Positions 1-57,048 of a stretch of 57,048 nt of DNA are shown here, piece after piece. Below the pieces are notes generated by a model. That model saw only the letters and a list, made by a program, of their open reading frames with translations. It did no database searches and was not told where the DNA came from. Positions within the stretch are counted from its first letter, which is position 1; each line of letters starts with the position of its first letter. The stretch is from NCBI GenBank assembly GCA_022565615.1, contig JAIUMM010000007.1:1-57048 (forward strand), in the 5' to 3' direction. This DNA is from Nanobdellota archaeon (GTDB lineage: Archaea > Nanobdellota > Nanobdellia > Woesearchaeales > UBA583). Both the position numbers and the translations under genes were made by a program.

Positions 1-2
1 AA

Positions 3-461
3 AGTATTGCAAAGGCTTTGAGTTCAATTCATTCAATTCATTGGAATTCACAAAAAGAAGAAGTATTTGTACATGGAGATTTTCACCCTGAAAATATTTT
101 AATTGAGAACAAAAAGGAGGAGGATGTAGTTATTATTGATTCTCCTTCTTCTGTAAAGGAGGATTTGAAGTATAGAGATCTTGCTATGTTTATGTATCAT
201 TTAAATTTTAAAATACCATATAAGTATAAATCTCTAAGGGCGTATTTAGTTGCACATGAATATTTAGAGTATTTTATGCGTGAGTATTGTAGATATTTTA
301 AAGAAGAGTTAGATTTAAAGGAGTTGAATAGATACAGAATTTGGACAAAGAAGAATCATATAAGAATTTTGAAAAAAACTAAAATGAATTGGTTTTTGAA
401 GAGAATTTTAATTATGCATTTGAAGTGGAGGATTTTTGTAGTGAAAAGCAAATCTTTTTAA
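3..461 (+). CDS. APH/RIO-like small-molecule or glycan kinase, 5' end outside the window
   Basis: Only the C-lobe of a kinase-fold protein is present. The frame is open to the left edge (codons from base 3), so the TTG at 18 in the ORF track is probably not the real start. The stretch HGDFHPENILI is a Brenner-type catalytic loop (HxDxxxxN), and VVIIDS a few residues on supplies the metal-binding Asp, as in aminoglycoside phosphotransferase, LPS-kinase and RIO-like families. The C-terminal 60 residues are basic and aromatic. A second kinase of the same type lies two genes downstream around a methyltransferase, and glycosyltransferases follow, so phosphorylation of a surface sugar or lipid-linked glycan is the likeliest role. 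The substrate cannot be read from the sequence. Confidence 0.75.
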   Translation, partial: SIAKALSSIHSIHWNSQKEEVFVHGDFHPENILIENKKEEDVVIIDSPSSVKEDLKYRDLAMFMYHLNFKIPYKYKSLRAYLVAHEYLEYFMREYCRYFKEELDLKELNRYRIWTKKNHIRILKKTKMNWFLKRILIMHLKWRIFVVKSKSF

Positions 462-483
462 AATCTATTTTTATTTATATTTT

Positions 484-1179
484 ATGAAAGAGTTAGCAAT
501 TACAATTGTTAAAAAATTTTTGATTTTCATTGAGAAGCAAAAAGCAAAGCAGGAGTTTAAACATAAGCAGATTAGTTCAATTGAATTTCAATTGAAAAAT
601 GATTATTTAAAAGAAGTTAGACCATATTCTTCAATTAATTTTTATCAGAGTTATCCACCTTTAAGAATTAGAGGAGCAAGACCTACATTGAGTAGGTTTC
701 AAATTTATGATTTAGAAAAACATCTAAAATCTGATATAAATATTTTAGATATTGGAGGAAATACTGGATTTTTTTCTCTTTTTGTATCTTCAAAAGTTAA
801 TAGTATTGATGTATTAGAAATTGAAGAACCATTTGCAAGAATTGGAAAAAAGTTAGCAAGATATGAGAAGATTGAAAATGTTCAATTTATTAATAAAGAT
901 TTTAAGAAATTCAACCCTTCTAAAAAATATGACTTAATTTTCAGTTTTGCAGTTCATGGACACACAAAAATGAAATTTAAAGATTATATTGAAAAAGTAT
1001 TTTCTCTGCTTTCAAAAGATGGGAAAGTTCTTATTGAATCTCATCCTATCATGTTTACTGCTAATGAGAATTTACTTAAAGAAGAGTTAGAGAGATTAGA
1101 TTTTGTAAAAATTATTTCATCTGGGAAATTAGATGATGATGGAAGATTGAGAACATTTTTTTATATTACTAGAAAATGA
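484..1179 (+). CDS. Class I SAM-dependent methyltransferase
   Basis: A 231-residue protein. Around residues 86-95 the segment ILDIGGNTGFFS is motif I of a Rossmann-fold SAM methyltransferase. It is followed by an acidic strand end (DVLEIEE, ribose binding) and a later FINKDF segment. The layout resembles the FkbM and related sugar or small-molecule methyltransferases found in glycan clusters. It starts 22 nt after the kinase fragment, and its TGA stop overlaps the ATG of the next kinase (ATGA), so all three are probably translated from one message. Methylation of a glycan residue is inferred from context; the acceptor is unknown. Confidence 0.75.
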   Translation: MKELAITIVKKFLIFIEKQKAKQEFKHKQISSIEFQLKNDYLKEVRPYSSINFYQSYPPLRIRGARPTLSRFQIYDLEKHLKSDINILDIGGNTGFFSLFVSSKVNSIDVLEIEEPFARIGKKLARYEKIENVQFINKDFKKFNPSKKYDLIFSFAVHGHTKMKFKDYIEKVFSLLSKDGKVLIESHPIMFTANENLLKEELERLDFVKIISSGKLDDDGRLRTFFYITRK

Positions 1180-1910
1180 TTGATAAAAATCCTCGTTTAA
1201 AGACTAAAGAAGATATTGTAATTAAAGATTTTTCTAAAGGGAAGAGGAGATTTAAAAAAGCCAGATTTGAAAAAGAGAAAAGTGTGTATGAGCAATTAGA
1301 AGAGACTCCTGTAAATACTCCTGAAATTGTTGAAGTTGATGAGGAGAATTTAGTGTTAGAGATTGAAAAGATAGCCAATAAAGATAAAAATAGAGAGGAT
1401 GAATTTAAAGTTGTGGAGGAGTTGGTAAAATTTCAATTTAGTGGAATTGAGCCAAAAAATTCTCTAATACTTAATATAATTGATTATCCATCTATAAGAT
1501 ATATTGCAAATGCAACTTCTTCAATTCATAAATTAGGATTTAAATTATATTGTAAAGTAATGTGGGAGTTAATAGATTATCATTTGAATTATCCTAAATT
1601 AAAAAAACCAATTGTTATACATAACGATTTTCATAGAAATAATTCTTTAAAGAGGAAAAATAATAATATAGCAATTATTGATGTTGAGAGTTGTATTAAA
1701 AGTAGGAGATGGGTCTTTAGAGATATTGTACATTTTAGTTATAATAAACAGTCAAATTCATTTGATGAAGAATTAATTAATTATTATATCTCTTTATGTC
1801 CAAAAACACTTAGAAGATTCTCCAAAAAACAAATAGAAAAAGAGAAGAAGATGGGGAGGATATTTCATAAATTGTTAAGATTATATTATAACCATATTAT
1901 AACCATATAA
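1176..1910 (+). CDS. APH/RIO-like kinase, second copy in the island
   Basis: A 244-residue complete kinase fold. The N-lobe has VIKDF (candidate ATP-binding Lys) and FEKEKSVYEQL (candidate alpha-C Glu), and LVLEIEKI is a hinge-like strand. The C-lobe has IHNDFHRNN, a Brenner-type catalytic loop with HND in place of HGD, then NIAIIDVES with the metal-binding Asp. The protein is short, like the lipopolysaccharide-kinase/RIO-like group. The start overlaps the preceding methyltransferase stop by 4 nt, which indicates translational coupling. It is a paralogue in type of the window-edge kinase but differs clearly in the catalytic loop, so the two may act on different positions of the same surface polymer (inference). 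Confidence 0.72.
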   Translation: MIDKNPRLKTKEDIVIKDFSKGKRRFKKARFEKEKSVYEQLEETPVNTPEIVEVDEENLVLEIEKIANKDKNREDEFKVVEELVKFQFSGIEPKNSLILNIIDYPSIRYIANATSSIHKLGFKLYCKVMWELIDYHLNYPKLKKPIVIHNDFHRNNSLKRKNNNIAIIDVESCIKSRRWVFRDIVHFSYNKQSNSFDEELINYYISLCPKTLRRFSKKQIEKEKKMGRIFHKLLRLYYNHIITI

Positions 1911-1974
1911 TATATCAAAATACATTTTAAAATAGATAGTAATATAAATAATTGATTTTTTTAAATAAAGTAGA

Positions 1975-2718
1975 ATGTATAGCAAATTAGTTTTAAATTT
2001 ATTTTGGGAATTAGAGAAAGAAAATATAGATTTTTGTATATTTAAAAGTTTAGAAAGACTTGACAAAGATTTATCAGGAGATGGAGAAGACATAGATATT
2101 TTATTTAATAAAAAAGATTTGAAAAAATTAGAACCAATTCTTAGAAAAAATAATTTTAAAAAAGTTTTATGGCCAAGGAATTATAATGGAATTTTCATGT
2201 ATGTAGGGTATGATTTTGACAAAAATAAAACTTTTTCCCTTCATTTTCACTATAAACTAAGATTTGGGCCAAGTAGATATATATTAGGTAAAAAGATAAA
2301 ACTTAAAGAATATCGGTGGAATTTTGAAAAACTTATATTGAAAAATAAAATAACTAAAAATGAAATTAATATAATCTCTGAAAAAGATGAATTTTTATTT
2401 TTAATTGCTAGATTGTTATTAAAAAATTCATTTGATGAAGATGATACTAATAGATGTGAATATTTAAGAAAAAATCTAAGAATTACAGATTTTCCAAAAA
2501 AAGATTTCATAATTCCAATGGAAGAACTTTTATTAAAAAAATTGAATAAAAGGCAAGTTAAAATTTACCAAGTTAAATATTTAAAAAAATTAAAATCTTT
2601 TTTATTAAGAAGTTCTAAACTTAGAAGAGAAAAAATATTAAATCAATTTTTTGAGATTTTGAATTATTTCTTATATTCAATAAGGCTAATATTTGGACTT
2701 AATAAAAAAATAAAATGA
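1975..2718 (+). CDS. Nucleotidyltransferase-like protein of surface-polymer cluster
   Basis: A 247-residue protein. Near residues 34-43, SGDGEDIDILF resembles the GxGxDxD core of polymerase-beta-type nucleotidyltransferase folds, preceded by a helix containing IDFCIFKSLE. A later LHFHYKLRFG segment and a lysine-rich helical C-terminus follow. Proteins of this kind occur in bacterial and archaeal capsule clusters, sometimes fused to thymidylate-kinase-like domains; that fusion is absent here. The gene sits 64 nt after the kinase and 35 nt before the ParB-like fusion, on the same strand. The enzymatic reaction is unknown, and a non-catalytic nucleotidyltransferase fold is possible. Confidence 0.55.
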   Translation: MYSKLVLNLFWELEKENIDFCIFKSLERLDKDLSGDGEDIDILFNKKDLKKLEPILRKNNFKKVLWPRNYNGIFMYVGYDFDKNKTFSLHFHYKLRFGPSRYILGKKIKLKEYRWNFEKLILKNKITKNEINIISEKDEFLFLIARLLLKNSFDEDDTNRCEYLRKNLRITDFPKKDFIIPMEELLLKKLNKRQVKIYQVKYLKKLKSFLLRSSKLRREKILNQFFEILNYFLYSIRLIFGLNKKIK

Positions 2719-2753
2719 TAATCTTTTTAAACATTAGGAAATAGTATTATTTA

Positions 2754-4187
2754 ATGAATTATTTTGATGAAACAAGACTTGATGTTATTATTAAATATTT
2801 GTATGTTAAAGCATATGTTGAAAACAATAATTATCAATATTATAAAAATCTCTACATAAATAGTATTAAATTAATCAATGGAGGAATTGAAGATGATAAA
2901 AGTTCAGTTGATAATTTTTTAGAAAAATTTAATACTTTAATTGATTCAATTCAAAAAAAAGGCTTTGATAAAAATTTCCCAATTCCTGTTGGAGAGAACA
3001 ATATAATATTAAATGGAGCTCATAGACTTGCAGTTTGTATGTATTTTAATATTGAGCCTAAAATAGAAAATAAAAAAGAAATTTCAAAATGTAATTATGA
3101 TTTAGATTTTTTTAAAAAAGGAGGAATAAAAGAAAAGGATATATTTAAATTAATTAATACTTATTCAAAATTTAAACAACAATTAAATATATTTATTTTA
3201 TGGGAACCTTCAAAAAAATATTGGAATAAAATAAAAACTGATATATCTAAAGAGTATCAAATTATATTTGATTATACTTTTAAACTTGATAAAAAATCAA
3301 TGAGAAATCTAATTAGGGAGATGTATGTTTTTGAATATAATTTTGAAAATTCTAATTATATTGATTTGAAAATAAAAAATTTAGAGCATTTTTCGAGAAA
3401 TCAATATTTCTATGTAATAATAACCAAAAGTAAAAAAGAAAAAGAATTTGATAGAGGTGGCAAAATAGCATTAGAAGATTTGATAAACTTGAAAGAAAAG
3501 ATTAGAGATAAGATGAATAAAATATTACCTAAAGAATTATTTATAACTCTACATACTAATGATAATTTATCTCATTCTCAATATTTAATTAATTTAATAT
3601 TTAATGACAATAATTTAAAGTACTTGAATTTAAGGAGCAAAAAATTTGTAAACAAACTAGATAAGAAATTATTACAATTTCAAAAAATTTTAAATCTAAA
3701 AGATATTTCAAAACAAGAAATTTGTATTGTTGAGGATTCAGTTTTAGAATTATGTGGTATTAGAGAGAGTAAGGATTTAGATATAATTTCCAAAACTTCT
3801 TTGAATTTTGAATATAATGATGAATTTATTGAAACTCATAAAAGAGATATTAATATTGAAAAAACAAAAATTTCAGATGATGAAATTATTTACAATCACG
3901 ATTATCATTTTTATTATAAAGGATTTAAATTTATGAATTTAGAACTAATAAAATTAAGAAAAGATAAGCATAATAAAAAAGAAGCATTTGATATAAAATT
4001 AATTGATAATTTTTTAAAACAAAAACAACATAATAAAATTAATTATTTAGAAGAAATTAACTTTAAAATAAGAGTATTTATATTTTCAATTTACTGGAAA
4101 ATTGTTAAAATATCAATTAAGTATTTAAGTGAATCTCAAAAAAATTTTATTAAAAAAATATTAAAATTTTTAAGAATTAAGTTTTAA
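2754..4187 (+). CDS. ParB/sulfiredoxin-like domain fused to a nucleotidyltransferase-like domain
   Basis: A 477-residue multidomain protein. Residues about 80-105 (PIPVGENNIILNGAHRLA) match the ParB/sulfiredoxin-like signature, where a strand is followed by NGxHR. The middle region has THTND-type residues (LHTNDNLSH) of unknown role. Around residues 340-355, CGIRESKDLDII looks like a degenerate nucleotidyltransferase core with the G-x-R-x-S-x-DLD pattern, followed by a helical region and a hydrophobic, basic C-terminus that may contact the membrane. Position between a nucleotidyltransferase-like gene and a GT2 gene points to nucleotide or phosphate transfer during glycan assembly, not plasmid partition. 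No close family is recognised with certainty. Confidence 0.5.
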   Translation: MNYFDETRLDVIIKYLYVKAYVENNNYQYYKNLYINSIKLINGGIEDDKSSVDNFLEKFNTLIDSIQKKGFDKNFPIPVGENNIILNGAHRLAVCMYFNIEPKIENKKEISKCNYDLDFFKKGGIKEKDIFKLINTYSKFKQQLNIFILWEPSKKYWNKIKTDISKEYQIIFDYTFKLDKKSMRNLIREMYVFEYNFENSNYIDLKIKNLEHFSRNQYFYVIITKSKKEKEFDRGGKIALEDLINLKEKIRDKMNKILPKELFITLHTNDNLSHSQYLINLIFNDNNLKYLNLRSKKFVNKLDKKLLQFQKILNLKDISKQEICIVEDSVLELCGIRESKDLDIISKTSLNFEYNDEFIETHKRDINIEKTKISDDEIIYNHDYHFYYKGFKFMNLELIKLRKDKHNKKEAFDIKLIDNFLKQKQHNKINYLEEINFKIRVFIFSIYWKIVKISIKYLSESQKNFIKKILKFLRIKF

Positions 4188-4229
4188 TTCTCCCAAAAAT
4201 ACTTAAAGAGGATTCTCCCAAATACTGAT
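4188..4229 (+). repeat. Short imperfect direct repeat upstream of a GT2 gene
   Basis: The 42-nt spacer holds ATTCTCCCAAAAATACT followed by ATTCTCCCAAATACT, separated by TAAAGAGG. It may be a leader element of the downstream glycosyltransferase or simple slippage; nothing else is visible. Confidence 0.35.
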
Positions 4230-5213
4230 ATGGATTATAAACTTAGACTTAAACTTGGGTATTTAATGAAAAAACTTAGAACATATAAAATTCTCACTCC
4301 TCTTTTTATGGTATATGATTTTAACCCAATTATAAGATTTAAATTATTATTTAATGAAATTACATACTATGACCCTTTTGATAATACACTAAAATCAATG
4401 AAAAAAGAACTCTCAAAACCTAAAAAGAAAGGAATTAGTGGATTTATGAGATTAAGAAATGAAGAAGATTATCTTGAAAGTGTAGTTGAGAGTTGTATTA
4501 ACTATATAGATGAATTAATTATTGTATATAATGATTGTACAGATTCAACTCCTAAAATAATTAAACAATTAGAAAAAAAATATCCAACTAAAATTAAAAG
4601 TTTTGAGTATAAACCTTTAGTGTATCCTCAAGGCTCAGAAGAATATAAAAAACTTCCTTATAACTCAAAACATAGTTTAGTAAATTATTATAATTTCTCA
4701 CTTGCACAAGTATCATACAATTACGCAGTAAAAATAGATGGGGATGATTTTTTAATTCCACAACTTCTTAAAAAAAAAGTTGAATATATCAAACAAAAAC
4801 AACCAAATAAATATTTAGTATTTGCAGGAATTAATTTATGGTCACATGAAAAAAAAATATATGTACAAGGTTCAGATGCATTCGCAGGGGGACTTGATAG
4901 AGGCTTTTTTCCAATAAAACCTCACATGCATCATTTCAAAGGAGAAAATTATGAAGTTTTTTTTCCAGGACTTCATTATAAAAGTTTAGGATTATTATAT
5001 TTCCATTTAAAAGGTATGAAACAAGACAGAGGACTTGCAAACTATAAATTTAAAAATTCAAAAAATGAATTTTGGGAGTATGTTATGGAAAACCAAATTA
5101 AAGAAGATGTCAAAAAATTACAATTAACTCCATTTAATACATTTAAAAAAGAACAAAAAATTCCAAATTATGTTCCAAATCCAGATTCTTTAAATATTCC
5201 AATTTATAAATAA
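4230..5213 (+). CDS. GT2-like glycosyltransferase
   Basis: A 327-residue protein with a GT-A fold core beginning near residue 66. GISGFMRLRNEED starts the fold, DELIIVYNDCTDST (93-107) is the nucleotide-binding beta-loop, and KIDGDDF (168-174) carries the DxD-type metal site. About 60 basic and aromatic residues precede the catalytic domain and may associate with the membrane. The C-terminal third is His and aromatic rich (KPHMHHFKG). It closes the plus-strand glycan island and converges on another GT2 gene with only 7 nt between stops. Donor and acceptor sugars cannot be predicted. Confidence 0.75.
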   Translation: MDYKLRLKLGYLMKKLRTYKILTPLFMVYDFNPIIRFKLLFNEITYYDPFDNTLKSMKKELSKPKKKGISGFMRLRNEEDYLESVVESCINYIDELIIVYNDCTDSTPKIIKQLEKKYPTKIKSFEYKPLVYPQGSEEYKKLPYNSKHSLVNYYNFSLAQVSYNYAVKIDGDDFLIPQLLKKKVEYIKQKQPNKYLVFAGINLWSHEKKIYVQGSDAFAGGLDRGFFPIKPHMHHFKGENYEVFFPGLHYKSLGLLYFHLKGMKQDRGLANYKFKNSKNEFWEYVMENQIKEDVKKLQLTPFNTFKKEQKIPNYVPNPDSLNIPIYK

Positions 5214-5220
5214 AAAAAGT

Positions 5221-6015
5221 TTACTTTCTCCTTCTCTCCAATAGATTAAATAACCACAATATTAAGGAGGTGGGAATTAACAACAACATCCTCTCCAATA
5301 TCATCCGAACCTCACCACGAACACCAAATCTCATTCTATACTGCTTCTTTGCATGCTTCTTAACTAATAACGTAGTTCTCAAACTCTTCTTAGTCATCAA
5401 AGATTTCACTTGATTGTCATGTATTCTATACTTCAATAATGGCTCATGAATAATACTAAACTTAGCACCATAATTGTAAAACCTCAACCACAAATCATAA
5501 TCCTCAGCAGAATTAAATTCATAAGAATACACACCCAAACTTGTAATCAAACTCTTTTTAAACATCACACTAGGATGTGCAAGAGGACTCTTAATTCTAA
5601 TTACAGAGCCAATATCATCACTATATTTACGAGAACCCAAACTCTTACCAGAACTATCTATAAAAATAATATCACTTCCAACAACATCATACCCACTATC
5701 TAATATTTTAACTTGCTTCTCAAAACGAAGCTTTGAACTAATATCATCACTATCCATACGAGCAATATACTCTCCTGTAGCGTGAGAGAGACCATGATTT
5801 AGAGTACCACTCACACCCAAATTCTTCTCATTTCTAAAAACTTTAATTCTAGAATCAGAAAAAGAATCAATTACAGACAACGAATCATCACTAGAACAAT
5901 CATCTACAATAATTAATTCAAAATCAGCAAATGACTGCTCCAAGATAGAAGAAATAGCCTCTTTTAAATATTTTGAGCCATTATAATTTGGCATAACCAC
6001 AGATACTCTAACCAT
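5221..6015 (-). CDS. GT2 family glycosyltransferase with C-terminal membrane anchor
   Basis: A 264-residue GT-A enzyme. VSVVMPNYNGSKYL opens the fold, LIIVDDCSSDD (35-45) binds nucleotide-sugar, and ARMDSDD (86-91) is the DxD metal motif. PLAHPSVMFK and SAEDYDLWLR match the acceptor-site region of WcaA-type GT2 enzymes; the ED of the latter is the probable catalytic base. The last 25 residues form a hydrophobic helix followed by ERRRK, a likely membrane anchor facing the cytoplasm. A broken copy of this gene's 5' end lies 600 bp away at 6613-6684, beyond a toxin-antitoxin pair. Codons here use more C-ending forms than neighbouring genes. Confidence 0.85.
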   Translation of the reverse strand: MVRVSVVMPNYNGSKYLKEAISSILEQSFADFELIIVDDCSSDDSLSVIDSFSDSRIKVFRNEKNLGVSGTLNHGLSHATGEYIARMDSDDISSKLRFEKQVKILDSGYDVVGSDIIFIDSSGKSLGSRKYSDDIGSVIRIKSPLAHPSVMFKKSLITSLGVYSYEFNSAEDYDLWLRFYNYGAKFSIIHEPLLKYRIHDNQVKSLMTKKSLRTTLLVKKHAKKQYRMRFGVRGEVRMILERMLLLIPTSLILWLFNLLERRRK

Positions 6016-6053
6016 TCTACTAATTTTAAAACTTAAGAGTTTAAAAAAGTTAC

Positions 6054-6377
6054 TTATAAGTCAAAAGAATTCTTAGACATAATTCTTTTAAGTTTATCAA
6101 TTACTTCTTGTTGGTCATTCTTTTTAGAAACATCCAAAAAAGTAATTATTTCATTCTCCTCAAATACAATTATAGTATTATTACTTTTTACAAAATAAAA
6201 TCTAAATGATTTATATTTAAGTTCTTTTAATTGATATTTCTTTGAATTAAAAAGAATTTTTCCTTTTTGGGGATTTTGTTCTAATGTTTTTAGAAATTCA
6301 AAAACTTCAATAGATTCTTTTTTAAAAATTTTGTAGATTTTTTTAATTAAGTTAGAATCAATTTTAACTATTGCCAT
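6054..6377 (-). CDS. RelE/ParE-like toxin of a type II toxin-antitoxin pair
   Basis: A 107-residue protein. Its alternating basic helix, ELKYKSFRFYFVK and NTIIVFE strands fit the RelE/ParE ribonuclease-toxin fold, where toxins often carry a YRI/FRFYF core strand and a hydrophobic next strand. It overlaps the 3' end of the small upstream ORF by 10 nt, the usual antitoxin-toxin arrangement. The predicted target is ribosome-bound mRNA or gyrase by family; which one cannot be decided. It sits in an accessory patch between an intact GT2 gene and a decayed copy of its 5' end. Confidence 0.65.
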   Translation of the reverse strand: MAIVKIDSNLIKKIYKIFKKESIEVFEFLKTLEQNPQKGKILFNSKKYQLKELKYKSFRFYFVKSNNTIIVFEENEIITFLDVSKKNDQQEVIDKLKRIMSKNSFDL

Positions 6378-6568
6378 TTTTTCTTAGCATCTAAAATTGC
6401 TTCATCAATAGATATAGTATCAACATCTTCAAGATATTTTTCAATCTTTAAATCTATATAATCTAAAATAATAGAGTCTAGAAGTGTAGAAATATCTTTA
6501 TCCTCTTTAACAATCATTTTAAGTGCATTATATGAAGAAGACGAAATATCTATAGTTGTGGATGTCAT
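6368..6568 (-). CDS. Antitoxin of the RelE/ParE-like pair
   Basis: A 66-residue acidic protein. The N-terminal third (TTIDISSSSYNAL) suggests a ribbon-helix-helix or short DNA-binding start. The rest is an acidic helix ending in SIDEAILDAKKKW, like many VapB/RelB-type antitoxins whose tail wraps the toxin. It overlaps the toxin start by 10 nt and would be transcribed first. An AT-rich repeat (AATATTTAGAAATATTT) just upstream may include the TATA box or an autoregulatory site. The exact antitoxin family is not recognised. Confidence 0.6.
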   Translation of the reverse strand: MTSTTIDISSSSYNALKMIVKEDKDISTLLDSIILDYIDLKIEKYLEDVDTISIDEAILDAKKKWQ

Positions 6569-6612
6569 ACAACATGTAATATTTAGAAATATTTAAACTT
6601 TTGTATTAATCA

Positions 6613-6684
6613 TTAAACGACTGCTCCAATATAGAAATATTTAGCACCATTACACTCACGCATAACCACAGACACTCTAACCAT
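6613..6684 (-). pseudogene. Decayed 5' end of a GT2 gene (duplicate of the 6015 gene start)
   Basis: Read on the minus strand, this begins MVRVSVVM then diverges (RECNGAKYF), and stops after 23 codons. The first 17 residues align with the intact GT2 start at 6015 (MVRVSVVMPNYNGSKYL). The following bases TTGGAGCAGTC also match the intact gene, but only after an internal deletion of about 20 nt that shifts the frame. The ATG end abuts the stop of the 6687 gene by 2 nt. It marks a recombination or insertion scar. Confidence 0.75.
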
Positions 6685-6686
6685 TT

Positions 6687-8024
6687 TTATTTCATAACCT
6701 CCCAATATCCTCCTTTATCAGGTCCTACTCTTTTTATAATACCTTCTTTTTTTAATTTTTGTAAATTATATTCAACTCCTCTTCTAGTTAAATTAGTTAT
6801 TCTTTCTAAACCTTTTTGCGTTATATAAGGATTTTTTTTAATTCCTTCAAGAATTTTCTCCACAGTTTTCTCCACAGTTTTCTCCACAGTTTTCTCCACA
6901 GTTTTCTTAGAACTTTCAAAGACATTTTGAGAATTAGAGTATATAGTTGTAAAAAAGTAATCATTATAGTCAAATTCTACTGTATTTCCATTTAACTTAG
7001 AATAATCTCTAATTCTTTGAATTCCAGTACCCGCTTTTTCCATAAAATGAGTTTTTGAAATTAAATCAGCAATTAATCTATTTCTAGGAACGCTCATAGT
7101 TCCAAATTTTTCTTTTGAAAACATCAAACTCCCTGGATTATTTATTATAATTCTATTTTTTAACTTTTCAACTGCAACATCAACCATCTCATTAAAATAA
7201 TCTCTATGAATTACAGCATTAACAATAGCTTCTCTATAAACTTCTAAAGAATATTCAGGGTACTCCTCTCTTTTAATCCCCTTAATTTCAAAACGAACTG
7301 GCACTCTATCTCGTAAATACTCAACAGCAAATTCAATATTTCCAACAATTCCTTTATCAACCTCTTTTTTATCTAAAATATCAACTCTATTACTATCACT
7401 AAAATGAATACAACGAATCTTTGAACTCTTAAAGTACTTGTAAGGTTCTTTTGCAAACATTAATACACCTGCATTTGTAAATCCATCGTCATTTAACACT
7501 TGTAAATTTGTTAAAATCTCCTCTCTTTTCAAATTATTTGAAATACCCGCAAGTTTTAAATAATACAAAAATTTATCATCATCAAAATCTTCCCATTTAA
7601 ACTTTTCACAAATTTGCTCATCAAATCTCAAATTTCCAGATTTAATAGATAATTTTAAAATTTCATCCCTTTTGAGTTTTTGAGAATTAGCACCAATTCT
7701 TAAAAAAAACCCTTCTCTACATGAATATGGCTTATTCATACCTTCTTTTACATCAACAATAAGAATATTTTCAAACTCTACAATATCAATTACAATAGAA
7801 GGATCACATCCTCTTGCAGAATCAATTAACTGGGATTTTAATCTATTAGTATGTTCAATACCTTTAATTTCTCCATTATCAGTAATTCCATAAAAAATTT
7901 TACCACCGCAAGCATTTGAAAAAGCAACCAACTCCTTTGAAAATGTCTTATCAAAACCCTCTTTAAATTCAACAAATTGACCTTCTCCTTTTCTTAAAAT
8001 AATATCTAATTCATCTCTATTCAT
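6687..8024 (-). CDS. AlbA_2 (Schlafen-like) DNA-binding ATPase with winged-helix tail
   Basis: A 445-residue protein in three parts. The AlbA_2/Schlafen-like domain is at about 1-110 (GQFVEFKEGFD, then AFSNACGGKIFYGITDNG). A GHKL/HATPase_c_4-type region around 255-300 has REAIVNAVIHRDY and NNPGSL, followed by GTGIQRI. A C-terminal winged helix at about 385-445 reads like a regulator DNA-binding module. A linker of four KTVE repeats joins the last two parts. This is the COG2865-type family of predicted transcriptional regulators, often found in accessory regions. Its ATG lies in a 67-nt gap after the broken antitoxin-like ORF. Targets are unknown. Confidence 0.82.
   Translation of the reverse strand: MNRDELDIILRKGEGQFVEFKEGFDKTFSKELVAFSNACGGKIFYGITDNGEIKGIEHTNRLKSQLIDSARGCDPSIVIDIVEFENILIVDVKEGMNKPYSCREGFFLRIGANSQKLKRDEILKLSIKSGNLRFDEQICEKFKWEDFDDDKFLYYLKLAGISNNLKREEILTNLQVLNDDGFTNAGVLMFAKEPYKYFKSSKIRCIHFSDSNRVDILDKKEVDKGIVGNIEFAVEYLRDRVPVRFEIKGIKREEYPEYSLEVYREAIVNAVIHRDYFNEMVDVAVEKLKNRIIINNPGSLMFSKEKFGTMSVPRNRLIADLISKTHFMEKAGTGIQRIRDYSKLNGNTVEFDYNDYFFTTIYSNSQNVFESSKKTVEKTVEKTVEKTVEKILEGIKKNPYITQKGLERITNLTRRGVEYNLQKLKKEGIIKRVGPDKGGYWEVMK
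6854..6907. repeat. 12-bp tandem repeat (four full units) encoding KTVE
   Basis: The unit TTTTCTCCACAG occurs four times perfectly, followed by a partial copy. On the minus strand it encodes KTVE repeats in the linker before the winged helix of the AlbA_2 protein. Its length is a multiple of three, so copy-number change would lengthen the linker without a frameshift. Confidence 0.95.
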
Positions 8025-8091
8025 TTATCAACTAAAATTTATAATAATATCAAAAATTAATACTTTAAATAATTTATTCTTACCTAAGAAT

Positions 8092-8286
8092 TTACAAATC
8101 ATCAATTTCTTCATAAGACATGACTTTAACATCATTACTTGCAATTTGTTTATCAGAAGTAGCAATTTCTCTAAGTAATTCTTCCTAATCTTGTAAAATT
8201 TCAATAGTACTCAGAGTAGATTCAAGATTACTTATCTCCTCTAAAAAGTCTTCATATAATTGATTAGAAATTTCAAGTTTTATCAT
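8092..8286 (-). pseudogene. RelB/Phd-like antitoxin gene interrupted by an in-frame TAG
   Basis: From the ATG at 8286 the frame reads MIKLEISNQLYEDF...IEILQD, then TAG, then continues EELLREIATSDKQ...VMSYEEIDDL to a TAA at 8092-8094. The whole is 65 codons, and the ending VMSYEEIDDL is typical of small antitoxins. The ORF track shows only the first half, extended 28 codons upstream to another ATG. A 14-nt palindrome sits directly upstream of the ATG. No toxin gene follows. A simple nonsense mutation is most likely; stop readthrough is the alternative. Confidence 0.6.
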
Positions 8287-8288
8287 AC

Positions 8289-8302
8289 AAACATTAATGT
8301 TT
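8289..8302. promoter_or_regulatory. Palindrome AAACATTAATGTTT upstream of antitoxin-like ORF
   Basis: A perfect 14-nt inverted repeat begins 3 nt before the ATG at 8286. Antitoxins commonly bind palindromes over their own start region, so this is a candidate autoregulatory operator (inference). AT-rich palindromes also arise by chance in this sequence. Confidence 0.4.
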
Positions 8303-8381
8303 AGAGATGACTTAAAAATTTTATGAAGATTACATTTTAGAATTAGAAACATTTCTAAAATAAAATACATAAGACTCTTTT

Positions 8382-9593
8382 TTACTTAACATTAAAAGGA
8401 AAAAATGTCTTTTTCAAATCTTGCCTTGCAAAAGATAAAAGTTTAAAATCTCCTTCATACATTTTAGAAATTTTCTCAATATTTTTAAAATCAGAACTTT
8501 TTAAAGAAGTCTTATATTTTAATTTATACCCAATAAGTTTTTTATTATCTTCAATAATAAAGTCAATCTCACTTCCTTTTTTATCTTGCCAGTATGAAAT
8601 TTTATTATATTTGTATAGTAATTGAAGTAATAAAAAAGACTCTAGTAAACTCCCTTTATCTTGTCTTAAATGAACACCATTAAAATTTTTTTGAAAATGA
8701 TTACAAACACCTGAGTCAATAAAGTACACTTTAAACATTTTAACTAACTCCTTACTCTTATTAGTAAAGTATGGCCTTACAATTTTAATAACAAATGTTT
8801 CTTCTAAAATTTCTAAATATTTAAGTACCATATGTTGAGATATCTTCAATTGCTCAGAAACATCAAGAACATTTAATTTACCACCATTATTAATTGCAAT
8901 ATATTCAATTAATCGTTTTACTCCTACAATTTCTTCAACTTGAAGATAATCCCTTAATTCTCTTTTAATAAATAAATCAAAAATAGACTCTAAATATCTC
9001 ACTTTCTCAGCTTTTTCTTGCAGAGTAACTTCAATATATCCTCCATAAATTAGATATTCCTCAAATAACTCTATAAAGTTAGAATTTAGATGTGAAAACT
9101 CTAATTCTAAAGATTTATATTTATTAAATACATTAATATCAAAATTCTTTAATCTTAGAAATTCCTCAAAACTTAAAGAATATAAATGATGAACAAACTT
9201 TCTACCAGCTAAACTCTCTTGAATAGAATTTAATATTGCAAGAGAAGAAGAGCCTGAAGCGTATATTTTTATATTTTGATGATTATCATATATATTTTTA
9301 AAAATCTTACTCATAGTAGAATATCTTTGAAATTCATCTAAAAAAACATAGAAATTTTTAGAACTATTTTCTTCATATCCTTGTAATTTTAAATAAGAAA
9401 TACAATTAGAGTATGTATTCACTTTTTCAAAATTTTCAAGAACATCTAAGTCTAAATACACTCCTTTTAATTCATGAGCCAATTGTTTTAAAATAGTAGT
9501 TTTACCCACTTGCCTAGGTCCAATTATTATTGAAACTTTTTTAGAATCTTTTTCCCTAAGTAACGTAAAATACAAATCTCTTTTAAAATCCAT
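8382..9593 (-). CDS. AAA_14/DUF4143-type ATPase
   Basis: A 403-residue protein with Walker A GPRQVGKT (25-32), Walker B VFLDEFQR (83-90) and sensor-like YASGSSSL. The LAGR and LYSLSFEEFL stretch that follows is a hallmark of the AAA_14 ATPases. A winged-helix-like middle leads into a PD-(D/E)XK-like C-terminal half (YWQDKKGSEIDFII, then KLIGYKLKYK), as in DUF4143. Such ATPases (COG1373) are abundant, mobile-like and of unclear function in archaea. It is a single gene with its own upstream palindrome and is flanked by the broken antitoxin-like ORF and galE. Confidence 0.88.
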   Translation of the reverse strand: MDFKRDLYFTLLREKDSKKVSIIIGPRQVGKTTILKQLAHELKGVYLDLDVLENFEKVNTYSNCISYLKLQGYEENSSKNFYVFLDEFQRYSTMSKIFKNIYDNHQNIKIYASGSSSLAILNSIQESLAGRKFVHHLYSLSFEEFLRLKNFDINVFNKYKSLELEFSHLNSNFIELFEEYLIYGGYIEVTLQEKAEKVRYLESIFDLFIKRELRDYLQVEEIVGVKRLIEYIAINNGGKLNVLDVSEQLKISQHMVLKYLEILEETFVIKIVRPYFTNKSKELVKMFKVYFIDSGVCNHFQKNFNGVHLRQDKGSLLESFLLLQLLYKYNKISYWQDKKGSEIDFIIEDNKKLIGYKLKYKTSLKSSDFKNIEKISKMYEGDFKLLSFARQDLKKTFFPFNVK

Positions 9594-9629
9594 ATATTAT
9601 ATATGAAGTACTATTTTAAAAACTTTTCC

Positions 9630-9671
9630 AAAATAGTTCGAACTATTTTAGACAGCATTTGAAAATAGTTC
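9630..9671. promoter_or_regulatory. Palindrome AAAATAGTTCGAACTATTTT plus a third half-site
   Basis: A perfect 20-nt inverted repeat spans 9630-9649, 37 nt upstream of the ATPase ATG, and a further direct copy of the half-site AAAATAGTTC is at 9662-9671. The spacing suits an operator overlapping the promoter of the ATPase gene. The hairpin followed by T-rich sequence could instead act in the 3' region of galE, whose stop is at 9677 on the same strand. Confidence 0.6.
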
Positions 9672-9676
9672 TTTTT

Positions 9677-10630
9677 TTACTTCCTCTTATGCCACTTATA
9701 AGCACTTGAAATAATATCTTCAATAGAGTATGTAATTTTAAACCCAAGTTCATTAGAAATTTTCTGTGAACTTGCAACCAAACGAGCAGGATCACCCTTA
9801 CGCCTATCACTTACAATAACTTTAAAATTAACACCACTTATTTTTTTACACAACTCAATAATCTCCTTAACACTATATCCTCTCTCACTTCCCACATTAT
9901 ACACATTAAAACCATTTACATGTTTAAGAGCTAAATGATGTGCTTGAGCCAAATCTAACACATGCACATAATCTCTTACACACGTACCATCTGGCGTATC
10001 ATAATTTTCACCAAAAATAGAAATACTCTCACGAAGCCCAAGAGCAGTAAACAATACCAAAGGAATCAAATGAGTCTCAGGAGAGTGCCACTCACCAACA
10101 TCATACCCAGCACCTGAAGCATTAAAATATCTCAACACCGTACAATTAAAACCATACGCACGAACATACTCCTTTAAAATCTCCTCAACCATCAGTTTAC
10201 TCTTCCCATACGCATTAATAGGTCCAATTTCACTATCCTCACTTAGTACCAAATCCTCACAATCTCCATACACAGCAGCAGTTGATGAGAACACCAAATC
10301 TTTAACACCAAACTCTCTCATCACTTTTAGCACATTTAACGTACCACTTACATTATTCACAAAATATTTCTCAGGTTCATGCACAGATTCTCCAGCCTCA
10401 ATGAATGCTGCAAAATGAATTACAGATGAAATATCATGCACTTTAAACACAGACCTTACATGTTCAATATGTAAAATATCGCCCTCAACATACGAACAAT
10501 TTACAAACTCCTTATGCCCATTTGAAAAATTATCAAATACAATACACTCAACTCCTCTTTCTTGTAAATACCTAATAGTGTGTGAGCCAATATATCCAGC
10601 CCCTCCAATAACTAAAACCTTTTTTCCCAT
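9677..10630 (-). CDS. galE: UDP-glucose 4-epimerase
   Basis: A 317-residue extended SDR enzyme that interconverts UDP-glucose and UDP-galactose, supplying donors for the glycosyltransferases nearby. GGAGYIGS (9-16) binds NAD, SSTAAVYG (115-122) provides the catalytic Ser/Thr, and YGKSK (141-145) holds the Tyr-Lys pair. LRYFNASGA and CVRDYVHVLDLA are GalE-specific. Length is close to the family norm of 320-340. It lies 24 nt downstream of the DUF2304 gene on the same strand, and the GT2-DUF2304-galE order suggests one cell-envelope operon. C-ending codons (CAC, TAC) are more frequent than in the flanking accessory genes. An epimerase for another NDP-sugar is possible. Confidence 0.93.
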   Translation of the reverse strand: MGKKVLVIGGAGYIGSHTIRYLQERGVECIVFDNFSNGHKEFVNCSYVEGDILHIEHVRSVFKVHDISSVIHFAAFIEAGESVHEPEKYFVNNVSGTLNVLKVMREFGVKDLVFSSTAAVYGDCEDLVLSEDSEIGPINAYGKSKLMVEEILKEYVRAYGFNCTVLRYFNASGAGYDVGEWHSPETHLIPLVLFTALGLRESISIFGENYDTPDGTCVRDYVHVLDLAQAHHLALKHVNGFNVYNVGSERGYSVKEIIELCKKISGVNFKVIVSDRRKGDPARLVASSQKISNELGFKITYSIEDIISSAYKWHKRK

Positions 10631-10654
10631 TTTTTTCCCTCTCTCTTTTTATCT

Positions 10655-11056
10655 TTATTTATGTTTACTCTTCTTATTTTCATCCTTAGAACTATCACTT
10701 TTAGAACTATCATTCTTAAAATTACTCTTAATTTCAAATTTCAAAAACGCAACCTCACGCACAAGCTTAGTCATCTCTTGCCTTTGAAAATCAACAACTC
10801 TATACATCTCAAAGACAACAACAAATAGCACCAATATCCAAATTACAAGTATTGCAAGAACAACATTTACAACACCAACACTGAGTTCAATAAATTCTAA
10901 AATTTGAGGAAATAAACTCAGCACCATTACAAGAACATATATTTTCAATAAACTAATTTCATACAATACATGTAATCTTTTACCTGAAAAAATTCTATAT
11001 AATATATAAAGTCCAAGAATAATAGTTGCAAAAATAATAATAAAAACATTAATCAT
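10655..11056 (-). CDS. DUF2304-type small membrane protein
   Basis: A 133-residue protein from the ATG at 11056; the ORF-track start at 11077 is a TTG. Three hydrophobic segments (MINVFIIIFATIILGLYILY, KIYVLVMVLSLF, VVNVVLAILVIWILVLFVVV) are followed by a cytoplasmic helix (RQEMTKLVREVAFLK) and a charged Ser/Lys tail. This is the usual layout of DUF2304 proteins, which accompany DPM1-like GT2 enzymes. A TATA-like CTTTATAAAT at about 11078-11087 lies 26 nt before this ATG, which supports a leaderless start. It probably helps the adjacent glycosyltransferase dock or flip its lipid-linked product (inference). Confidence 0.8.
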   Translation of the reverse strand: MINVFIIIFATIILGLYILYRIFSGKRLHVLYEISLLKIYVLVMVLSLFPQILEFIELSVGVVNVVLAILVIWILVLFVVVFEMYRVVDFQRQEMTKLVREVAFLKFEIKSNFKNDSSKSDSSKDENKKSKHK

Positions 11057-11117
11057 ACTATTTTCATAGCAACTCAATTTATAAAGTTAACTCATCTAAA
11101 AACACAATACATCAAAC

Positions 11118-11807
11118 TTACTTCAACATAAATCTCACAATCATCTTAAATCCATTAAAAATATTTTGACCATGCTCTTTTTCAAGTGAATGTTTAGAAT
11201 AATGAACACCAATTGGAACCTCTTTAATTGACAAATTATGTCTATAACACTCTCCTAGTATCTCTGAGCAGAATTCAAATCTATCAAATGTAATCTTAAT
11301 TGAATGAAGAGCTTTTTTATTCAACACTTTAAACCCACTTTGAGAATCATACACAAATACACCAAAAAAAAACCACGTAATTATAGAACCAATAGAATTT
11401 GCAACTCTTCTAGAAAAAGGCATACCAGTTCTATGTTTTCCAATCATTCTTGAACCAATTACAACATCACTCTTCTCTTTAAATCTGAGCAACTTAGAAA
11501 TTTCTAAAGGATTATGTTGCAAATCAGCATCAATTAACACTAAATATTCAACATTTCTTCTCTTTGCAATTTCAATTAACGTAGAAGTAGCACCACCAGC
11601 TCCTCTATTTATAGGTAAACTAATCACATCAACACCTAACTCTTCAACAATTTGAGCAGTATTGTCTGTTGAACAATCATCAACAACTACAATATTTAAA
11701 AAACCAGCCTCTTTAATTTTAGAAATAGTTTGAGCAATAACAGGCCCTTCATTGTATGCTGGAATACCAATTAAAATAGACGAACTAAACTCACTTTTTT
11801 CACTCAT
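11118..11807 (-). CDS. GT2 polyprenyl-phosphate glycosyltransferase (DPM1-like)
   Basis: A 229-residue protein from the ATG at 11807; the 11816 start in the track is TTG. ILIGIPAYNEG opens the GT-A fold, IVVVDDCSTDNT is the nucleotide-binding loop, LIDADLQHNP holds the DAD metal motif and VIGSRMIG follows, all typical of dolichol-phosphate mannosyl/glucosyltransferases. FGVFVYDSQSGFKVLN matches the conserved DSQSGF region of this group. There is no C-terminal membrane pair; the DUF2304 protein next door may substitute. Its ATG lies 26 nt from a palindromic TATA box shared with the divergent tRNA-Tyr. The sugar transferred is unknown. Confidence 0.88.
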   Translation of the reverse strand: MSEKSEFSSSILIGIPAYNEGPVIAQTISKIKEAGFLNIVVVDDCSTDNTAQIVEELGVDVISLPINRGAGGATSTLIEIAKRRNVEYLVLIDADLQHNPLEISKLLRFKEKSDVVIGSRMIGKHRTGMPFSRRVANSIGSIITWFFFGVFVYDSQSGFKVLNKKALHSIKITFDRFEFCSEILGECYRHNLSIKEVPIGVHYSKHSLEKEHGQNIFNGFKMIVRFMLK

Positions 11808-11826
11808 AAAAAACAAAAAATCATAA

Positions 11827-11838
11827 TATTTATAAACT
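11827..11838. promoter_or_regulatory. TATA box between DPM1-like GT2 and tRNA-Tyr
   Basis: ATATTTATAAAC lies about 26 nt from the GT2 ATG on the minus strand and about 34 nt before the first base of tRNA-Tyr on the plus strand. Archaeal transcription starts about 25-30 nt from TATA, so this near-palindromic box could serve both directions. The GT2 mRNA would then be leaderless. Confidence 0.6.
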
Positions 11839-11866
11839 CTTCGTAATTCATTTAATCTATTGAGAC

Positions 11867-12028
11867 CCTCGCTTAGCTCAGTGGTAGAGCATTCGGCTGT
11901 AAAATGTTACTTTGACAGGTCAACACCATTATGAATAGACATAATGGTGACTTGGATGAAAAAGAACCAGCAAATGTTTAAATCATGCAGTACCCGAAGT
12001 GTCCCTGGTTCAAGTCCGGGAGCGGGGA
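11867..12028 (+). tRNA. tRNA-Tyr (GUA) with a 90-nt intron
   Basis: Exon 1 is 11867-11902 and exon 2 is 11993-12028. The acceptor stem CCTCGCT pairs with AGCGGGG and carries the C1-G72 pair typical of archaeal tRNA-Tyr; the discriminator is A. The anticodon stem is TTCGG/CCGAA with loop CUGUAAC, anticodon GUA. The T arm is CCTGG/CCGGG with loop TTCAAGT. CCA is not encoded. The 37/38 intron makes a bulge-helix-bulge: CTGU pairs with intron GCAG, with bulges AAA and TAC. It is the first of three tRNAs upstream of the RNA polymerase operon. Confidence 0.93.
11903..11992 (+). other. tRNA-Tyr intron
   Basis: The 90-nt intron lies after position 37, the canonical archaeal site, and is long for this site. 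It contains a 10-bp perfect hairpin, CACCATTATG with CATAATGGTG around a 6-nt loop, and a small TTGA/TCAA stem before it. The splicing endonuclease would cut in the two 3-nt bulges. No convincing box C and box D pair was found, so a guide RNA role is not supported. Confidence 0.85.
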
Positions 12029-12098
12029 CTTAAAAATTCACAATAATACATACTGCAAATATAAGTACCTCTCAATACAAATTAAAAACATATAGGTT

Positions 12099-12173
12099 GC
12101 CCAAATAGTGTAGTCCGGCCTATCATGCGGCCCTGTCGAGGCCGCGACCCGAGTTCGAATCTCGGTTTGGGCG
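12099..12173 (+). tRNA. tRNA-Asp (GUC)
   Basis: Acceptor stem GCCCAAA/TTTGGGC with discriminator G, anticodon stem CGGCC/GGCCG and loop CUGUCGA, giving anticodon GUC. T arm CCGAG/CTCGG with loop TTCGAAT. It has no intron and no encoded CCA. It lies 70 nt after tRNA-Tyr. Confidence 0.95.
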
Positions 12174-12194
12174 TAACTTTTCAATTATTTTGAT

Positions 12195-12269
12195 GAGCTG
12201 TTAGCTCAGTCTGGTTAGAGCACTGGACTTTTAATCCAGGTGTCGCGGGTTCGAATCCCGTACGGCTCA
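12195..12269 (+). tRNA. tRNA-Lys (UUU)
   Basis: Acceptor stem GAGCTGT/ACGGCTC (with one G-U pair) and discriminator A. Anticodon stem CTGGA/TCCAG with loop CUUUUAA, anticodon UUU. T arm CGGGT/ATCCCG-type stem with TTCGAAT loop. No intron and no encoded CCA. It is 21 nt after tRNA-Asp and precedes the rpoH operon. Confidence 0.95.
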
Positions 12270-12279
12270 TTAATTAAAT

Positions 12280-12321
12280 AAACCTAATGAGGTTTTAAGA
12301 AAATAAGATTTATTCTTATTT
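12280..12321 (+). terminator. Two tandem hairpins between tRNA-Lys and rpoH
   Basis: AAACCT-AATG-AGGTTT (12280-12295) is followed directly by AAATAAGA-TTTAT-TCTTATTT (12301-12321). They may mark the 3' end of the tRNA transcript or form a leader structure of the RNA polymerase operon. The T content downstream is modest, so the terminator call is tentative. Confidence 0.4.
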
Positions 12322-12379
12322 CTCTAGCTCATTATTTTATTGTTGAATACAATTATGCATAATTAACAAACAACTAAAA

Positions 12380-12610
12380 ATGGTTACATCTACAAATTTT
12401 CTAATTCCTCCTCACAGAAAACTATCTTCAGAGGAAATTACACAAGTTTTACAAAAGTACGCTATTTCTAAGGAAAATCTTCCTAAAATTAGTATTAAGG
12501 ATCCAGCTCTTTCAATGTTTGATTTAAATGTTGTAAGTGGAGATGTTGTTGAAGTTACAAGAACAAGTTTTGCAGGAAAAAAGCCGTATTATCGGTTGGT
12601 GGTATCTTAA
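12380..12610 (+). CDS. rpoH: DNA-directed RNA polymerase subunit H
   Basis: A 76-residue protein equivalent to the C-terminal domain of eukaryotic Rpb5. LIPPHRKLSSEEI near the start and LPKISIKDPAL in the middle are conserved in archaeal subunit H, and the tail SFAGKKPYYRLVV is its signature. H forms part of the lower jaw of RNA polymerase near downstream DNA. It is the first gene of the rpoH-B''-B'-A'-A'' operon and is separated from B'' by a single base. Length is typical for archaeal H (75-85 residues). Confidence 0.97.
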   Translation: MVTSTNFLIPPHRKLSSEEITQVLQKYAISKENLPKISIKDPALSMFDLNVVSGDVVEVTRTSFAGKKPYYRLVVS

Positions 12611-12611
12611 A

Positions 12612-14105
12612 ATGAACAAAAATGCATCAAAAAACAGAATCGTCTTAAAATCTTATTTTCAAGACAACTCAGTAGTTGAGAGTCAAATCAAATCTTATAA
12701 CTACTTTGTAAGAGAAGGACTTCAAGAAATTATTATGGGATTTGATAAATCAAATGTACCTGAATATTTACATGAAGTATATGACGAAGTTAATTTAAAA
12801 ATTGAAGGAGTAGAATTAGGAACTCCTGAACATATTGAAGTTGATGGTTCAAAAACAAAACTCACACCTCAAATTGCAAGAATGAGAGGAATTACATACT
12901 CAGCTCCTCTAGTACTTAAACTCTCAACAACAATTGGATCTCAAAATGACACCTTTGAAGTTCAAATTGCAAGACTTCCAATTTTATTAAAATCAGATTA
13001 CTGTGTACTGCATGGAAAATCTTTTGAAGAATTAATTGAAGTAGGAGAAGACCCTTATGAACCAGGAGGTTACTTTATTGTAAATGGAACAGAAAAAGTA
13101 GTAGTATTAATGGAAGATTTGGCTTTAAATAAATTCTTTGTTGAAGATATTACAGCAGATGAACCAATTGGTAAAATGTTCTCAGAAAGAGGAGTGTATA
13201 AAAGTCTTCAAGAAATTAAATTACAAAAAGATGGAGGTTATGTATATACATTTGGAAACTTTAAAAACATCCCAATTTTTTTATTAATAAAAGCACTCTC
13301 TCAAATGAGCGATAGAGATATTGTACAATTATTAAATGTAACAGATAGTGACGTATTATTTCAATTATCAGAATACTCCAAATTTAATGAAAAAGATGAT
13401 TTATATGAATTAATTGGAAAAAAATTTGGACTTTTAGGTAATATGAAAGAAAAGGATGATAGAATTAATTTTTATTTAGATAACTTTGTATTGCCTCATG
13501 TTGGGACTGTGCCAGAAGCTAGACAAAAAAAAGCAGAATTAATTTGTAAATTATTTAGAAAATATTATTTAACACTTCAAGGAATTAATGAAATTGATGA
13601 TAAAGATAGTTCAGCTAATAAAAGAGTAAAATTAGTAGGACAATTATTTGAACAAATGTTTGTTGGAAATTTTCAAGAGTTAATTGTAGATATTTTAACA
13701 AATTTTCAAAGAATGATTAAAAGAAATAGATTCTCCTCAATGAGAATTATTATTAGAGAACAATTACTTACTCAAAAAATTAATTCAGCTCTAGCTGTTG
13801 GAACATGGTCTGATGGAAGAAAAGGTGTTGCACAATACCTAAAAAGAGGTAATTATTTTGATATGCTCTCACACGTTACAAGAGTAGTGTCCCCACTTTC
13901 AACTTCACAAGAAAATTTCTTAGCAAGAGAATTACACCCAACACAATATGGAAGATTATGTCCAGTTGAAACACCAGAAGGACACAGTATTGGACTTAGA
14001 AAAAATTTAGCAATTATGACAGATGTTACATTTAAACAAGCTCTAAAAGAGAATGAAGAATTAATTGAGCAAATGAAACAAATTGGAATGGAGGGATTAT
14101 TATAA
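12612..14105 (+). CDS. rpoB2: DNA-directed RNA polymerase subunit B'' (N-terminal half of the second-largest subunit)
   Basis: A 497-residue protein. The track start at 12537 lies inside rpoH; the ATG at 12612, one base after the rpoH stop, is the sensible start and gives MNKNASKNR. YFVREGLQEII, MRGITYSAPL, LPILLKSDYC, PGGYFIVNGTEKV and the fork-loop/rifampicin-pocket region near the end (SPLSTSQENF, HPTQYGRLCPVETPEG) are B-subunit landmarks. It ends at the natural B''/B' split site used by many archaea with two B genes. Together with B' it forms the lobe, protrusion and active-centre wall of the polymerase. Confidence 0.97.
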   Translation: MNKNASKNRIVLKSYFQDNSVVESQIKSYNYFVREGLQEIIMGFDKSNVPEYLHEVYDEVNLKIEGVELGTPEHIEVDGSKTKLTPQIARMRGITYSAPLVLKLSTTIGSQNDTFEVQIARLPILLKSDYCVLHGKSFEELIEVGEDPYEPGGYFIVNGTEKVVVLMEDLALNKFFVEDITADEPIGKMFSERGVYKSLQEIKLQKDGGYVYTFGNFKNIPIFLLIKALSQMSDRDIVQLLNVTDSDVLFQLSEYSKFNEKDDLYELIGKKFGLLGNMKEKDDRINFYLDNFVLPHVGTVPEARQKKAELICKLFRKYYLTLQGINEIDDKDSSANKRVKLVGQLFEQMFVGNFQELIVDILTNFQRMIKRNRFSSMRIIIREQLLTQKINSALAVGTWSDGRKGVAQYLKRGNYFDMLSHVTRVVSPLSTSQENFLARELHPTQYGRLCPVETPEGHSIGLRKNLAIMTDVTFKQALKENEELIEQMKQIGMEGLL

Positions 14106-14106
14106 A

Positions 14107-14166
14107 ATGAGAAAAAATAATGTAAACAATATTTTTAGCATCCCAATTTACGGAGGTAAATTGTAA
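14107..14166 (+). CDS. Possible 19-codon ORF between rpoB'' and rpoB'
   Basis: An ATG one base after the rpoB'' stop opens a frame ending at TAA one base before the rpoB' ATG (MRKNNVNN...YGGKL). The tight one-base spacing on both sides matches the coupling used elsewhere in this operon. It could be a translated spacer that carries ribosomes to rpoB', since the B' ribosome-binding site lies inside it. No homologue is recognised and a chance ORF is quite possible. Confidence 0.25.
   Translation: MRKNNVNNIFSIPIYGGKL
14152..14157 (+). promoter_or_regulatory. Shine-Dalgarno GGAGGT before rpoB'
   Basis: GGAGGT lies 10 nt before the ATG at 14168. Together with GGAGGA before rpoA' (16084-16089) and GGAGGT before the 49266 gene, it shows that internal operon genes can use SD initiation, while first genes often look leaderless. 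Confidence 0.8.
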
Positions 14167-14167
14167 A

Positions 14168-16099
14168 ATGGCTGATATTTTTGTAAATGATGTATATAAA
14201 GGAACATGTAAAGATGGTCAAAAATTTGTTAAAGAATTTAGAGCAAAAAGAAGAAGAGGAGAAATTGAATCTCAGTACAATATTTATCACAAAACTGATT
14301 TAGATTTTGTATATGTAGAAGGAACTCCTGGAAGAATTAGAAGACCTTTAATTATTGTTGAGAATGGAGTTTCAAAATTAACTGATGACATTTTAAAACA
14401 ACTTGAAAATAAAGAAATTTCATTTAATGATTTACTTGTAAATGAAGTAATTGAATATGTTGATGCTCTAGAAGAACATGATTGTTATGTTGCATTAAAT
14501 GAAAGTGAATTAACTACTGAACATACTCATTTAGAAATTTCACCAACAACAATTTTTGGAATTAATACTGCAACAATGCCATTTTCAGAACACGATGAAC
14601 CTTCACGTTTAATGAGAGGACAAAAAACAGTAAAACAAGCAGTTGGAATGTATGCTCTTAATTATTTAAAAAGAAAAGAAACAGATAGACATTTATTAAT
14701 TGCACCTCAAAGACCTTTAACACAAACTCATATTTATGATTTATTAGGATTTGAATCACACCCAGCTGGACAAAATTTAATTGTTGCAGTTATGAGTTAT
14801 GAAGGATATAACATGGATGATGGTTTAATTTTAAATCAATCATCAATTGAAAGAGGACTTGAGAGGTCAGTTTATTACAAATTACATGTAGCTTCAGAGT
14901 TAAAATATCCAGGAGGAATGGAAGATAAAATTACTCTTCCAACTCAAGATATTAAAGGATATAGACTTGAAGAAGATTATAGATTACTTGAAGGAGATGG
15001 AATTATTTCACTAGGTTCATACGTAACAACAAGTGATGTAATTATTGGAAAAGTATCACCTCCAAGATTTGTAGAAGAATTAGAAGGATTTGGGCAAATG
15101 GTAAATTTAAACGTAGATTCATCAGTTGCACTAAAAGAAGATGAATACGGAACAGTCTCAGCTGTATATATTGTTGAGAATCAACCAGGTGAAAAAGAGG
15201 TAAATATTGTAATTAGAGACCCAAGAGAGCCAATTGTTGGAGATAAATTTGCATCAAGACACGGACAAAAAGGAATTGTTGGTGGAACATTTAAACAAAG
15301 TGATATGCCATTTTCAGAAAATGGAATTGTACCTGATGCTATTTTCTCACCACACTCAATTCCTTCACGTAAAACAGTATCTCACGTAATGGAAGTTTTA
15401 TCTGGAAAAGTTGCAGCTCTTAGAGGAGAGTATGTTGATGCTAATCCCTTTGATGGTGAAAAAGAAATGGACTTACGAGCTGAACTTGAGAGTTATGGAT
15501 TTAATTCAACAGGAACAGAAGTAATGTATGATCCAAGAACTGGTAAAAAAATGAAAGCAGAGATTTATTTAGGTTCTTTGTATTATTTAAGATTAAATCA
15601 CCAAGTAAGTTCAAAATTACAAGCAAGGGGAACAGGACCGGTTCAACTTTTAACAAGACAACCAGCAGAAGGAAGAATGAGAGGAGGAGGTTTAAAACTT
15701 GGAGAGATGGAGAAAGATGCTCTATTATCACACGGAGCCTCATTACTTCTAAAAGAGAGGTTCTCCTCAGATCAGACAACTGCTCTAGTATGTCAAGAAT
15801 GTGGTTACTTTGCTGACCCATTTTTATTTAATTATAGATCAAAGTGTCCAATTTGTAATAGTACACGATTTGATGAAGTAGAAGTAGCATATGCGTTTAA
15901 GTTATTTATGAACGAGTTACGTTCACTTGGAATTAATCCAACATTTGGAGTTCGTGACAAATTCTTTGAAGATGTAAATACAAACAAATCAAATGATTCA
16001 ACTCTTACATATAATCCAATTGAAGCTACTACTCAAACAGAAGAAGAAGAAGAGGAAGAAGAAACATATAATGTTTCAAATAAAGGAGGAAATAATTAA
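14168..16099 (+). CDS. rpoB1: DNA-directed RNA polymerase subunit B' (C-terminal half of the second-largest subunit)
   Basis: A 643-residue protein starting MADIFVNDVYKG, the usual B' start. Core motifs include SYEGYNMDDGLI, GDKFASRHGQKGI (hybrid binding), PHSIPSRKT and the switch region GGGLKLGEMEKDAL. A zinc-binding pair CQEC...CPIC sits near residues 543-566. The C-terminus carries an extra acidic tail of about 40 residues with a run of glutamates (TEEEEEEEE), unlike typical B'. It starts after an SD site 62 nt behind B'' and ends 2 nt before rpoA'. Beyond that acidic extension nothing is unusual. Confidence 0.97.
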   Translation: MADIFVNDVYKGTCKDGQKFVKEFRAKRRRGEIESQYNIYHKTDLDFVYVEGTPGRIRRPLIIVENGVSKLTDDILKQLENKEISFNDLLVNEVIEYVDALEEHDCYVALNESELTTEHTHLEISPTTIFGINTATMPFSEHDEPSRLMRGQKTVKQAVGMYALNYLKRKETDRHLLIAPQRPLTQTHIYDLLGFESHPAGQNLIVAVMSYEGYNMDDGLILNQSSIERGLERSVYYKLHVASELKYPGGMEDKITLPTQDIKGYRLEEDYRLLEGDGIISLGSYVTTSDVIIGKVSPPRFVEELEGFGQMVNLNVDSSVALKEDEYGTVSAVYIVENQPGEKEVNIVIRDPREPIVGDKFASRHGQKGIVGGTFKQSDMPFSENGIVPDAIFSPHSIPSRKTVSHVMEVLSGKVAALRGEYVDANPFDGEKEMDLRAELESYGFNSTGTEVMYDPRTGKKMKAEIYLGSLYYLRLNHQVSSKLQARGTGPVQLLTRQPAEGRMRGGGLKLGEMEKDALLSHGASLLLKERFSSDQTTALVCQECGYFADPFLFNYRSKCPICNSTRFDEVEVAYAFKLFMNELRSLGINPTFGVRDKFFEDVNTNKSNDSTLTYNPIEATTQTEEEEEEEETYNVSNKGGNN

Positions 16100-16101
16100 A
16101 A

Positions 16102-18723
16102 ATGAACAGATTAGATAGAGTGAAAATTACAAAAAGAATTGATTGGATTCAATATGGTATTTATTCTCCAAAAGAGATTGTAAAACAAAGTGTTGTAAAA
16201 GTAATTACTCCTGAAATTTATGATAAATATGGATTCCCTGTAGAAGGAGGATTAATGGATTTAAGAATGGGAGTACTTGAGCCAGGTTTAGTATGTAAAA
16301 CTGATAATATGGGTTATAAAGACTCAGAAGGTCACTTTGGACATTTAGAACTTGCAAGGCCAATTTTAAATGTTAATTTTATTGATGAAATTTCAAATGT
16401 ATTGCAATGTACATGTCAAGAATGTTCAAGAATTTTACTTCCAGATGAACAAATTCCTCAAAAAGTTCAAGATTTTAGAGAATATAGAAAATTACATGGA
16501 ATTGATAAATATGTAAAATTTTATGCAAAATTTTTGTCTCAAATTAAAAAAATTAAAACATGCCCTCATTGTGGAGCTAAACAAGAACAAATTAAACTTG
16601 ATAAATCCTCTGTCTTTGTATTTACACAAGGAGAGAAAAAAAGATTACTTACAACTGAGATTAGATTTAGATTTGAAAATATTATTGATGAAGATTTAGA
16701 AGTATTGAATTTACATCATGTAAGACCTGAGTGGATGCTTATGACTGTAATGTCAATTCCTCCAGTATCAATGCGTTCAACGATTACTCTTCAAACAGGA
16801 CAAAGAAGTGAAGATGATTTAACACACAAATTAACAGATATTGTAAGAACTAATCAAAGACTTCATGAACATTTATTAGTAGGAGTTCCAGAAGCAATTA
16901 TTGAAGATGTTTGGGATTTATTACAATATCACATCTCAACATATATGGATAATACTATTACAGGATTACCTCCAGCTAGACACAGAAATGGAGACACATT
17001 AAAATCAATTGCTGAGAGAATTAAAGGTAAAAAAGGAATTATTAGAAATAACTTAATGGGTAAACGTGTAAATTATTCAGCAAGAACTGTAATTTCACCA
17101 GATCCAAGATTAAAATTAAATGAAATTGGAGTACCCGTTCAAATTGCTAAAAAATTAACAATTCCTGAACCAGTTAATGAGCGAAATATTGAATATCTTA
17201 AAGAATTTGTAAAACAAGGACCTGAAGGATATCCTGGTGCAAATTATTTAATTACTAAAACAGGTGCAAGAAAGAGTATTTCAAGAGAAATTTTACCAAT
17301 CTTACTTGAAGAGATGGAACCAGGTTATATTGTTGAGAGACACTTAATTGATGGAGATAATGTTGTATTTAACAGACAACCTTCGTTGCACAAGTTATCA
17401 ATGATGGGTCATGTTGCAAAAGTATTACCAATTAAAACATTTGCAATTAATCCAGGTGTTTGTAAACCATATAATGCAGATTTTGATGGTGATGAAATGA
17501 ATATGCACATGCCACAAACTCTTGAAGCAAGACAAGAAATTGAGCAATTAATGGATGTAAAACATCAACTTATCTCACCAGCTTCAGGAGAAGCAGTAAT
17601 TGGATGTGTTCAAGATAGTATTGCAGGTTTGTATGTACTTACACAAGATGATTTTAAACTTAGTAAAGAAGATGCAGTTGAATTATTATTTTCAATTAGA
17701 TATAGAGAATATTCAAGAATTAAATTTAATAAAGAAGTTACTGGAAAAGAAATCTTCTCAGCAATTTTACCTCAGGACATTAGTTTTTTAGGTTCAAGTC
17801 AATATGGAGATGTAATTATTGAAGATGGACTCTTAAAAGAAGGAATTATTGATAAAAAAACAATTGGAGATGGAGGAGTAACTTTACTTAGACATTTACA
17901 TAATAATTATGGTCCAGATGTAACACTTAAAGTTGTAAGTTATATGTTTAATTTAGGAATTCAAGTACTTAGAAAACAAGGACTTACAGTTTCAATGGGA
18001 GATTTTGATATCCCTGATGAAATTCCAAAAGAAGTTGAAAAGATTAACACAAAGGTGTATAAAGAAATTGATTCAATTATTGAACAATATGAAAAAGGAA
18101 CTCTTCAAAGACTCACAGGTTTAACACTAAAACAAACTCGTGAAATTTATATTTTACAAAAATTAAACTCCATTCGTGATGAGAGTATGAAAGTTGTAAA
18201 ACAACATTTACCAAGAGATAGTGGAATTGCTATTATGGCTGACTCAGGAGCTAAAGGAAATGCTCTATCAACTATTCAAATGCACGCAGGAGTTGGGCAA
18301 CAATCATTAAGAGGACAGAGAATTTCAAGAGGATTTAATAATAGAACTCTCTCATGTTTTAAACCATTTGATGCATCACCAGCAGCTAGAGGATATATCT
18401 CATCAGCTCTTAGAATTGGACTTAAACCCTATGAAGTATTTTTTGGAAATATTACAGGAAGAGATGGTTTAATGGATACAGCTCTTAGAACTCCTAAAAC
18501 AGGATATCTATATAGAAGAATGGCATCAGCTATGCAAGATTTAATTGTTAAAAAAGATTTATCTGTTCAAGATGAAAATGGAACAATTGTACAATTTAAA
18601 TATGGTGATGATGCAATTGATGTATCAAAAACAACAGCTGGTAAATTTGATGTAAAAGCAATTATTAAAAATACATTATATGAAAAAAATACAAGTAAAA
18701 AAGCAGCAGAGGTGAAGGCATAA
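16102..18723 (+). CDS. rpoA1: DNA-directed RNA polymerase subunit A' (N-terminal part of the largest subunit)
   Basis: An 873-residue protein that holds the catalytic Mg site: NADFDGDEMNMH, with Asp 460, 462 and 464. Other landmarks are the zinc-binding CxxC pairs (CTCQECSR, CPHCGAK), the lid/rudder region KGIIRNNLMGKRVNYSARTV, and a bridge-helix and trigger-loop N-part (DTALRTPKTGYLYRR, MASAMQDL). The subunit ends at the usual A'/A'' split point. A GGAGGA SD site lies 12 nt before its ATG, which follows the rpoB' stop by 2 nt. Length matches archaeal A' (870-910). Confidence 0.98.
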   Translation: MNRLDRVKITKRIDWIQYGIYSPKEIVKQSVVKVITPEIYDKYGFPVEGGLMDLRMGVLEPGLVCKTDNMGYKDSEGHFGHLELARPILNVNFIDEISNVLQCTCQECSRILLPDEQIPQKVQDFREYRKLHGIDKYVKFYAKFLSQIKKIKTCPHCGAKQEQIKLDKSSVFVFTQGEKKRLLTTEIRFRFENIIDEDLEVLNLHHVRPEWMLMTVMSIPPVSMRSTITLQTGQRSEDDLTHKLTDIVRTNQRLHEHLLVGVPEAIIEDVWDLLQYHISTYMDNTITGLPPARHRNGDTLKSIAERIKGKKGIIRNNLMGKRVNYSARTVISPDPRLKLNEIGVPVQIAKKLTIPEPVNERNIEYLKEFVKQGPEGYPGANYLITKTGARKSISREILPILLEEMEPGYIVERHLIDGDNVVFNRQPSLHKLSMMGHVAKVLPIKTFAINPGVCKPYNADFDGDEMNMHMPQTLEARQEIEQLMDVKHQLISPASGEAVIGCVQDSIAGLYVLTQDDFKLSKEDAVELLFSIRYREYSRIKFNKEVTGKEIFSAILPQDISFLGSSQYGDVIIEDGLLKEGIIDKKTIGDGGVTLLRHLHNNYGPDVTLKVVSYMFNLGIQVLRKQGLTVSMGDFDIPDEIPKEVEKINTKVYKEIDSIIEQYEKGTLQRLTGLTLKQTREIYILQKLNSIRDESMKVVKQHLPRDSGIAIMADSGAKGNALSTIQMHAGVGQQSLRGQRISRGFNNRTLSCFKPFDASPAARGYISSALRIGLKPYEVFFGNITGRDGLMDTALRTPKTGYLYRRMASAMQDLIVKKDLSVQDENGTIVQFKYGDDAIDVSKTTAGKFDVKAIIKNTLYEKNTSKKAAEVKA

Positions 18724-18738
18724 ATTTAGCGTTAAAAA

Positions 18739-19911
18739 ATGACAATTCAAAAACAAATACAAACATTTATGGAAGAAAATCCAGAATTTCCAGAGTATAT
18801 TATTAAAGAAGTTGAACAAGAATTACCTAAAAATGTAACTTCTAAGCAAGTTGAAGAAGTTCTTGCAAATGTAAAGGATGAATATGAGAAATCTTTAATT
18901 TCTCCTTATGAAGCAATTGGAGTAATTACTGCTCAAAGTGTAGGAGAGAGAGCAACACAGATGACATTAAACACATTTCACTATGCAGGTGTTGCAACTG
19001 AGAGTGTTGAGGGTCTTCCAAGAATTATTGAGATTTTAGATGCTAAGAAAAATTTAGAAATGCCTTTAATGAGATTATATTTAACAAAAGGAAGTAAAGC
19101 AACTGAAGATGAAGTTAAAAAAGTTGCAATGCAAATTAAAGAAACAAAACTTGAAGAGTGTGTAAAAGAGACAAATATTGATGTTGCAAATACTAAAGTT
19201 GAAATTATTTTAGATACTAAAATGTTAAAAGAGTTTAAACTAGCATCAGAAGATATTGTAAGTTTACTTGATAAAAAAATTAAAAAATCAGCACAATGTG
19301 AAGGAAATTTACTTGTAGTTGAATTATCTCCAACATCAGGACTTAAAGATTTAATGGGAGCAAAAGCTCTTGCACTAAACTCAGTAGTTCAAGGTGTAAA
19401 AGGAATTCGTGATGTAACTATTATTAAAGAAGGAGAAGGAAAAGATAGTGAATTTGTAATTGTAACAAAAGGTTCAGCTATTAAACATGTAATGGCTATT
19501 GAAGAAATTGATAATTCAAGAATTTACTCAAATGATATTGATGTAGTAGGTTCAATGTTAGGAGTTGAAGCTGCTAGAAATGTAATTATTAAAGAATTAA
19601 TGGATGTAGTTGAATCACAAGGATTATCAATTAATGAAAGACACGTATTATTAATTGCTGATGTTATGACCTACACAGGTGAGCCAAGAGGTATGACAAG
19701 ATATGGAATTGTAGCTGATAAAGCAAATGTACTTACAAAAGCAAGTTTTGAAACAGCTCTAAAACATATTGGAAGAGGAGCAATGCTTAATGAGAGAAAT
19801 TATTTATCTTCAATTACTGAGAATGTTTTAACAAATCAACAAGTATATGTTGGAACAGGTTTTCCTAAAATTGCAGTTCAAAAACCTGAAATTCAAGTTA
19901 TTAAAAAATAA
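18739..19911 (+). CDS. rpoA2: DNA-directed RNA polymerase subunit A'' (C-terminal part of the largest subunit)
   Basis: A 390-residue protein. AIGVITAQSVGERATQMTLNTFH carries the trigger-loop/bridge region that completes the active centre, followed by PRIIEILDA and later LLIADVMTYTGEPRGMTRYG and FETALKHIG, all typical of A''. It follows rpoA' by 15 nt and is last in the operon. The usual archaeal downstream genes (L30e, NusA, S12, S7) are not here; the next genes are unrelated. The 3' end is tandemly repeated (TTATTAAAAAATAAC three times) over and past the stop codon. Confidence 0.97.
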   Translation: MTIQKQIQTFMEENPEFPEYIIKEVEQELPKNVTSKQVEEVLANVKDEYEKSLISPYEAIGVITAQSVGERATQMTLNTFHYAGVATESVEGLPRIIEILDAKKNLEMPLMRLYLTKGSKATEDEVKKVAMQIKETKLEECVKETNIDVANTKVEIILDTKMLKEFKLASEDIVSLLDKKIKKSAQCEGNLLVVELSPTSGLKDLMGAKALALNSVVQGVKGIRDVTIIKEGEGKDSEFVIVTKGSAIKHVMAIEEIDNSRIYSNDIDVVGSMLGVEAARNVIIKELMDVVESQGLSINERHVLLIADVMTYTGEPRGMTRYGIVADKANVLTKASFETALKHIGRGAMLNERNYLSSITENVLTNQQVYVGTGFPKIAVQKPEIQVIKK

Positions 19912-19943
19912 CTTATTAAAAAAATAACTTATTAAAAAATAAT
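19898..19943 (+). repeat. 15-16 bp tandem repeat over the rpoA'' stop codon
   Basis: Three consecutive copies of TTATTAAAAA(A)ATAA(C/T) start within the last codons of rpoA'' (IKK-stop) and continue into the spacer. The second copy has one additional A. Slippage or short duplication of the gene end is the simplest explanation. Confidence 0.85.
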
Positions 19944-20036
19944 TTATGGGAAATATTTTTTCAAATAATATATTTTCGTATTATTACAATTACAACAATA
20001 TTTTTTAAAGAGTTAACAATTAAAAATAAATATAAG

Positions 20037-20129
20037 ATGAGCATAATATATAGTCTTAATAATAATCTAAATAATAATTTTATAGATAATCAAAGTAATA
20101 ATTTTCTTAAAACTGGTGATTTCAATTAA
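20037..20129 (+). CDS. Possible 30-residue Asn-rich ORF coupled to the CNNM gene
   Basis: An ATG at 20037 opens 30 codons (MSIIYSLNN..., ending KTGDFN) whose TAA directly abuts the ATG of the CNNM/CorC gene. The TAA-ATG junction would allow re-initiation, as for a leader peptide. The composition is mostly Asn, Ile and Leu, as expected of random AT-rich sequence, so the coding call is weak. Confidence 0.22.
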   Translation: MSIIYSLNNNLNNNFIDNQSNNFLKTGDFN

Positions 20130-21389
20130 ATGATAGAACTAATAATAGTATTCTCAATAATCCTTGTGATTGTTATTTTAAGTGGTATAATTTCAGGAAC
20201 TGAAGCAGCTATTTTATCTCTAAGTCCTGCAAAAATTAAAGAATTTCTAAAATCAAATAAAGATAGTAGAAAAATTCAAGTAAAAGGTGAATTATTATTT
20301 TCAGTTAAAGAACATTTACAGTATTATATCTCAGTTCTTGTTATTTTAAACAATATTATTAATATTGGAGGTTCAGTATTAATTGGATATGTTGTAACTC
20401 AATTTTTTGGAGAAGTATTTTTAGGTATTGTAACTGCTCTTTTAACACTTCTAATTATTATTTTCTCAGAAGTTATTCCAAAAATAGTAGGAGAGAGAAA
20501 TTCACTTAAAGTATCACTTTCAATGACTCGATTTTTAGTAATTACAGGTTCATTACTTAGACCATTTGTGTTTTCAATTGAAAAAGTTATAAAAATTTTA
20601 ATTAAGCAAGAAAATAGTGAAAATGTATCTAAAGGAGAGATTAGAGAAATGGCAATTTTAGGGACTCAAGAAGGAAGTTTAGATAATTATGAAGGAGAAT
20701 TAATTGATAATATTTTTGATTTAAATGAAACGAGTGTTTATGATATTATGGTTCCAAGACATAAAATTGTAACTGTTCAACCAATATATTCATTTGATCA
20801 AATTATTGAATTAGTAAAAGAGCATGGATATACAAGATTTCCAGTTGAAGAAAATTTTGAAATTATTGGATATATTCATATTAAAGATTTATTTGGATTT
20901 ACTAACAAACCTGAGAGTTTTAAAGTTAAAGATATTATGAGACAATTAGTGTTTATTCCTGATGTAATGAAGGTTGTAAATGTTGAAAAAAAATTAAAGT
21001 CTTCAAAACAACACATTTGTGCTATTGTAAATGAGCATGGAGAAGTAAGTGGAATTGTAACTTTTGAAGATATTGTTGAAGAAATTTTTGGAGATATTTC
21101 AGATGAACATGATGTTGAAGAAGAAAAAGATATTGTAAAAATTTCAGATAATATGTATCAAGTAAAAGGAGATTGTGAAATTGTAAAATTAAATGAAGAA
21201 TTAGATTTAGATATTTATGAAGATGAAGATTATTCAACTCTAAATGGATATTTACTTCATACACTTGAGAGGATGCCAAATTTGAAAGAAGAAGTAGTAA
21301 CTAAAGAAGGAATTTTTAGGGTTATTGCAAAAGATAAAAAAAGAGTTGTAAAAGTTGAATTTGAGAAGAAAAATTCACTATTAGCTTAA
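20130..21389 (+). CDS. CNNM/CorC-family membrane protein with CBS domains
   Basis: A 419-residue protein. The first 150 residues are a DUF21/CNNM membrane domain with four hydrophobic helices (IIVFSIILVIVILSGIISG first; SGTEAAILSLSPAK and SEVIPKIVGERN are family motifs). DIMVPRHKIVTV begins a CBS pair (about 205-330, with FPVEENFEIIGYIHIKDLF). The last 80 residues are a CorC_HlyC transporter-associated domain (YQVKGDCEIVKLNEEL, DYSTLNGYLL). CNNM-type proteins are implicated in Mg2+ export with nucleotide sensing by the CBS pair. All domains are complete. It is downstream of the RNA polymerase operon but separated by 218 nt, so probably independent. Confidence 0.92.
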   Translation: MIELIIVFSIILVIVILSGIISGTEAAILSLSPAKIKEFLKSNKDSRKIQVKGELLFSVKEHLQYYISVLVILNNIINIGGSVLIGYVVTQFFGEVFLGIVTALLTLLIIIFSEVIPKIVGERNSLKVSLSMTRFLVITGSLLRPFVFSIEKVIKILIKQENSENVSKGEIREMAILGTQEGSLDNYEGELIDNIFDLNETSVYDIMVPRHKIVTVQPIYSFDQIIELVKEHGYTRFPVEENFEIIGYIHIKDLFGFTNKPESFKVKDIMRQLVFIPDVMKVVNVEKKLKSSKQHICAIVNEHGEVSGIVTFEDIVEEIFGDISDEHDVEEEKDIVKISDNMYQVKGDCEIVKLNEELDLDIYEDEDYSTLNGYLLHTLERMPNLKEEVVTKEGIFRVIAKDKKRVVKVEFEKKNSLLA

Positions 21390-21549
21390 ACTAAATGTTT
21401 AAAATAAATTAAGTTTTTGTATTTCACTATTTTTTTAATTTAAGATTATTAATTTAAATTATTAATTTAAAACTATAAATTCAGACTATAAATTTACAAT
21501 ATATTAAATACAAACTTTTTTATAGTATAATTTTTATGTTTTAATTATA

Positions 21550-22206
21550 ATGAATATTGTTCTTTTAGATTGTGGAATTATTAAAGACCCTCTTAGAAGT
21601 AGAAGTTTGAAAATTATTGAAAAAGTTAACCAACTAGGTTTTGATATTAAACGAGTTGAAGTGTTAGAAAATCAAAGGATTGAAGAGGATTTAGAACATA
21701 TTACACATATTATAATATCAGGTTCAGGACTAGATTTTGATTCACATCAAGTTGGAATTGAATATGTACGAGAAGTAATTATCAGATGTAAGATATTAAA
21801 TATAGAAGTATTAGGAGTATGTTTTGGGGCTCAGGTAATAGCTGATGTATTAGGAGGAGAAGTTGTAAAACAAAGATGCTCTGAATTTGGATTTGAAGAA
21901 ATTGAAGTTCTTCAAGAAGATAAATTAGTAGAAAATTTGCCAAAAAAATTTGATGCATTTGAGTACCATTTTGATTGTATTAAATCTCTTCCTTCAAATT
22001 TTACACTAATTGGTAAGAGTAAAAATTGTATTCAAATTTATAAATATAATAATTTTTATGGAGTTCAATTTCACCCTGAAGTTGATTCAATGTTTGCACA
22101 AAAAGAAATTGAATTAATTATAGAAAATCAATTACAAGAACATGTCAAATCTCAAGATATTTCATACACACTTCCAACTAAAATTTTTGAGAATTTTTTA
22201 AAATAG
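21550..22206 (+). CDS. Class I glutamine amidotransferase
   Basis: A 218-residue single-domain amidotransferase. LGVCFGAQVIADVLGG has the nucleophile Cys91 in the nucleophile elbow, and FYGVQFHPEVDS near residue 180 provides the His-x-Glu of the triad. It lacks a synthetase domain, so it could be the glutaminase half of a two-subunit enzyme such as archaeal GMP synthetase, or a peptidase-like GATase1. The elbow (CFGAQ) fits GuaA-like and related GATases. A partner GuaB or GuaA-C is not in the window, although GMP reductase is at 51 kb. The TATA-like TTTTTATAGTATAA lies about 25-30 nt upstream. Confidence 0.85.
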   Translation: MNIVLLDCGIIKDPLRSRSLKIIEKVNQLGFDIKRVEVLENQRIEEDLEHITHIIISGSGLDFDSHQVGIEYVREVIIRCKILNIEVLGVCFGAQVIADVLGGEVVKQRCSEFGFEEIEVLQEDKLVENLPKKFDAFEYHFDCIKSLPSNFTLIGKSKNCIQIYKYNNFYGVQFHPEVDSMFAQKEIELIIENQLQEHVKSQDISYTLPTKIFENFLK

Positions 22207-22267
22207 TAATAATTAATATAATCAATAATAATCAATAATAATCAACATAATCTATCTAATTATTAAA

Positions 22268-22582
22268 ATGAATAATATACCAAATAAAACCTTTAATGAA
22301 CAAGTCTATGAGATAGTATCTTCAATTCCAAAAGGATATGTAATGACGTATAAACAAATTGCAAATAAACTTAATTGTAGAGCATATAGAGCAGTTGGAA
22401 ATGCACTTAATAAAAACCCACATCCAATATCAAAGGTTCCATGCCACAGAGTTATAAAAACAAACTTAGAACTAGGAGGATATGCTTGGGATATTATGAG
22501 AAAAGTTGAATTACTTGAAGCAGAAGGAATTACTTTTAAAAAAATTGGTTATGACCCTTCTAAATGGATTGTAAAGAGATGA
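22268..22582 (+). CDS. Methylated-DNA-[protein]-cysteine S-methyltransferase, DNA-binding domain type
   Basis: A 104-residue protein that is essentially the C-terminal domain of O6-alkylguanine-DNA alkyltransferase. IPKGYVMTYKQIANKL is the recognition region, RAVGNALNKNP is the Asn-hinge helix, and KVPCHRVIK contains the active-site Cys59 in PCHRV. Because Cys is present (alkyltransferase-like proteins lack it), it should repair alkylated guanine in DNA by suicide transfer. The usual N-terminal pseudo-ribonuclease H domain is missing, as in several short archaeal MGMTs. It converges with the minus-strand operon that ends at 22626. Confidence 0.92.
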   Translation: MNNIPNKTFNEQVYEIVSSIPKGYVMTYKQIANKLNCRAYRAVGNALNKNPHPISKVPCHRVIKTNLELGGYAWDIMRKVELLEAEGITFKKIGYDPSKWIVKR

Positions 22583-22625
22583 GTTATTTTTTTAATACTT
22601 TATATTAAAATTTCATAAATTTTAT

Positions 22626-23276
22626 TCAATTTGAGAATTTCCAATCTTCTCCATCAAATTTTAAATCAGTTGTTTTTTCAATATCTTTAATAAATCTTCT
22701 TCTAGTTTCACTATCAAAATATCCATAATTTGCATAATATCCATTTAGAGGCACAATATGAAATGGAAAATTATTACACATCCTATCAAATACAAGTCCA
22801 TCTCTTAAAACTATCGAGTGTTTTAAAGGAGTATCTCCACTTCCATAATATAATTTCACTTCTAAATTTTCAAAACCTTTTCTTGGTTTTTTTAAATCTC
22901 TAAAATGACTCTGAGCAGATCCCTCACCTCGATTACATAGTAAGGTATGTTCATTTCTTTCTCCTAATAAATATAAAGTTGTATTGTGGCAATAAAGACT
23001 TTGAGATACTGGAAAAAATTTAGATTTTACAACTCTTAATTCAAAACAATCTTCTTCTCCACTAAAAAAATCATCAACTTCTGCAATATTTTCAAACTCT
23101 ACTTCAATAGCTTGAGAAAATTTTCTTCTAATATTTTGTTTATCTTGTAAAATATTAAAAATTGTTTTAATTTGATACTCAAAAGTTAAGAAATTTGGAT
23201 TTATTGGTTCTCCAAATGGCTGAGATGATAAAATATTCAAAGCACCCCTTATCTCACTTCTAACTCTAGGATTCAT
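22626..23276 (-). CDS. Unknown protein co-transcribed with a DnaC-like AAA+ ATPase
   Basis: A 216-residue protein of no recognised family. The N-terminus is basic and helical (MNPRVRSEIRGALNIL). The middle is a probable beta-rich region with CHNTTLYLLGERNEHTLLCNRGEG, and a Cys/Phe-rich part (RMCNNFPFHIV) precedes a Tyr-rich segment (YYANYGYFDSETRRR). There is no signal peptide or membrane segment. It starts 4 nt after the AAA+ gene's stop on the same strand, so the two are almost certainly one operon and likely partners. A nucleic-acid or protein cofactor role for the ATPase is the best guess; the sequence does not decide it. Confidence 0.7.
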   Translation of the reverse strand: MNPRVRSEIRGALNILSSQPFGEPINPNFLTFEYQIKTIFNILQDKQNIRRKFSQAIEVEFENIAEVDDFFSGEEDCFELRVVKSKFFPVSQSLYCHNTTLYLLGERNEHTLLCNRGEGSAQSHFRDLKKPRKGFENLEVKLYYGSGDTPLKHSIVLRDGLVFDRMCNNFPFHIVPLNGYYANYGYFDSETRRRFIKDIEKTTDLKFDGEDWKFSN

Positions 23277-23280
23277 TTTC

Positions 23281-24204
23281 TTACCAATCTACTCCTCTTC
23301 TTTTTGAATCTGATTTTATTTCAAATTCTCTTCCAAATTCTCTTACTCTATCTTCTAATCCTTGTGGTGAAGACACTCTCATTAGGTGAGCATTTTGTTC
23401 AATCCAATTAGACATTGAGTAATTAGAAGTTATAACGATACTTCCAATATTCTCATTATGTATCTTTTGTAAATATGATATAATGTTAGAGTTTGTAGTT
23501 TCTTCAATTGGAACATCATCTAAAAACAAAGTATAATCATTTGCTAAATTAAATATCTCTCTCTCACTTAGTCGCTTATCTCTTGCATGAGAAATTATTT
23601 TTCCTCTCTGACTATATAATTTTCCACCAAATCCTTTTATTGTAAAATTAGGACATTTCATTTCTTTATCGAATCTATCTATATACGGTGGACACAATAA
23701 TAAACTATCATCATCTAATTTGTCAAATTCCCATTCAACTTGTTGTCTTATAACTCTTTCAAGCATTGCACTGAGTAAATGAGATTTTCCAACTCCTGGT
23801 TCTCCATGAACCCATAATAGTCTTGGATTCTTATCACTTTTTAAAAATCTTTGAGAAGCATCAATAATATCTGAATTCTCTTCTACTTGATATCCTTCAT
23901 ATGAGTTTAAAAAATTTTCAACAGGAAGATTTCCCAGTGTGTAAGAGTATCTTCTTAGAAATGATAATTCTTTTATAATATCTCTAAATTTTTGTGAGTT
24001 CTCTTCTTGTGCAGGTTTAACATACCAATTTGTAATTCCTCCTGATAATAAAAACAAATTTGTGTTATCTATATTATCAAATACTGCGTCTTCAATTATT
24101 TCTAAACTCATCTCAGATCTAACTTTATGAAGTAATTTTTTTAAGTTTTCATCAGATATATGTCCATTTGTTACATTTCTAATTTCAGGACATAATTTTG
24201 TCAT
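23281..24204 (-). CDS. DnaC/IstB-like AAA+ ATPase
   Basis: A 307-residue protein. Residues 1-125 are an unrecognised helical N-domain. The AAA+ core follows, with Walker A GEPGVGKS (134-141), Walker B TLFLDDV (225-231), sensor-1 ITSN (258-261) and a terminal GLEDRVREF with Arg-finger-like arginines. The YSMSNWI...LEDRVRE pattern is reminiscent of DnaC/IstB helicase-loader type ATPases. Archaea normally load MCM with Cdc6/Orc1, so the role here is open: replication, transposition-derived or cell-envelope. The TATA box ATATTTATAAAT lies about 25 nt before the ATG, which suggests leaderless transcription. Confidence 0.8.
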   Translation of the reverse strand: MTKLCPEIRNVTNGHISDENLKKLLHKVRSEMSLEIIEDAVFDNIDNTNLFLLSGGITNWYVKPAQEENSQKFRDIIKELSFLRRYSYTLGNLPVENFLNSYEGYQVEENSDIIDASQRFLKSDKNPRLLWVHGEPGVGKSHLLSAMLERVIRQQVEWEFDKLDDDSLLLCPPYIDRFDKEMKCPNFTIKGFGGKLYSQRGKIISHARDKRLSEREIFNLANDYTLFLDDVPIEETTNSNIISYLQKIHNENIGSIVITSNYSMSNWIEQNAHLMRVSSPQGLEDRVREFGREFEIKSDSKRRGVDW

Positions 24205-24257
24205 AAATATATCAAAATTAAAATATTTATAAATTTACGTTTTAAAAGTAGTAACAA

Positions 24258-24908
24258 TTATCTTCTATAATAAAAGCTCAACTCAAATTCAAATCTTCCT
24301 TGATTTGTTGGAATATTTTGAAATTCACTTGAAACCCTTGAGTATCCTCTTCTTAAATAATAATTTTCTTCACTAATATTTAAAGATAAGTCATATTCTT
24401 GTAAATTATCCATTGTTACATTTAAATGTGAATATCTAATATCATTACTTGGAATTACTCTTAGAGTAAATGCTTTTGGACTATGAAGAGGTTCATTATC
24501 AGTAGTTCCATTAAACAATAAATGAAGACTAGAATTCATTAAATTTAAAAAAGTTGAGCATACTTCTAATTCAAAAGAAGGAGAAGTACTCTCACACGTA
24601 ATATTGTGACTTCTTTGAGTCAAACCAGTATTATCTACACATAAATTAAGAAGTCTTACACCATCAAGAGTCCTAGTTCTATAACAATCAACTCTTAGAG
24701 TTTTTAAATGTTCTATCATACTTTGTGCTATAATTTCATTTTCACTAATTAAAATTTCATTTTGAGATTGAACAGTATATACACTTCTAAATTCAGAATA
24801 TAGAAAAAATCCAAGTACAAGAATTACAAAAAATAGCATAATTCCAAAAATTTCTCCTTGAGATTTTGAAGAAAATTTGAATTTTATTTTTTTATTATTT
24901 AAATTCAT
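24258..24908 (-). CDS. Pilin-like or envelope protein with one N-terminal membrane helix
   Basis: A 216-residue protein. A basic, serine-rich N-terminus ending SSKSQGE leads into one long hydrophobic helix (residues about 20-40). A mostly beta-like outside domain with many Asn, Ser and Thr residues, four Cys and NxS/T sequons follows. The basic-polar-Q-x-E then hydrophobic pattern recalls archaeal class III prepilin signals, but the cleavage motif is not convincing and the tail is longer than most pilins. It may be a pseudopilin, or an anchored surface protein. It follows the AAA+ operon in orientation but has a 53-nt gap, and it is divergent from the transglutaminase gene. Confidence 0.55.
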   Translation of the reverse strand: MNLNNKKIKFKFSSKSQGEIFGIMLFFVILVLGFFLYSEFRSVYTVQSQNEILISENEIIAQSMIEHLKTLRVDCYRTRTLDGVRLLNLCVDNTGLTQRSHNITCESTSPSFELEVCSTFLNLMNSSLHLLFNGTTDNEPLHSPKAFTLRVIPSNDIRYSHLNVTMDNLQEYDLSLNISEENYYLRRGYSRVSSEFQNIPTNQGRFEFELSFYYRR

Positions 24909-24963
24909 ATATAATGAGTTATAATAAAATTTTATAAATCTATGTTGTTAAAAATAAATATAA

Positions 24964-27324
24964 ATGTTAATTAATACTAAATTAAACAGTAATTTGCTTT
25001 TTACTAGACAACAAATAAACTTCTTTTTAAAATTTATTTTAGTATTCTTCCTTCTCTTTTCTTCAATTCAATATACATTTTCACAATCACAAGATTCAAT
25101 TTATTCAAGTATATTAGAGTTAGAAATTACACATAATTTGGGAGTTGAATTATCAAAAAATTCTCCAAGTGCTATATTAAATCAATTACTTATAAATTCT
25201 CATTACGTATTACTTAATATAAGTCCGTATCAAGTAATTAATAATATTCAAATAGCTCCTTCTTCAATTGAAAATGAAGTTCTTACAAAAAATAATGAAG
25301 AAGAAAATTTATTTAGACAATATACTATTATTAATGAGAATGTACAAGATTCAACTAGAATAGATATTCAAAATAAATATATATTAACTTCAACACCCTT
25401 TTTCCCAAAAATAAATTCAAAGCAAACATATCCTCTTAGTAGTTCTCAAATTCAAGAGCATTCAAAATATTTACAATTTAGCGATATGATAAATACTAAT
25501 TCACAGCTTCAAGAAAAAGCGTTTGAACTTGCACAAGGAGAAGATGACGTATTTGTAATTGCGACAAAAGTAGCTAATTGGTTAGAACAAGAAATTGAGT
25601 ATGATTTATCAACTATTTTTGAAAATCCAAATCAAAATGCAGTTGAAATATTTAACTCTAAAAGAGGAGTTTGTAAAGAATTATCTATAATATATATCTC
25701 AATGCTCAGATCGTTACAAATTCCTGCTAGAATGGCTCTAGGTTATTCATATACAACATCTCAAGAGATAGTTGATTTAGTGGGGGATAATTGGGGAGGG
25801 CATGCATGGGTTGAAGTATTAATAGGAGATGAGTGGGTTCCTTTTGATTTAGCATATAGACAATATGGATATGTAGGTTCAACTCATTTGTTGTTTCAAA
25901 GAAGTGCTGATATAAATGAGTTAGGAATTTCAGTTGAAATGAGCTCCTTTGAATATGAATTTGTTCAAAATTCATTAACTTCTTCAATGAATTTTAATGT
26001 GTTAGAACAAATAGAATCTTATCTTTTAAATGAGATTTCTATTCAAGCAATTCTTACTTCACAAGAAGATGAATATCAAAGTGGTTCATATGTATTTCTT
26101 GAAGCTACTATTACAAATCCTCATAACCATTATATTGCTCAAGAGCTACAATTAATATTTCCTCAAGAGTTAATTGAAATAACTCCTTCAACACAGCTAA
26201 TAACTCTCACCCCAAACTCACAAACTCATATAGGGTACATATTACAAATTCCAGAAGATTTCAATAATTATATTTTCCCAATTTCATTATATTCAATTTC
26301 AAATTTAAGACAAACTTCAGTAGGGGAGTTTAGAATTACATCAAGACAAAGAGGAGTTATGCATACAAAAGAATATGTTGAATTACAGTTTGAAGAGTTA
26401 AAAATAAATAATAATCAAAACAATAATGAAAATACAAATAATCAATATAATAACCAATACCAGTTTATAGATAATAAAGAAGAAGATATTAAAGAGGAAA
26501 GTAAAGAAGAATCATTAGAAAACTTATTAATAACTCTTACTAATACAATAGATACTATAGTAAAAGAGGGATTAACTCAATTAAATTCAAATGAAATTTG
26601 TAATTATAGTTTTATAATTGAAGAACTAGATAATAAAAATAATTTAGAAGAGGAGAAACTTTATTTAGAGTGTGATTTAAACTTTTTATTTAGTGATGCT
26701 ATACAAAACATTGAAGAGGAATTATCAATTCAAGAACTTGAAAATATTGTACAAGACTATGAGTTTAAACTTGAACTCTGCTCTACAGGTTGTACTTCAA
26801 AAATTGTAAGATTAAATGAGTTAATAGAACTTAGAAATAATGAGGTTTTAATTATTAATCAACTTGGACAAATAGAGAATCAACTAATTTTAAAGACTCC
26901 AACTTCATTATACTCAAGTTCAATATTGAGAATAAATTCAAATTCAAAACCAATTAATAAAGAAATTGATAATTTTGCTCAAATTGATATTCAAATTGAA
27001 ATGAATCAAAGAGGAAATTTAGAGTTATTAAATCTTGATTATGAAGAGTTTGATGAAAATATTATTTTAGTAATTCAAATTGTTGATATGTAATTAACTG
27101 AAGTATTTCAGACTGATTTTTTAACTAATGAGATACATCAAGTTGAACTAGATTTAAAACCTAGAAATTATAAATTTAATTTATACTTATTTCATTATAA
27201 TATGTTAATTGAAGAAGAAATTAGAGAAATAAAAATAACTCAAGAATCAATTCAAGACACATTGTATTTTACAATAAGTAATTTTTTCACATCATTATTT
27301 TCAAAAATTACTTCTCTATTTTAA
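24964..27324 (+). pseudogene. Secreted transglutaminase-like protein, interrupted by an in-frame TAA
   Basis: The first ORF (24964-27093, 709 aa) has an N-terminal signal or anchor helix (residues about 18-38). A transglutaminase-like protease fold has Cys237 in SKRGVCKE, His280 in NWGGHAWVEV and Asp295 in WVPFDLAY. A long region of Ig-like or beta strands and Asn/Glu-rich stretches follows. Immediately after DM the TAA at 27091-27093 is followed in the same frame by 76 more codons ending at 27324, with a plausible beta strand pattern and a hydrophobic C-terminus. The gene is probably a nonsense-truncated one; readthrough or a sequencing error are alternatives. Confidence 0.6.
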
Positions 27325-27445
27325 GTAAGATTAAATAAAATTTAATTAAAATTTAATAAAACTAAACTAAACTAATTTAAATTGAAAAATTGTTTTATTA
27401 TTTTTAAATACAAATTTTTAAAATATTAAAAGTAATTATGATAGT

Positions 27446-28012
27446 ATGGTAGTTTGTGAATTTTCTGGAGAAGAGTGTGATAAAACAATTAAAGTGGAAA
27501 TAGCAGGAGCTATAATGAATGTGTCTTCAAAATATACTCATTTAGGAAAAATTATTGAATCTAGTACTTCTCAATACAATAAATTAGATTCTCATGGAAA
27601 ATCCCAAAATATAAATCAAACAACTAAAAATAATAATGAACAAGTTTCTTCAAATAATTTTTATAAACCTTCTAAAAAATTTATAAAAACTGAGATGAGA
27701 GTTGTTGATAATGCTGTTTCATTAATTCAATCATATATGTCTAAAAATAATTTAACAATTAAACATATTTCCCATAATGCAAATGTCAAAGAAGGAACTC
27801 TTCAAAAAATGCTTTCAAAAAAAATTCAATTTGACGTAAAAATTGCTCAACAAATAGAAAAAACATTTAAGATTTCATTAATTGAAGAAGTTGAAATTAA
27901 TCAAGAAGAAGATAATAAACCTGAAGACTATATTGTTACTAACTCATCAAAAGATCCTTCAAATAATTCAATGGAAGACTTGTTAAAAGGTGTTCTTAAA
28001 AATATAAAATAA
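27446..28012 (+). CDS. MBF1-like transcription coactivator with a degraded zinc ribbon
   Basis: A 188-residue protein. Residues 1-40 resemble the N-terminal zinc ribbon of archaeal MBF1 (MVVCEFSGEEC, then KVEIAGAIMNVSS), but only the first Cys pair remains and the second is replaced by SSKYTHLG. Residues about 85-145 form a Cro/C1-type HTH (YMSKNNLTIKHISHNANVKEGTLQKML). MBF1 bridges regulators to TBP in eukaryotes, and archaeal MBF1 acts in transcription and translation. The gene precedes MscS by 34 nt on the same strand. Identity as MBF1 rests on the two-part layout, so a generic HTH regulator is possible. Confidence 0.68.
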   Translation: MVVCEFSGEECDKTIKVEIAGAIMNVSSKYTHLGKIIESSTSQYNKLDSHGKSQNINQTTKNNNEQVSSNNFYKPSKKFIKTEMRVVDNAVSLIQSYMSKNNLTIKHISHNANVKEGTLQKMLSKKIQFDVKIAQQIEKTFKISLIEEVEINQEEDNKPEDYIVTNSSKDPSNNSMEDLLKGVLKNIK

Positions 28013-28046
28013 ATAGTTTTTTAAATAATGAATTGGTGATGATTAT

Positions 28047-29120
28047 ATGTTAGATTTAATTATTACTTTTTTTTCAAAACAAATTTCTGATAATTATATA
28101 TATGAAATTACAATTGCAATTTTATTGCTATGCTTATATCCAATTATTTCAAGAATTATAAATTTTATAGTTAAAAATTATTTTGAGAAATGGATAAATA
28201 GAACAACTACAAAAATTGATAGTATAATTTTAAGTTCAATTGTTCCATCTATTAATCTTTTTATTTTAGCAGGACTGTTTTATATAGGAGTTATGCAATT
28301 ACAATTAGGAGGTCTTCAAGCAGTTATGGATACAATTTTTAATTTACTTTTAATTATTCCAATTGTATTTTTTTTAATTAAATTTGCAACTCAGTCTATA
28401 TCTTATTATTTTAGTGGAAAAGGTAAAGAAGCTAAATTTAATGAAGCAGCAGTTGACATTTTAATGCAAGTAGTTCAAGTTGCATTTGTAGTTATTGGAA
28501 TTTTATTAATTCTCTCAAATTTAGGTTATAACATTTCTGCTCTTTTAACTGGTCTTGGAATTGGAGGTTTAGCATTTGCCCTTGCTTCACAAGATTTATT
28601 AAAAAATTTTTTTGCAGGAATATCATTAGTATTTGATAAAGCGTTTAATAAAGGGGAGAGAGTGAAATTTGATAAATATTCAGGAAGAATTGAAGAAGTA
28701 AGACTTAGATCAACAAAATTAAGGACTTTTGAGGGTACTCTTTTGACAATTCCAAATACTAAACTCTCTGATAATGTTGTTGAGAATGTGAGTCAAATTC
28801 CAAAAGTAAGAGTTTCAATGACAATTGGAGTTGAGTATTCTACTAGTTCTAAAAAATTAAAACAAGCTAAAGAAATTATTTACAATGCTATTAAAAATAA
28901 TGAACATGCTGATGAAGAGAAAGCTTGGATTTATTTTGATAATTTCTCTGCATACTCTTTAGATATTCAAGTAATTTATTTTGCAAAAGAACTTACAATG
29001 GAAGATTGGCCTAAAAGAGTTCAATTTAAAGAAGAAATTAATTTTGAGATTAAAGAGAAGTTTGAAAAAGCAGGAATTGTCTTTGCATTCCCAACTCAGA
29101 CAATCCATATTAATAAATAA
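28047..29120 (+). CDS. MscS-family small-conductance mechanosensitive channel
   Basis: A 357-residue membrane protein. Hydrophobic helices fall at about 20-40, 65-85, 95-115 and 135-160, then the pore helix TM3 (LTGLGIGGLAFALASQDLLKNFFAG, about 165-190), the Gly/Ala-packed hallmark of MscS. The beta domain follows (SLVFDKAFNKGERV, GRIEEVRLRSTKLRT, LTIPNTKLSDN) and then the alpha/beta cytoplasmic cage. It relieves osmotic downshock by opening with membrane tension. The gene sits 34 nt after the MBF1-like gene, so co-transcription is likely. The C-terminal part is complete. Confidence 0.95.
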   Translation: MLDLIITFFSKQISDNYIYEITIAILLLCLYPIISRIINFIVKNYFEKWINRTTTKIDSIILSSIVPSINLFILAGLFYIGVMQLQLGGLQAVMDTIFNLLLIIPIVFFLIKFATQSISYYFSGKGKEAKFNEAAVDILMQVVQVAFVVIGILLILSNLGYNISALLTGLGIGGLAFALASQDLLKNFFAGISLVFDKAFNKGERVKFDKYSGRIEEVRLRSTKLRTFEGTLLTIPNTKLSDNVVENVSQIPKVRVSMTIGVEYSTSSKKLKQAKEIIYNAIKNNEHADEEKAWIYFDNFSAYSLDIQVIYFAKELTMEDWPKRVQFKEEINFEIKEKFEKAGIVFAFPTQTIHINK

Positions 29121-29422
29121 TTTTTTGATATTTAATTACATTTTTTTATATAATGTTCAAATTATGTTTCCAAAAACTTTTTAAATAATAAAACTATAAA
29201 TTACATTAATGATTCTAAATAGTCAGATATTTAATTTTTTAGACTTAGTTGAAGTTTTAAGATTAGAGTTATTACTGATTATTTTATTAAGATTATAAGT
29301 TTGAAAATCAAATAAGAATTGATTTTTGAACTATTGAGTATATATAATAATTAATTTCTTATTTGATTTTTTCTTTAACATCTAAAGAATCAGAATTATT
29401 ATAATAATATAGATATTTAAAA
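29121..29422. other. 302-nt intergenic region with a long inverted repeat
   Basis: There is no convincing ORF on either strand. A 15-nt perfect inverted repeat (AAAATCAAATAAGAA at 29304-29318 and its complement at 29356-29370) encloses a 37-nt spacer that contains TTGAACTATTGAG. TATA-like sequence (ATATTTAAAAATG) precedes the downstream Tat-like gene. The rest is unstructured AT-rich sequence. Confidence 0.6.
29304..29370. repeat. Inverted repeat, 15-bp arms with 37-nt spacer
   Basis: The left arm AAAATCAAATAAGAA pairs perfectly with the right arm TTCTTATTTGATTTT. It could fold as an RNA hairpin (a small noncoding RNA or an mRNA-end structure after mscS) or mark a tiny mobile-element relic. 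No target-site duplication is evident. Confidence 0.8.
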
Positions 29423-29773
29423 ATGGTACAAATAAATAGAAGACAAGTTATAGCAGGAGGATTGGGATTTTTAGTAAGTTCGCCCGTTATGGGGATGATT
29501 AAATCTCAAGAAGCAAAAAATGAAGTCCAACAACAAACATTGGAGAGTAAAATTAAACCTTATGGTTTTTTTGAAGCACCTTTATTAGTGTATGATCATG
29601 AAAAATCACCTCAAGACCAATTAAGAAAAGTTAGTAATATAGGAAAATTTAGAAGAGGAGATGATTTTGTAGTTCAAACAGCAAAAGGTTTTTTTGAAGT
29701 TCAATATTTAGAAAATGGTTTTTATCAATTTAAACAACCTGAATTAGTTGAAAAATTATTTGAACTTAGTTAG
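29423..29773 (+). CDS. Small protein with a Tat-like signal peptide
   Basis: A 116-residue protein. The N-terminus INRRQVIAGGLGFLV has twin arginines followed by a weakly hydrophobic Gly-rich stretch, as in Tat signals, with a possible cleavage after SSPVMG. The mature part is short, with RGDDFVVQTAKGFFEVQYLENGFYQF, a likely beta hairpin region. No TatA or TatC gene is in the window. It lies 31 nt upstream of the aminotransferase gene, so they may share a transcript. No family is recognised. A non-Tat signal anchor is equally possible. Confidence 0.5.
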   Translation: MVQINRRQVIAGGLGFLVSSPVMGMIKSQEAKNEVQQQTLESKIKPYGFFEAPLLVYDHEKSPQDQLRKVSNIGKFRRGDDFVVQTAKGFFEVQYLENGFYQFKQPELVEKLFELS

Positions 29774-29804
29774 AACAAAATTATTTAAATCTTTAAATTA
29801 TAAA

Positions 29805-30710
29805 ATGGATATGTTAGAAGAAAATACAAAAGTATGGTTAGATGGAAAATTAGTAGATTTTAAAGATGCTAATGTGAGTATTTTGACTCACTCTCTTCAT
29901 TATGGTAGTTCAGTATTTGAAGGAATCAGAGCGTATGAAACTCATAATAAACAAGCTAGTATCTTTAGACTTCAAGAACATATAGACAGACTATTTTACT
30001 CAGCAAATGTATTATCACAAAATATTGATTTTTCAAAAGAAGAAATTATGCAAGCATGTCATGATGTACTTAAGGAAAATAATTTAACATCAGCATATAT
30101 TAGACCACTTGTATTTTATGATCATTCTTCAATGGGACTTGATTATACAAACAATAAAACAAGAGTTGCAATCATTGCATGGAATTGGGGAAAATATCTC
30201 AAAGAAGTAGTACGAGCAAGAATTGTAAGTATAAGAAGAATTTCAGAAAAATCATTAATTCCAGATGCAAAAGTAGGGGGACATTATATCAACTCAACTC
30301 TTGCAACACTTGAGGCAAAACAATTTGGATTTGATGAAGCTATACTATTAGACCATGATGGATTTATTGCAGAAGGACCTGGTGAGAATTTATTTTTTGT
30401 AAATACTCATACAAAAACTCTATATACTCCAAAATTAGGAAAAATTTTAGCTGGTATTACAAGAGCAAGTATTATTGAAATTGCTAAAAATTTAGAATAT
30501 AAAGTAGTTGAGCGAAATATTGATGTAAATGAACTTACAACATTTCAAGGAGTATTTATGTGTGGAACTGCTGCAGAATTTACACCTTTAAGTTGTATTG
30601 GAGATATTGACTATGATGAAAATATTTGTTTAGATATTAAAGATACATTTAACAGAGTACTCAGAGCTGAATTAGAGGAGTATAAAAATTGGAATTCAAT
30701 AAGAGAATAG
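29805..30710 (+). CDS. ilvE: Branched-chain amino acid aminotransferase
   Basis: A 301-residue fold-type IV PLP enzyme. The track start at 29748 overlaps the preceding gene; the ATG at 29805 gives MDMLEENTKVWLDGK, which is the natural start. HSLHYGSSVFEGIRAYE and YIRPLVFYD are typical. DAKVGGHYINSTLA contains the catalytic Lys, and DHDGFIAEGPGENLFFV and LAGITRASII match IlvE. It transfers amino groups between branched-chain 2-oxoacids and glutamate. The rest of the leucine/isoleucine pathway is not in the window, so it may work in catabolism or simple transamination. D-amino acid aminotransferase is a less likely alternative. Confidence 0.93.
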   Translation: MDMLEENTKVWLDGKLVDFKDANVSILTHSLHYGSSVFEGIRAYETHNKQASIFRLQEHIDRLFYSANVLSQNIDFSKEEIMQACHDVLKENNLTSAYIRPLVFYDHSSMGLDYTNNKTRVAIIAWNWGKYLKEVVRARIVSIRRISEKSLIPDAKVGGHYINSTLATLEAKQFGFDEAILLDHDGFIAEGPGENLFFVNTHTKTLYTPKLGKILAGITRASIIEIAKNLEYKVVERNIDVNELTTFQGVFMCGTAAEFTPLSCIGDIDYDENICLDIKDTFNRVLRAELEEYKNWNSIRE

Positions 30711-30797
30711 TTTAAAAGTGTAATATCTTTAATTCTAAATAATTAAAATAACTTTTGAGAAATAATTTTTTTTAAAATAAATTAATTATAATAAATT

Positions 30798-30974
30798 TTA
30801 GTATTGTTCTAAAATTTCAGCTCTAATTGCTGACTTTCCTCCTCTTGGAACTGCTAATACTGCACCACATTTAGTACATTTAATCTCACTAGCTGCTCTT
30901 CCAAAGATAACTTGTTCATGTCCACATTCATGACATTTAACTTTAATAAATCCTGATTTCTTTTCGTTTTCCAT
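30798..30974 (-). CDS. rps27e: Ribosomal protein eS27
   Basis: A 58-residue protein missed by the ORF track because it is short. On the minus strand it begins MENEKKSGFIKVKC and carries a CxxC-x(14)-CxxC zinc ribbon (CHECGHEQVIFG...CTKCGAVL), followed by AVPRGGKSAIRAEILE, the eS27 signature. It binds the small ribosomal subunit. It is the last gene of the uS13 operon here, 32 nt after uS9. Archaeal eS27 is more usually next to eL42, so this placement is unusual. Confidence 0.95.
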   Translation of the reverse strand: MENEKKSGFIKVKCHECGHEQVIFGRAASEIKCTKCGAVLAVPRGGKSAIRAEILEQY

Positions 30975-31006
30975 TTTTAATTTCTTAGTTAATCTCCATT
31001 AATACT

Positions 31007-31423
31007 TTAACGATATGATTTTTGTCTTTTAGCTCTTGCATGTGAGTTATTAGGTTTTTTAGTCTCTTTGAATCTTGTATCAGTTACAACTAATGTTCTA
31101 TCATATTCAACAAACATTTTTTTAGTCTCTTCTCCTAACATTTCAATAATTCCTCTTGCAATAGCTTGTCTTAGAGCATCAACTTGTGAGTTAAATCCTC
31201 CTCCTTGTAGTTTAATTGAGATATCTACTTTAGATTGCATATCAGATAAAATAAGCGGTTCAATAACTCTTAATTGAAGAATTGGATTTTTTACAACTTC
31301 TTCTAAATCTTGACCATTAATTCTCATAACTCCTTTACCTTTTTGCATACTACTTCTAGCTACACTTGTTTTTCTTCTTCCAACTGTGTGGATAATATCT
31401 TTTGATGTTTTTTTAGCTGCCAT
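31007..31423 (-). CDS. rps9: Ribosomal protein uS9
   Basis: A 138-residue protein. HTVGRRKTSVARS, GKGVMRINGQ and the region GGGFNSQVDALRQAIARGI are the uS9 core, and the C-terminal tail HARAKRQKSYR is the conserved basic end reaching toward the P-site tRNA. One nucleotide separates it from uL13 upstream. In many archaea rpoN and rpoK follow uS9; here eS27 follows instead. Confidence 0.97.
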   Translation of the reverse strand: MAAKKTSKDIIHTVGRRKTSVARSSMQKGKGVMRINGQDLEEVVKNPILQLRVIEPLILSDMQSKVDISIKLQGGGFNSQVDALRQAIARGIIEMLGEETKKMFVEYDRTLVVTDTRFKETKKPNNSHARAKRQKSYR

Positions 31424-31424
31424 T

Positions 31425-31877
31425 TTAGTTCACCTTTGTATATCCAAGTACTTTACAAATATCTCCCATATATGAGTAGTAAAATACACTTTTTTCATCA
31501 ATTTTTGCACCTTCAACAATTTCTTTTGGTGAATTTAATAAAATTGAAGGAGTACTGTTATAACATTTTAATCTTTTATATGCTTCAATTCCTCTTTGAT
31601 TTTTATACGGAAGCATGTTTCTAAATGATCTTCTAACCATATCAGCAGGACTTCTTGAATAATAAGGTCCTTGTTTTACAACTTTATTACTTAACTTAGT
31701 TTTATATCTATCAATTAAATATTTTTTATTACCAAGTACAACAATATCTTTACAATTTACGATTTTAATTTCTTCACCCATTAATAATCGTTTAGCAACA
31801 ACACTACCTAATCTACCTAAAATTAAATCTTTAGCATCGATGATAGTAGCTTCTTGAGTTTTATTTTCTTGTGTCAT
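31425..31877 (-). CDS. rpl13: Ribosomal protein uL13
   Basis: A 150-residue protein. The track start 31895 lies within rpoD; the ATG at 31877, one base after the rpoD stop, gives MTQENKTQEATIIDAKD and is preferred. DLILGRLGSVVAKRLL and GPYYSRSPADMVRRSFRNMLPYKNQRG are the uL13 motifs. The usual rpl18e gene between rpoD and uL13 is absent. It is a large-subunit protein near the 23S 5' end. Confidence 0.97.
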   Translation of the reverse strand: MTQENKTQEATIIDAKDLILGRLGSVVAKRLLMGEEIKIVNCKDIVVLGNKKYLIDRYKTKLSNKVVKQGPYYSRSPADMVRRSFRNMLPYKNQRGIEAYKRLKCYNSTPSILLNSPKEIVEGAKIDEKSVFYYSYMGDICKVLGYTKVN

Positions 31878-31878
31878 T

Positions 31879-32478
31879 TTATAACTGTTCTTCAACCTCT
31901 TCTATTTTTGAAATTAAGATATCAAGAGCTGAATTAAATGTTTCTTCAGCACTTAATTGACCATGTAATTCTAGAACTAAGTCTATAGAATTTGAGTCAT
32001 TTTCTTTTAAATATGCATGAGCAGGGCTCCATTTTGCATGTTCTCTTCCTTCTCCTAAAATTGCTTTAGCTTTAATATGAACTCCTTTATTTCCAAAAAT
32101 TTTAGTAATTGGAACTTGTTCATCAACAACACAAATTTGAGGGTCATCTGATTTTAATTCTTTTGAATATACATATCCATTATCATCAGTTTGTAGAGTA
32201 AATGTAACTTCACATAACGCACATCCAACACCACCACAACTACACTTACTCTTTAGATTATAATCTTTTAAATTAGTCTTTAAAGGAATTAAACCAAGTC
32301 TATGAGCTAATGTCTCATCATATAGAGGAGTTTCATTTTTAATAATTTCAACATCTTCAATTGCAAATGTAAGTACATTATCAATGATAGTTCTTCTAAC
32401 TGAATTAACAATTTCATTTTTAGTTTTAGTAAATGAAATAATTGCTTCATTATCTTGTTTTTGAAGAGAAACTGCCAT
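31879..32478 (-). CDS. rpoD: DNA-directed RNA polymerase subunit D
   Basis: A 199-residue subunit, the archaeal counterpart of bacterial alpha and eukaryotic Rpb3. NSVRRTIIDNV, AHRLGLIPLK and the C-terminal assembly helix region are typical. Around residues 79-89 there is a KCSCGGVGCALC loop, C-x-C-x4-C-x2-C, like the Rpb3 zinc loop. The protein is shorter than the usual 240-260 residues and shows no CxxCxxCxxxC ferredoxin-like insertion, so it probably lacks the Fe-S domain found in several archaea. D dimerises with L to start polymerase assembly. It is 5 nt behind uS11. Confidence 0.95.
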   Translation of the reverse strand: MAVSLQKQDNEAIISFTKTKNEIVNSVRRTIIDNVLTFAIEDVEIIKNETPLYDETLAHRLGLIPLKTNLKDYNLKSKCSCGGVGCALCEVTFTLQTDDNGYVYSKELKSDDPQICVVDEQVPITKIFGNKGVHIKAKAILGEGREHAKWSPAHAYLKENDSNSIDLVLELHGQLSAEETFNSALDILISKIEEVEEQL

Positions 32479-32483
32479 TTTAT

Positions 32484-32978
32484 CTAAACCCTCCTTCCTC
32501 TTCTTCCACCTTTAGGTCTACATTTATCATGTGGAACTGGTGTTACATCTTCAATTCTTCCAAGTTTCATACCATATCTTGTTAAAATTCTAATTGCAGC
32601 TTGAGCTCCAGGACCTGAAGTCATTGGACCGTTGTGTCCTCCAACTGCTCTTAGTTTAACATACAAAGATGTAACTCCTTTTGTTTGACATTGCTCAGCA
32701 ACCATTTTAGCAGCAGCCATTGCAACATTTGGAGTAGCTTTTAATCTATCTGATTTTGTAACCATACCTCCAGTTACTTTACAAATAGTCTCAGTTCCAG
32801 TAATATCAGTTACATGTAAATGAGTATTATTATAAGAGGAATATATGTATAAAATTCCCCACACTTCTTGTGGTTTTTGTTCTTTTTTAGCTACTTTACT
32901 AGGAGCTTGAGTTTCTTGAACTTGCTCTTCACTTTGTGAAGTTGCAACTTGTTTTTCTTCAATTGTTTCAGTTGCCAT
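32484..32978 (-). CDS. rps11: Ribosomal protein uS11
   Basis: A 164-residue protein. Residues from about 39 ([23 protein letters not shown]) form the core, followed by [29 protein letters not shown] and the basic end [15 protein letters not shown]. The first 38 residues are a Gln/Glu/Lys-rich extension absent from most archaeal uS11. The protein binds the platform of the small subunit. Neighbouring genes overlap or nearly touch (2 nt to uS4, 5 nt to rpoD). Confidence 0.97.
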
Positions 32979-32980
32979 TT

Positions 32981-33637
32981 TTATTGTTTATCCTCCTCTT
33001 TTTCTTGAGTTGTTTCAACTTGTTCTTGTTCTTGAGTCACTTCTTCTTTTAGTGAAGCTTCTACAGTTTCCATAGTTTTTTCTTCAACTAATTCAACTTC
33101 TTCAATAATTTCTTTTACACTCTCAAGTTGTCTCTCAGGATGATCTTCATTAAATAGAGCAGAAGTTTCTCTAAAGTTAATTTGTTCAACTTCACTAAGT
33201 GTAACTAAATAACCTGGAGAGTTAATTACTTTATCACCAATTCTTACGTGTTTATGAACTACAAATTGTCTTGCTTGCTCAGGAGTTTTTGCAAGTTTTA
33301 ATTTATATACAATATTACTCAATCTTCTCTCTAAAAAGTCAACTACTGTAATATCTAATACATTATCAATTGAAGTAGTATTTACATCAATAATTCCCAT
33401 CTCTTTTAATTTATTTAAAAATGCAACTCCTTGAGGACTCTCACTTGGATTTTGTAATCTATTTAATTGTTTAGCAATTGTTTTATATTTTTTAACAAGT
33501 AATTCAAGTCTTCTAATTTCTTTTTTATTTTTAAGAGCATAATTTTTAACTAAATCTTTTTCAACAAGAATAGTATTTTTATCCCATCTTTTTTTATGAG
33601 AAATATATTGTTTTCTTCTTTTTACAGGTAATCCCAT
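32981..33637 (-). CDS. rps4: Ribosomal protein uS4
   Basis: A 218-residue protein. The basic N-terminus [14 protein letters not shown] and the S4 RNA-binding domain (DVTVV-type region [40 protein letters not shown]) are clear. The C-terminus carries an additional Glu/Gln-rich tail of about 45 residues ([17 protein letters not shown]...), longer than in most archaeal uS4. It organises 16S rRNA folding at the body of the small subunit. The upstream uS13 gene is 7 nt away. Confidence 0.97.
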
Positions 33638-33644
33638 TTTTTAT

Positions 33645-34115
33645 TTATTTTTTACCTCCTGTTTTTGATTTTTTAGATGCAAGCATTCTATTTCTTCTAA
33701 AGTTTGAAGCTGTTCTTTGACCTCTTACAGTGAGTCTTAATTTAGAACGTAGAACTCTGTAGGATCTAATTTTAGACATTCTTCTTTGTAATTGTAGAGT
33801 TTGAAAGTCTAAATCTTTACTTACAAAGTGTTTGTTCTCTCCTGTTAAAACATCTTTTTGTTGATTTAACATCCAAGTAGGAATTTTTGAAAAGTCTCCA
33901 GCATTTAAGTAATTTTCAATTACTTCAATTTCTTTTTCACTTAACATTCCTATTTTTTTATTTTTATCAATACCAAGAGCAATACATACAGCGTTTGAAA
34001 ACATTACTCCAACTCCCTTAATTTTTGAGAGTCCAAATAGTAATGAATGGTTCGCTGGAATATCAGTTGCCATGATACGAATTAACTCAGCAGATTTATT
34101 CTCTTTTTTTGCCAT
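33645..34115 (-). CDS. rps13: Ribosomal protein uS13
   Basis: A 156-residue protein and the first gene of the operon. IMATDIPANHSLLFGLSKIKGVGVMFSNAVC is the N-terminal helix-hairpin region and RSKLRLTVRGQRTASNFRRN is the basic C-terminal domain reaching the A-site finger. Length fits archaeal uS13. The TATA box CTTTATAAAG about 32 nt upstream of the ATG implies a very short or absent leader. The operon order uS13-uS4-uS11-rpoD is the normal archaeal one. Confidence 0.97.
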   Translation of the reverse strand: MAKKENKSAELIRIMATDIPANHSLLFGLSKIKGVGVMFSNAVCIALGIDKNKKIGMLSEKEIEVIENYLNAGDFSKIPTWMLNQQKDVLTGENKHFVSKDLDFQTLQLQRRMSKIRSYRVLRSKLRLTVRGQRTASNFRRNRMLASKKSKTGGKK

Positions 34116-34143
34116 TGTTATAGTCTAAATAAATGGGATTTGC

Positions 34144-34153
34144 TTTATAAAGG
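34144..34153 (-). promoter_or_regulatory. Promoter TATA box of the uS13 ribosomal operon
   Basis: CTTTATAAAG-type sequence centred about 33 nt upstream of the uS13 ATG on the minus strand. A second TATA-like element (TATATAAAAT) lies about 25 nt further upstream. Both fit archaeal TBP sites for this highly expressed operon. Confidence 0.65.
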
Positions 34154-34204
34154 TTTGCTAGTCAGATATTTTATATAGTTGTTGTTGTTATTTTAAGGGA
34201 CAAT

Positions 34205-34717
34205 TCATAATATATATGTTTGTAACAAGAACTCACATTCAGGATGAAATTTCACCTTATTTTCTATCATTTTTTCAATCTCTAACTTGGAAAACCATGT
34301 ATATTTTTCAACTTCATTTAAATCAATAGTAATATTTTGAGTATTTTTTGAACTTACTTGACTAATAAATGAAGAGTTTACTCTTTTTCTTTTATCATCA
34401 AGAATAAAAAAATGTTTCCCTAATAGTTGAATTGACTCAATTTTAACTCCAATTTCTTCATATAATTCTCTTTTTGCACAATCTTCATAACTTTCCTTAG
34501 AGTTTACATGTCCTCCTCCTGAAACATCCCAATGAAGAGGATATCGTTTAGAATTTTTAGATCTTAGTTGGAGCAATACTTTATTGTCCTCATTTATTAA
34601 AAGTACTGAAGCACTTCGTAAAATATGTTTTCCACATTTTTCATCTTTTCTAGAGGTAGTTCCTATGATATTATCATCTTTATCAACAATATCTACAATT
34701 TCTTCTCCAAAATTCAT
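34205..34717 (-). CDS. Nudix hydrolase, IPP isomerase-like class
   Basis: A 170-residue protein. The Nudix box GGHVNSKESYEDCAKRELYEEIGV (residues about 67-90) is intact, with the REx2EE core. The N-terminus EEIVDIVDKDDNIIGT and SKRYPLHWDVSGGG match the IPP isomerase-type/YfcD Nudix class. The isomerase Cys and Glu set cannot be confirmed, so hydrolysis of a nucleotide or related substrate is the safer call. It stands alone between the uS13 operon and an unknown gene, and is 43 nt from the latter. Confidence 0.85.
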   Translation of the reverse strand: MNFGEEIVDIVDKDDNIIGTTSRKDEKCGKHILRSASVLLINEDNKVLLQLRSKNSKRYPLHWDVSGGGHVNSKESYEDCAKRELYEEIGVKIESIQLLGKHFFILDDKRKRVNSSFISQVSSKNTQNITIDLNEVEKYTWFSKLEIEKMIENKVKFHPECEFLLQTYIL

Positions 34718-34760
34718 GATATATTTAAAAATTAAAATAATATAAATATTTGTATACTTT

Positions 34761-35195
34761 TTAAAGAGGAGATTCTTCTAACATGAATAGTGTGTGAGGA
34801 TCTGATGCACAAATTGTGGGGAGAATTATATAATAATCATTTAAGAAATCATCTTCACATACTACTACAACTCCTTGTTGCATGCCATATATAACACATA
34901 ATTTTTGAGCTATTGAATCTTCGGATAAATTATAATCACGACTGAGATTACTTGATATGAATTCAGATAGATACATATCAAACGATTCTAAGTTCATTTT
35001 CATAAACTCTAAAACATATCCTTTTCTTTGATTTGAAAAATTTAGTTTACTTTGAGGTAAAGGGGATAGTATTGTTGAATTTAAAATATGATTTTTATTT
35101 GAAATTAATAATTCTTTTTTTAATATATTTTCTAAAGAATATCTACTATTAAAAAGCAATTCAAGTTGAGATTCTTCAAAATTAGTATCTTGCAT
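34761..35195 (-). CDS. Hypothetical protein
   Basis: A 144-residue protein without a recognised family. It is acidic at the N-terminus (NFEESQLELLFNSR), has a middle Lys/Asn-rich stretch, and ends with a mostly hydrophobic segment (QGVVVVCEDDFLNDYYIILPTICAS). It has no signal peptide. It lies 65 nt downstream of uL15 on the same strand, with a TATA-like patch in the gap, and may be independent. Function cannot be inferred. Confidence 0.6.
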   Translation of the reverse strand: MQDTNFEESQLELLFNSRYSLENILKKELLISNKNHILNSTILSPLPQSKLNFSNQRKGYVLEFMKMNLESFDMYLSEFISSNLSRDYNLSEDSIAQKLCVIYGMQQGVVVVCEDDFLNDYYIILPTICASDPHTLFMLEESPL

Positions 35196-35260
35196 AATAT
35201 AATAAATAATTACTAAGATATAAATTTAATTAAAATTTGTAAAAAATTAAAAGAAATTAT

Positions 35261-35797
35261 TTATTCTTCTTCAAAATCATCATCAGATGTTACAAGTCCT
35301 TCAACTCTTCCACCTGCTTCTTCAATACATGCTTTTGCACTACTTGAAATTTCATCAACAATAACTACTAATTTTCTTGATAGTTTAGCTTTTCCTAAAA
35401 TTTTATCAACTTTTAAAGCTTTAGCGTTAATTACATAAAATTCTTTATCTTTTTCAACAGCACCTAATTCTTCAATTGATTTGAATTGAGTTTCAATATA
35501 ATTTAAAGACATTGTTTTATCGGATTTTTTGTAAATTGAAGTGAAACCTCTTTTTCCAAAGTAATCTTTTCCAAGTTTAATTTTTGAAATTTTAACTCCT
35601 CTTTGAGCTCCAATTAACATTTTTAATTTCTTAGCTTCAGTTAAAACTGATGTTTTTTTAACATCTCCTCTAGCACCAGTTCCTGCAAGACCAAATCCTC
35701 CTCTACTTCCAGAACCTCTATGTTTTTTTTTATGTCCCCATCCGTGAGAATTTGTTCCTCTTAGTGATTGAGACTTTTTTCTTTTTTGTCTAAGCAT
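35261..35797 (-). CDS. rpl15: Ribosomal protein uL15
   Basis: A 178-residue protein. LRGTNSHGWGHKKKHRGSGSRGG is the conserved glycine- and basic-rich N-terminus, and the C-terminal half (KDKEFYVINAKALKVDKILGKAKLSRKLVVIVD, SSSAKACIEEAGG) is the uL15 core. In most archaea it ends the spc operon beside SecY; here it is alone. Its ATG is about 27 nt from a palindromic TATA box shared with the divergent reductase gene, so transcription probably starts at or near the ATG. Confidence 0.97.
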   Translation of the reverse strand: MLRQKRKKSQSLRGTNSHGWGHKKKHRGSGSRGGFGLAGTGARGDVKKTSVLTEAKKLKMLIGAQRGVKISKIKLGKDYFGKRGFTSIYKKSDKTMSLNYIETQFKSIEELGAVEKDKEFYVINAKALKVDKILGKAKLSRKLVVIVDEISSSAKACIEEAGGRVEGLVTSDDDFEEE

Positions 35798-35819
35798 ATT
35801 GTTAAAAAATAAAGTATTA

Positions 35820-35831
35820 TTTATAAATATT
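35820..35831. promoter_or_regulatory. Shared bidirectional TATA box (uL15 / flavin reductase)
   Basis: TTTATAAATATT is centred 24-28 nt from the ATG of both divergent genes (35797 minus, 35849 plus). Both transcripts would then be leaderless. Confidence 0.65.
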
Positions 35832-35848
35832 TAGTAATTTATACTAAT

Positions 35849-36574
35849 ATGGTAGTTAAAACAAAAGCAACCTTAGTTGAAAAAAATCAATTATCAAATG
35901 ATGTATATCATTTTATTTTTTCAACTCAAGATGAGTTTTTATATGAAGCAGGTCAATTTTTAAATTTTGTAGTAGAAAAAGAGAATCAAGAACGTCCATT
36001 AAGAAGAGCATATTCTATTACTAGTACTCCAAGTTCATCTGAAATTAAATTTTTTGAATTATGTGTTAAAATTGAAGAATATGGGGAATTCACACCAATT
36101 TTACAACAAAGCGAGTTAGGAACTCAATTTAATATAATGGGACCTTTAGGTTTATTCAAATTAAAAAATGTAGATGATTCATCTAATATTACACAAGTTT
36201 TTATTGCAGCAGGAACTGGAATTGCACCAATGAGATCATTTATTAAAGATTTATTATTAAATAAAAATTATTTGGGCAAAATAGTACTTTTATTTGGTGT
36301 AAGAACTTATCAAGATATTTTATATGACGAAGAATTTAAAGAACTTTCAAAAAAATATCCAAACTTTAATTATGTAATTACTCTCTCAAGAGCTGATGAT
36401 TCATGGGCTGGATTAAGAGGATATGTTCAAGACCATATTGATGATTTAGAAATTAACTTTGTAGATTCAACTTTTTATATTTGTGGAAGAACTAAAATGG
36501 TGGATAGTGTACATGAAGTTTTAGATTCTTTAAATGTAGTGAAAGAGAGGAGAAGTCACGAGAAATTTGGTTAA
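35849..36574 (+). CDS. Flavin-dependent NAD(P)H oxidoreductase (ferredoxin reductase-like)
   Basis: A 241-residue protein of the FNR type. RPLRRAYSITSTPSS (about 51-65) is the RxYS flavin-binding motif, FNIMGPLGLF a second flavin contact, AAGTGIAPMRSFI (130-142) the NAD-binding loop, and YICGRTKMVDSVHEVL the C-terminal adenine-binding part. It lacks an iron-sulfur domain, so it would donate electrons between NAD(P)H and a protein or small carrier. Whether it pairs with a ferredoxin or thioredoxin-like partner cannot be seen. It shares a TATA box with uL15. Confidence 0.85.
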   Translation: MVVKTKATLVEKNQLSNDVYHFIFSTQDEFLYEAGQFLNFVVEKENQERPLRRAYSITSTPSSSEIKFFELCVKIEEYGEFTPILQQSELGTQFNIMGPLGLFKLKNVDDSSNITQVFIAAGTGIAPMRSFIKDLLLNKNYLGKIVLLFGVRTYQDILYDEEFKELSKKYPNFNYVITLSRADDSWAGLRGYVQDHIDDLEINFVDSTFYICGRTKMVDSVHEVLDSLNVVKERRSHEKFG

Positions 36575-36654
36575 AATTACGTATTATTAAATTTATTAAC
36601 AAAAATATATTTAAAATTATTTTATTTTTTAAGAATTAGATAGATAATTAAATT

Positions 36655-37839
36655 TTATTCTTGAATAATTTCAAGAACAGCTGTTGTTAATTTATGATCT
36701 AATGATTTTTCATTTAACTTTGAAATAAAGTATAATGATACAATATGATCTTTAACATTTGTTTTAGCTCTTTGTGGATTTTTAACATCACTCATTCCTC
36801 TTAAGTATTTATCTAATTCAAAGAAGACTTCAGGAGTCATCCATCTAAGGGTTTCAGTATAATATCTAAGTGTATTTCTAGTCTCTTCAATACCTACTCT
36901 TTTAATTAAATACTCCATCCAACTTAAAATAATTACTAATGCATTAGTATTATTTTTCAAGATTGTTAATGGAACTGCGTCAGCTGCTGCTGCTTCAATG
37001 TTTAATGTATCAAGCTCAAGGAGACTTTGTGAAATTTTAGAAGTATTTTCTTTTTGAGTAGATTTGTTCCATTCATTTTCAACTTCTTCACTATTTCTTT
37101 TTAATTCACTAAGAGGAGGAACTCCTTCAATTTTTATTTCTTCTCTAAATGGTTTTTCTTCAAAAGAATTTTTAGTATCAAACTCAAATTCATCATTATT
37201 TGGTTTCATCTCTAAAGACATTCCATTACCATTATCGCTCAATGAGGAGATTTCAATAGGTTCAGTAGTTGGCTCTTGAGCGTTTTCAATTTCAATAGAT
37301 GAAGGTTCATTATTCATTTTAGGCATATTTTCTTTTGAAACAAATGGGTTGTATTGGTTATTAATTAATTCATATAATGATAAAAATTGAGCCATATTTG
37401 AATCAATTTCTTTAAATTTAGAATCATTTTCTTTTCCTTTTTTATCTAAATTATCAACTCTATTGTTTAAACTACTTACAGTATTTTCAAGTTTTTTAAT
37501 GTCAGTTACTAAACCTGTCAATCTCTCATTAGTTTCTTTCATTTCTTTATGCATTTTCATTAAGACTTCTGAAACTGATTTTTTATTACCATTAGAATTA
37601 TTCACAGATGTGCTGTTGTTCATATTTCCTTGGTTAGTAGGAGCAGAATTTTGAGTATCTTGTTGAGAGTTACTATTAACGGGAATTTGACTTGTTGTAC
37701 TATTATTATTTTGATTAATTTGATTTTGTGAACTCACCTCTGTATTTTGAGAATTATTTACAGGAACAGCAGTCGTTGTCTTAGACTCTTTCTTTTTCGT
37801 TTTACCACCTAATAAAAATTGGATAAATCCTAATGCCAT
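36655..37839 (-). CDS. Archaellum accessory protein ArlC/D/E-like
   Basis: A 394-residue protein. Residues about 90-150 form a coiled coil with a Asn/Gln/Ser/Thr-rich N-terminus. FLSLYELINNQYNPFV near residue 155 is the FlaC-type segment, and the last 100 residues (VPLTILKNN, IILSWMEYLIKRVG, LRYYTETLRWMTPEVFFELDKYLRGM) match the FlaD/E domain. ArlC, D and E link chemotaxis signals or the cytoplasmic ring to the ArlH/ArlI motor in Euryarchaeota. It is the last of four minus-strand genes; ArlH itself lies 7 kb away, so the archaellum genes are split. Confidence 0.82.
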   Translation of the reverse strand: MALGFIQFLLGGKTKKKESKTTTAVPVNNSQNTEVSSQNQINQNNNSTTSQIPVNSNSQQDTQNSAPTNQGNMNNSTSVNNSNGNKKSVSEVLMKMHKEMKETNERLTGLVTDIKKLENTVSSLNNRVDNLDKKGKENDSKFKEIDSNMAQFLSLYELINNQYNPFVSKENMPKMNNEPSSIEIENAQEPTTEPIEISSLSDNGNGMSLEMKPNNDEFEFDTKNSFEEKPFREEIKIEGVPPLSELKRNSEEVENEWNKSTQKENTSKISQSLLELDTLNIEAAAADAVPLTILKNNTNALVIILSWMEYLIKRVGIEETRNTLRYYTETLRWMTPEVFFELDKYLRGMSDVKNPQRAKTNVKDHIVSLYFISKLNEKSLDHKLTTAVLEIIQE

Positions 37840-37901
37840 TGTTAATTTTTTAAAGAAGAAAAATATTATATATCTATGTCACTACTAAAAAATTTCTAAA
37901 T

Positions 37902-38633
37902 TTAATGTTCTTCTAATCTTTTTAGTGCAGCATCAATTCTAGAAATTCTATTCTCAACTTTGGAAGGAAGTTTTGAAGTTTGTATTGAATTTTTATTAAA
38001 ATTTATTGGTTTTTTGGAATCATAATTAATTTTATTCTCAAAGATTTCTTCAGAAACATTGGGATTATTTTTAATTTCTTTAATTAATTGAATTTGAAAT
38101 TTAAAATTTTCTTGAATTAAGTTTTGAGTATTAAAAAATTTGTTATCAATTTCTTCAAGATTAGTTAATATATTGCTCTGTTCATTATGCAACAATGTTT
38201 TAATGTGGTCATTTGATGCATTTAAATTATCTATCTCTTCATTAATTTTATTCATTTTCATATGAAATATTGAAAATTCATTTTTCATTTCTTGTATGTG
38301 TTGAGTTCTTGAAAGTATTGATTCTTTTAAAACTTTAGAAAATGATGATTCAATTCTTTCAAAGAATTTTTCCTGCTCCACATTAATTTTTTTATTTACA
38401 AATGATTCGATATCACTAAATAAATTTCTTCTAAGTAGGGAAATTTCATCTCTTACATCTTGAATTAAATTTAGTAGTTGAAATGCATCAGAATTAATTT
38501 CTAAAGAATTTGGAGTATTAAATTGTTTAATATTGCTTAATTGGGGAAGTTTTAAATTTGAATTTTTAATAACTGATTCAAGTTCAATATTTAATTTTTT
38601 TATTTCATCTTTAATTTTTTTATTGTCTATCAT
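37902..38633 (-). CDS. Coiled-coil protein in the Arl-like cluster
   Basis: A 243-residue protein made mostly of heptad-like helices (EIKKLNIELESVIKN, LLNLIQDVRDEISLLRRNLFSDIESFVNKK, IHMKMNKINEEIDNLN). No enzyme motif, signal peptide or membrane helix is visible. The gene is 62 nt upstream of the ArlC/D/E-like gene and 11 nt after the next upstream one, so it is in the same operon. A structural role in the cytoplasmic ring or cap beneath the archaellum is plausible but not shown. Confidence 0.65.
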   Translation of the reverse strand: MIDNKKIKDEIKKLNIELESVIKNSNLKLPQLSNIKQFNTPNSLEINSDAFQLLNLIQDVRDEISLLRRNLFSDIESFVNKKINVEQEKFFERIESSFSKVLKESILSRTQHIQEMKNEFSIFHMKMNKINEEIDNLNASNDHIKTLLHNEQSNILTNLEEIDNKFFNTQNLIQENFKFQIQLIKEIKNNPNVSEEIFENKINYDSKKPINFNKNSIQTSKLPSKVENRISRIDAALKRLEEH

Positions 38634-38644
38634 TTTTCATATTA

Positions 38645-38992
38645 TTAAAATTCAGGAATTGGGGGATTTTTTTCACTATTGTCTTCTTCGGTATTTTCAG
38701 ATTCTTCATTCTTTTTTTCTTTTGATTGAACATAGCTAAGTATGGTATCTATTTTTTCTTCTAATTTATCGATTCTAGAATATATATTTAATTTATTAGA
38801 ATCTTCATAACTTGTCATATTTGAATTAAATGCAAATACAATTTTATTATATATTTCTTCAATTAATTTATTTGTATCTACATCATTTTTATTTCCTTTT
38901 AAACTTTCGACTAATAGTAATTGTTTGAGTTTTAAAGATTCAATTTCTTTTATTAGTTCAACATCATTACTTAATTTTTCTTCAACTTTCAT
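38645..38992 (-). CDS. Small coiled-coil protein in the Arl-like cluster
   Basis: A 115-residue acidic protein with two coiled-coil stretches (IKEIESLKLKQLLLVESL and IYSRIDKLEEKIDTILSYVQ), joined by an Asn/Ser-containing stretch, and a Glu/Asp-rich C-terminal tail ending PPIPEF. No transmembrane segment. Located 46 nt after the membrane protein gene and 11 nt before the longer coiled-coil gene. It resembles those neighbours in style, suggesting a shared complex. Confidence 0.62.
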   Translation of the reverse strand: MKVEEKLSNDVELIKEIESLKLKQLLLVESLKGNKNDVDTNKLIEEIYNKIVFAFNSNMTSYEDSNKLNIYSRIDKLEEKIDTILSYVQSKEKKNEESENTEEDNSEKNPPIPEF

Positions 38993-39038
38993 AGTATGTT
39001 TTTAATGAAAAAAATTAATAAACTTAAGTAACTCCTCA

Positions 39039-39608
39039 CTAATTTAGAAAATTTTGACAACCTCGTTCTTGAGAACTTAGGATATTAAATTGTACTTTAT
39101 TATCAATTATTCTAAAAATTAATGAATTTTTATTATCATCTTCTATAGTTATTTCTAAAAATTCAGTTTCAATATTATTAAATTCTCTGAGTTGTTGGAT
39201 TTGATTAAAATGAATAATTGAATTAGTTTCTATTCTTAAATCACTACATTGAATACACAAATTAGGAAAATTTGATATAAAATCTTTTTGAAGAGTCATT
39301 CTTTGTGCTCGATTATTACATTTAATTATTTCATTTTTAAATGATTCTTCATTTCTAATTCTTACTTCATCGACTTTACAATGTTCATTATATAATGAAC
39401 TTAAATATTCAATATTTCCTGACCTCATTACATTTTCAATATTGTCAATTGTCCTTAAACAAGTTTGCTCGTTAGTAAAATCATGTGTACTAGAATTTAG
39501 CAAAGATAGTGTCCATATGCTCAATATAAGGATTATTCCTGCTAATATTAAATAGATGAGATATATGACAATTAATGCCCTGTTAGAATTAAATAATTTA
39601 GAAAACAT
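39039..39608 (-). CDS. Membrane-anchored protein with an exported Cys-containing domain
   Basis: A 189-residue protein. After a short basic N-terminus, a single long hydrophobic helix (about 12-35, VIYLIYLILAGIILILSIWTL) leads to an exported domain with six Cys (TCLRT, HCKVDE, KCNNR, CIQCSD, GCQNF), likely disulfide-bonded. No archaellin cleavage motif is seen. It is first in the Arl-like cluster, 38 nt after the TrmB stop; TTTATAAATA in that gap suggests its own promoter. ArlF/ArlG-like anchoring is possible, but similarity cannot be claimed. Confidence 0.62.
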   Translation of the reverse strand: MFSKLFNSNRALIVIYLIYLILAGIILILSIWTLSLLNSSTHDFTNEQTCLRTIDNIENVMRSGNIEYLSSLYNEHCKVDEVRIRNEESFKNEIIKCNNRAQRMTLQKDFISNFPNLCIQCSDLRIETNSIIHFNQIQQLREFNNIETEFLEITIEDDNKNSLIFRIIDNKVQFNILSSQERGCQNFLN

Positions 39609-39646
39609 ATGATTAAAATATAAATTTAATTTATAAATATTCTTAT

Positions 39647-40447
39647 TTACTCAGTCATTTCTCTCCATGCAACTTCAAATAATTGTTGAAGTGCTTGAGC
39701 AAAGAATGGAGTGTTTACCCAAACTCCAATATCATATGCAGGATAAATGTCCTTATCATGAAGAGTCATAAATAATACCTCTTCTCCATCAATTACACAA
39801 AATCTTGCTTCAATTTCATCAGTGAATCTAATTTCAGCAACATCTTTTAAATCTTCTTTAATTTTTAATGCTTTATCACTTTTAGGAGTTGCAATTTTAA
39901 TACTTACTCCTCTTTCAACTAATGTTTCAAAAATTCCTCTTAGTGCTTCAATTTTTCTTAAAAACCCAGTTGATGTAGTCATTAGAATAACTTCACTCTC
40001 TGCATTTTTAACCATTGCTTCTAAGTGGTTATATAAATTGTATCTACCTTTTAATGCTCCTGATAAGTCACTAGGTTCAACTAATTGAATTCCTTGTTCA
40101 TGTAATTGTTCTAAATCTTGAAGAACATCACTATCTCTTAATGACTCTAATTTTCCAATTTTTTCTTCTGATTTTTCAGCTACTCTTTTTTTAACTCTAT
40201 CAATTACATCTTTTGGAGATATTGCAATATATTTAATAGGTTTTCCAAGTTTTACCATAACAAATCCTTTTTTCTCTAAAGACTCTAATACATCATATGT
40301 TCTTGATCTAGGAACTATTGCTAAATCACTTAATTCACCTGCAGTTGCTACTTTTCTAGATAAAAGAGCAGTCCAAATCTTTACTTCATATAAATTTAGA
40401 CTGAAGTACTGTCTTAGCATGTTTAAAAACTCTTCTTTGACAATCAT
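39647..40447 (-). CDS. TrmB-family transcriptional regulator
   Basis: A 266-residue protein. Residues about 8-75 are a winged HTH typical of TrmB (LNLYEVKIWTALLSRKVATAGELSDLAIVPRSRTYDVLESLEKKG), followed by KYIAISPKDVI and a coiled linker. A C-terminal ligand-sensing domain resembling the phospholipase D-like TrmB fold follows (GRYNLYNHLEAMVKNAESEVILMTTS, ERGVSIKIATP, FMTLHDKD). TrmB proteins respond to sugars or other effectors. It sits upstream of the Arl-like cluster with 38 nt between. The TATA box and several inverted repeats occur in its upstream region. Confidence 0.9.
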   Translation of the reverse strand: MIVKEEFLNMLRQYFSLNLYEVKIWTALLSRKVATAGELSDLAIVPRSRTYDVLESLEKKGFVMVKLGKPIKYIAISPKDVIDRVKKRVAEKSEEKIGKLESLRDSDVLQDLEQLHEQGIQLVEPSDLSGALKGRYNLYNHLEAMVKNAESEVILMTTSTGFLRKIEALRGIFETLVERGVSIKIATPKSDKALKIKEDLKDVAEIRFTDEIEARFCVIDGEEVLFMTLHDKDIYPAYDIGVWVNTPFFAQALQQLFEVAWREMTE

Positions 40448-40472
40448 TTTTATTATATTTTAATCGCACAGT

Positions 40473-40482
40473 CTTTATAAAG
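40473..40482 (-). promoter_or_regulatory. TATA box of the TrmB-type regulator gene
   Basis: CTTTATAAAG is centred about 30 nt upstream of the ATG at 40447. Just further upstream are TCTCT/AGAGA (40492-40505) and AGTTTTT/AAAAACT (40511-40537) inverted repeats that could be autoregulatory sites. Confidence 0.6.
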
Positions 40483-40491
40483 TTTCTTTTT

Positions 40492-40537
40492 TCTCTAAAT
40501 AGAGACACATAGTTTTTTGAACTATTTAACAAAAACT
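40492..40537. promoter_or_regulatory. Inverted repeats upstream of the TrmB-type gene
   Basis: TCTCT-AAAT-AGAGA and AGTTTTT-N13-AAAAACT are consecutive in the 187-nt gap upstream of the regulator. Operators of TrmB-type proteins are typically near the TATA box, and the position suits this, but the sequences are AT-rich and need binding data. Confidence 0.35.
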
Positions 40538-40634
40538 TTATGTAACTGGTTTTTGATAGTAATTATATCAATTTTTTTATTTATAAAGTTTTCTAAGAAA
40601 TAAGTTTAGTGACAAGTACTTTTTTATAAACAAA

Positions 40635-41183
40635 TTATGAGTAAAAAGAAATATTATTTTTTTTAATAGATATTTTATGATATGTAACATTTAACTGTTC
40701 TTGCATTGCAGGGATTAAAAGAAGTAATATTGAAAATAAAAAAAATAGATAATAAAATTCTAAATAATATCCAAATATTCCTAAACTTCCTACAAAAAAT
40801 GATGAAAACCAAATAATAGGTTTAGTTCTTGTGATGTGTGAAAATGTTAGACTAAATTCATATAAATATTTAAGAATTAATATATAAATTACTAAAAATA
40901 TTGTTACTTGAATAAATTCAATAATTATTGAATTAGAAATCGTTTTTATATATGTGATAATAAAAAACCAAATAAATGGGAGTACAAACATTAATACTGC
41001 TCCTCTACTAGAACTAGGAGCATCTGAGTCTAAATTTTCTAAATCTTTATTAATTGAGTAAATCCAAGTAAGAATATAGAGTCCAAGTGAAATTATAATT
41101 AATCCAAGAATATATGCTGAATTTTTTTCTTCATAATTTTTAAAAAATTCGTTCAACTCTCTAGAATTAAATTTAGGATTCAT
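40635..41183 (-). CDS. Multi-pass membrane protein of unknown function
   Basis: A 182-residue protein from the ATG at 41183; an alternative start with MLFFII is at 41201. Five to six hydrophobic helices are visible (LGLIIISLGLYILTWIY, VLMFVLPFIWFFIITY, FIQVTIFLVIYILILKYLY, IIWFSSFFVGSLGIFGYYL, YLFFLFSILLLLIPAM), with NPKFNSRELNEFF before the first. The general layout resembles DUF4234-like small membrane proteins, which I cannot confirm. It is downstream of eS31 on the same strand, 57 nt apart, and may be expressed with the uL11-eS31 pair. Confidence 0.6.
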   Translation of the reverse strand: MNPKFNSRELNEFFKNYEEKNSAYILGLIIISLGLYILTWIYSINKDLENLDSDAPSSSRGAVLMFVLPFIWFFIITYIKTISNSIIIEFIQVTIFLVIYILILKYLYEFSLTFSHITRTKPIIWFSSFFVGSLGIFGYYLEFYYLFFLFSILLLLIPAMQEQLNVTYHKISIKKNNISFYS

Positions 41184-41239
41184 TATAATAAAAAATAACA
41201 TAAATTTTTATTAATTTATGCTACTACTACAAAGATTTA

Positions 41240-41410
41240 TTAAAAATACTCTGTGTAGGAACATTTACCACAATGGTATCTATTTGGGTTCGCATATTTA
41301 CCTAAATACACACCTTTACCACAATTAGGACAAGTTTTTCTTCCTTCTTTAACCATTACCCATTTTTGAGAAGGTTTTGATGATTTAGCTTTTTCTTTTG
41401 ATTTTCCCAT
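41240..41410 (-). CDS. rps27ae: Ribosomal protein eS31 (S27ae)
   Basis: A 56-residue protein not in the ORF track. It begins MGKSKEKAKSSKPSQ and contains KTCPNCGKGVYL...RYHCGKCSYTEYF, the C2C2 zinc ribbon with CSYTEY end typical of archaeal S27ae. The N-terminal ubiquitin of eukaryotic versions is absent, as in archaea. Its ATG follows the uL11 stop by 2 nt, so they are one operon; the usual archaeal partner is eS24 or Spt4, so the uL11 link is unusual. Confidence 0.95.
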   Translation of the reverse strand: MGKSKEKAKSSKPSQKWVMVKEGRKTCPNCGKGVYLGKYANPNRYHCGKCSYTEYF

Positions 41411-41412
41411 TT

Positions 41413-41904
41413 TTATTCGATATCCTCACTTAGTTCATTTACATATTTTCCAGCTTTAACATCTGCAATAAAATCTCTTGGCTTTTTACCATCAATAGTA
41501 ATTCCAAGTGAATAACAAGTTCCAGCAATTTCCCTTACTGCTGCTGATTGAGTGTTTGCAAGAAGTGAGTCCATTTTCATTCTAGCAACTTTTTTAATTT
41601 GTTCAATACTCATATCTCCAACGTATGCTGAATTTGGAGTTCCTGAACCTTTTTTAATATTTAGTTCTGATTTAACTAATTGTGAAGCTGGAGGTGTTCC
41701 AATTTTAATTGAATACTCTTTGGTGTCAGTATCAACAATTACTTTAACAGGAACTTTCATTCCTTTAAAATCTTGAGTTTTTGCATTAATATCTGCAACA
41801 ACTTGTCCAATATTTACTTTAAGTGGACCTAATGCAGGTCCTAAAGGAGGAGCAGCAGTTGCTTTTCCACCTTCAATTAAAACATCAACAGTTTCTTTTC
41901 CCAT
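41413..41904 (-). CDS. rpl11: Ribosomal protein uL11
   Basis: A 163-residue protein. VDVLIEGGKATAAPPLGPALGPLKVNIGQVV is the N-terminal domain with its conserved PPLGPALGP, and PPASQLVKSELN and REIAGTCYSLGITIDGKKPRDF are the C-terminal rRNA-binding domain. It forms the base of the stalk near the GTPase centre. L1, L10 and L12 usually follow in archaea, but here eS31 follows. Length is normal. Confidence 0.97.
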   Translation of the reverse strand: MGKETVDVLIEGGKATAAPPLGPALGPLKVNIGQVVADINAKTQDFKGMKVPVKVIVDTDTKEYSIKIGTPPASQLVKSELNIKKGSGTPNSAYVGDMSIEQIKKVARMKMDSLLANTQSAAVREIAGTCYSLGITIDGKKPRDFIADVKAGKYVNELSEDIE

Positions 41905-42227
41905 TTTTAATTATTTAATTTATTTTATTAAAAATTGTAAAAGTATAAGAACGATATGAGCAAAGCTCATAAAAGTGTCTCATATTTTTCCCATTTTTCC
42001 TATATAATATAAGCAACCTTTCATAATTTGTATTTAATTATTTTTAATTTAAACTATGATTAAAGGTTAAATAGGCACTAATTTAATAATACCTAACTAA
42101 GTAAAAATATTTTTTAATTTATAAAATAAACCTTTTTGTAGTAGTCAAATTAGATTTAATCATACTATGTAATTTAAAAATAAAATTTAAAAGGTAAGAC
42201 ATGGATTGAAAACAAATTATTTAGTTA
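41905..42227. other. 323-nt intergenic region upstream of uL11
   Basis: No ORF of convincing length is present on either strand. There is a perfect hairpin TATGAGC-AAA-GCTCATA (41955-41971) with AAGTGTCTC just downstream, a pattern shared with the GTPase 3' repeat. The uL11 promoter must lie here, and TTATATAGGAAAAAT on the minus strand (around 41988-42005) is a possible TATA region. The remainder is AT-rich spacer between this gene and the 3' end of the thermosome gene. Confidence 0.6.
41955..41971. repeat. Perfect 7-bp hairpin upstream of uL11
   Basis: TATGAGC-AAA-GCTCATA, a stem with a 3-nt loop. The neighbouring words AAGAACG (just before) and AAGTGTCTC (just after) recur in the same order in the 69-bp repeat at 53736, which hints at a common element. 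Confidence 0.6.
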
Positions 42228-43826
42228 TTATTCCAAATTTATAGACTTATCATCAAATTTTTTAGCTGCAATAATATCATCAATTCTTAAAATTAAAGAA
42301 ATTGCTTCTTTAGAACTTAATAATATTTGTTTAATTACTCCTAATGGTTCTACAATATCATAGTCTAGAACATTATCTATTACACCTCTTGTACAGTCAA
42401 TTCCTGCAAATTTTTGTTGCTGTGAGTGTGCAAATTTTAAATCTGAGATTATTTCTAATTCATCAAGACCACTATTTTGTGCAAGAATTTTAGGAATTGA
42501 TAAATAACTATTTGCAAGTTGTTCAAGAATAAATTGCTCTTTACCATGTTTAGTTTTAGAATATTCAATTAATTTTGTATATAATGCTGTAAAATTACTT
42601 CCTCCTCCTCCTACAATTTTCATTTCCTTTAGAGCATTTGAAATATCTCCTACACTATCTTCAATAGCTCTTTCAATTTCATCTACTACATGTTGAGTTG
42701 ATGCACAAATAATCATACTTAAAAAATTACTATTTTCAATTTCAAAACTAATTACTTCTTCCTTTTCAAATTCATAAACTTGAACTTTTGAAATTGAAGA
42801 TACATATGAGGTGTTAAGTGAATTTAAATCTCCTAAAATTTTACTATTTGAATATTCACTCAAATACTCAATATCACTTTTTCTGCATCTTCTAAGCACC
42901 AATATATTATGTTGAGCTAATATTGAGACTATTGAGTCATCTACTCCTTTTTGACATACAACTACTTGTACGCCAAGTTCAATAATTTTTTGAGAAATGG
43001 ATTGTAAATATTTTTTTTCTTGTGTAATGAATTCTTCATACTCTTCATAATTTGAAATTTGAATTTGGTGAGAATTTTCAATTTCTTGAACTTCAATAGG
43101 ACATGAACAAATTAGAATTTTTGGATTTAAAATTTTTTGAGGCATTGAATGTAGTAATCTTTTTTTATCAAATACAATACCTTTAATAATTTTAGAATCT
43201 TCAACATTTGGACCTATAATTTTTACATTTTTAAATGACTTTTTAGAGAAGTTATATTTATTCACAGTATTTTCATTTGAAGAATTGGAAATAATGTTAT
43301 TTACAAGTAATTTTGCAAGATATGGGCTACTCTCTTCACTAGATTTTCCTCTCATTGCAGTGAGTATTATCTTGTAGAGGTAATTTTCTAAATCATTTGA
43401 AATATCGACACTAATACTTTCAAGTTGTTGTAATGAGTAGTTAATTCCTATGAGAAAATATTTTAAAATTAAATTGGGATGAATCCCTTTTAAATATAAT
43501 TCTTTTGCTTCTTCAAGCATATGTGCAATTAAAATAACGCAACTTGTAGTTCCATCTCCAACATTTAAATCTTGAGTTTTTGCAACTTCAATAATTAACT
43601 CAGCAGCGGGATGATCGATGTCCATTGATTTTAAAATTTGTACACCATCATTTGTAATTATAGAATTTCCAACGCTATCAATTAACATTTTATCCATTCC
43701 AAGAGGGCCTAGTGTTGTTTTAACTATTTCACTAAGTGCAAAAATAGCATTAAAATTATTAAGTATTGCATCACTACCTTTAGTTCTTGAAGTTTCACTT
43801 TGAAGTATTGAGTTATTGTTTGACAT
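42228..43826 (-). CDS. Thermosome (group II chaperonin) subunit, divergent
   Basis: A 532-residue protein. [22 protein letters not shown] and [17 protein letters not shown] carry the nucleotide-binding residues including the catalytic GDGTT Asp, and [20 protein letters not shown] matches the later ATP-binding glycine loop. The apical domain is much diverged from typical thermosomes, and the usual Gly-Gly-Met-rich C-terminal tail is absent (ending FDDKSINLE). No second subunit is in the window. The folding role as an ATP-dependent two-ring chaperonin is expected from the family. Confidence 0.9.
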
Positions 43827-43873
43827 TTTTCAATTAATTTTTATAATGGATGTTTAGTAATATTTTTGAAATT

Positions 43874-44311
43874 TTATTGATTTGAAATCTTTAATTTATC
43901 TTCTAATTCTTTAATTTGTTTTTGAAGAATGTGATTGTGTGCTTTAAATTTATGGTTTTCATTTAAGTTTTTAATTTGAAAATGTGCCATATCATTTAAT
44001 ACTTCGGTGAGTTGCTCATTTGTAACTTTAATAGAACTTGGTTCTAGAATTTCAACAGAAGTTGGCAAATATTCTACAATAAAACTCATTGCATATCTAA
44101 TATTTAAAAATTCAAGTTCAACTTCTAAAAATGCAGTATACATGCCTGATTGTTCATCTTGTAAATCGGGCTCAGCTTTAATTACATCAACTACTTCAAG
44201 TGTTTCATCTCCTTCTAATTTTTCAAGAACCTTATCAAGAGTTTTTGAAACTAAACTCTCAGGTTTTCCAGCAATATCAATGATTGCTTTAAGTATAACT
44301 TTATTTCCCAT
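43874..44311 (-). CDS. Small conserved-looking alpha/beta protein next to the thermosome gene
   Basis: A 145-residue protein. Residues 1-90 look like an alternating beta-alpha-beta domain (KVILKAIIDIAGKPESLVSKTLDKVLEKL, TAFLEVELEFLN, IVEYLPTSVEILEP), and the last 45 form a helical coiled coil (ILQKQIKELEDKLK). The pattern looks like a small, conserved archaeal family I cannot name. It precedes the chaperonin gene by 47 nt on the same strand. TTTATAAATA about 28 nt before the ATG suggests it starts the operon and is leaderless. Confidence 0.65.
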   Translation of the reverse strand: MGNKVILKAIIDIAGKPESLVSKTLDKVLEKLEGDETLEVVDVIKAEPDLQDEQSGMYTAFLEVELEFLNIRYAMSFIVEYLPTSVEILEPSSIKVTNEQLTEVLNDMAHFQIKNLNENHKFKAHNHILQKQIKELEDKLKISNQ

Positions 44312-44393
44312 AGTTAAAGAGGAGAGTTTAATGTTTATAAATATTTCTTAGAATGTTTATATTTCTATTAATCTATACTTATTAAGAGTTATA

Positions 44394-44717
44394 TTATTGC
44401 CAATATTTATTGATTAATTCTTTAGCTTGTTCGTTAGTAATTCCTAATTGGATTAGTCCTTGTTCTACACTTTCTTTAGGATATTGAGATTTGTATGTTT
44501 GAATATAAATTTTTGCTTGTTCCAATATTTGAGGAGAAATTGAAGATTCATCAAAATTAGAAGTATTATTTATTCCTTCTTTAGTAGTAGAATTTATGCC
44601 TCCATATAATTCTTCTTCTAATTTTTTTTTCTTCATTCTTTGTTGATTCCACAAGCCTAGTGGCAAAATTATTATTAATGCTCCAATTAAAATAATTTGA
44701 ATTAAATTTAATTCCAT
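44394..44717 (-). CDS. Single-pass membrane protein with a C-terminal UBA-like helical tail
   Basis: A 107-residue protein. One N-terminal membrane helix (LIQIILIGALIIILPLGLW) is followed by a basic stretch (NQQRMKKKK), suggesting the C-terminal part faces the cytoplasm. After an Asn/Ser/Thr-rich linker comes a helical domain (IYIQTYKSQYPKESVEQGLIQLGITNEQAKELINKYW) resembling UBA-like tails common in DPANN membrane proteins. The gene follows arlH on the same strand with 129 nt between. Role unknown. Confidence 0.6.
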   Translation of the reverse strand: MELNLIQIILIGALIIILPLGLWNQQRMKKKKLEEELYGGINSTTKEGINNTSNFDESSISPQILEQAKIYIQTYKSQYPKESVEQGLIQLGITNEQAKELINKYWQ

Positions 44718-44846
44718 ATTATGAAATAAAAATAATTATTATATAAATTCTTTTTACTACTTAAGAAGATATTTGGATATACCTAAATTAATTTTATTTT
44801 AGAGATTAACTTAATTTTTATTTATTGGATTATAAAAATAATTATT

Positions 44847-45548
44847 TTAACTATATCCTCCAATTTCAATAATGAGTCCTTCTTTTGGCTCAACTCTAAA
44901 TGCAATTTTATCTAAATAAATCCCCATTGGGCGTTTAAATCTTTTAACATTTAAAACTCTTGTAGTCTCACCTGCAAAATTTCCAAGATTGATTTGAATA
45001 AACATATCTGCCATATTTCTTACAAGCATTAAAAATTTTTCATCAATTTGAGAAGGATCAACTGTAAAAATTACTGTTTTATTTAAATTGTTTAATTTTC
45101 TAAAAAAATTCATTATCATATAATATGCTTCTTCTCCAGCATTTTTTTTCACTAATAAAAATGAGAGTGTATCAAATATGATAACTTCTTTTTCAAATAA
45201 TTTAGGTGTTTTTATAATTTTGTCAATAAAGTCTTCTTCAAATTTAACTGTTCCTAAAAAAGGAACCATAGTAATGAAAAGTAATCTTTGATATAATAAA
45301 TCATTTCTAATAGAATAATTTAAGGAGTCCATTTGTTTGATAAAATCAAGAGTATTTAATTCAGTACTAATATATGTGACTTGTGTTTGATTCTTCATAA
45401 GAGAGTAAATAAATCTTTGACAAAGTAAGCTTTTTCCAGCTCCATCTACTCCTTCAAACAATATTAGACTATTTTTGGGAATTCCTCCTCCAAAATATCT
45501 ATTTAGTTCATCTCTTTCAAGATCAATTGAAAAATAATCTTCACTCAT
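44847..45548 (-). CDS. arlH: ArlH-like ATPase of the archaellum motor
   Basis: A 233-residue RecA/KaiC-type ATPase. GVDGAGKSLLCQRF (33-46) is the Walker A, VIIFDTLSFLL (123-133) the Walker B region, and ELNRYFGGGIPKNSLILFEG the family start; YISTE and QMDSLNYSI match ArlH positions. ArlH binds the ArlI ATPase and sits below the archaellum platform. ArlI and ArlJ are not in the window. It is divergent from the exported cassette starting at 45730. Other KaiC-like ATPases are possible, but an ArlC/D/E-like protein at 36.6 kb supports the ArlH call. Confidence 0.8.
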   Translation of the reverse strand: MSEDYFSIDLERDELNRYFGGGIPKNSLILFEGVDGAGKSLLCQRFIYSLMKNQTQVTYISTELNTLDFIKQMDSLNYSIRNDLLYQRLLFITMVPFLGTVKFEEDFIDKIIKTPKLFEKEVIIFDTLSFLLVKKNAGEEAYYMIMNFFRKLNNLNKTVIFTVDPSQIDEKFLMLVRNMADMFIQINLGNFAGETTRVLNVKRFKRPMGIYLDKIAFRVEPKEGLIIEIGGYS

Positions 45549-45729
45549 ATTTAAAATATATGAACTCCTCTTATAAAATTAAATGAGTATTTACAAGTAA
45601 TAATTTAAAATATAAATTTGTATAAGATTATTTTTATAATTTTATTTCTATTAACTAATACTTTATTTTTATATTTCTGTGTGTGAGTAGTTGCTAAATT
45701 TTATAAATTCATTTAGTACATATTGTTAT

Positions 45730-48471
45730 ATGTTTAAATTAATAGTTGAATTAGTGCACAAATTTTCATATACAATTTTGATTTTGTGTATATTTTTATT
45801 CTCTAGTTCAAGTTTTTTATTTGCTCAAGAGTCATGCGCTATTGATTTTTCAAATTTGGAATATTTTGTTTTTTCAGGAGGAGATTTGTACTTGGATGAA
45901 TTGGATTCTAATTTATATGTTATAAAAAGTAATCTTTCTTCACACCCTTTAAGAATTATTTTATCTACTCAAACTTCAATTTATGAGGGTTGTTATAATC
46001 AAAATGATTTAGGTATGAGAGTTTCAGGTACAATTTCTTTACCTTCTAATTTTGAAATTGAAACAGTATCTGAAGGGAATTATTTAGTAAGTTGGATTTT
46101 TGATATTCAAGAAGATTTAGTATTTCAAAATGAGTATCAATCATTTCAATTTCAAAGTTTAAGTGATTCATCTATGCAAGATATTTTAACTCTAAGAGTT
46201 GATAGAGAACTTCCTGAAATTTCTTTAATTAATGTTTTAAGGGGAAGTGAAGAAATTGATATTAATTTTCCAGTTTTAAATAGTCAATTAAAAAATGATG
46301 ATGTGGTGTCAGTTATATTTAGAATTACAGATGATGTTGCTCTTGAAGATATCAGAATTAGAAACTTAAGAGGAGCAGAGATAATATTGAATCAAACGAC
46401 TCAAAATAGTCGAGATGAGTATGAATTTGAAGTTCAAGTAAGATTGGACACAGCCCCTTTAGAATTTCAAGTTATAGCATCAGATAAATTTAATACATTT
46501 GAAATTAAAGATTTTTCATTAGATTTTGATTCTTTTGAACCAACCATAGATTCTTTAGAGATTATTGCATATGAAATTACGAGCAATTTACAACATATTA
46601 TAATTGGAGAAATTACTCTAAGAGATGATTTTGAAATTGTTGCAGATGACGTTACATTATTCTCAAGAAATCAAGATTCTAATTTAGAAATTAATTATCA
46701 AATTATTAGTTGTAATACTGATGATGAGAGGGAATCTAATTTATTGTATACTCTTTGTACGTTTAGGAGTCAACCAATACAAGTTGAGAGTACATTTACA
46801 ACTAATTTCTCTATAAGAGTTTTTGATATGGTAAGAAATGAAATTATCTCAAATTTTGTAAGAACTATTGAAATAAATAATGAAGGTCCTGAAATTCATA
46901 CTTTTGAATTGAGAAATCCAATTAATAATACTAATATTTTATCTTCACTAAATGCAGAGAATTCTAAAATAATTTTGGAGTACTCCAATGATTTATCTTC
47001 ACTATATTCATCTTCTCAATCTTCTAATTCTCAAAGAGTTACAATTCAAAGAAATTTTGAACCATTTATAGATATTTCTGAATCTTTGTGTGAAGAAATT
47101 AATTCAAGAACTAATAGACATAGATGTATATGGGAAGTTAATCCTTTAGATGTTGCAGGTTATGAAGAATTTAATATTTCAATTCAATTAAGAGACATTA
47201 CAGGGAGTGCTAATCGAGAGGAGATTTCAATTATTGTAAATGATATTGTTCCAAATATCACAAATTTAAGGATTGCTGAGAGAGGGAATGAGAGAAATTC
47301 AATTTTAGAATCTTATGAAAATGTAAGAATTGAATTTTTTGTGAAAAATGTAGATGAATTAGAAGAGTTTGAAACTAGGATTAATGGTTCAAATATTATT
47401 TTTAGAAATAGTCCTGACACTATTAATTTTATGTGTCAATATGTAAAAGAGAGTGAACTTGGAAATGAAGGACAGATATGTTTTTCAGATGAATTTGAAT
47501 TAAATAGAGGATTTGATGGTGATAGGACTGAAGATTTGAGAATTATTGTTACAAATGATGCTGGAAATAGTGATTTAGCTATTAAAGAAGTTAAAATTTT
47601 TAAAATATTTGAAGGTGAGTCAATTGATTACTTTGATTTAGATTTTGTACAATTACTCACTCCTCTAAATAGAAGAGTTGTAAAAGAGCAGGGAATGGAT
47701 GTATATCACCAATTTGGATTAAAACCTAAAAATAATAATGAAGAATTTAAGATTATTAGTGTTCAACTATTGGGTATGGGTGTAAGTTCAGATTCACAAA
47801 GAGAAGATGTGAGATTAAATTTTTTTGAATTACAAAATCAAACTTCTCAAGGAGTTGTTTTAGGAGATAATAGAAATTTTTTTCTAAAGTCATTTATGCC
47901 TCAGTTAATGTCTGCTTATGAAATGGAAGGGGAAACTCAATCAACAGTTGTACTCTCAATTGTAAAAACTGATATTGATACAGTTTATAAAGATGAAAAT
48001 GTAACAATTGTACTCCCTATTGAATTTTATGATATGCCTCGTGATTTAAATTCAAATATTGCACTTGCACAGAAAATATTAGATGATATTAATTCAGTTA
48101 ATGAAAATGTTAGAAATGGAAGGGGGCTTTTAGATATATATATGATGTATTATAATATTTGTGGAGTGTATAATGGGATTAAAGGTACAATTCAATCATT
48201 GTCTCAATCCTGGAATGCTATTAGTCTTGCTTTTGGAAGTTTTATTCCTGGTTCTCAAGCAATTGACACTGCTACTCAAGGAGCGGCTCAAGGAGAGTCT
48301 ATGCTTGGAAATATGGATAATATTATGGGTAAAATTTGTATGCTTGCATCTTGTAGTTTTTCTCAAGAATTAATTGGGGGAGCTTTAAATTCAGTAACAG
48401 GAGATATGCAAATTGGAGATTACTTAACGGGTCAACGTTCATTTTTGGGTAATATGATGTGTAGTCCTTAA
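45730..48471 (+). CDS. Large exported Ig-like repeat protein with a Cys-containing C-terminal region
   Basis: A 913-residue protein. The track start at 45691 is TTG; the ATG at 45730 opens MFKLIVELVHKF then a hydrophobic signal ending FLFAQE, giving secretion. The body is a string of beta-sandwich (Ig or Big-like) domains with the rhythm of strands PEIHTFELRNPINNTN..., NITNLRIAERGNERNSIL..., and so on. The last 130 residues are helical and Gly/Cys containing (YYNICGVYNG, GKICMLASCSF, MMCSP). It heads a three-gene plus-strand cassette diverging from arlH. Surface-layer, archaellum-anchor or adhesive roles are possible. Confidence 0.7.
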   Translation: MFKLIVELVHKFSYTILILCIFLFSSSSFLFAQESCAIDFSNLEYFVFSGGDLYLDELDSNLYVIKSNLSSHPLRIILSTQTSIYEGCYNQNDLGMRVSGTISLPSNFEIETVSEGNYLVSWIFDIQEDLVFQNEYQSFQFQSLSDSSMQDILTLRVDRELPEISLINVLRGSEEIDINFPVLNSQLKNDDVVSVIFRITDDVALEDIRIRNLRGAEIILNQTTQNSRDEYEFEVQVRLDTAPLEFQVIASDKFNTFEIKDFSLDFDSFEPTIDSLEIIAYEITSNLQHIIIGEITLRDDFEIVADDVTLFSRNQDSNLEINYQIISCNTDDERESNLLYTLCTFRSQPIQVESTFTTNFSIRVFDMVRNEIISNFVRTIEINNEGPEIHTFELRNPINNTNILSSLNAENSKIILEYSNDLSSLYSSSQSSNSQRVTIQRNFEPFIDISESLCEEINSRTNRHRCIWEVNPLDVAGYEEFNISIQLRDITGSANREEISIIVNDIVPNITNLRIAERGNERNSILESYENVRIEFFVKNVDELEEFETRINGSNIIFRNSPDTINFMCQYVKESELGNEGQICFSDEFELNRGFDGDRTEDLRIIVTNDAGNSDLAIKEVKIFKIFEGESIDYFDLDFVQLLTPLNRRVVKEQGMDVYHQFGLKPKNNNEEFKIISVQLLGMGVSSDSQREDVRLNFFELQNQTSQGVVLGDNRNFFLKSFMPQLMSAYEMEGETQSTVVLSIVKTDIDTVYKDENVTIVLPIEFYDMPRDLNSNIALAQKILDDINSVNENVRNGRGLLDIYMMYYNICGVYNGIKGTIQSLSQSWNAISLAFGSFIPGSQAIDTATQGAAQGESMLGNMDNIMGKICMLASCSFSQELIGGALNSVTGDMQIGDYLTGQRSFLGNMMCSP

Positions 48472-48501
48472 ATAAAAAATTAGAGTTAAAAAAATATAAA
48501 A

Positions 48502-49254
48502 ATGATACAATTAAATATAACAAATATGATTTCAAAGACTTTGATTTATTTTTTGATAATTAGTATACTTACATTCTCTTTTTCTTATGCTGATGGTCCT
48601 GGAACTCCTCCTGGTTCAATTTCAGATCCTGTTGTTGTACCTCCTTCTTTGTCAACGGGTCAAACTCCTATTGGAGGTTCTCTTTCAGTTTCAGAGTGTC
48701 AAGGATTATTTGCAGGAGGATTTGATCCTCAAGATAATTTAATGGCTTCAGTAATGGGATTGTGTTTATCGGGAATTTTGGTTAATTTACATAGATTGGA
48801 ACAAAATGAGTGTGAGAAAATCATTTGTGAATATAATGCAGCAAGACAAGGTATTTCTCCAATTGCATGTGCTAAACAGAGTGCATATAATACTTGTTTA
48901 ATTACAGGTCAAGGGTTTGATGTGGTAGAAGGTGTTTTAATAGGGGCTTTGAGACAAAATATAAGGAGGATTCTTGAAGACCCTTTAGGTTTTGCAATTG
49001 ATAGAGTTAGGGGAGTTTTTGAGAGACAAGTAAGTATGTGTAGTCCTAATTGTTCTGATCCTTTTTCAAAAGTTTCTGCAATTGGTCTTGCCGTGTTAGA
49101 AATTCCAAATGCTATTAATAGTATTAAAAGTTTGATTAATCAGCTACAATCTCTTGGGCAATCTCAAGAGAGTGCATGTGAGAGACTTGAAGACATTAGA
49201 GAGGAATTAGAACAATTAATTGCTCAGCATGAAGCTGCACAAGCAAGGAGGTAG
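48502..49254 (+). CDS. Secreted Cys-rich helical protein
   Basis: A 250-residue protein. A hydrophobic signal (about 12-28, LIYFLIISILTFSFSYADG) may start at the ATG at 48502 or the nearer one at 48526. After a Gly/Pro/Ser-rich linker the mature part has at least ten Cys, some in close pairs (ECEKIICEYN, CSPNCSDP), implying disulfides outside the cell. A C-terminal coiled-coil helix (ACERLEDIREELEQLIAQHE) ends the protein. The gene follows the Ig-like gene by 30 nt and precedes the membrane gene by 11 nt. No family is recognised. Confidence 0.68.
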   Translation: MIQLNITNMISKTLIYFLIISILTFSFSYADGPGTPPGSISDPVVVPPSLSTGQTPIGGSLSVSECQGLFAGGFDPQDNLMASVMGLCLSGILVNLHRLEQNECEKIICEYNAARQGISPIACAKQSAYNTCLITGQGFDVVEGVLIGALRQNIRRILEDPLGFAIDRVRGVFERQVSMCSPNCSDPFSKVSAIGLAVLEIPNAINSIKSLINQLQSLGQSQESACERLEDIREELEQLIAQHEAAQARR

Positions 49255-49265
49255 GAGGTAATTAA

Positions 49266-50123
49266 ATGACTTCAAGTTTAATTGATTTTTTATCTCAAGC
49301 CTCTTTAGTTGATATTTTAAAAGTATTTATTGATGCAAATTATTTTGAAGTATTATTTCCATTTTTACTACTTTTTGCACTATATTTTCATGTTCTTCAA
49401 AAAGTACTTGGAAGAAAAGGTTCTAAATTATTTTCAAAGTCCGCAAGTACAATTATTGCAGTTATTGTTTCATTTTATTCAGTTGCATTTAAATTTCCAA
49501 CGGGGTACTCTGTTGCTGATATGATGATGTTACTATTTCCAAATATTTCAGTAATTTCAATTGGTATTTTGTGCTTGTATGTAATTGGTTCAATTTTAGG
49601 GTTTGATTTTTTTAAAAATATGTTTAGAAAAGACATTAGTGCTTATATGATATTTTTTTTTGGAGCATTAGGGCTTGGTTCTGTTATATTTTATGGAGGG
49701 ATTATAATTGGAATTTGGAATTTAGATCCTTTTAGTCAAGCAGATTGGATTTCAGTTGTTGTAGCTATTTCATTTTTAATACTTGGAGTTGTGTTTTTAT
49801 TAATTGGTTGGTTTGCTTTAGCATTATTATTATTATATGTTTCAGTGTCATTTATTTATAACATGGGTGAAGTTGGAATTGGAAGTTTATTGTTTGATCC
49901 GTACATGTTTATTTTATTTATCTTTATAGGACTTATGAGTTGGTTATTTAAAGATGAGAAAAATGAGGAACAAATGCTTGAAGAGAGCATGAATAATACT
50001 CAAAGAGCAATGTCAAATATTGAACAAAATTATGGTGGAAAACCTCCTCAAAGAGGAGAGGATTTACTATATGATTTAAGTAGTCAAGGATTTGAAAATA
50101 GTAGAAAAAAATTAAGAAGATAA
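49266..50123 (+). CDS. Multi-pass membrane protein with cytoplasmic tail, exported-cassette partner
   Basis: A 285-residue protein with six or more hydrophobic helices (FLLLFALYFHVLQKVL, IISVIVSFYSV-like segment, VISIGILCLYVIGSIL, FFFGALGLGSVIFYGGIII, VVVAISFLILGVVFLLIGWFALALLLLY, FILFIFIGLMSWLF), then a hydrophilic tail rich in Asn, Glu and Gln. A GGAGGT SD site lies 6 nt before its ATG, which suits an internal operon gene. No T2SF/ArlJ-type repeat could be recognised. It may be the membrane partner of the two exported proteins before it. Confidence 0.68.
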   Translation: MTSSLIDFLSQASLVDILKVFIDANYFEVLFPFLLLFALYFHVLQKVLGRKGSKLFSKSASTIIAVIVSFYSVAFKFPTGYSVADMMMLLFPNISVISIGILCLYVIGSILGFDFFKNMFRKDISAYMIFFFGALGLGSVIFYGGIIIGIWNLDPFSQADWISVVVAISFLILGVVFLLIGWFALALLLLYVSVSFIYNMGEVGIGSLLFDPYMFILFIFIGLMSWLFKDEKNEEQMLEESMNNTQRAMSNIEQNYGGKPPQRGEDLLYDLSSQGFENSRKKLRR

Positions 50124-50190
50124 TATCAAATTATTTTAAATAATTAAATAGTATGTATTATTTATAAATTAGTTTATGTTTATTATATTT

Positions 50191-50796
50191 ATGAATTCAA
50201 AAAATCACAAAATTATAAATCAAGATTATATCTCACCAATTCCAAGTTCTGCTCAAAAAGTATTTTCTGGAATTTTATTTGATGTGTATCACTGGGAACA
50301 AAAACAATTTGATGGAACATACAAGACATTTGAAGCATTAAAAAGACTCTCTTCAGTTCAAGTTATTGCTAAAACAAAAGAGAATAAGTTTGTTATTTTA
50401 AAAGAAGAACAACCTCAAGATGAACAAGTAGGTTATTCACTCATTGGAGGAGGATGTGATTTTGAGGATGAATTACCTCAAGAAGGGGCCAGAAGAGAAC
50501 TTCTTGAAGAGACAGGAATGAAATGTGATGAACTTGAACTTTTTGAAGTAACTCATCCAGGGGGTAAAATTGATTGGCCTTGTTATTATTTTATTGCTCA
50601 TGATTGTGAAGTTGTGCAGGAGCAAAATTTAGATAGTGGCGAGAAAATTGAAGTACTAGAAGTTGATTTTGAAGAATTTTTAACAATCGTTGAAGATGAA
50701 CATTTTAGGAATAAATATTTTAGTAATTACTTATTTAGAATTTTACATACACCAAATAAATTTGAAGAATTGAAGGAGAAGTTGAGAATTAATTGA
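50191..50796 (+). CDS. Nudix hydrolase, ADP-ribose pyrophosphatase type
   Basis: A 201-residue protein from the ATG at 50191; the track start 50176 is upstream. TATA-like TATTTATAAATTAG lies 26 nt before 50191, which fits a leaderless start there. The Nudix box GCDFEDELPQEGARRELLEETGM (residues about 90-112) is intact, and IEVLEVDFEEFL near the end is like ADP-ribose and related Nudix enzymes. Expected reaction is hydrolysis of ADP-ribose or a similar nucleoside diphosphate derivative. A second Nudix enzyme is at 34.2 kb. Confidence 0.88.
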   Translation: MNSKNHKIINQDYISPIPSSAQKVFSGILFDVYHWEQKQFDGTYKTFEALKRLSSVQVIAKTKENKFVILKEEQPQDEQVGYSLIGGGCDFEDELPQEGARRELLEETGMKCDELELFEVTHPGGKIDWPCYYFIAHDCEVVQEQNLDSGEKIEVLEVDFEEFLTIVEDEHFRNKYFSNYLFRILHTPNKFEELKEKLRIN

Positions 50797-50850
50797 GATT
50801 TGTTTATATTATTACAAATATTTATTAATACTAATTTATGAATAATTTTT

Positions 50851-51222
50851 ATGTTATGGTCTAAAAAAAAGAGTACAGGAGAAGAATTCAAAGAACTTTT
50901 ATTTGAATTTAACAATATTTTAATTAGACTTGATAAAGAGTCTAGAAAAAATTATTATAAATCTAGCGAAATTGAACAATTTGATTTAAGAGAGTTTTTA
51001 AAACATTTACAAACTTTTTTAATAGATAGAAATTATAGACAAATTACAAGTAGTTCAAAATCAATTTCAGAATTATTAAGATATTTATTAATGGTTCTTA
51101 ATTCAAATAAATATCTCATTTTAACTCTTAATTTTGAAGATAAAGAACAAGAACATTTACAAACAATTATAATTGATATTTTAAATTATTTTGCAAAAAT
51201 ATTTAATGAATTAAACTTATAA
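50851..51222 (+). CDS. Small helical protein of unknown function
   Basis: A 123-residue protein. It consists mostly of predicted amphipathic helices (EEFKELLFEFNNILIRLDKE, FDLREFLKHLQTFLIDR, SISELLRYLLMVLNSNKYLI, IIIDILNYFAKIFNEL) with no Cys cluster, signal or enzyme motif. It sits 54 nt after the Nudix gene and may share its transcript; no partner is evident. It could be a four-helix bundle regulator, but that is a guess. Confidence 0.5.
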   Translation: MLWSKKKSTGEEFKELLFEFNNILIRLDKESRKNYYKSSEIEQFDLREFLKHLQTFLIDRNYRQITSSSKSISELLRYLLMVLNSNKYLILTLNFEDKEQEHLQTIIIDILNYFAKIFNELNL

Positions 51223-51306
51223 GTAGTATTTCCATTAGTATTTAGATTTTATTTGAACCAAAATTACTCTAAATTATTAAAAAATGATACATAATAGAAA
51301 TTAAAA

Positions 51307-51320
51307 TTTCACGTATGAAA
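51307..51320. promoter_or_regulatory. Palindrome TTTCACGTATGAAA upstream of the guaC TATA box
   Basis: A near-perfect palindrome (TTTCA-CGTA-TGAAA) lies just upstream of a TATA-like TTTTTAAAG at about 51329. A related TTCAC-TG-GTGAA lies on the other side of the TATA, immediately before the guaC ATG. Confidence 0.5.
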
Positions 51321-51352
51321 CACAAATGTTTTTAAAGTTTTAATTCTACATA

Positions 51353-51365
51353 TTCACTGGTGAAA
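51353..51365. promoter_or_regulatory. Palindrome TTCACTGGTGAAA at the guaC start region
   Basis: TTCAC-TG-GTGAA ends about 9 nt before the ATG at 51373, over the probable transcription start. With the similar site upstream of the TATA it makes a plausible two-site operator. Confidence 0.5.
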
Positions 51366-51372
51366 CTCACAA

Positions 51373-52461
51373 ATGAGAATTGAAGAAGATATTAAGTTAG
51401 ATTATTCTGATGTATTACTAAAACCTAAACGAAGTACTCTTGAGTCAAGAAAAGAGGTAAGAATTGAGAGAAGATTTAAGTTTTATCATTCTCCTAAAAT
51501 ATGGGAGGGGATTCCAATAATGACTGCTAATATGGCAACTTGTGGTACATTTGAGATGGCTAAATTTTTAGCACCACATAAAATTATTACAACATTTCAC
51601 AAGTATTATTCAGTTGAGCAGTATATTGATTTTTTTAAAGAGTTTAATAATCCTAATTATATTGCATATACATTAGGTAGTCGAGATGAAGATATTTCTC
51701 AATTACAAGAGATGATTGCTCAAAATTTAATAGATAATTTTTCATTTATCTGTATTGATGTTCCAAATGGATATATTCAAAAATTTCTAAAAACAATAAC
51801 TTTAATTAGAGAACTATGTTCTGAACATATTATTATTGCTGGAAATGTTGTTTCAAATGAAATGACAGAAGAGATTATCTTAGCTGGTGCTGATATTGTA
51901 AAAGTGGGAATTGGCCCAGGTTCTGCGTGTACAACTAGACGAATGACTGGTGTTGGATATCCTCAACTCTCAGCAGTAATTGAGTGTGGGGATGCTGCTC
52001 ATGGATTGTGTAAATATAATACTGATGGTTCTAAAAAAGGTGTTGGTTTAATTATAGCTGATGGTGGATTAGTTTATCCATCATGTGCTGCTAAAGCATA
52101 TTGTGGGGGAGCAGATTTTATTATGTCTGGAACATTTTTCTCAGGGTTTGAACAATCAGCTGGTGAAACTGTTGAGAAGGAGGGTCAAAAATTTAAAGAG
52201 TATTTTGGTTCTTCTTCTAATAAAGCAATGAAAGAGTTTTATGGAAAAAAAGAATCTCACAGAGCTAGTGAAGGAAGATATACGTTAATTCCACACAAAG
52301 GAGATTTAGCAGACTTTTTACAAGATTTATTTGGAGCACTTCGTTCAACAGGAACATATATTGGAGCTAGAAAATTAAAAGAATTTCCAAAAAGAGCTAC
52401 ATTTATTCGAGTAAATAGACAACTAAATACAATTCACGAAAAATATACTCAGGGAAATTGA
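51373..52461 (+). CDS. guaC: GMP reductase
   Basis: A 362-residue TIM-barrel protein. The start MRIEEDIKLDYSDVLLKPKRSTLESR, VKVGIGPGSACTTRRMTGVGYPQLSAVIEC (the catalytic Cys in GSACTTR), DAAHGLC and the end STGTYIGARKLKEFPKRATFIRV closely follow GuaC rather than IMP dehydrogenase; no CBS domains are present. It converts GMP to IMP with NADPH. There is an unusual insertion after HGLC (KYNTDGSKKGVG) compared with E. coli GuaC. Palindromes straddle its TATA box. A glutamine amidotransferase at 21.5 kb could belong to purine metabolism as well. Confidence 0.93.
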   Translation: MRIEEDIKLDYSDVLLKPKRSTLESRKEVRIERRFKFYHSPKIWEGIPIMTANMATCGTFEMAKFLAPHKIITTFHKYYSVEQYIDFFKEFNNPNYIAYTLGSRDEDISQLQEMIAQNLIDNFSFICIDVPNGYIQKFLKTITLIRELCSEHIIIAGNVVSNEMTEEIILAGADIVKVGIGPGSACTTRRMTGVGYPQLSAVIECGDAAHGLCKYNTDGSKKGVGLIIADGGLVYPSCAAKAYCGGADFIMSGTFFSGFEQSAGETVEKEGQKFKEYFGSSSNKAMKEFYGKKESHRASEGRYTLIPHKGDLADFLQDLFGALRSTGTYIGARKLKEFPKRATFIRVNRQLNTIHEKYTQGN

Positions 52462-52467
52462 TTTTCT

Positions 52468-52494
52468 AAGATTTTATGAATCTTGATTTTTTTT
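52468..52494 (+). terminator. Hairpin plus T-run after guaC
   Basis: AAGATT-TTATG-AATCTT (52468-52484) followed by TTTTTTTT. It lies 6 nt after the guaC stop and before the GTPase promoter (TTTATAAATC). The T-run is the feature archaeal terminators normally need; the hairpin may be incidental. Confidence 0.6.
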
Positions 52495-52569
52495 ACTTTT
52501 TATTTTTTTATATTAATTAGAAAAATTATTAATGTTTAATTTTATAAATCAAAACTTATTTGAGATAGT

Positions 52570-53763
52570 ATGATTATAGGTGTAGTTGGAAAACCAAATG
52601 TTGGAAAGTCTGCTTTTTTTAGAGCAGCAACGCTTGCAAATGCTGAGAGTGGAAATTTTCCATTTACGACAATTGATAAAAATGCTGCAATTGGATATGT
52701 GAAAGTAAAAGATCCAGCTCTTGATTTTAATAAACATTCAAATCCAAGAGATGGTTATGTAAGCGGAGATTATAGATTTGTCCCAGTTGAATTAATTGAT
52801 GTTGCAGGGTTAGTTCCAGGGGCTCATGAAGGAAAAGGGCTTGGAAATAAATTTTTGGACGATTTAAGACAAGCTGATGTTTTAATTCATATTATTGATA
52901 TTTCAGGTTCAACAAATGAAAGAGGAGAGAGTGTTGAATTATTTGAATATGACCCTATTAATGATATTAAATTTCTAGAAGATGAACTTAATCATTGGTA
53001 CTTTAATATTATTAAAAAACACTGGGAAAATATTTACAAGAAAATTAAAATGCAAGGAATGAAAATTGAAGAAGCATTACTTACAGTTTTAAGTGGTTTG
53101 AAAATTAGTGAAAAACAAATAGGAGATGCAATTTATGCACTCTCTTTAAATGCTTCAAATATTGCAGATAATTTATTTGAACTTGCAGTAAAATTAAGAG
53201 AATTTTCAAAACCAATGATTATAGGTGCAAACAAATGTGATGCGTTTAAAGATGTTAATCAATTGAAAAATAAATTAAAAGAACTTCAAGAATTATTTCC
53301 TAACTATATTATTATTCCAACAGTTGCACAATATGAATTTAATTTAAAAAAAGCAGATGAAGCAGAATTATTACAATATACACCAGGTGAGAATTCATTT
53401 GAAATTAAACAAAGTGAAAAGTTAAGTGAACAACAATTAAAAGGTTTAAATATTATTCAAGAGTATTTAGATGAAATGAAAACAACAGGAGTTCAAGATT
53501 GTTTAAATAAAGCTGTATTTGATTTGTTGCAAATGAAACCAATTTTTCCAGGAGGAGCTAAACTTGAAGATTCAAATGGAAATACACTTCCAGATTGTTT
53601 TTTAATGCCTAAATCAACAACAGCTCTTGATTTTGCATATAGACTCCATACTGACTTTGGTAAGAATTTTGTTCAAGCAATTAATATTAAAAAGAAAATT
53701 CCAGTAGGAAAAGACCATGTCCTAGAATTTGGAGATATAATTGAGATACGTTCTGGTAAGTAA
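52570..53763 (+). CDS. YchF/Ygr210-type GTPase with TGS domain
   Basis: A 397-residue GTPase of the OBG/YchF type, archaeal Ygr210 group. G1 is GKPNVGKSAFF (7-17), FPFTTIDKN the switch-like region, DVAGLVPGAHEGKGLGNKFLDDLRQADV the G3 and switch II, and IIGANKCDAF the G4. The C-terminal TGS domain (MPKSTTALDFAYRLHTDFGKNFVQAI, LEFGDIIEIRSGK) is complete. Family members act on ribosomes in translation or stress. The final residues IIEIRSGK-stop are repeated twice in tandem after the gene in slightly different codons (see the 53736-53940 repeat). Confidence 0.9.
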   Translation: MIIGVVGKPNVGKSAFFRAATLANAESGNFPFTTIDKNAAIGYVKVKDPALDFNKHSNPRDGYVSGDYRFVPVELIDVAGLVPGAHEGKGLGNKFLDDLRQADVLIHIIDISGSTNERGESVELFEYDPINDIKFLEDELNHWYFNIIKKHWENIYKKIKMQGMKIEEALLTVLSGLKISEKQIGDAIYALSLNASNIADNLFELAVKLREFSKPMIIGANKCDAFKDVNQLKNKLKELQELFPNYIIIPTVAQYEFNLKKADEAELLQYTPGENSFEIKQSEKLSEQQLKGLNIIQEYLDEMKTTGVQDCLNKAVFDLLQMKPIFPGGAKLEDSNGNTLPDCFLMPKSTTALDFAYRLHTDFGKNFVQAINIKKKIPVGKDHVLEFGDIIEIRSGK

Positions 53764-53940
53764 GTATCTCAATATACAAGAACGCAATGAAATGAAGTGT
53801 CTCCTATAATTGAGATACGTTCTGGTAAGTAAGTATCTCAATTGATAAGAACGTAATCTAATGAATTTTCTCCTATAATTGAGATTAGAGCAGGAAAATA
53901 GTTTCTGATTTCAATATATAAGAATAATACAATCATTTGA
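53736..53940 (+). repeat. Three tandem 69-bp units carrying the GTPase 3' end
   Basis: Unit 1 is 53736-53804, unit 2 is 53805-53873 and a diverged unit 3 starts at 53874. Units 1 and 2 are identical for the first 38 bases and each encodes IIEIRSGK-stop. Unit 3 encodes IIEIRAGK-TAG with different codons and likely reflects the original gene end. Each of units 1 and 2 has a perfect 10-bp hairpin, ATTGAGATAC with GTATCTCAAT, around a 14-nt loop that includes the stop. Unit 3 lacks it. The pattern looks like duplication of the gene end or insertion of a small hairpin element. Confidence 0.85.
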
Positions 53941-54066
53941 AAATTTTAGTCAAATTTAATGTTTTATTTATGCTCCAATTTACTTCATTTTATCTTACTT
54001 TATTTTTAAAGTTTTATTTGATGTATAATTACAAAAATTTATAAGGTTCAATACTCCATTTTAAAT
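53764..54066. other. 303-nt intergenic region after the GTPase gene
   Basis: The first half consists of the tandem 69-bp repeat. The second half is AT-rich, with ATTTATAAGG about 54034-54045 as the likely TATA of the nucleotidyltransferase gene at 54067. No further ORF was seen. Confidence 0.6.
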
Positions 54067-55932
54067 ATGAGTAATGTAAAAACTACAATTAAAAAATCTA
54101 CAAAATCAAATACTTCATCAAGTAACGAAAATTCTAAAGTACATAAACAATCAGAAGCTATTGTATTTGATGCTGAGATTTCTAAAATGAATCCAAATCA
54201 AAGAGAAGAGCTTGAAAAAATTAAACCTTTTTTGGATGAATTTAACTCTATTTTATTTGAAAAATCACAAGGAAAAGCAATGGGTATGTATATTGTTCCT
54301 GAAATTGAACAAACTCAGCAAGGTTTTATTCCAAATTTTTCTAAATTGAAAGTTCATTTTTTATTAGATGATTTTGAAAAGCCTGTTCCGGAATTTAATG
54401 CTAAAATTTTACTTCAAGACGCTTTTGATTCATATTTGAAAGAAGAAATTAAAAAAGATTCACAAACACAAGAAGAATATGTTGAATATAGTTTTAAAAA
54501 ATTTAAAGATTGGAAATTTATTGGAACTTCAATTTCAATATTAAGAGAAAATTGTTTTGACTCTATGTATGATGATTTGAAAAATTTAGGTTCTTCAATT
54601 ATTTTTAGTGATTACAGGGGATTTATTTCTGCTTTAAAGTCAATTGATATTCATAGAAATATGCTTTTACAAAAATTTGAGAAATATGTTGTAGTATACG
54701 CAGGAGCTGGAAGTTGGCTTAGAGGAGAGAAGAGTAACGATTTTGATGTTTTTGTAGTTGTTGATGACACTGATGTTAAAAGAATGTCAAGACTTCAAGT
54801 AAAAGACCAATTAACAAGAATTATTTGGCAAATGGCTCAAGATGTAGCACAACTTACAGGAATTAATTTACACACTCAAGTATATTTACTCACTGACTTT
54901 TGGGATGCTCTAAAAGATGCTCATCCTGTAATGTTTACATTCTTGCGTGATGGAGTTCCATTTTATGATAGAGGATTATATTCAGCATGGAAAGAATTAT
55001 TAAAACTTGGAAAAATTAGACCTTCTCCTGAAGCAATTGATTTACATATGAATGGAGCCACTCAGTTAATGGATAGAGCCAAAAAGACAATGCAAGAAAT
55101 TGCTATGCAAGATATTTATTATGCAGTATTAAACCCAGCTCAAGCAATGCTTATGCTTAAAGGTTATAATCCAACAACTCCAAAAGAGACAGTTAGAATT
55201 TATGAAGAAGTACTATTTAAAAAAGAGAAATTTGTAAGTGAAAAAGAAGCTCAAATTTTAAAAGATACTGTTGCAATGTTTAAAGCAATTGAGCATGATA
55301 AATCTTATAATGTGAGTGGAAAAGAACTTGACAAACGTCTTAAAGATGCAGAATTTTTCTTAAAAAAATCAAAAGAACAATTTGAAATGGTAACTAATGA
55401 AAAAACTATTGAAAGTGTTGAGAGTGCATATCAAGATTTATTGGGCCAAGTATTCAAGCTTGAAAAAATTGATTCCAGTTCTAAATCTCCTCTTTTAGAT
55501 TTTATTACACTTTATGTTAAAACTGGAAAAGTTCATAACTTTGTTGAAAAATCTATAAAGGAAATTGAAAAAGTAATGTCTCAAATTTCATCAAAAAATT
55601 TATCAAGTTTAGAAGCTAATAAAGTAATTAAGGAGATTAGAAATGTTGCAAGTGAGATTAAATTAATTAATGAAGAAAGTTATATGAATAAAACAGTTCA
55701 TAAAATCTCATTAATATTTAAAGAAAATAAAAGAGCTGAACTTTTTTCTACATTAGGAGTTGTGTATGTACATAATTTAGAAAATTCAAAAGTGTTTGAA
55801 TTAGATGTTAAAAATAAAGTTTCAAAAGAAGTTACAATTCCTCAATCATTTGAATATGAGAAAATTCAAATAACTTCTGAATTAATTGACACAGTAAAGA
55901 AAACTCTTGATGTGGAGGAGATTTTTTTCTAA
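54067..55932 (+). CDS. Large nucleotidyltransferase-domain protein
   Basis: A 621-residue protein. Residues 1-30 are Ser/Thr/Lys-rich and disordered. Residues about 55-200 form an unrecognised domain. The nucleotidyltransferase fold begins near 213 with YAGAGSWLRGEKSNDFDVFVVVDD, whose GS...DxD pattern matches the catalytic core. A helical domain (about 310-460, LMDRAKKTMQEIAMQDIYYAVLNPAQAML) is reminiscent of HEPN-like partners of MNT nucleotidyltransferases. The remainder is helical and Lys-rich. Similar large proteins occur in archaea without known role. The gene is alone on the plus strand and converges on a lysine-rich small gene. Confidence 0.75.
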   Translation: MSNVKTTIKKSTKSNTSSSNENSKVHKQSEAIVFDAEISKMNPNQREELEKIKPFLDEFNSILFEKSQGKAMGMYIVPEIEQTQQGFIPNFSKLKVHFLLDDFEKPVPEFNAKILLQDAFDSYLKEEIKKDSQTQEEYVEYSFKKFKDWKFIGTSISILRENCFDSMYDDLKNLGSSIIFSDYRGFISALKSIDIHRNMLLQKFEKYVVVYAGAGSWLRGEKSNDFDVFVVVDDTDVKRMSRLQVKDQLTRIIWQMAQDVAQLTGINLHTQVYLLTDFWDALKDAHPVMFTFLRDGVPFYDRGLYSAWKELLKLGKIRPSPEAIDLHMNGATQLMDRAKKTMQEIAMQDIYYAVLNPAQAMLMLKGYNPTTPKETVRIYEEVLFKKEKFVSEKEAQILKDTVAMFKAIEHDKSYNVSGKELDKRLKDAEFFLKKSKEQFEMVTNEKTIESVESAYQDLLGQVFKLEKIDSSSKSPLLDFITLYVKTGKVHNFVEKSIKEIEKVMSQISSKNLSSLEANKVIKEIRNVASEIKLINEESYMNKTVHKISLIFKENKRAELFSTLGVVYVHNLENSKVFELDVKNKVSKEVTIPQSFEYEKIQITSELIDTVKKTLDVEEIFF

Positions 55933-55964
55933 ATACTTTTTATATTAAAAAAATTAAAAATTAT

Positions 55965-56057
55965 TTATTTTTTCTTTTTAGAAGTTGCTGCTTTTGAAGT
56001 TGAATTAGTTTTTGTATCAATTTTTGCTGCTGGTTTTTTATTTTTTGAATTAGCCAT
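55965..56057 (-). CDS. Short lysine-rich protein
   Basis: A 30-residue ORF on the minus strand beginning MANSKNKKPAAK and ending KAATSKKKK; too short for the track. It is Lys/Ala/Ser/Thr/Asn-rich, like histone H1-type or ribosome-associated basic tails. Its ATG is preceded by TATCTAGTG sequence without an obvious TATA. Non-random composition with K and A codons argues for coding, but expression is unproven. Confidence 0.45.
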   Translation of the reverse strand: MANSKNKKPAAKIDTKTNSTSKAATSKKKK

Positions 56058-56171
56058 TTTTTATCTAGTGTTTAATTAAAGTTTGAAGTAGTCTTAGATG
56101 GAGTTATACATTCATTTAAGACTTAGCGGACATAAATAGTATAGTTATTAAATTTTTTTCTCACTTCAAAA

Positions 56172-56200
56172 ATATACATCAAAAATGGTGTATTTTTTTA
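56172..56200 (+). terminator. Imperfect hairpin with T-run
   Basis: ATACA-TCAAAAATGG-TGTAT followed by TTTTTTT. It lies in the gap between the lysine-rich ORF and the coiled-coil gene. It could end a plus-strand transcript, but no plus-strand gene ends immediately before it. Weak. Confidence 0.25.
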
Positions 56201-56231
56201 GACACAATTTTTAATAATTAATTAACTTAAA

Positions 56232-56840
56232 TTATTGCTCTCTTTCTATATATCGAGGTTTAACGTAACTTAGCAATATTCTTAAATTTGTCATAAATAA
56301 CTCAATTTCTTGAAGTTTTTCTATTATTTCTAAATGATTTGAAAATTGGTCTTCTAGAAATTCATTAGAGGAAGATAATGAATTAGAAATAAAACTTTTA
56401 ATCTCTTCAATACCTTTACTCATATACTCAATAGAATCACTGTCTTGTAAATGCTCAACTAAGAGTTTTAAATTTTCAATAGTGTCTTTATGGTTTACTT
56501 TCATATCTGAATGAATTAAATTAGTTTTTCTCTCAATAGTTTCAATTGACTCAAGTTTTTTTAAAATATGTTTAATGTCTTCACTATTTTTATTGTCAAT
56601 TAAAGTATTATTTTTAGTACTAGTATTATCATCTTTTTTTTGGTTATTTTTTTCTTCAAGTTTACTACTTATTTGAGAAATTAAAGTTGAATTATTTTGA
56701 GTTAAAATATCTTTAATTTGATTTAAAAATTCAGAAGACTCGTTATTAACTATTGATTTAGATTTTTCTTCTAAATCTTTAATTTTAGTTTCATACTCTT
56801 TGATTTTTTCTTTAGAAACTAATACAAATTCTTCACTCAT
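56232..56840 (-). CDS. Coiled-coil protein of unknown function
   Basis: A 202-residue protein rich in Lys, Glu, Asn and Ser with long helical heptads (EYETKIKDLEEKSKSI, LKKLESIETIERKT, IEEIKSFISNSLSSSNEFLED, LEIIEKLQEIELFMTNLRILL). No signal, membrane or enzyme motif. It resembles the coiled-coil proteins of the Arl-like cluster in style, but no specific similarity can be claimed. It has its own upstream AT-rich gap and is divergent from the secreted gene at the window edge. Confidence 0.6.
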   Translation of the reverse strand: MSEEFVLVSKEKIKEYETKIKDLEEKSKSIVNNESSEFLNQIKDILTQNNSTLISQISSKLEEKNNQKKDDNTSTKNNTLIDNKNSEDIKHILKKLESIETIERKTNLIHSDMKVNHKDTIENLKLLVEHLQDSDSIEYMSKGIEEIKSFISNSLSSSNEFLEDQFSNHLEIIEKLQEIELFMTNLRILLSYVKPRYIEREQ

Positions 56841-56976
56841 ATTATTATGTTGATTTTTATATATTTAATTATTTTATAACTACTTATAGAAGAGGAAGGA
56901 GAAATTTAGAATATTTATAATTACTCCTCTTATGTATTAACAAATATATTTAAATGAACATTTTAAATATTTAGTT

Positions 56977-57048
56977 ATGAAATTATTTAATTTAATTATA
57001 ATTGTATTTACAACTCTTATCTCTTTAAGTTTTGCGGATACAAATGGA
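56977..57048 (+). CDS. Secreted protein, 3' end outside the window
   Basis: An open frame of 24 codons to the edge begins MKLFNLIIIVFTTLISLSFADT. A single Lys followed by a hydrophobic stretch and a short polar cleavage region (FADT) is a good signal peptide. ATATTTAAAT about 20-30 nt upstream could be the TATA. Nothing can be said of the mature part. Confidence 0.6.
   Translation, partial: MKLFNLIIIVFTTLISLSFADTNG

Follow-up and report, generated by a model that had tools for sequence, protein, structure and literature searches.

The three genes that diverge from arlH in a Nanobdellota archaeon (DPANN; GCA_022565615.1, contig JAIUMM010000007.1) appear to join a split surface protein to a membrane protein of pilus-type machinery. 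On profile evidence, a single surface protein, called B here, is divided between ORF1 and ORF2, and ORF3 is a long member of a class-wide family of 5-TM proteins usually encoded near pilus-type motors. The reading that best accounts for the locus, with a probability of about 0.55, takes ORF1 and ORF2 together as a secreted, disulfide-rich Ig-repeat surface or adhesin protein, and ORF3 as a relocated membrane subunit of a type IV pilus (T4P)/archaellum-like assembly machine. The window, meaning the whole stretch of DNA that was analysed, is 57,048 nt long, and the features discussed below are as follows.

36655-37839, minus strand: ArlC/D/E-type archaellum protein (Pfam Arch_fla_DE 69.6 bits, cut-off 21; FlaC_arch 35.3, cut-off 27.8)
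37902-38633, minus strand: coilA, cytoplasmic coil protein (HMM built without the window, E 5.7e-7)
38645-38992, minus strand: coilB, cytoplasmic coil protein (HMM built without the window, E 6.4e-15)
44847-45548, minus strand: arlH (flaH), archaellum KaiC-type ATPase, divergent neighbour 181 bp from ORF1
45730-48471, plus strand: ORF1, ATG start, 913 aa, signal peptide; predicted Ig-repeat N-terminal half of split B
48502-49254, plus strand: ORF2, 250 aa, 9 Cys, own signal peptide; Cys-rich helical C-terminal half of split B
49247-49260, plus strand: strong Shine-Dalgarno site of ORF3, AGGAGGTAGGAGGT, overlapping the ORF2 stop codon (direct sequence reading)
49266-50123, plus strand: ORF3, 285 aa, 7 hydrophobic segments and a charged C-tail; long paralogue of the class-wide 5-TM family

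The original prediction of three same-strand genes with short gaps is confirmed in its coordinates, with 30 nt between ORF1 and ORF2 and 11 nt between ORF2 and ORF3, and its naming of the divergent neighbour as arlH was also correct (NCBIfam 227.7 bits, cut-off 215). All three ORFs have significant homologues elsewhere and are therefore genuine genes rather than chance frames; an alternative start for ORF1, a TTG 39 nt further upstream, is possible. Pfam and NCBIfam scans of ORF1-ORF3 gave no match of note and none to archaellum models. ORF3 had been described as a multi-pass protein with an internal Shine-Dalgarno site, and the multi-pass character stands. Because the site lies just ahead of ORF3, partly over the stop codon of ORF2, it is better assigned to the ORF2/ORF3 junction, where the overlap suggests translational coupling.

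ORF1 and ORF2 as halves of one surface protein

Against a profile of fused B, ORF1 aligns to positions 180-834 (E 2.6e-28) and ORF2, collinear with it, to positions 868-1033 (E 5.9e-27). When 69 sampled genomes of the same order were searched with an ORF2 model, 53 had this module within a large open frame, of about 1,000-1,900 residues in most matches. In the B loci that were read, the protein is a single exported chain of 1,000-1,300 residues, in which Ig-like repeats are fused to a helical, Cys-rich C-terminus with many invariant cysteines. The split ORF1-ORF2 pair is present in all six genomes of the genus (in G002 the ORF1 counterpart is a C-terminal fragment at a contig end), and each half begins with a hydrophobic segment wherever both starts are visible. 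As read from the sequences, the split is a division of the gene at the level of the genus and not a frameshift.

The early description of ORF1 as a secreted beta-sandwich protein holds for its length and signal peptide, while its Ig-like part is suggested through the family rather than by ORF1 itself: of 17 fused relatives, 9 have low-scoring matches to Big_3_3 (Ig-like) (best E 6e-5; one score shown is 18.1 against a cut-off of 27), and a Pfam scan of ORF1 gave no Big domain. Searches of the PDB with the B profile returned weak matches to an S-layer protein and to surface and Ig-binding proteins. ORF2 is Cys-rich and secreted as predicted, and the expected cysteine conservation was found, with 7 Cys invariant across three congeneric sequences; its proposed C-terminal coiled coil is consistent with a low-confidence helix prediction (AlphaFold2 of ORF2 alone, shallow alignment, pLDDT 42). 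The two halves together would make up a surface protein that is secreted, built of Ig repeats and stabilised by disulfides; it is a candidate adhesin or fibre component, perhaps for host contact. No relatives of ORF2 or ORF3 were found on viral contigs.

Across the order, B belongs to a recurrent gene series. A gene called A lies directly upstream of fused B in 17 of 19 loci and encodes a protein of 670-800 residues whose N-terminus (K/R-G-Q-hydrophobic) is type IV prepilin-like, which points to a pilin-like protein. The same class of N-terminus occurs in some pilin-like genes of the ORF3 cluster described below. A further secreted protein, C, usually follows B, and ten loci also contain D, a polytopic protein of 250-320 residues; representatives of A, C and D had no confident Pfam match. 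ORF3 was considered as a homologue of D and rejected (hhalign profile-profile probability 1%). In the present genome the pilin-like A is not directly upstream of ORF1, and relatives of A are found on contigs C1, C2 and C4. On C2 (L137:4148-7769), a short A-family protein, a 697-aa exported protein and a 5-TM membrane protein form a trio whose layout parallels ORF1-ORF3.

The split pair in congeners is followed by another secreted protein or by a MATCAP-type peptidase. In two congeners a protein of the MATCAP family (microtubule-associated tyrosine carboxypeptidase) lies directly behind split B (L041:4469-5569 and L042:1378-2487), and similar-looking soluble genes of 380-391 aa occur near split B in other congeners.

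Several other large exported or surface-protein-like products were seen in this genome. A 1,683-aa exported protein on contig C21 (L096:5240-10291), with pilin-like genes nearby (18132-20000), was at first suggested as the true fused B, but the profile behind that suggestion had included the C21 protein as a seed. An independent model gives it E 5.7e-7 over a short stretch only, and it is therefore a distant paralogue, with a distant ORF2-like Cys module. On contig C10 (L174, 1-20000), giant frames that resemble surface proteins, with lengths of at least 4,412 and 2,251 residues, are weakly similar to the Ig part of B. In the window itself, an exported protein of 709 aa that has a transglutaminase core domain (24964-27093, plus strand; Pfam 81.7 bits) is divergent from a pilin-like protein with an SKSQ-hydrophobic N-terminus (24258-24908, minus strand).

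ORF3 and the pilus-type motor clusters

A model of the long ORF3 form built from congeners without ORF3 matches it with E 6.3e-84, and a model that combines ORF3 with its congeneric relatives has matches in 259 of 281 genomes searched within the class. The signature of this 5-TM family is LPFLLVFTIVFAILQK; in the loci read, the family is usually represented by two or three proteins in tandem, each of about 190 residues. Of 10 class loci, 9 have a T2SSE-type (type IV pilus-type) ATPase within a few kilobases of the family members, and genes for two small cytoplasmic proteins often separate the 5-TM genes from it. AlphaFold2 modelling of ORF3 from seven alignment rows gave low confidence (pLDDT 56). 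A further family member is encoded on contig 8 of this genome (L175:6772-7311), flanked by two small genes. In several genomes of one genus (G055, G097, G102, G106, G145, G174 and G182; family f46), ORF3-family matches contain in-frame TGA, TAA or TAG stops, perhaps because the matches run across adjacent genes, or through decay.

In four congeners a direct ORF3 counterpart lies with a lipoprotein gene and a shorter paralogue. Where the contig extends further, in three of the four, the cluster also contains five or six pilin-like genes, an ArlI-paralogous ATPase (ATPaseB) and a TadC/ArlJ platform split into two genes; in the fourth, the contig ends before the motor part. The first pilin passes the archaellin/pilin N-terminal model TIGR02537 (27.8 bits, cut-off 20), ATPaseB is archaellum FlaI-like (E 2e-129, under the equivalog cut-off), and the platform proteins match T2SSF above its cut-off. 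The suggestion that the trio belongs to an unrecognised surface apparatus thus survives in part: its exported and membrane proteins do belong to unrecognised families, and ORF3 is now tied to T4P/archaellum-type machinery through this congeneric cluster. ORF3 would be a membrane part of such an assembly machine, with A and B as possible cargo or partners.

In the window, the locus of ORF3 itself contains neither a secretion ATPase nor TadC/T2SSF, and no ATPaseB/TadC/pilin cluster of the congeneric type was found in this assembly, which is 92% complete; at that completeness, loss of the motor cluster is likely but not proven. Only three T2SSE ATPases are present and none is orthologous to ATPaseB. 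One of these, in an ATPase/TadC pair at 54.6 kb on contig C3, was examined as an orthologue of the ATPaseB cluster and set aside: all six genomes have their own copy of the pair besides (62-64% identical), and the C3 ATPase is separated from ATPaseB in the tree (AU p 0.03). On C3, the ATPase at L023:9720-12023 is of the class-wide T4P-like type, with tree support of 100/100.

The accessory genes of the machine are scattered here. ORF3 lies behind ORF2, the short paralogue and lipoprotein are on contig 3, and the coil proteins are in the window near the ArlC/D/E gene; in G004 and G005, the counterparts of coilA and coilB directly precede the pilin/ATPaseB/TadC/ORF3 cluster. The run at 36655-38992 (minus strand), comprising the ArlC/D/E-type protein and the two coil proteins, illustrates that archaellum/T4P-accessory genes are dispersed rather than clustered in this genome. 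The archaellum set found consists of ArlH, ArlC/D/E, ArlI and ArlJ, the ArlI motor ATPase (687.8 bits, cut-off 550) being on contig C16, away from ORF1-ORF3. In this smaller genome ORF3 may have moved into the B operon once the motor cluster had been lost or displaced, and it is probably linked to B by translational coupling.

Alternative readings of the locus

A serious rival, on the improbable side but well short of negligible, is that the B operon and a relocated ORF3 are chance neighbours that do not work together, their arrangement having become fixed when a small genome was rearranged. The split pair is neither followed by ORF3 nor divergent from arlH in any of the five congeners. Their neighbourhoods without the trio or the arlH link make both specific to this genome among those examined; the linkage claimed by the original prediction is therefore absent from these congeners, although its separate parts do exist. 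This uniqueness of the trio, and the dispersal of the machine genes over C3, C16, C8, C21 and the window, are what one would expect of chance neighbours. The tightness of the locus argues the other way: ORF1 and ORF2 are a close pair in all six genomes and ORF3 follows directly here, while the 11-nt gap and the Shine-Dalgarno site over the ORF2 stop codon suggest co-translation. The joint reading of a surface protein with a relocated machine subunit must itself carry the restriction of B-ORF3 adjacency to this genome, the lack here of a motor cluster of the congeneric type, the low confidence of the ORF2 and ORF3 models and a pilin-likeness of A that is seen at its N-terminus and has no Pfam match behind it.

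A structural role of S-layer type for ORF1 and ORF2, with ORF3 as a separate membrane protein in the same envelope, is unlikely. Such a role would agree with the Ig-like repeats and with the weak similarity, at profile level, between B and the Deinococcus HPI surface-layer protein (E 6e-4), but B is largely restricted to the order and paired with the pilin-like A, and the ORF3 family is found with secretion ATPases.

Least probable is a dedicated three-gene secretion/adhesion system around ArlH, in which ORF3 would act as the channel, ORF1/2 would be the effector or adhesin that is secreted, and ArlH the regulator; the divergent arlH at 181 bp, the exported products and the same-strand operon would fit it, but the neighbourhoods largely refute it, since the arlH-ORF1 link and the trio are unconserved in five congeners, and in four of these arlH lies on a different contig from the B pair, adjoining ArlI/ArlJ or within its own ArlCE/F/H cluster. 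The trio and arlH therefore do not form one conserved apparatus as had been proposed: ORF1 and ORF2 together are a single protein in split form, which other genomes of the order usually encode as a fusion, and ORF1-ORF3, being absent from congeneric arl clusters, are not archaellum components.

Relation to known systems

Archaeal T4P systems combine a VirB11/PilB-type ATPase and a TadC/ArlJ platform with class III signal-peptide pilins and additional secreted Ig-like/S-layer-like and membrane proteins (Makarova, Koonin & Albers 2016, PMC4858521), a general plan shared by the ORF3-type loci. Where these loci differ is in their cytoplasmic coil proteins and in the 5-TM members of the ORF3 family that occur in tandem; neither group has a Pfam name. 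The same study could not identify the cognate pilins of one nanoarchaeal ATPase. The archaellum (ArlC-J) is also similar, through the ArlH, ArlC/D/E, ArlI and ArlJ of this genome and through ATPaseB, an ArlI relative. In contrast to the archaellum, congeneric ATPaseB falls under the FlaI equivalog cut-off, ArlJ/TadC is split into two genes, and the cluster has a lipoprotein and two multi-TM proteins besides.

In the DPANN 'dark-matter' T4P islands, signal-peptide proteins of unknown families beside TadC and an ATPase were read as diverse pilins (Makarova, Wolf & Koonin 2019, PMC6393860, Fig. 2A); by description, the fused or split B, the A-B pairing and the class-wide 5-TM family, described here from sequence, may be distinct from these. 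The arCOG01314-associated predicted secretion system (Makarova et al. 2015, PMC5898192) resembles ORF1-ORF3 in its predicted extracellular Ig-like/S-layer-like and polytopic membrane proteins; its marks, a vWA protein and a MoxR-type AAA+ ATPase, were not among the Pfam-scanned neighbours in the window. The Thermococcales Ig-domain module (PMC8416519) is described as a large Ig-domain protein with partner genes downstream, and as hypervariable; on that description, B differs in its conserved Cys pattern and in having a pilin-like gene beside it. None of the literature searched, coverage of which was partial, contained the B family in fused or split form, the pairing of B with A, or the 5-TM family of the class, which is weak evidence of novelty.

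A broader and more doubtful proposal is that DPANN archaea of this order build a dedicated contact fibre in which the giant pilin-like A is combined with the Ig protein B, rich in disulfides, and which is assembled by a pilus-type motor with a membrane platform that includes ORF3 and its 5-TM relatives; this would be a variant of the archaeal type IV filament absent from the literature searched. For the question of how DPANN archaea make contact with their hosts and hold on to them, three unannotated, widely conserved families (A, B and 5-TM) and the order of their genes are set out here. Found in more than 90% of the genomes sampled from the class, and mostly next to pilus-type motors in the loci read, the 5-TM family is thus a testable candidate for core lineage-specific surface machinery. 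The trio itself is no conserved system, yet it links a widespread, unstudied surface protein to pilus-type machinery.
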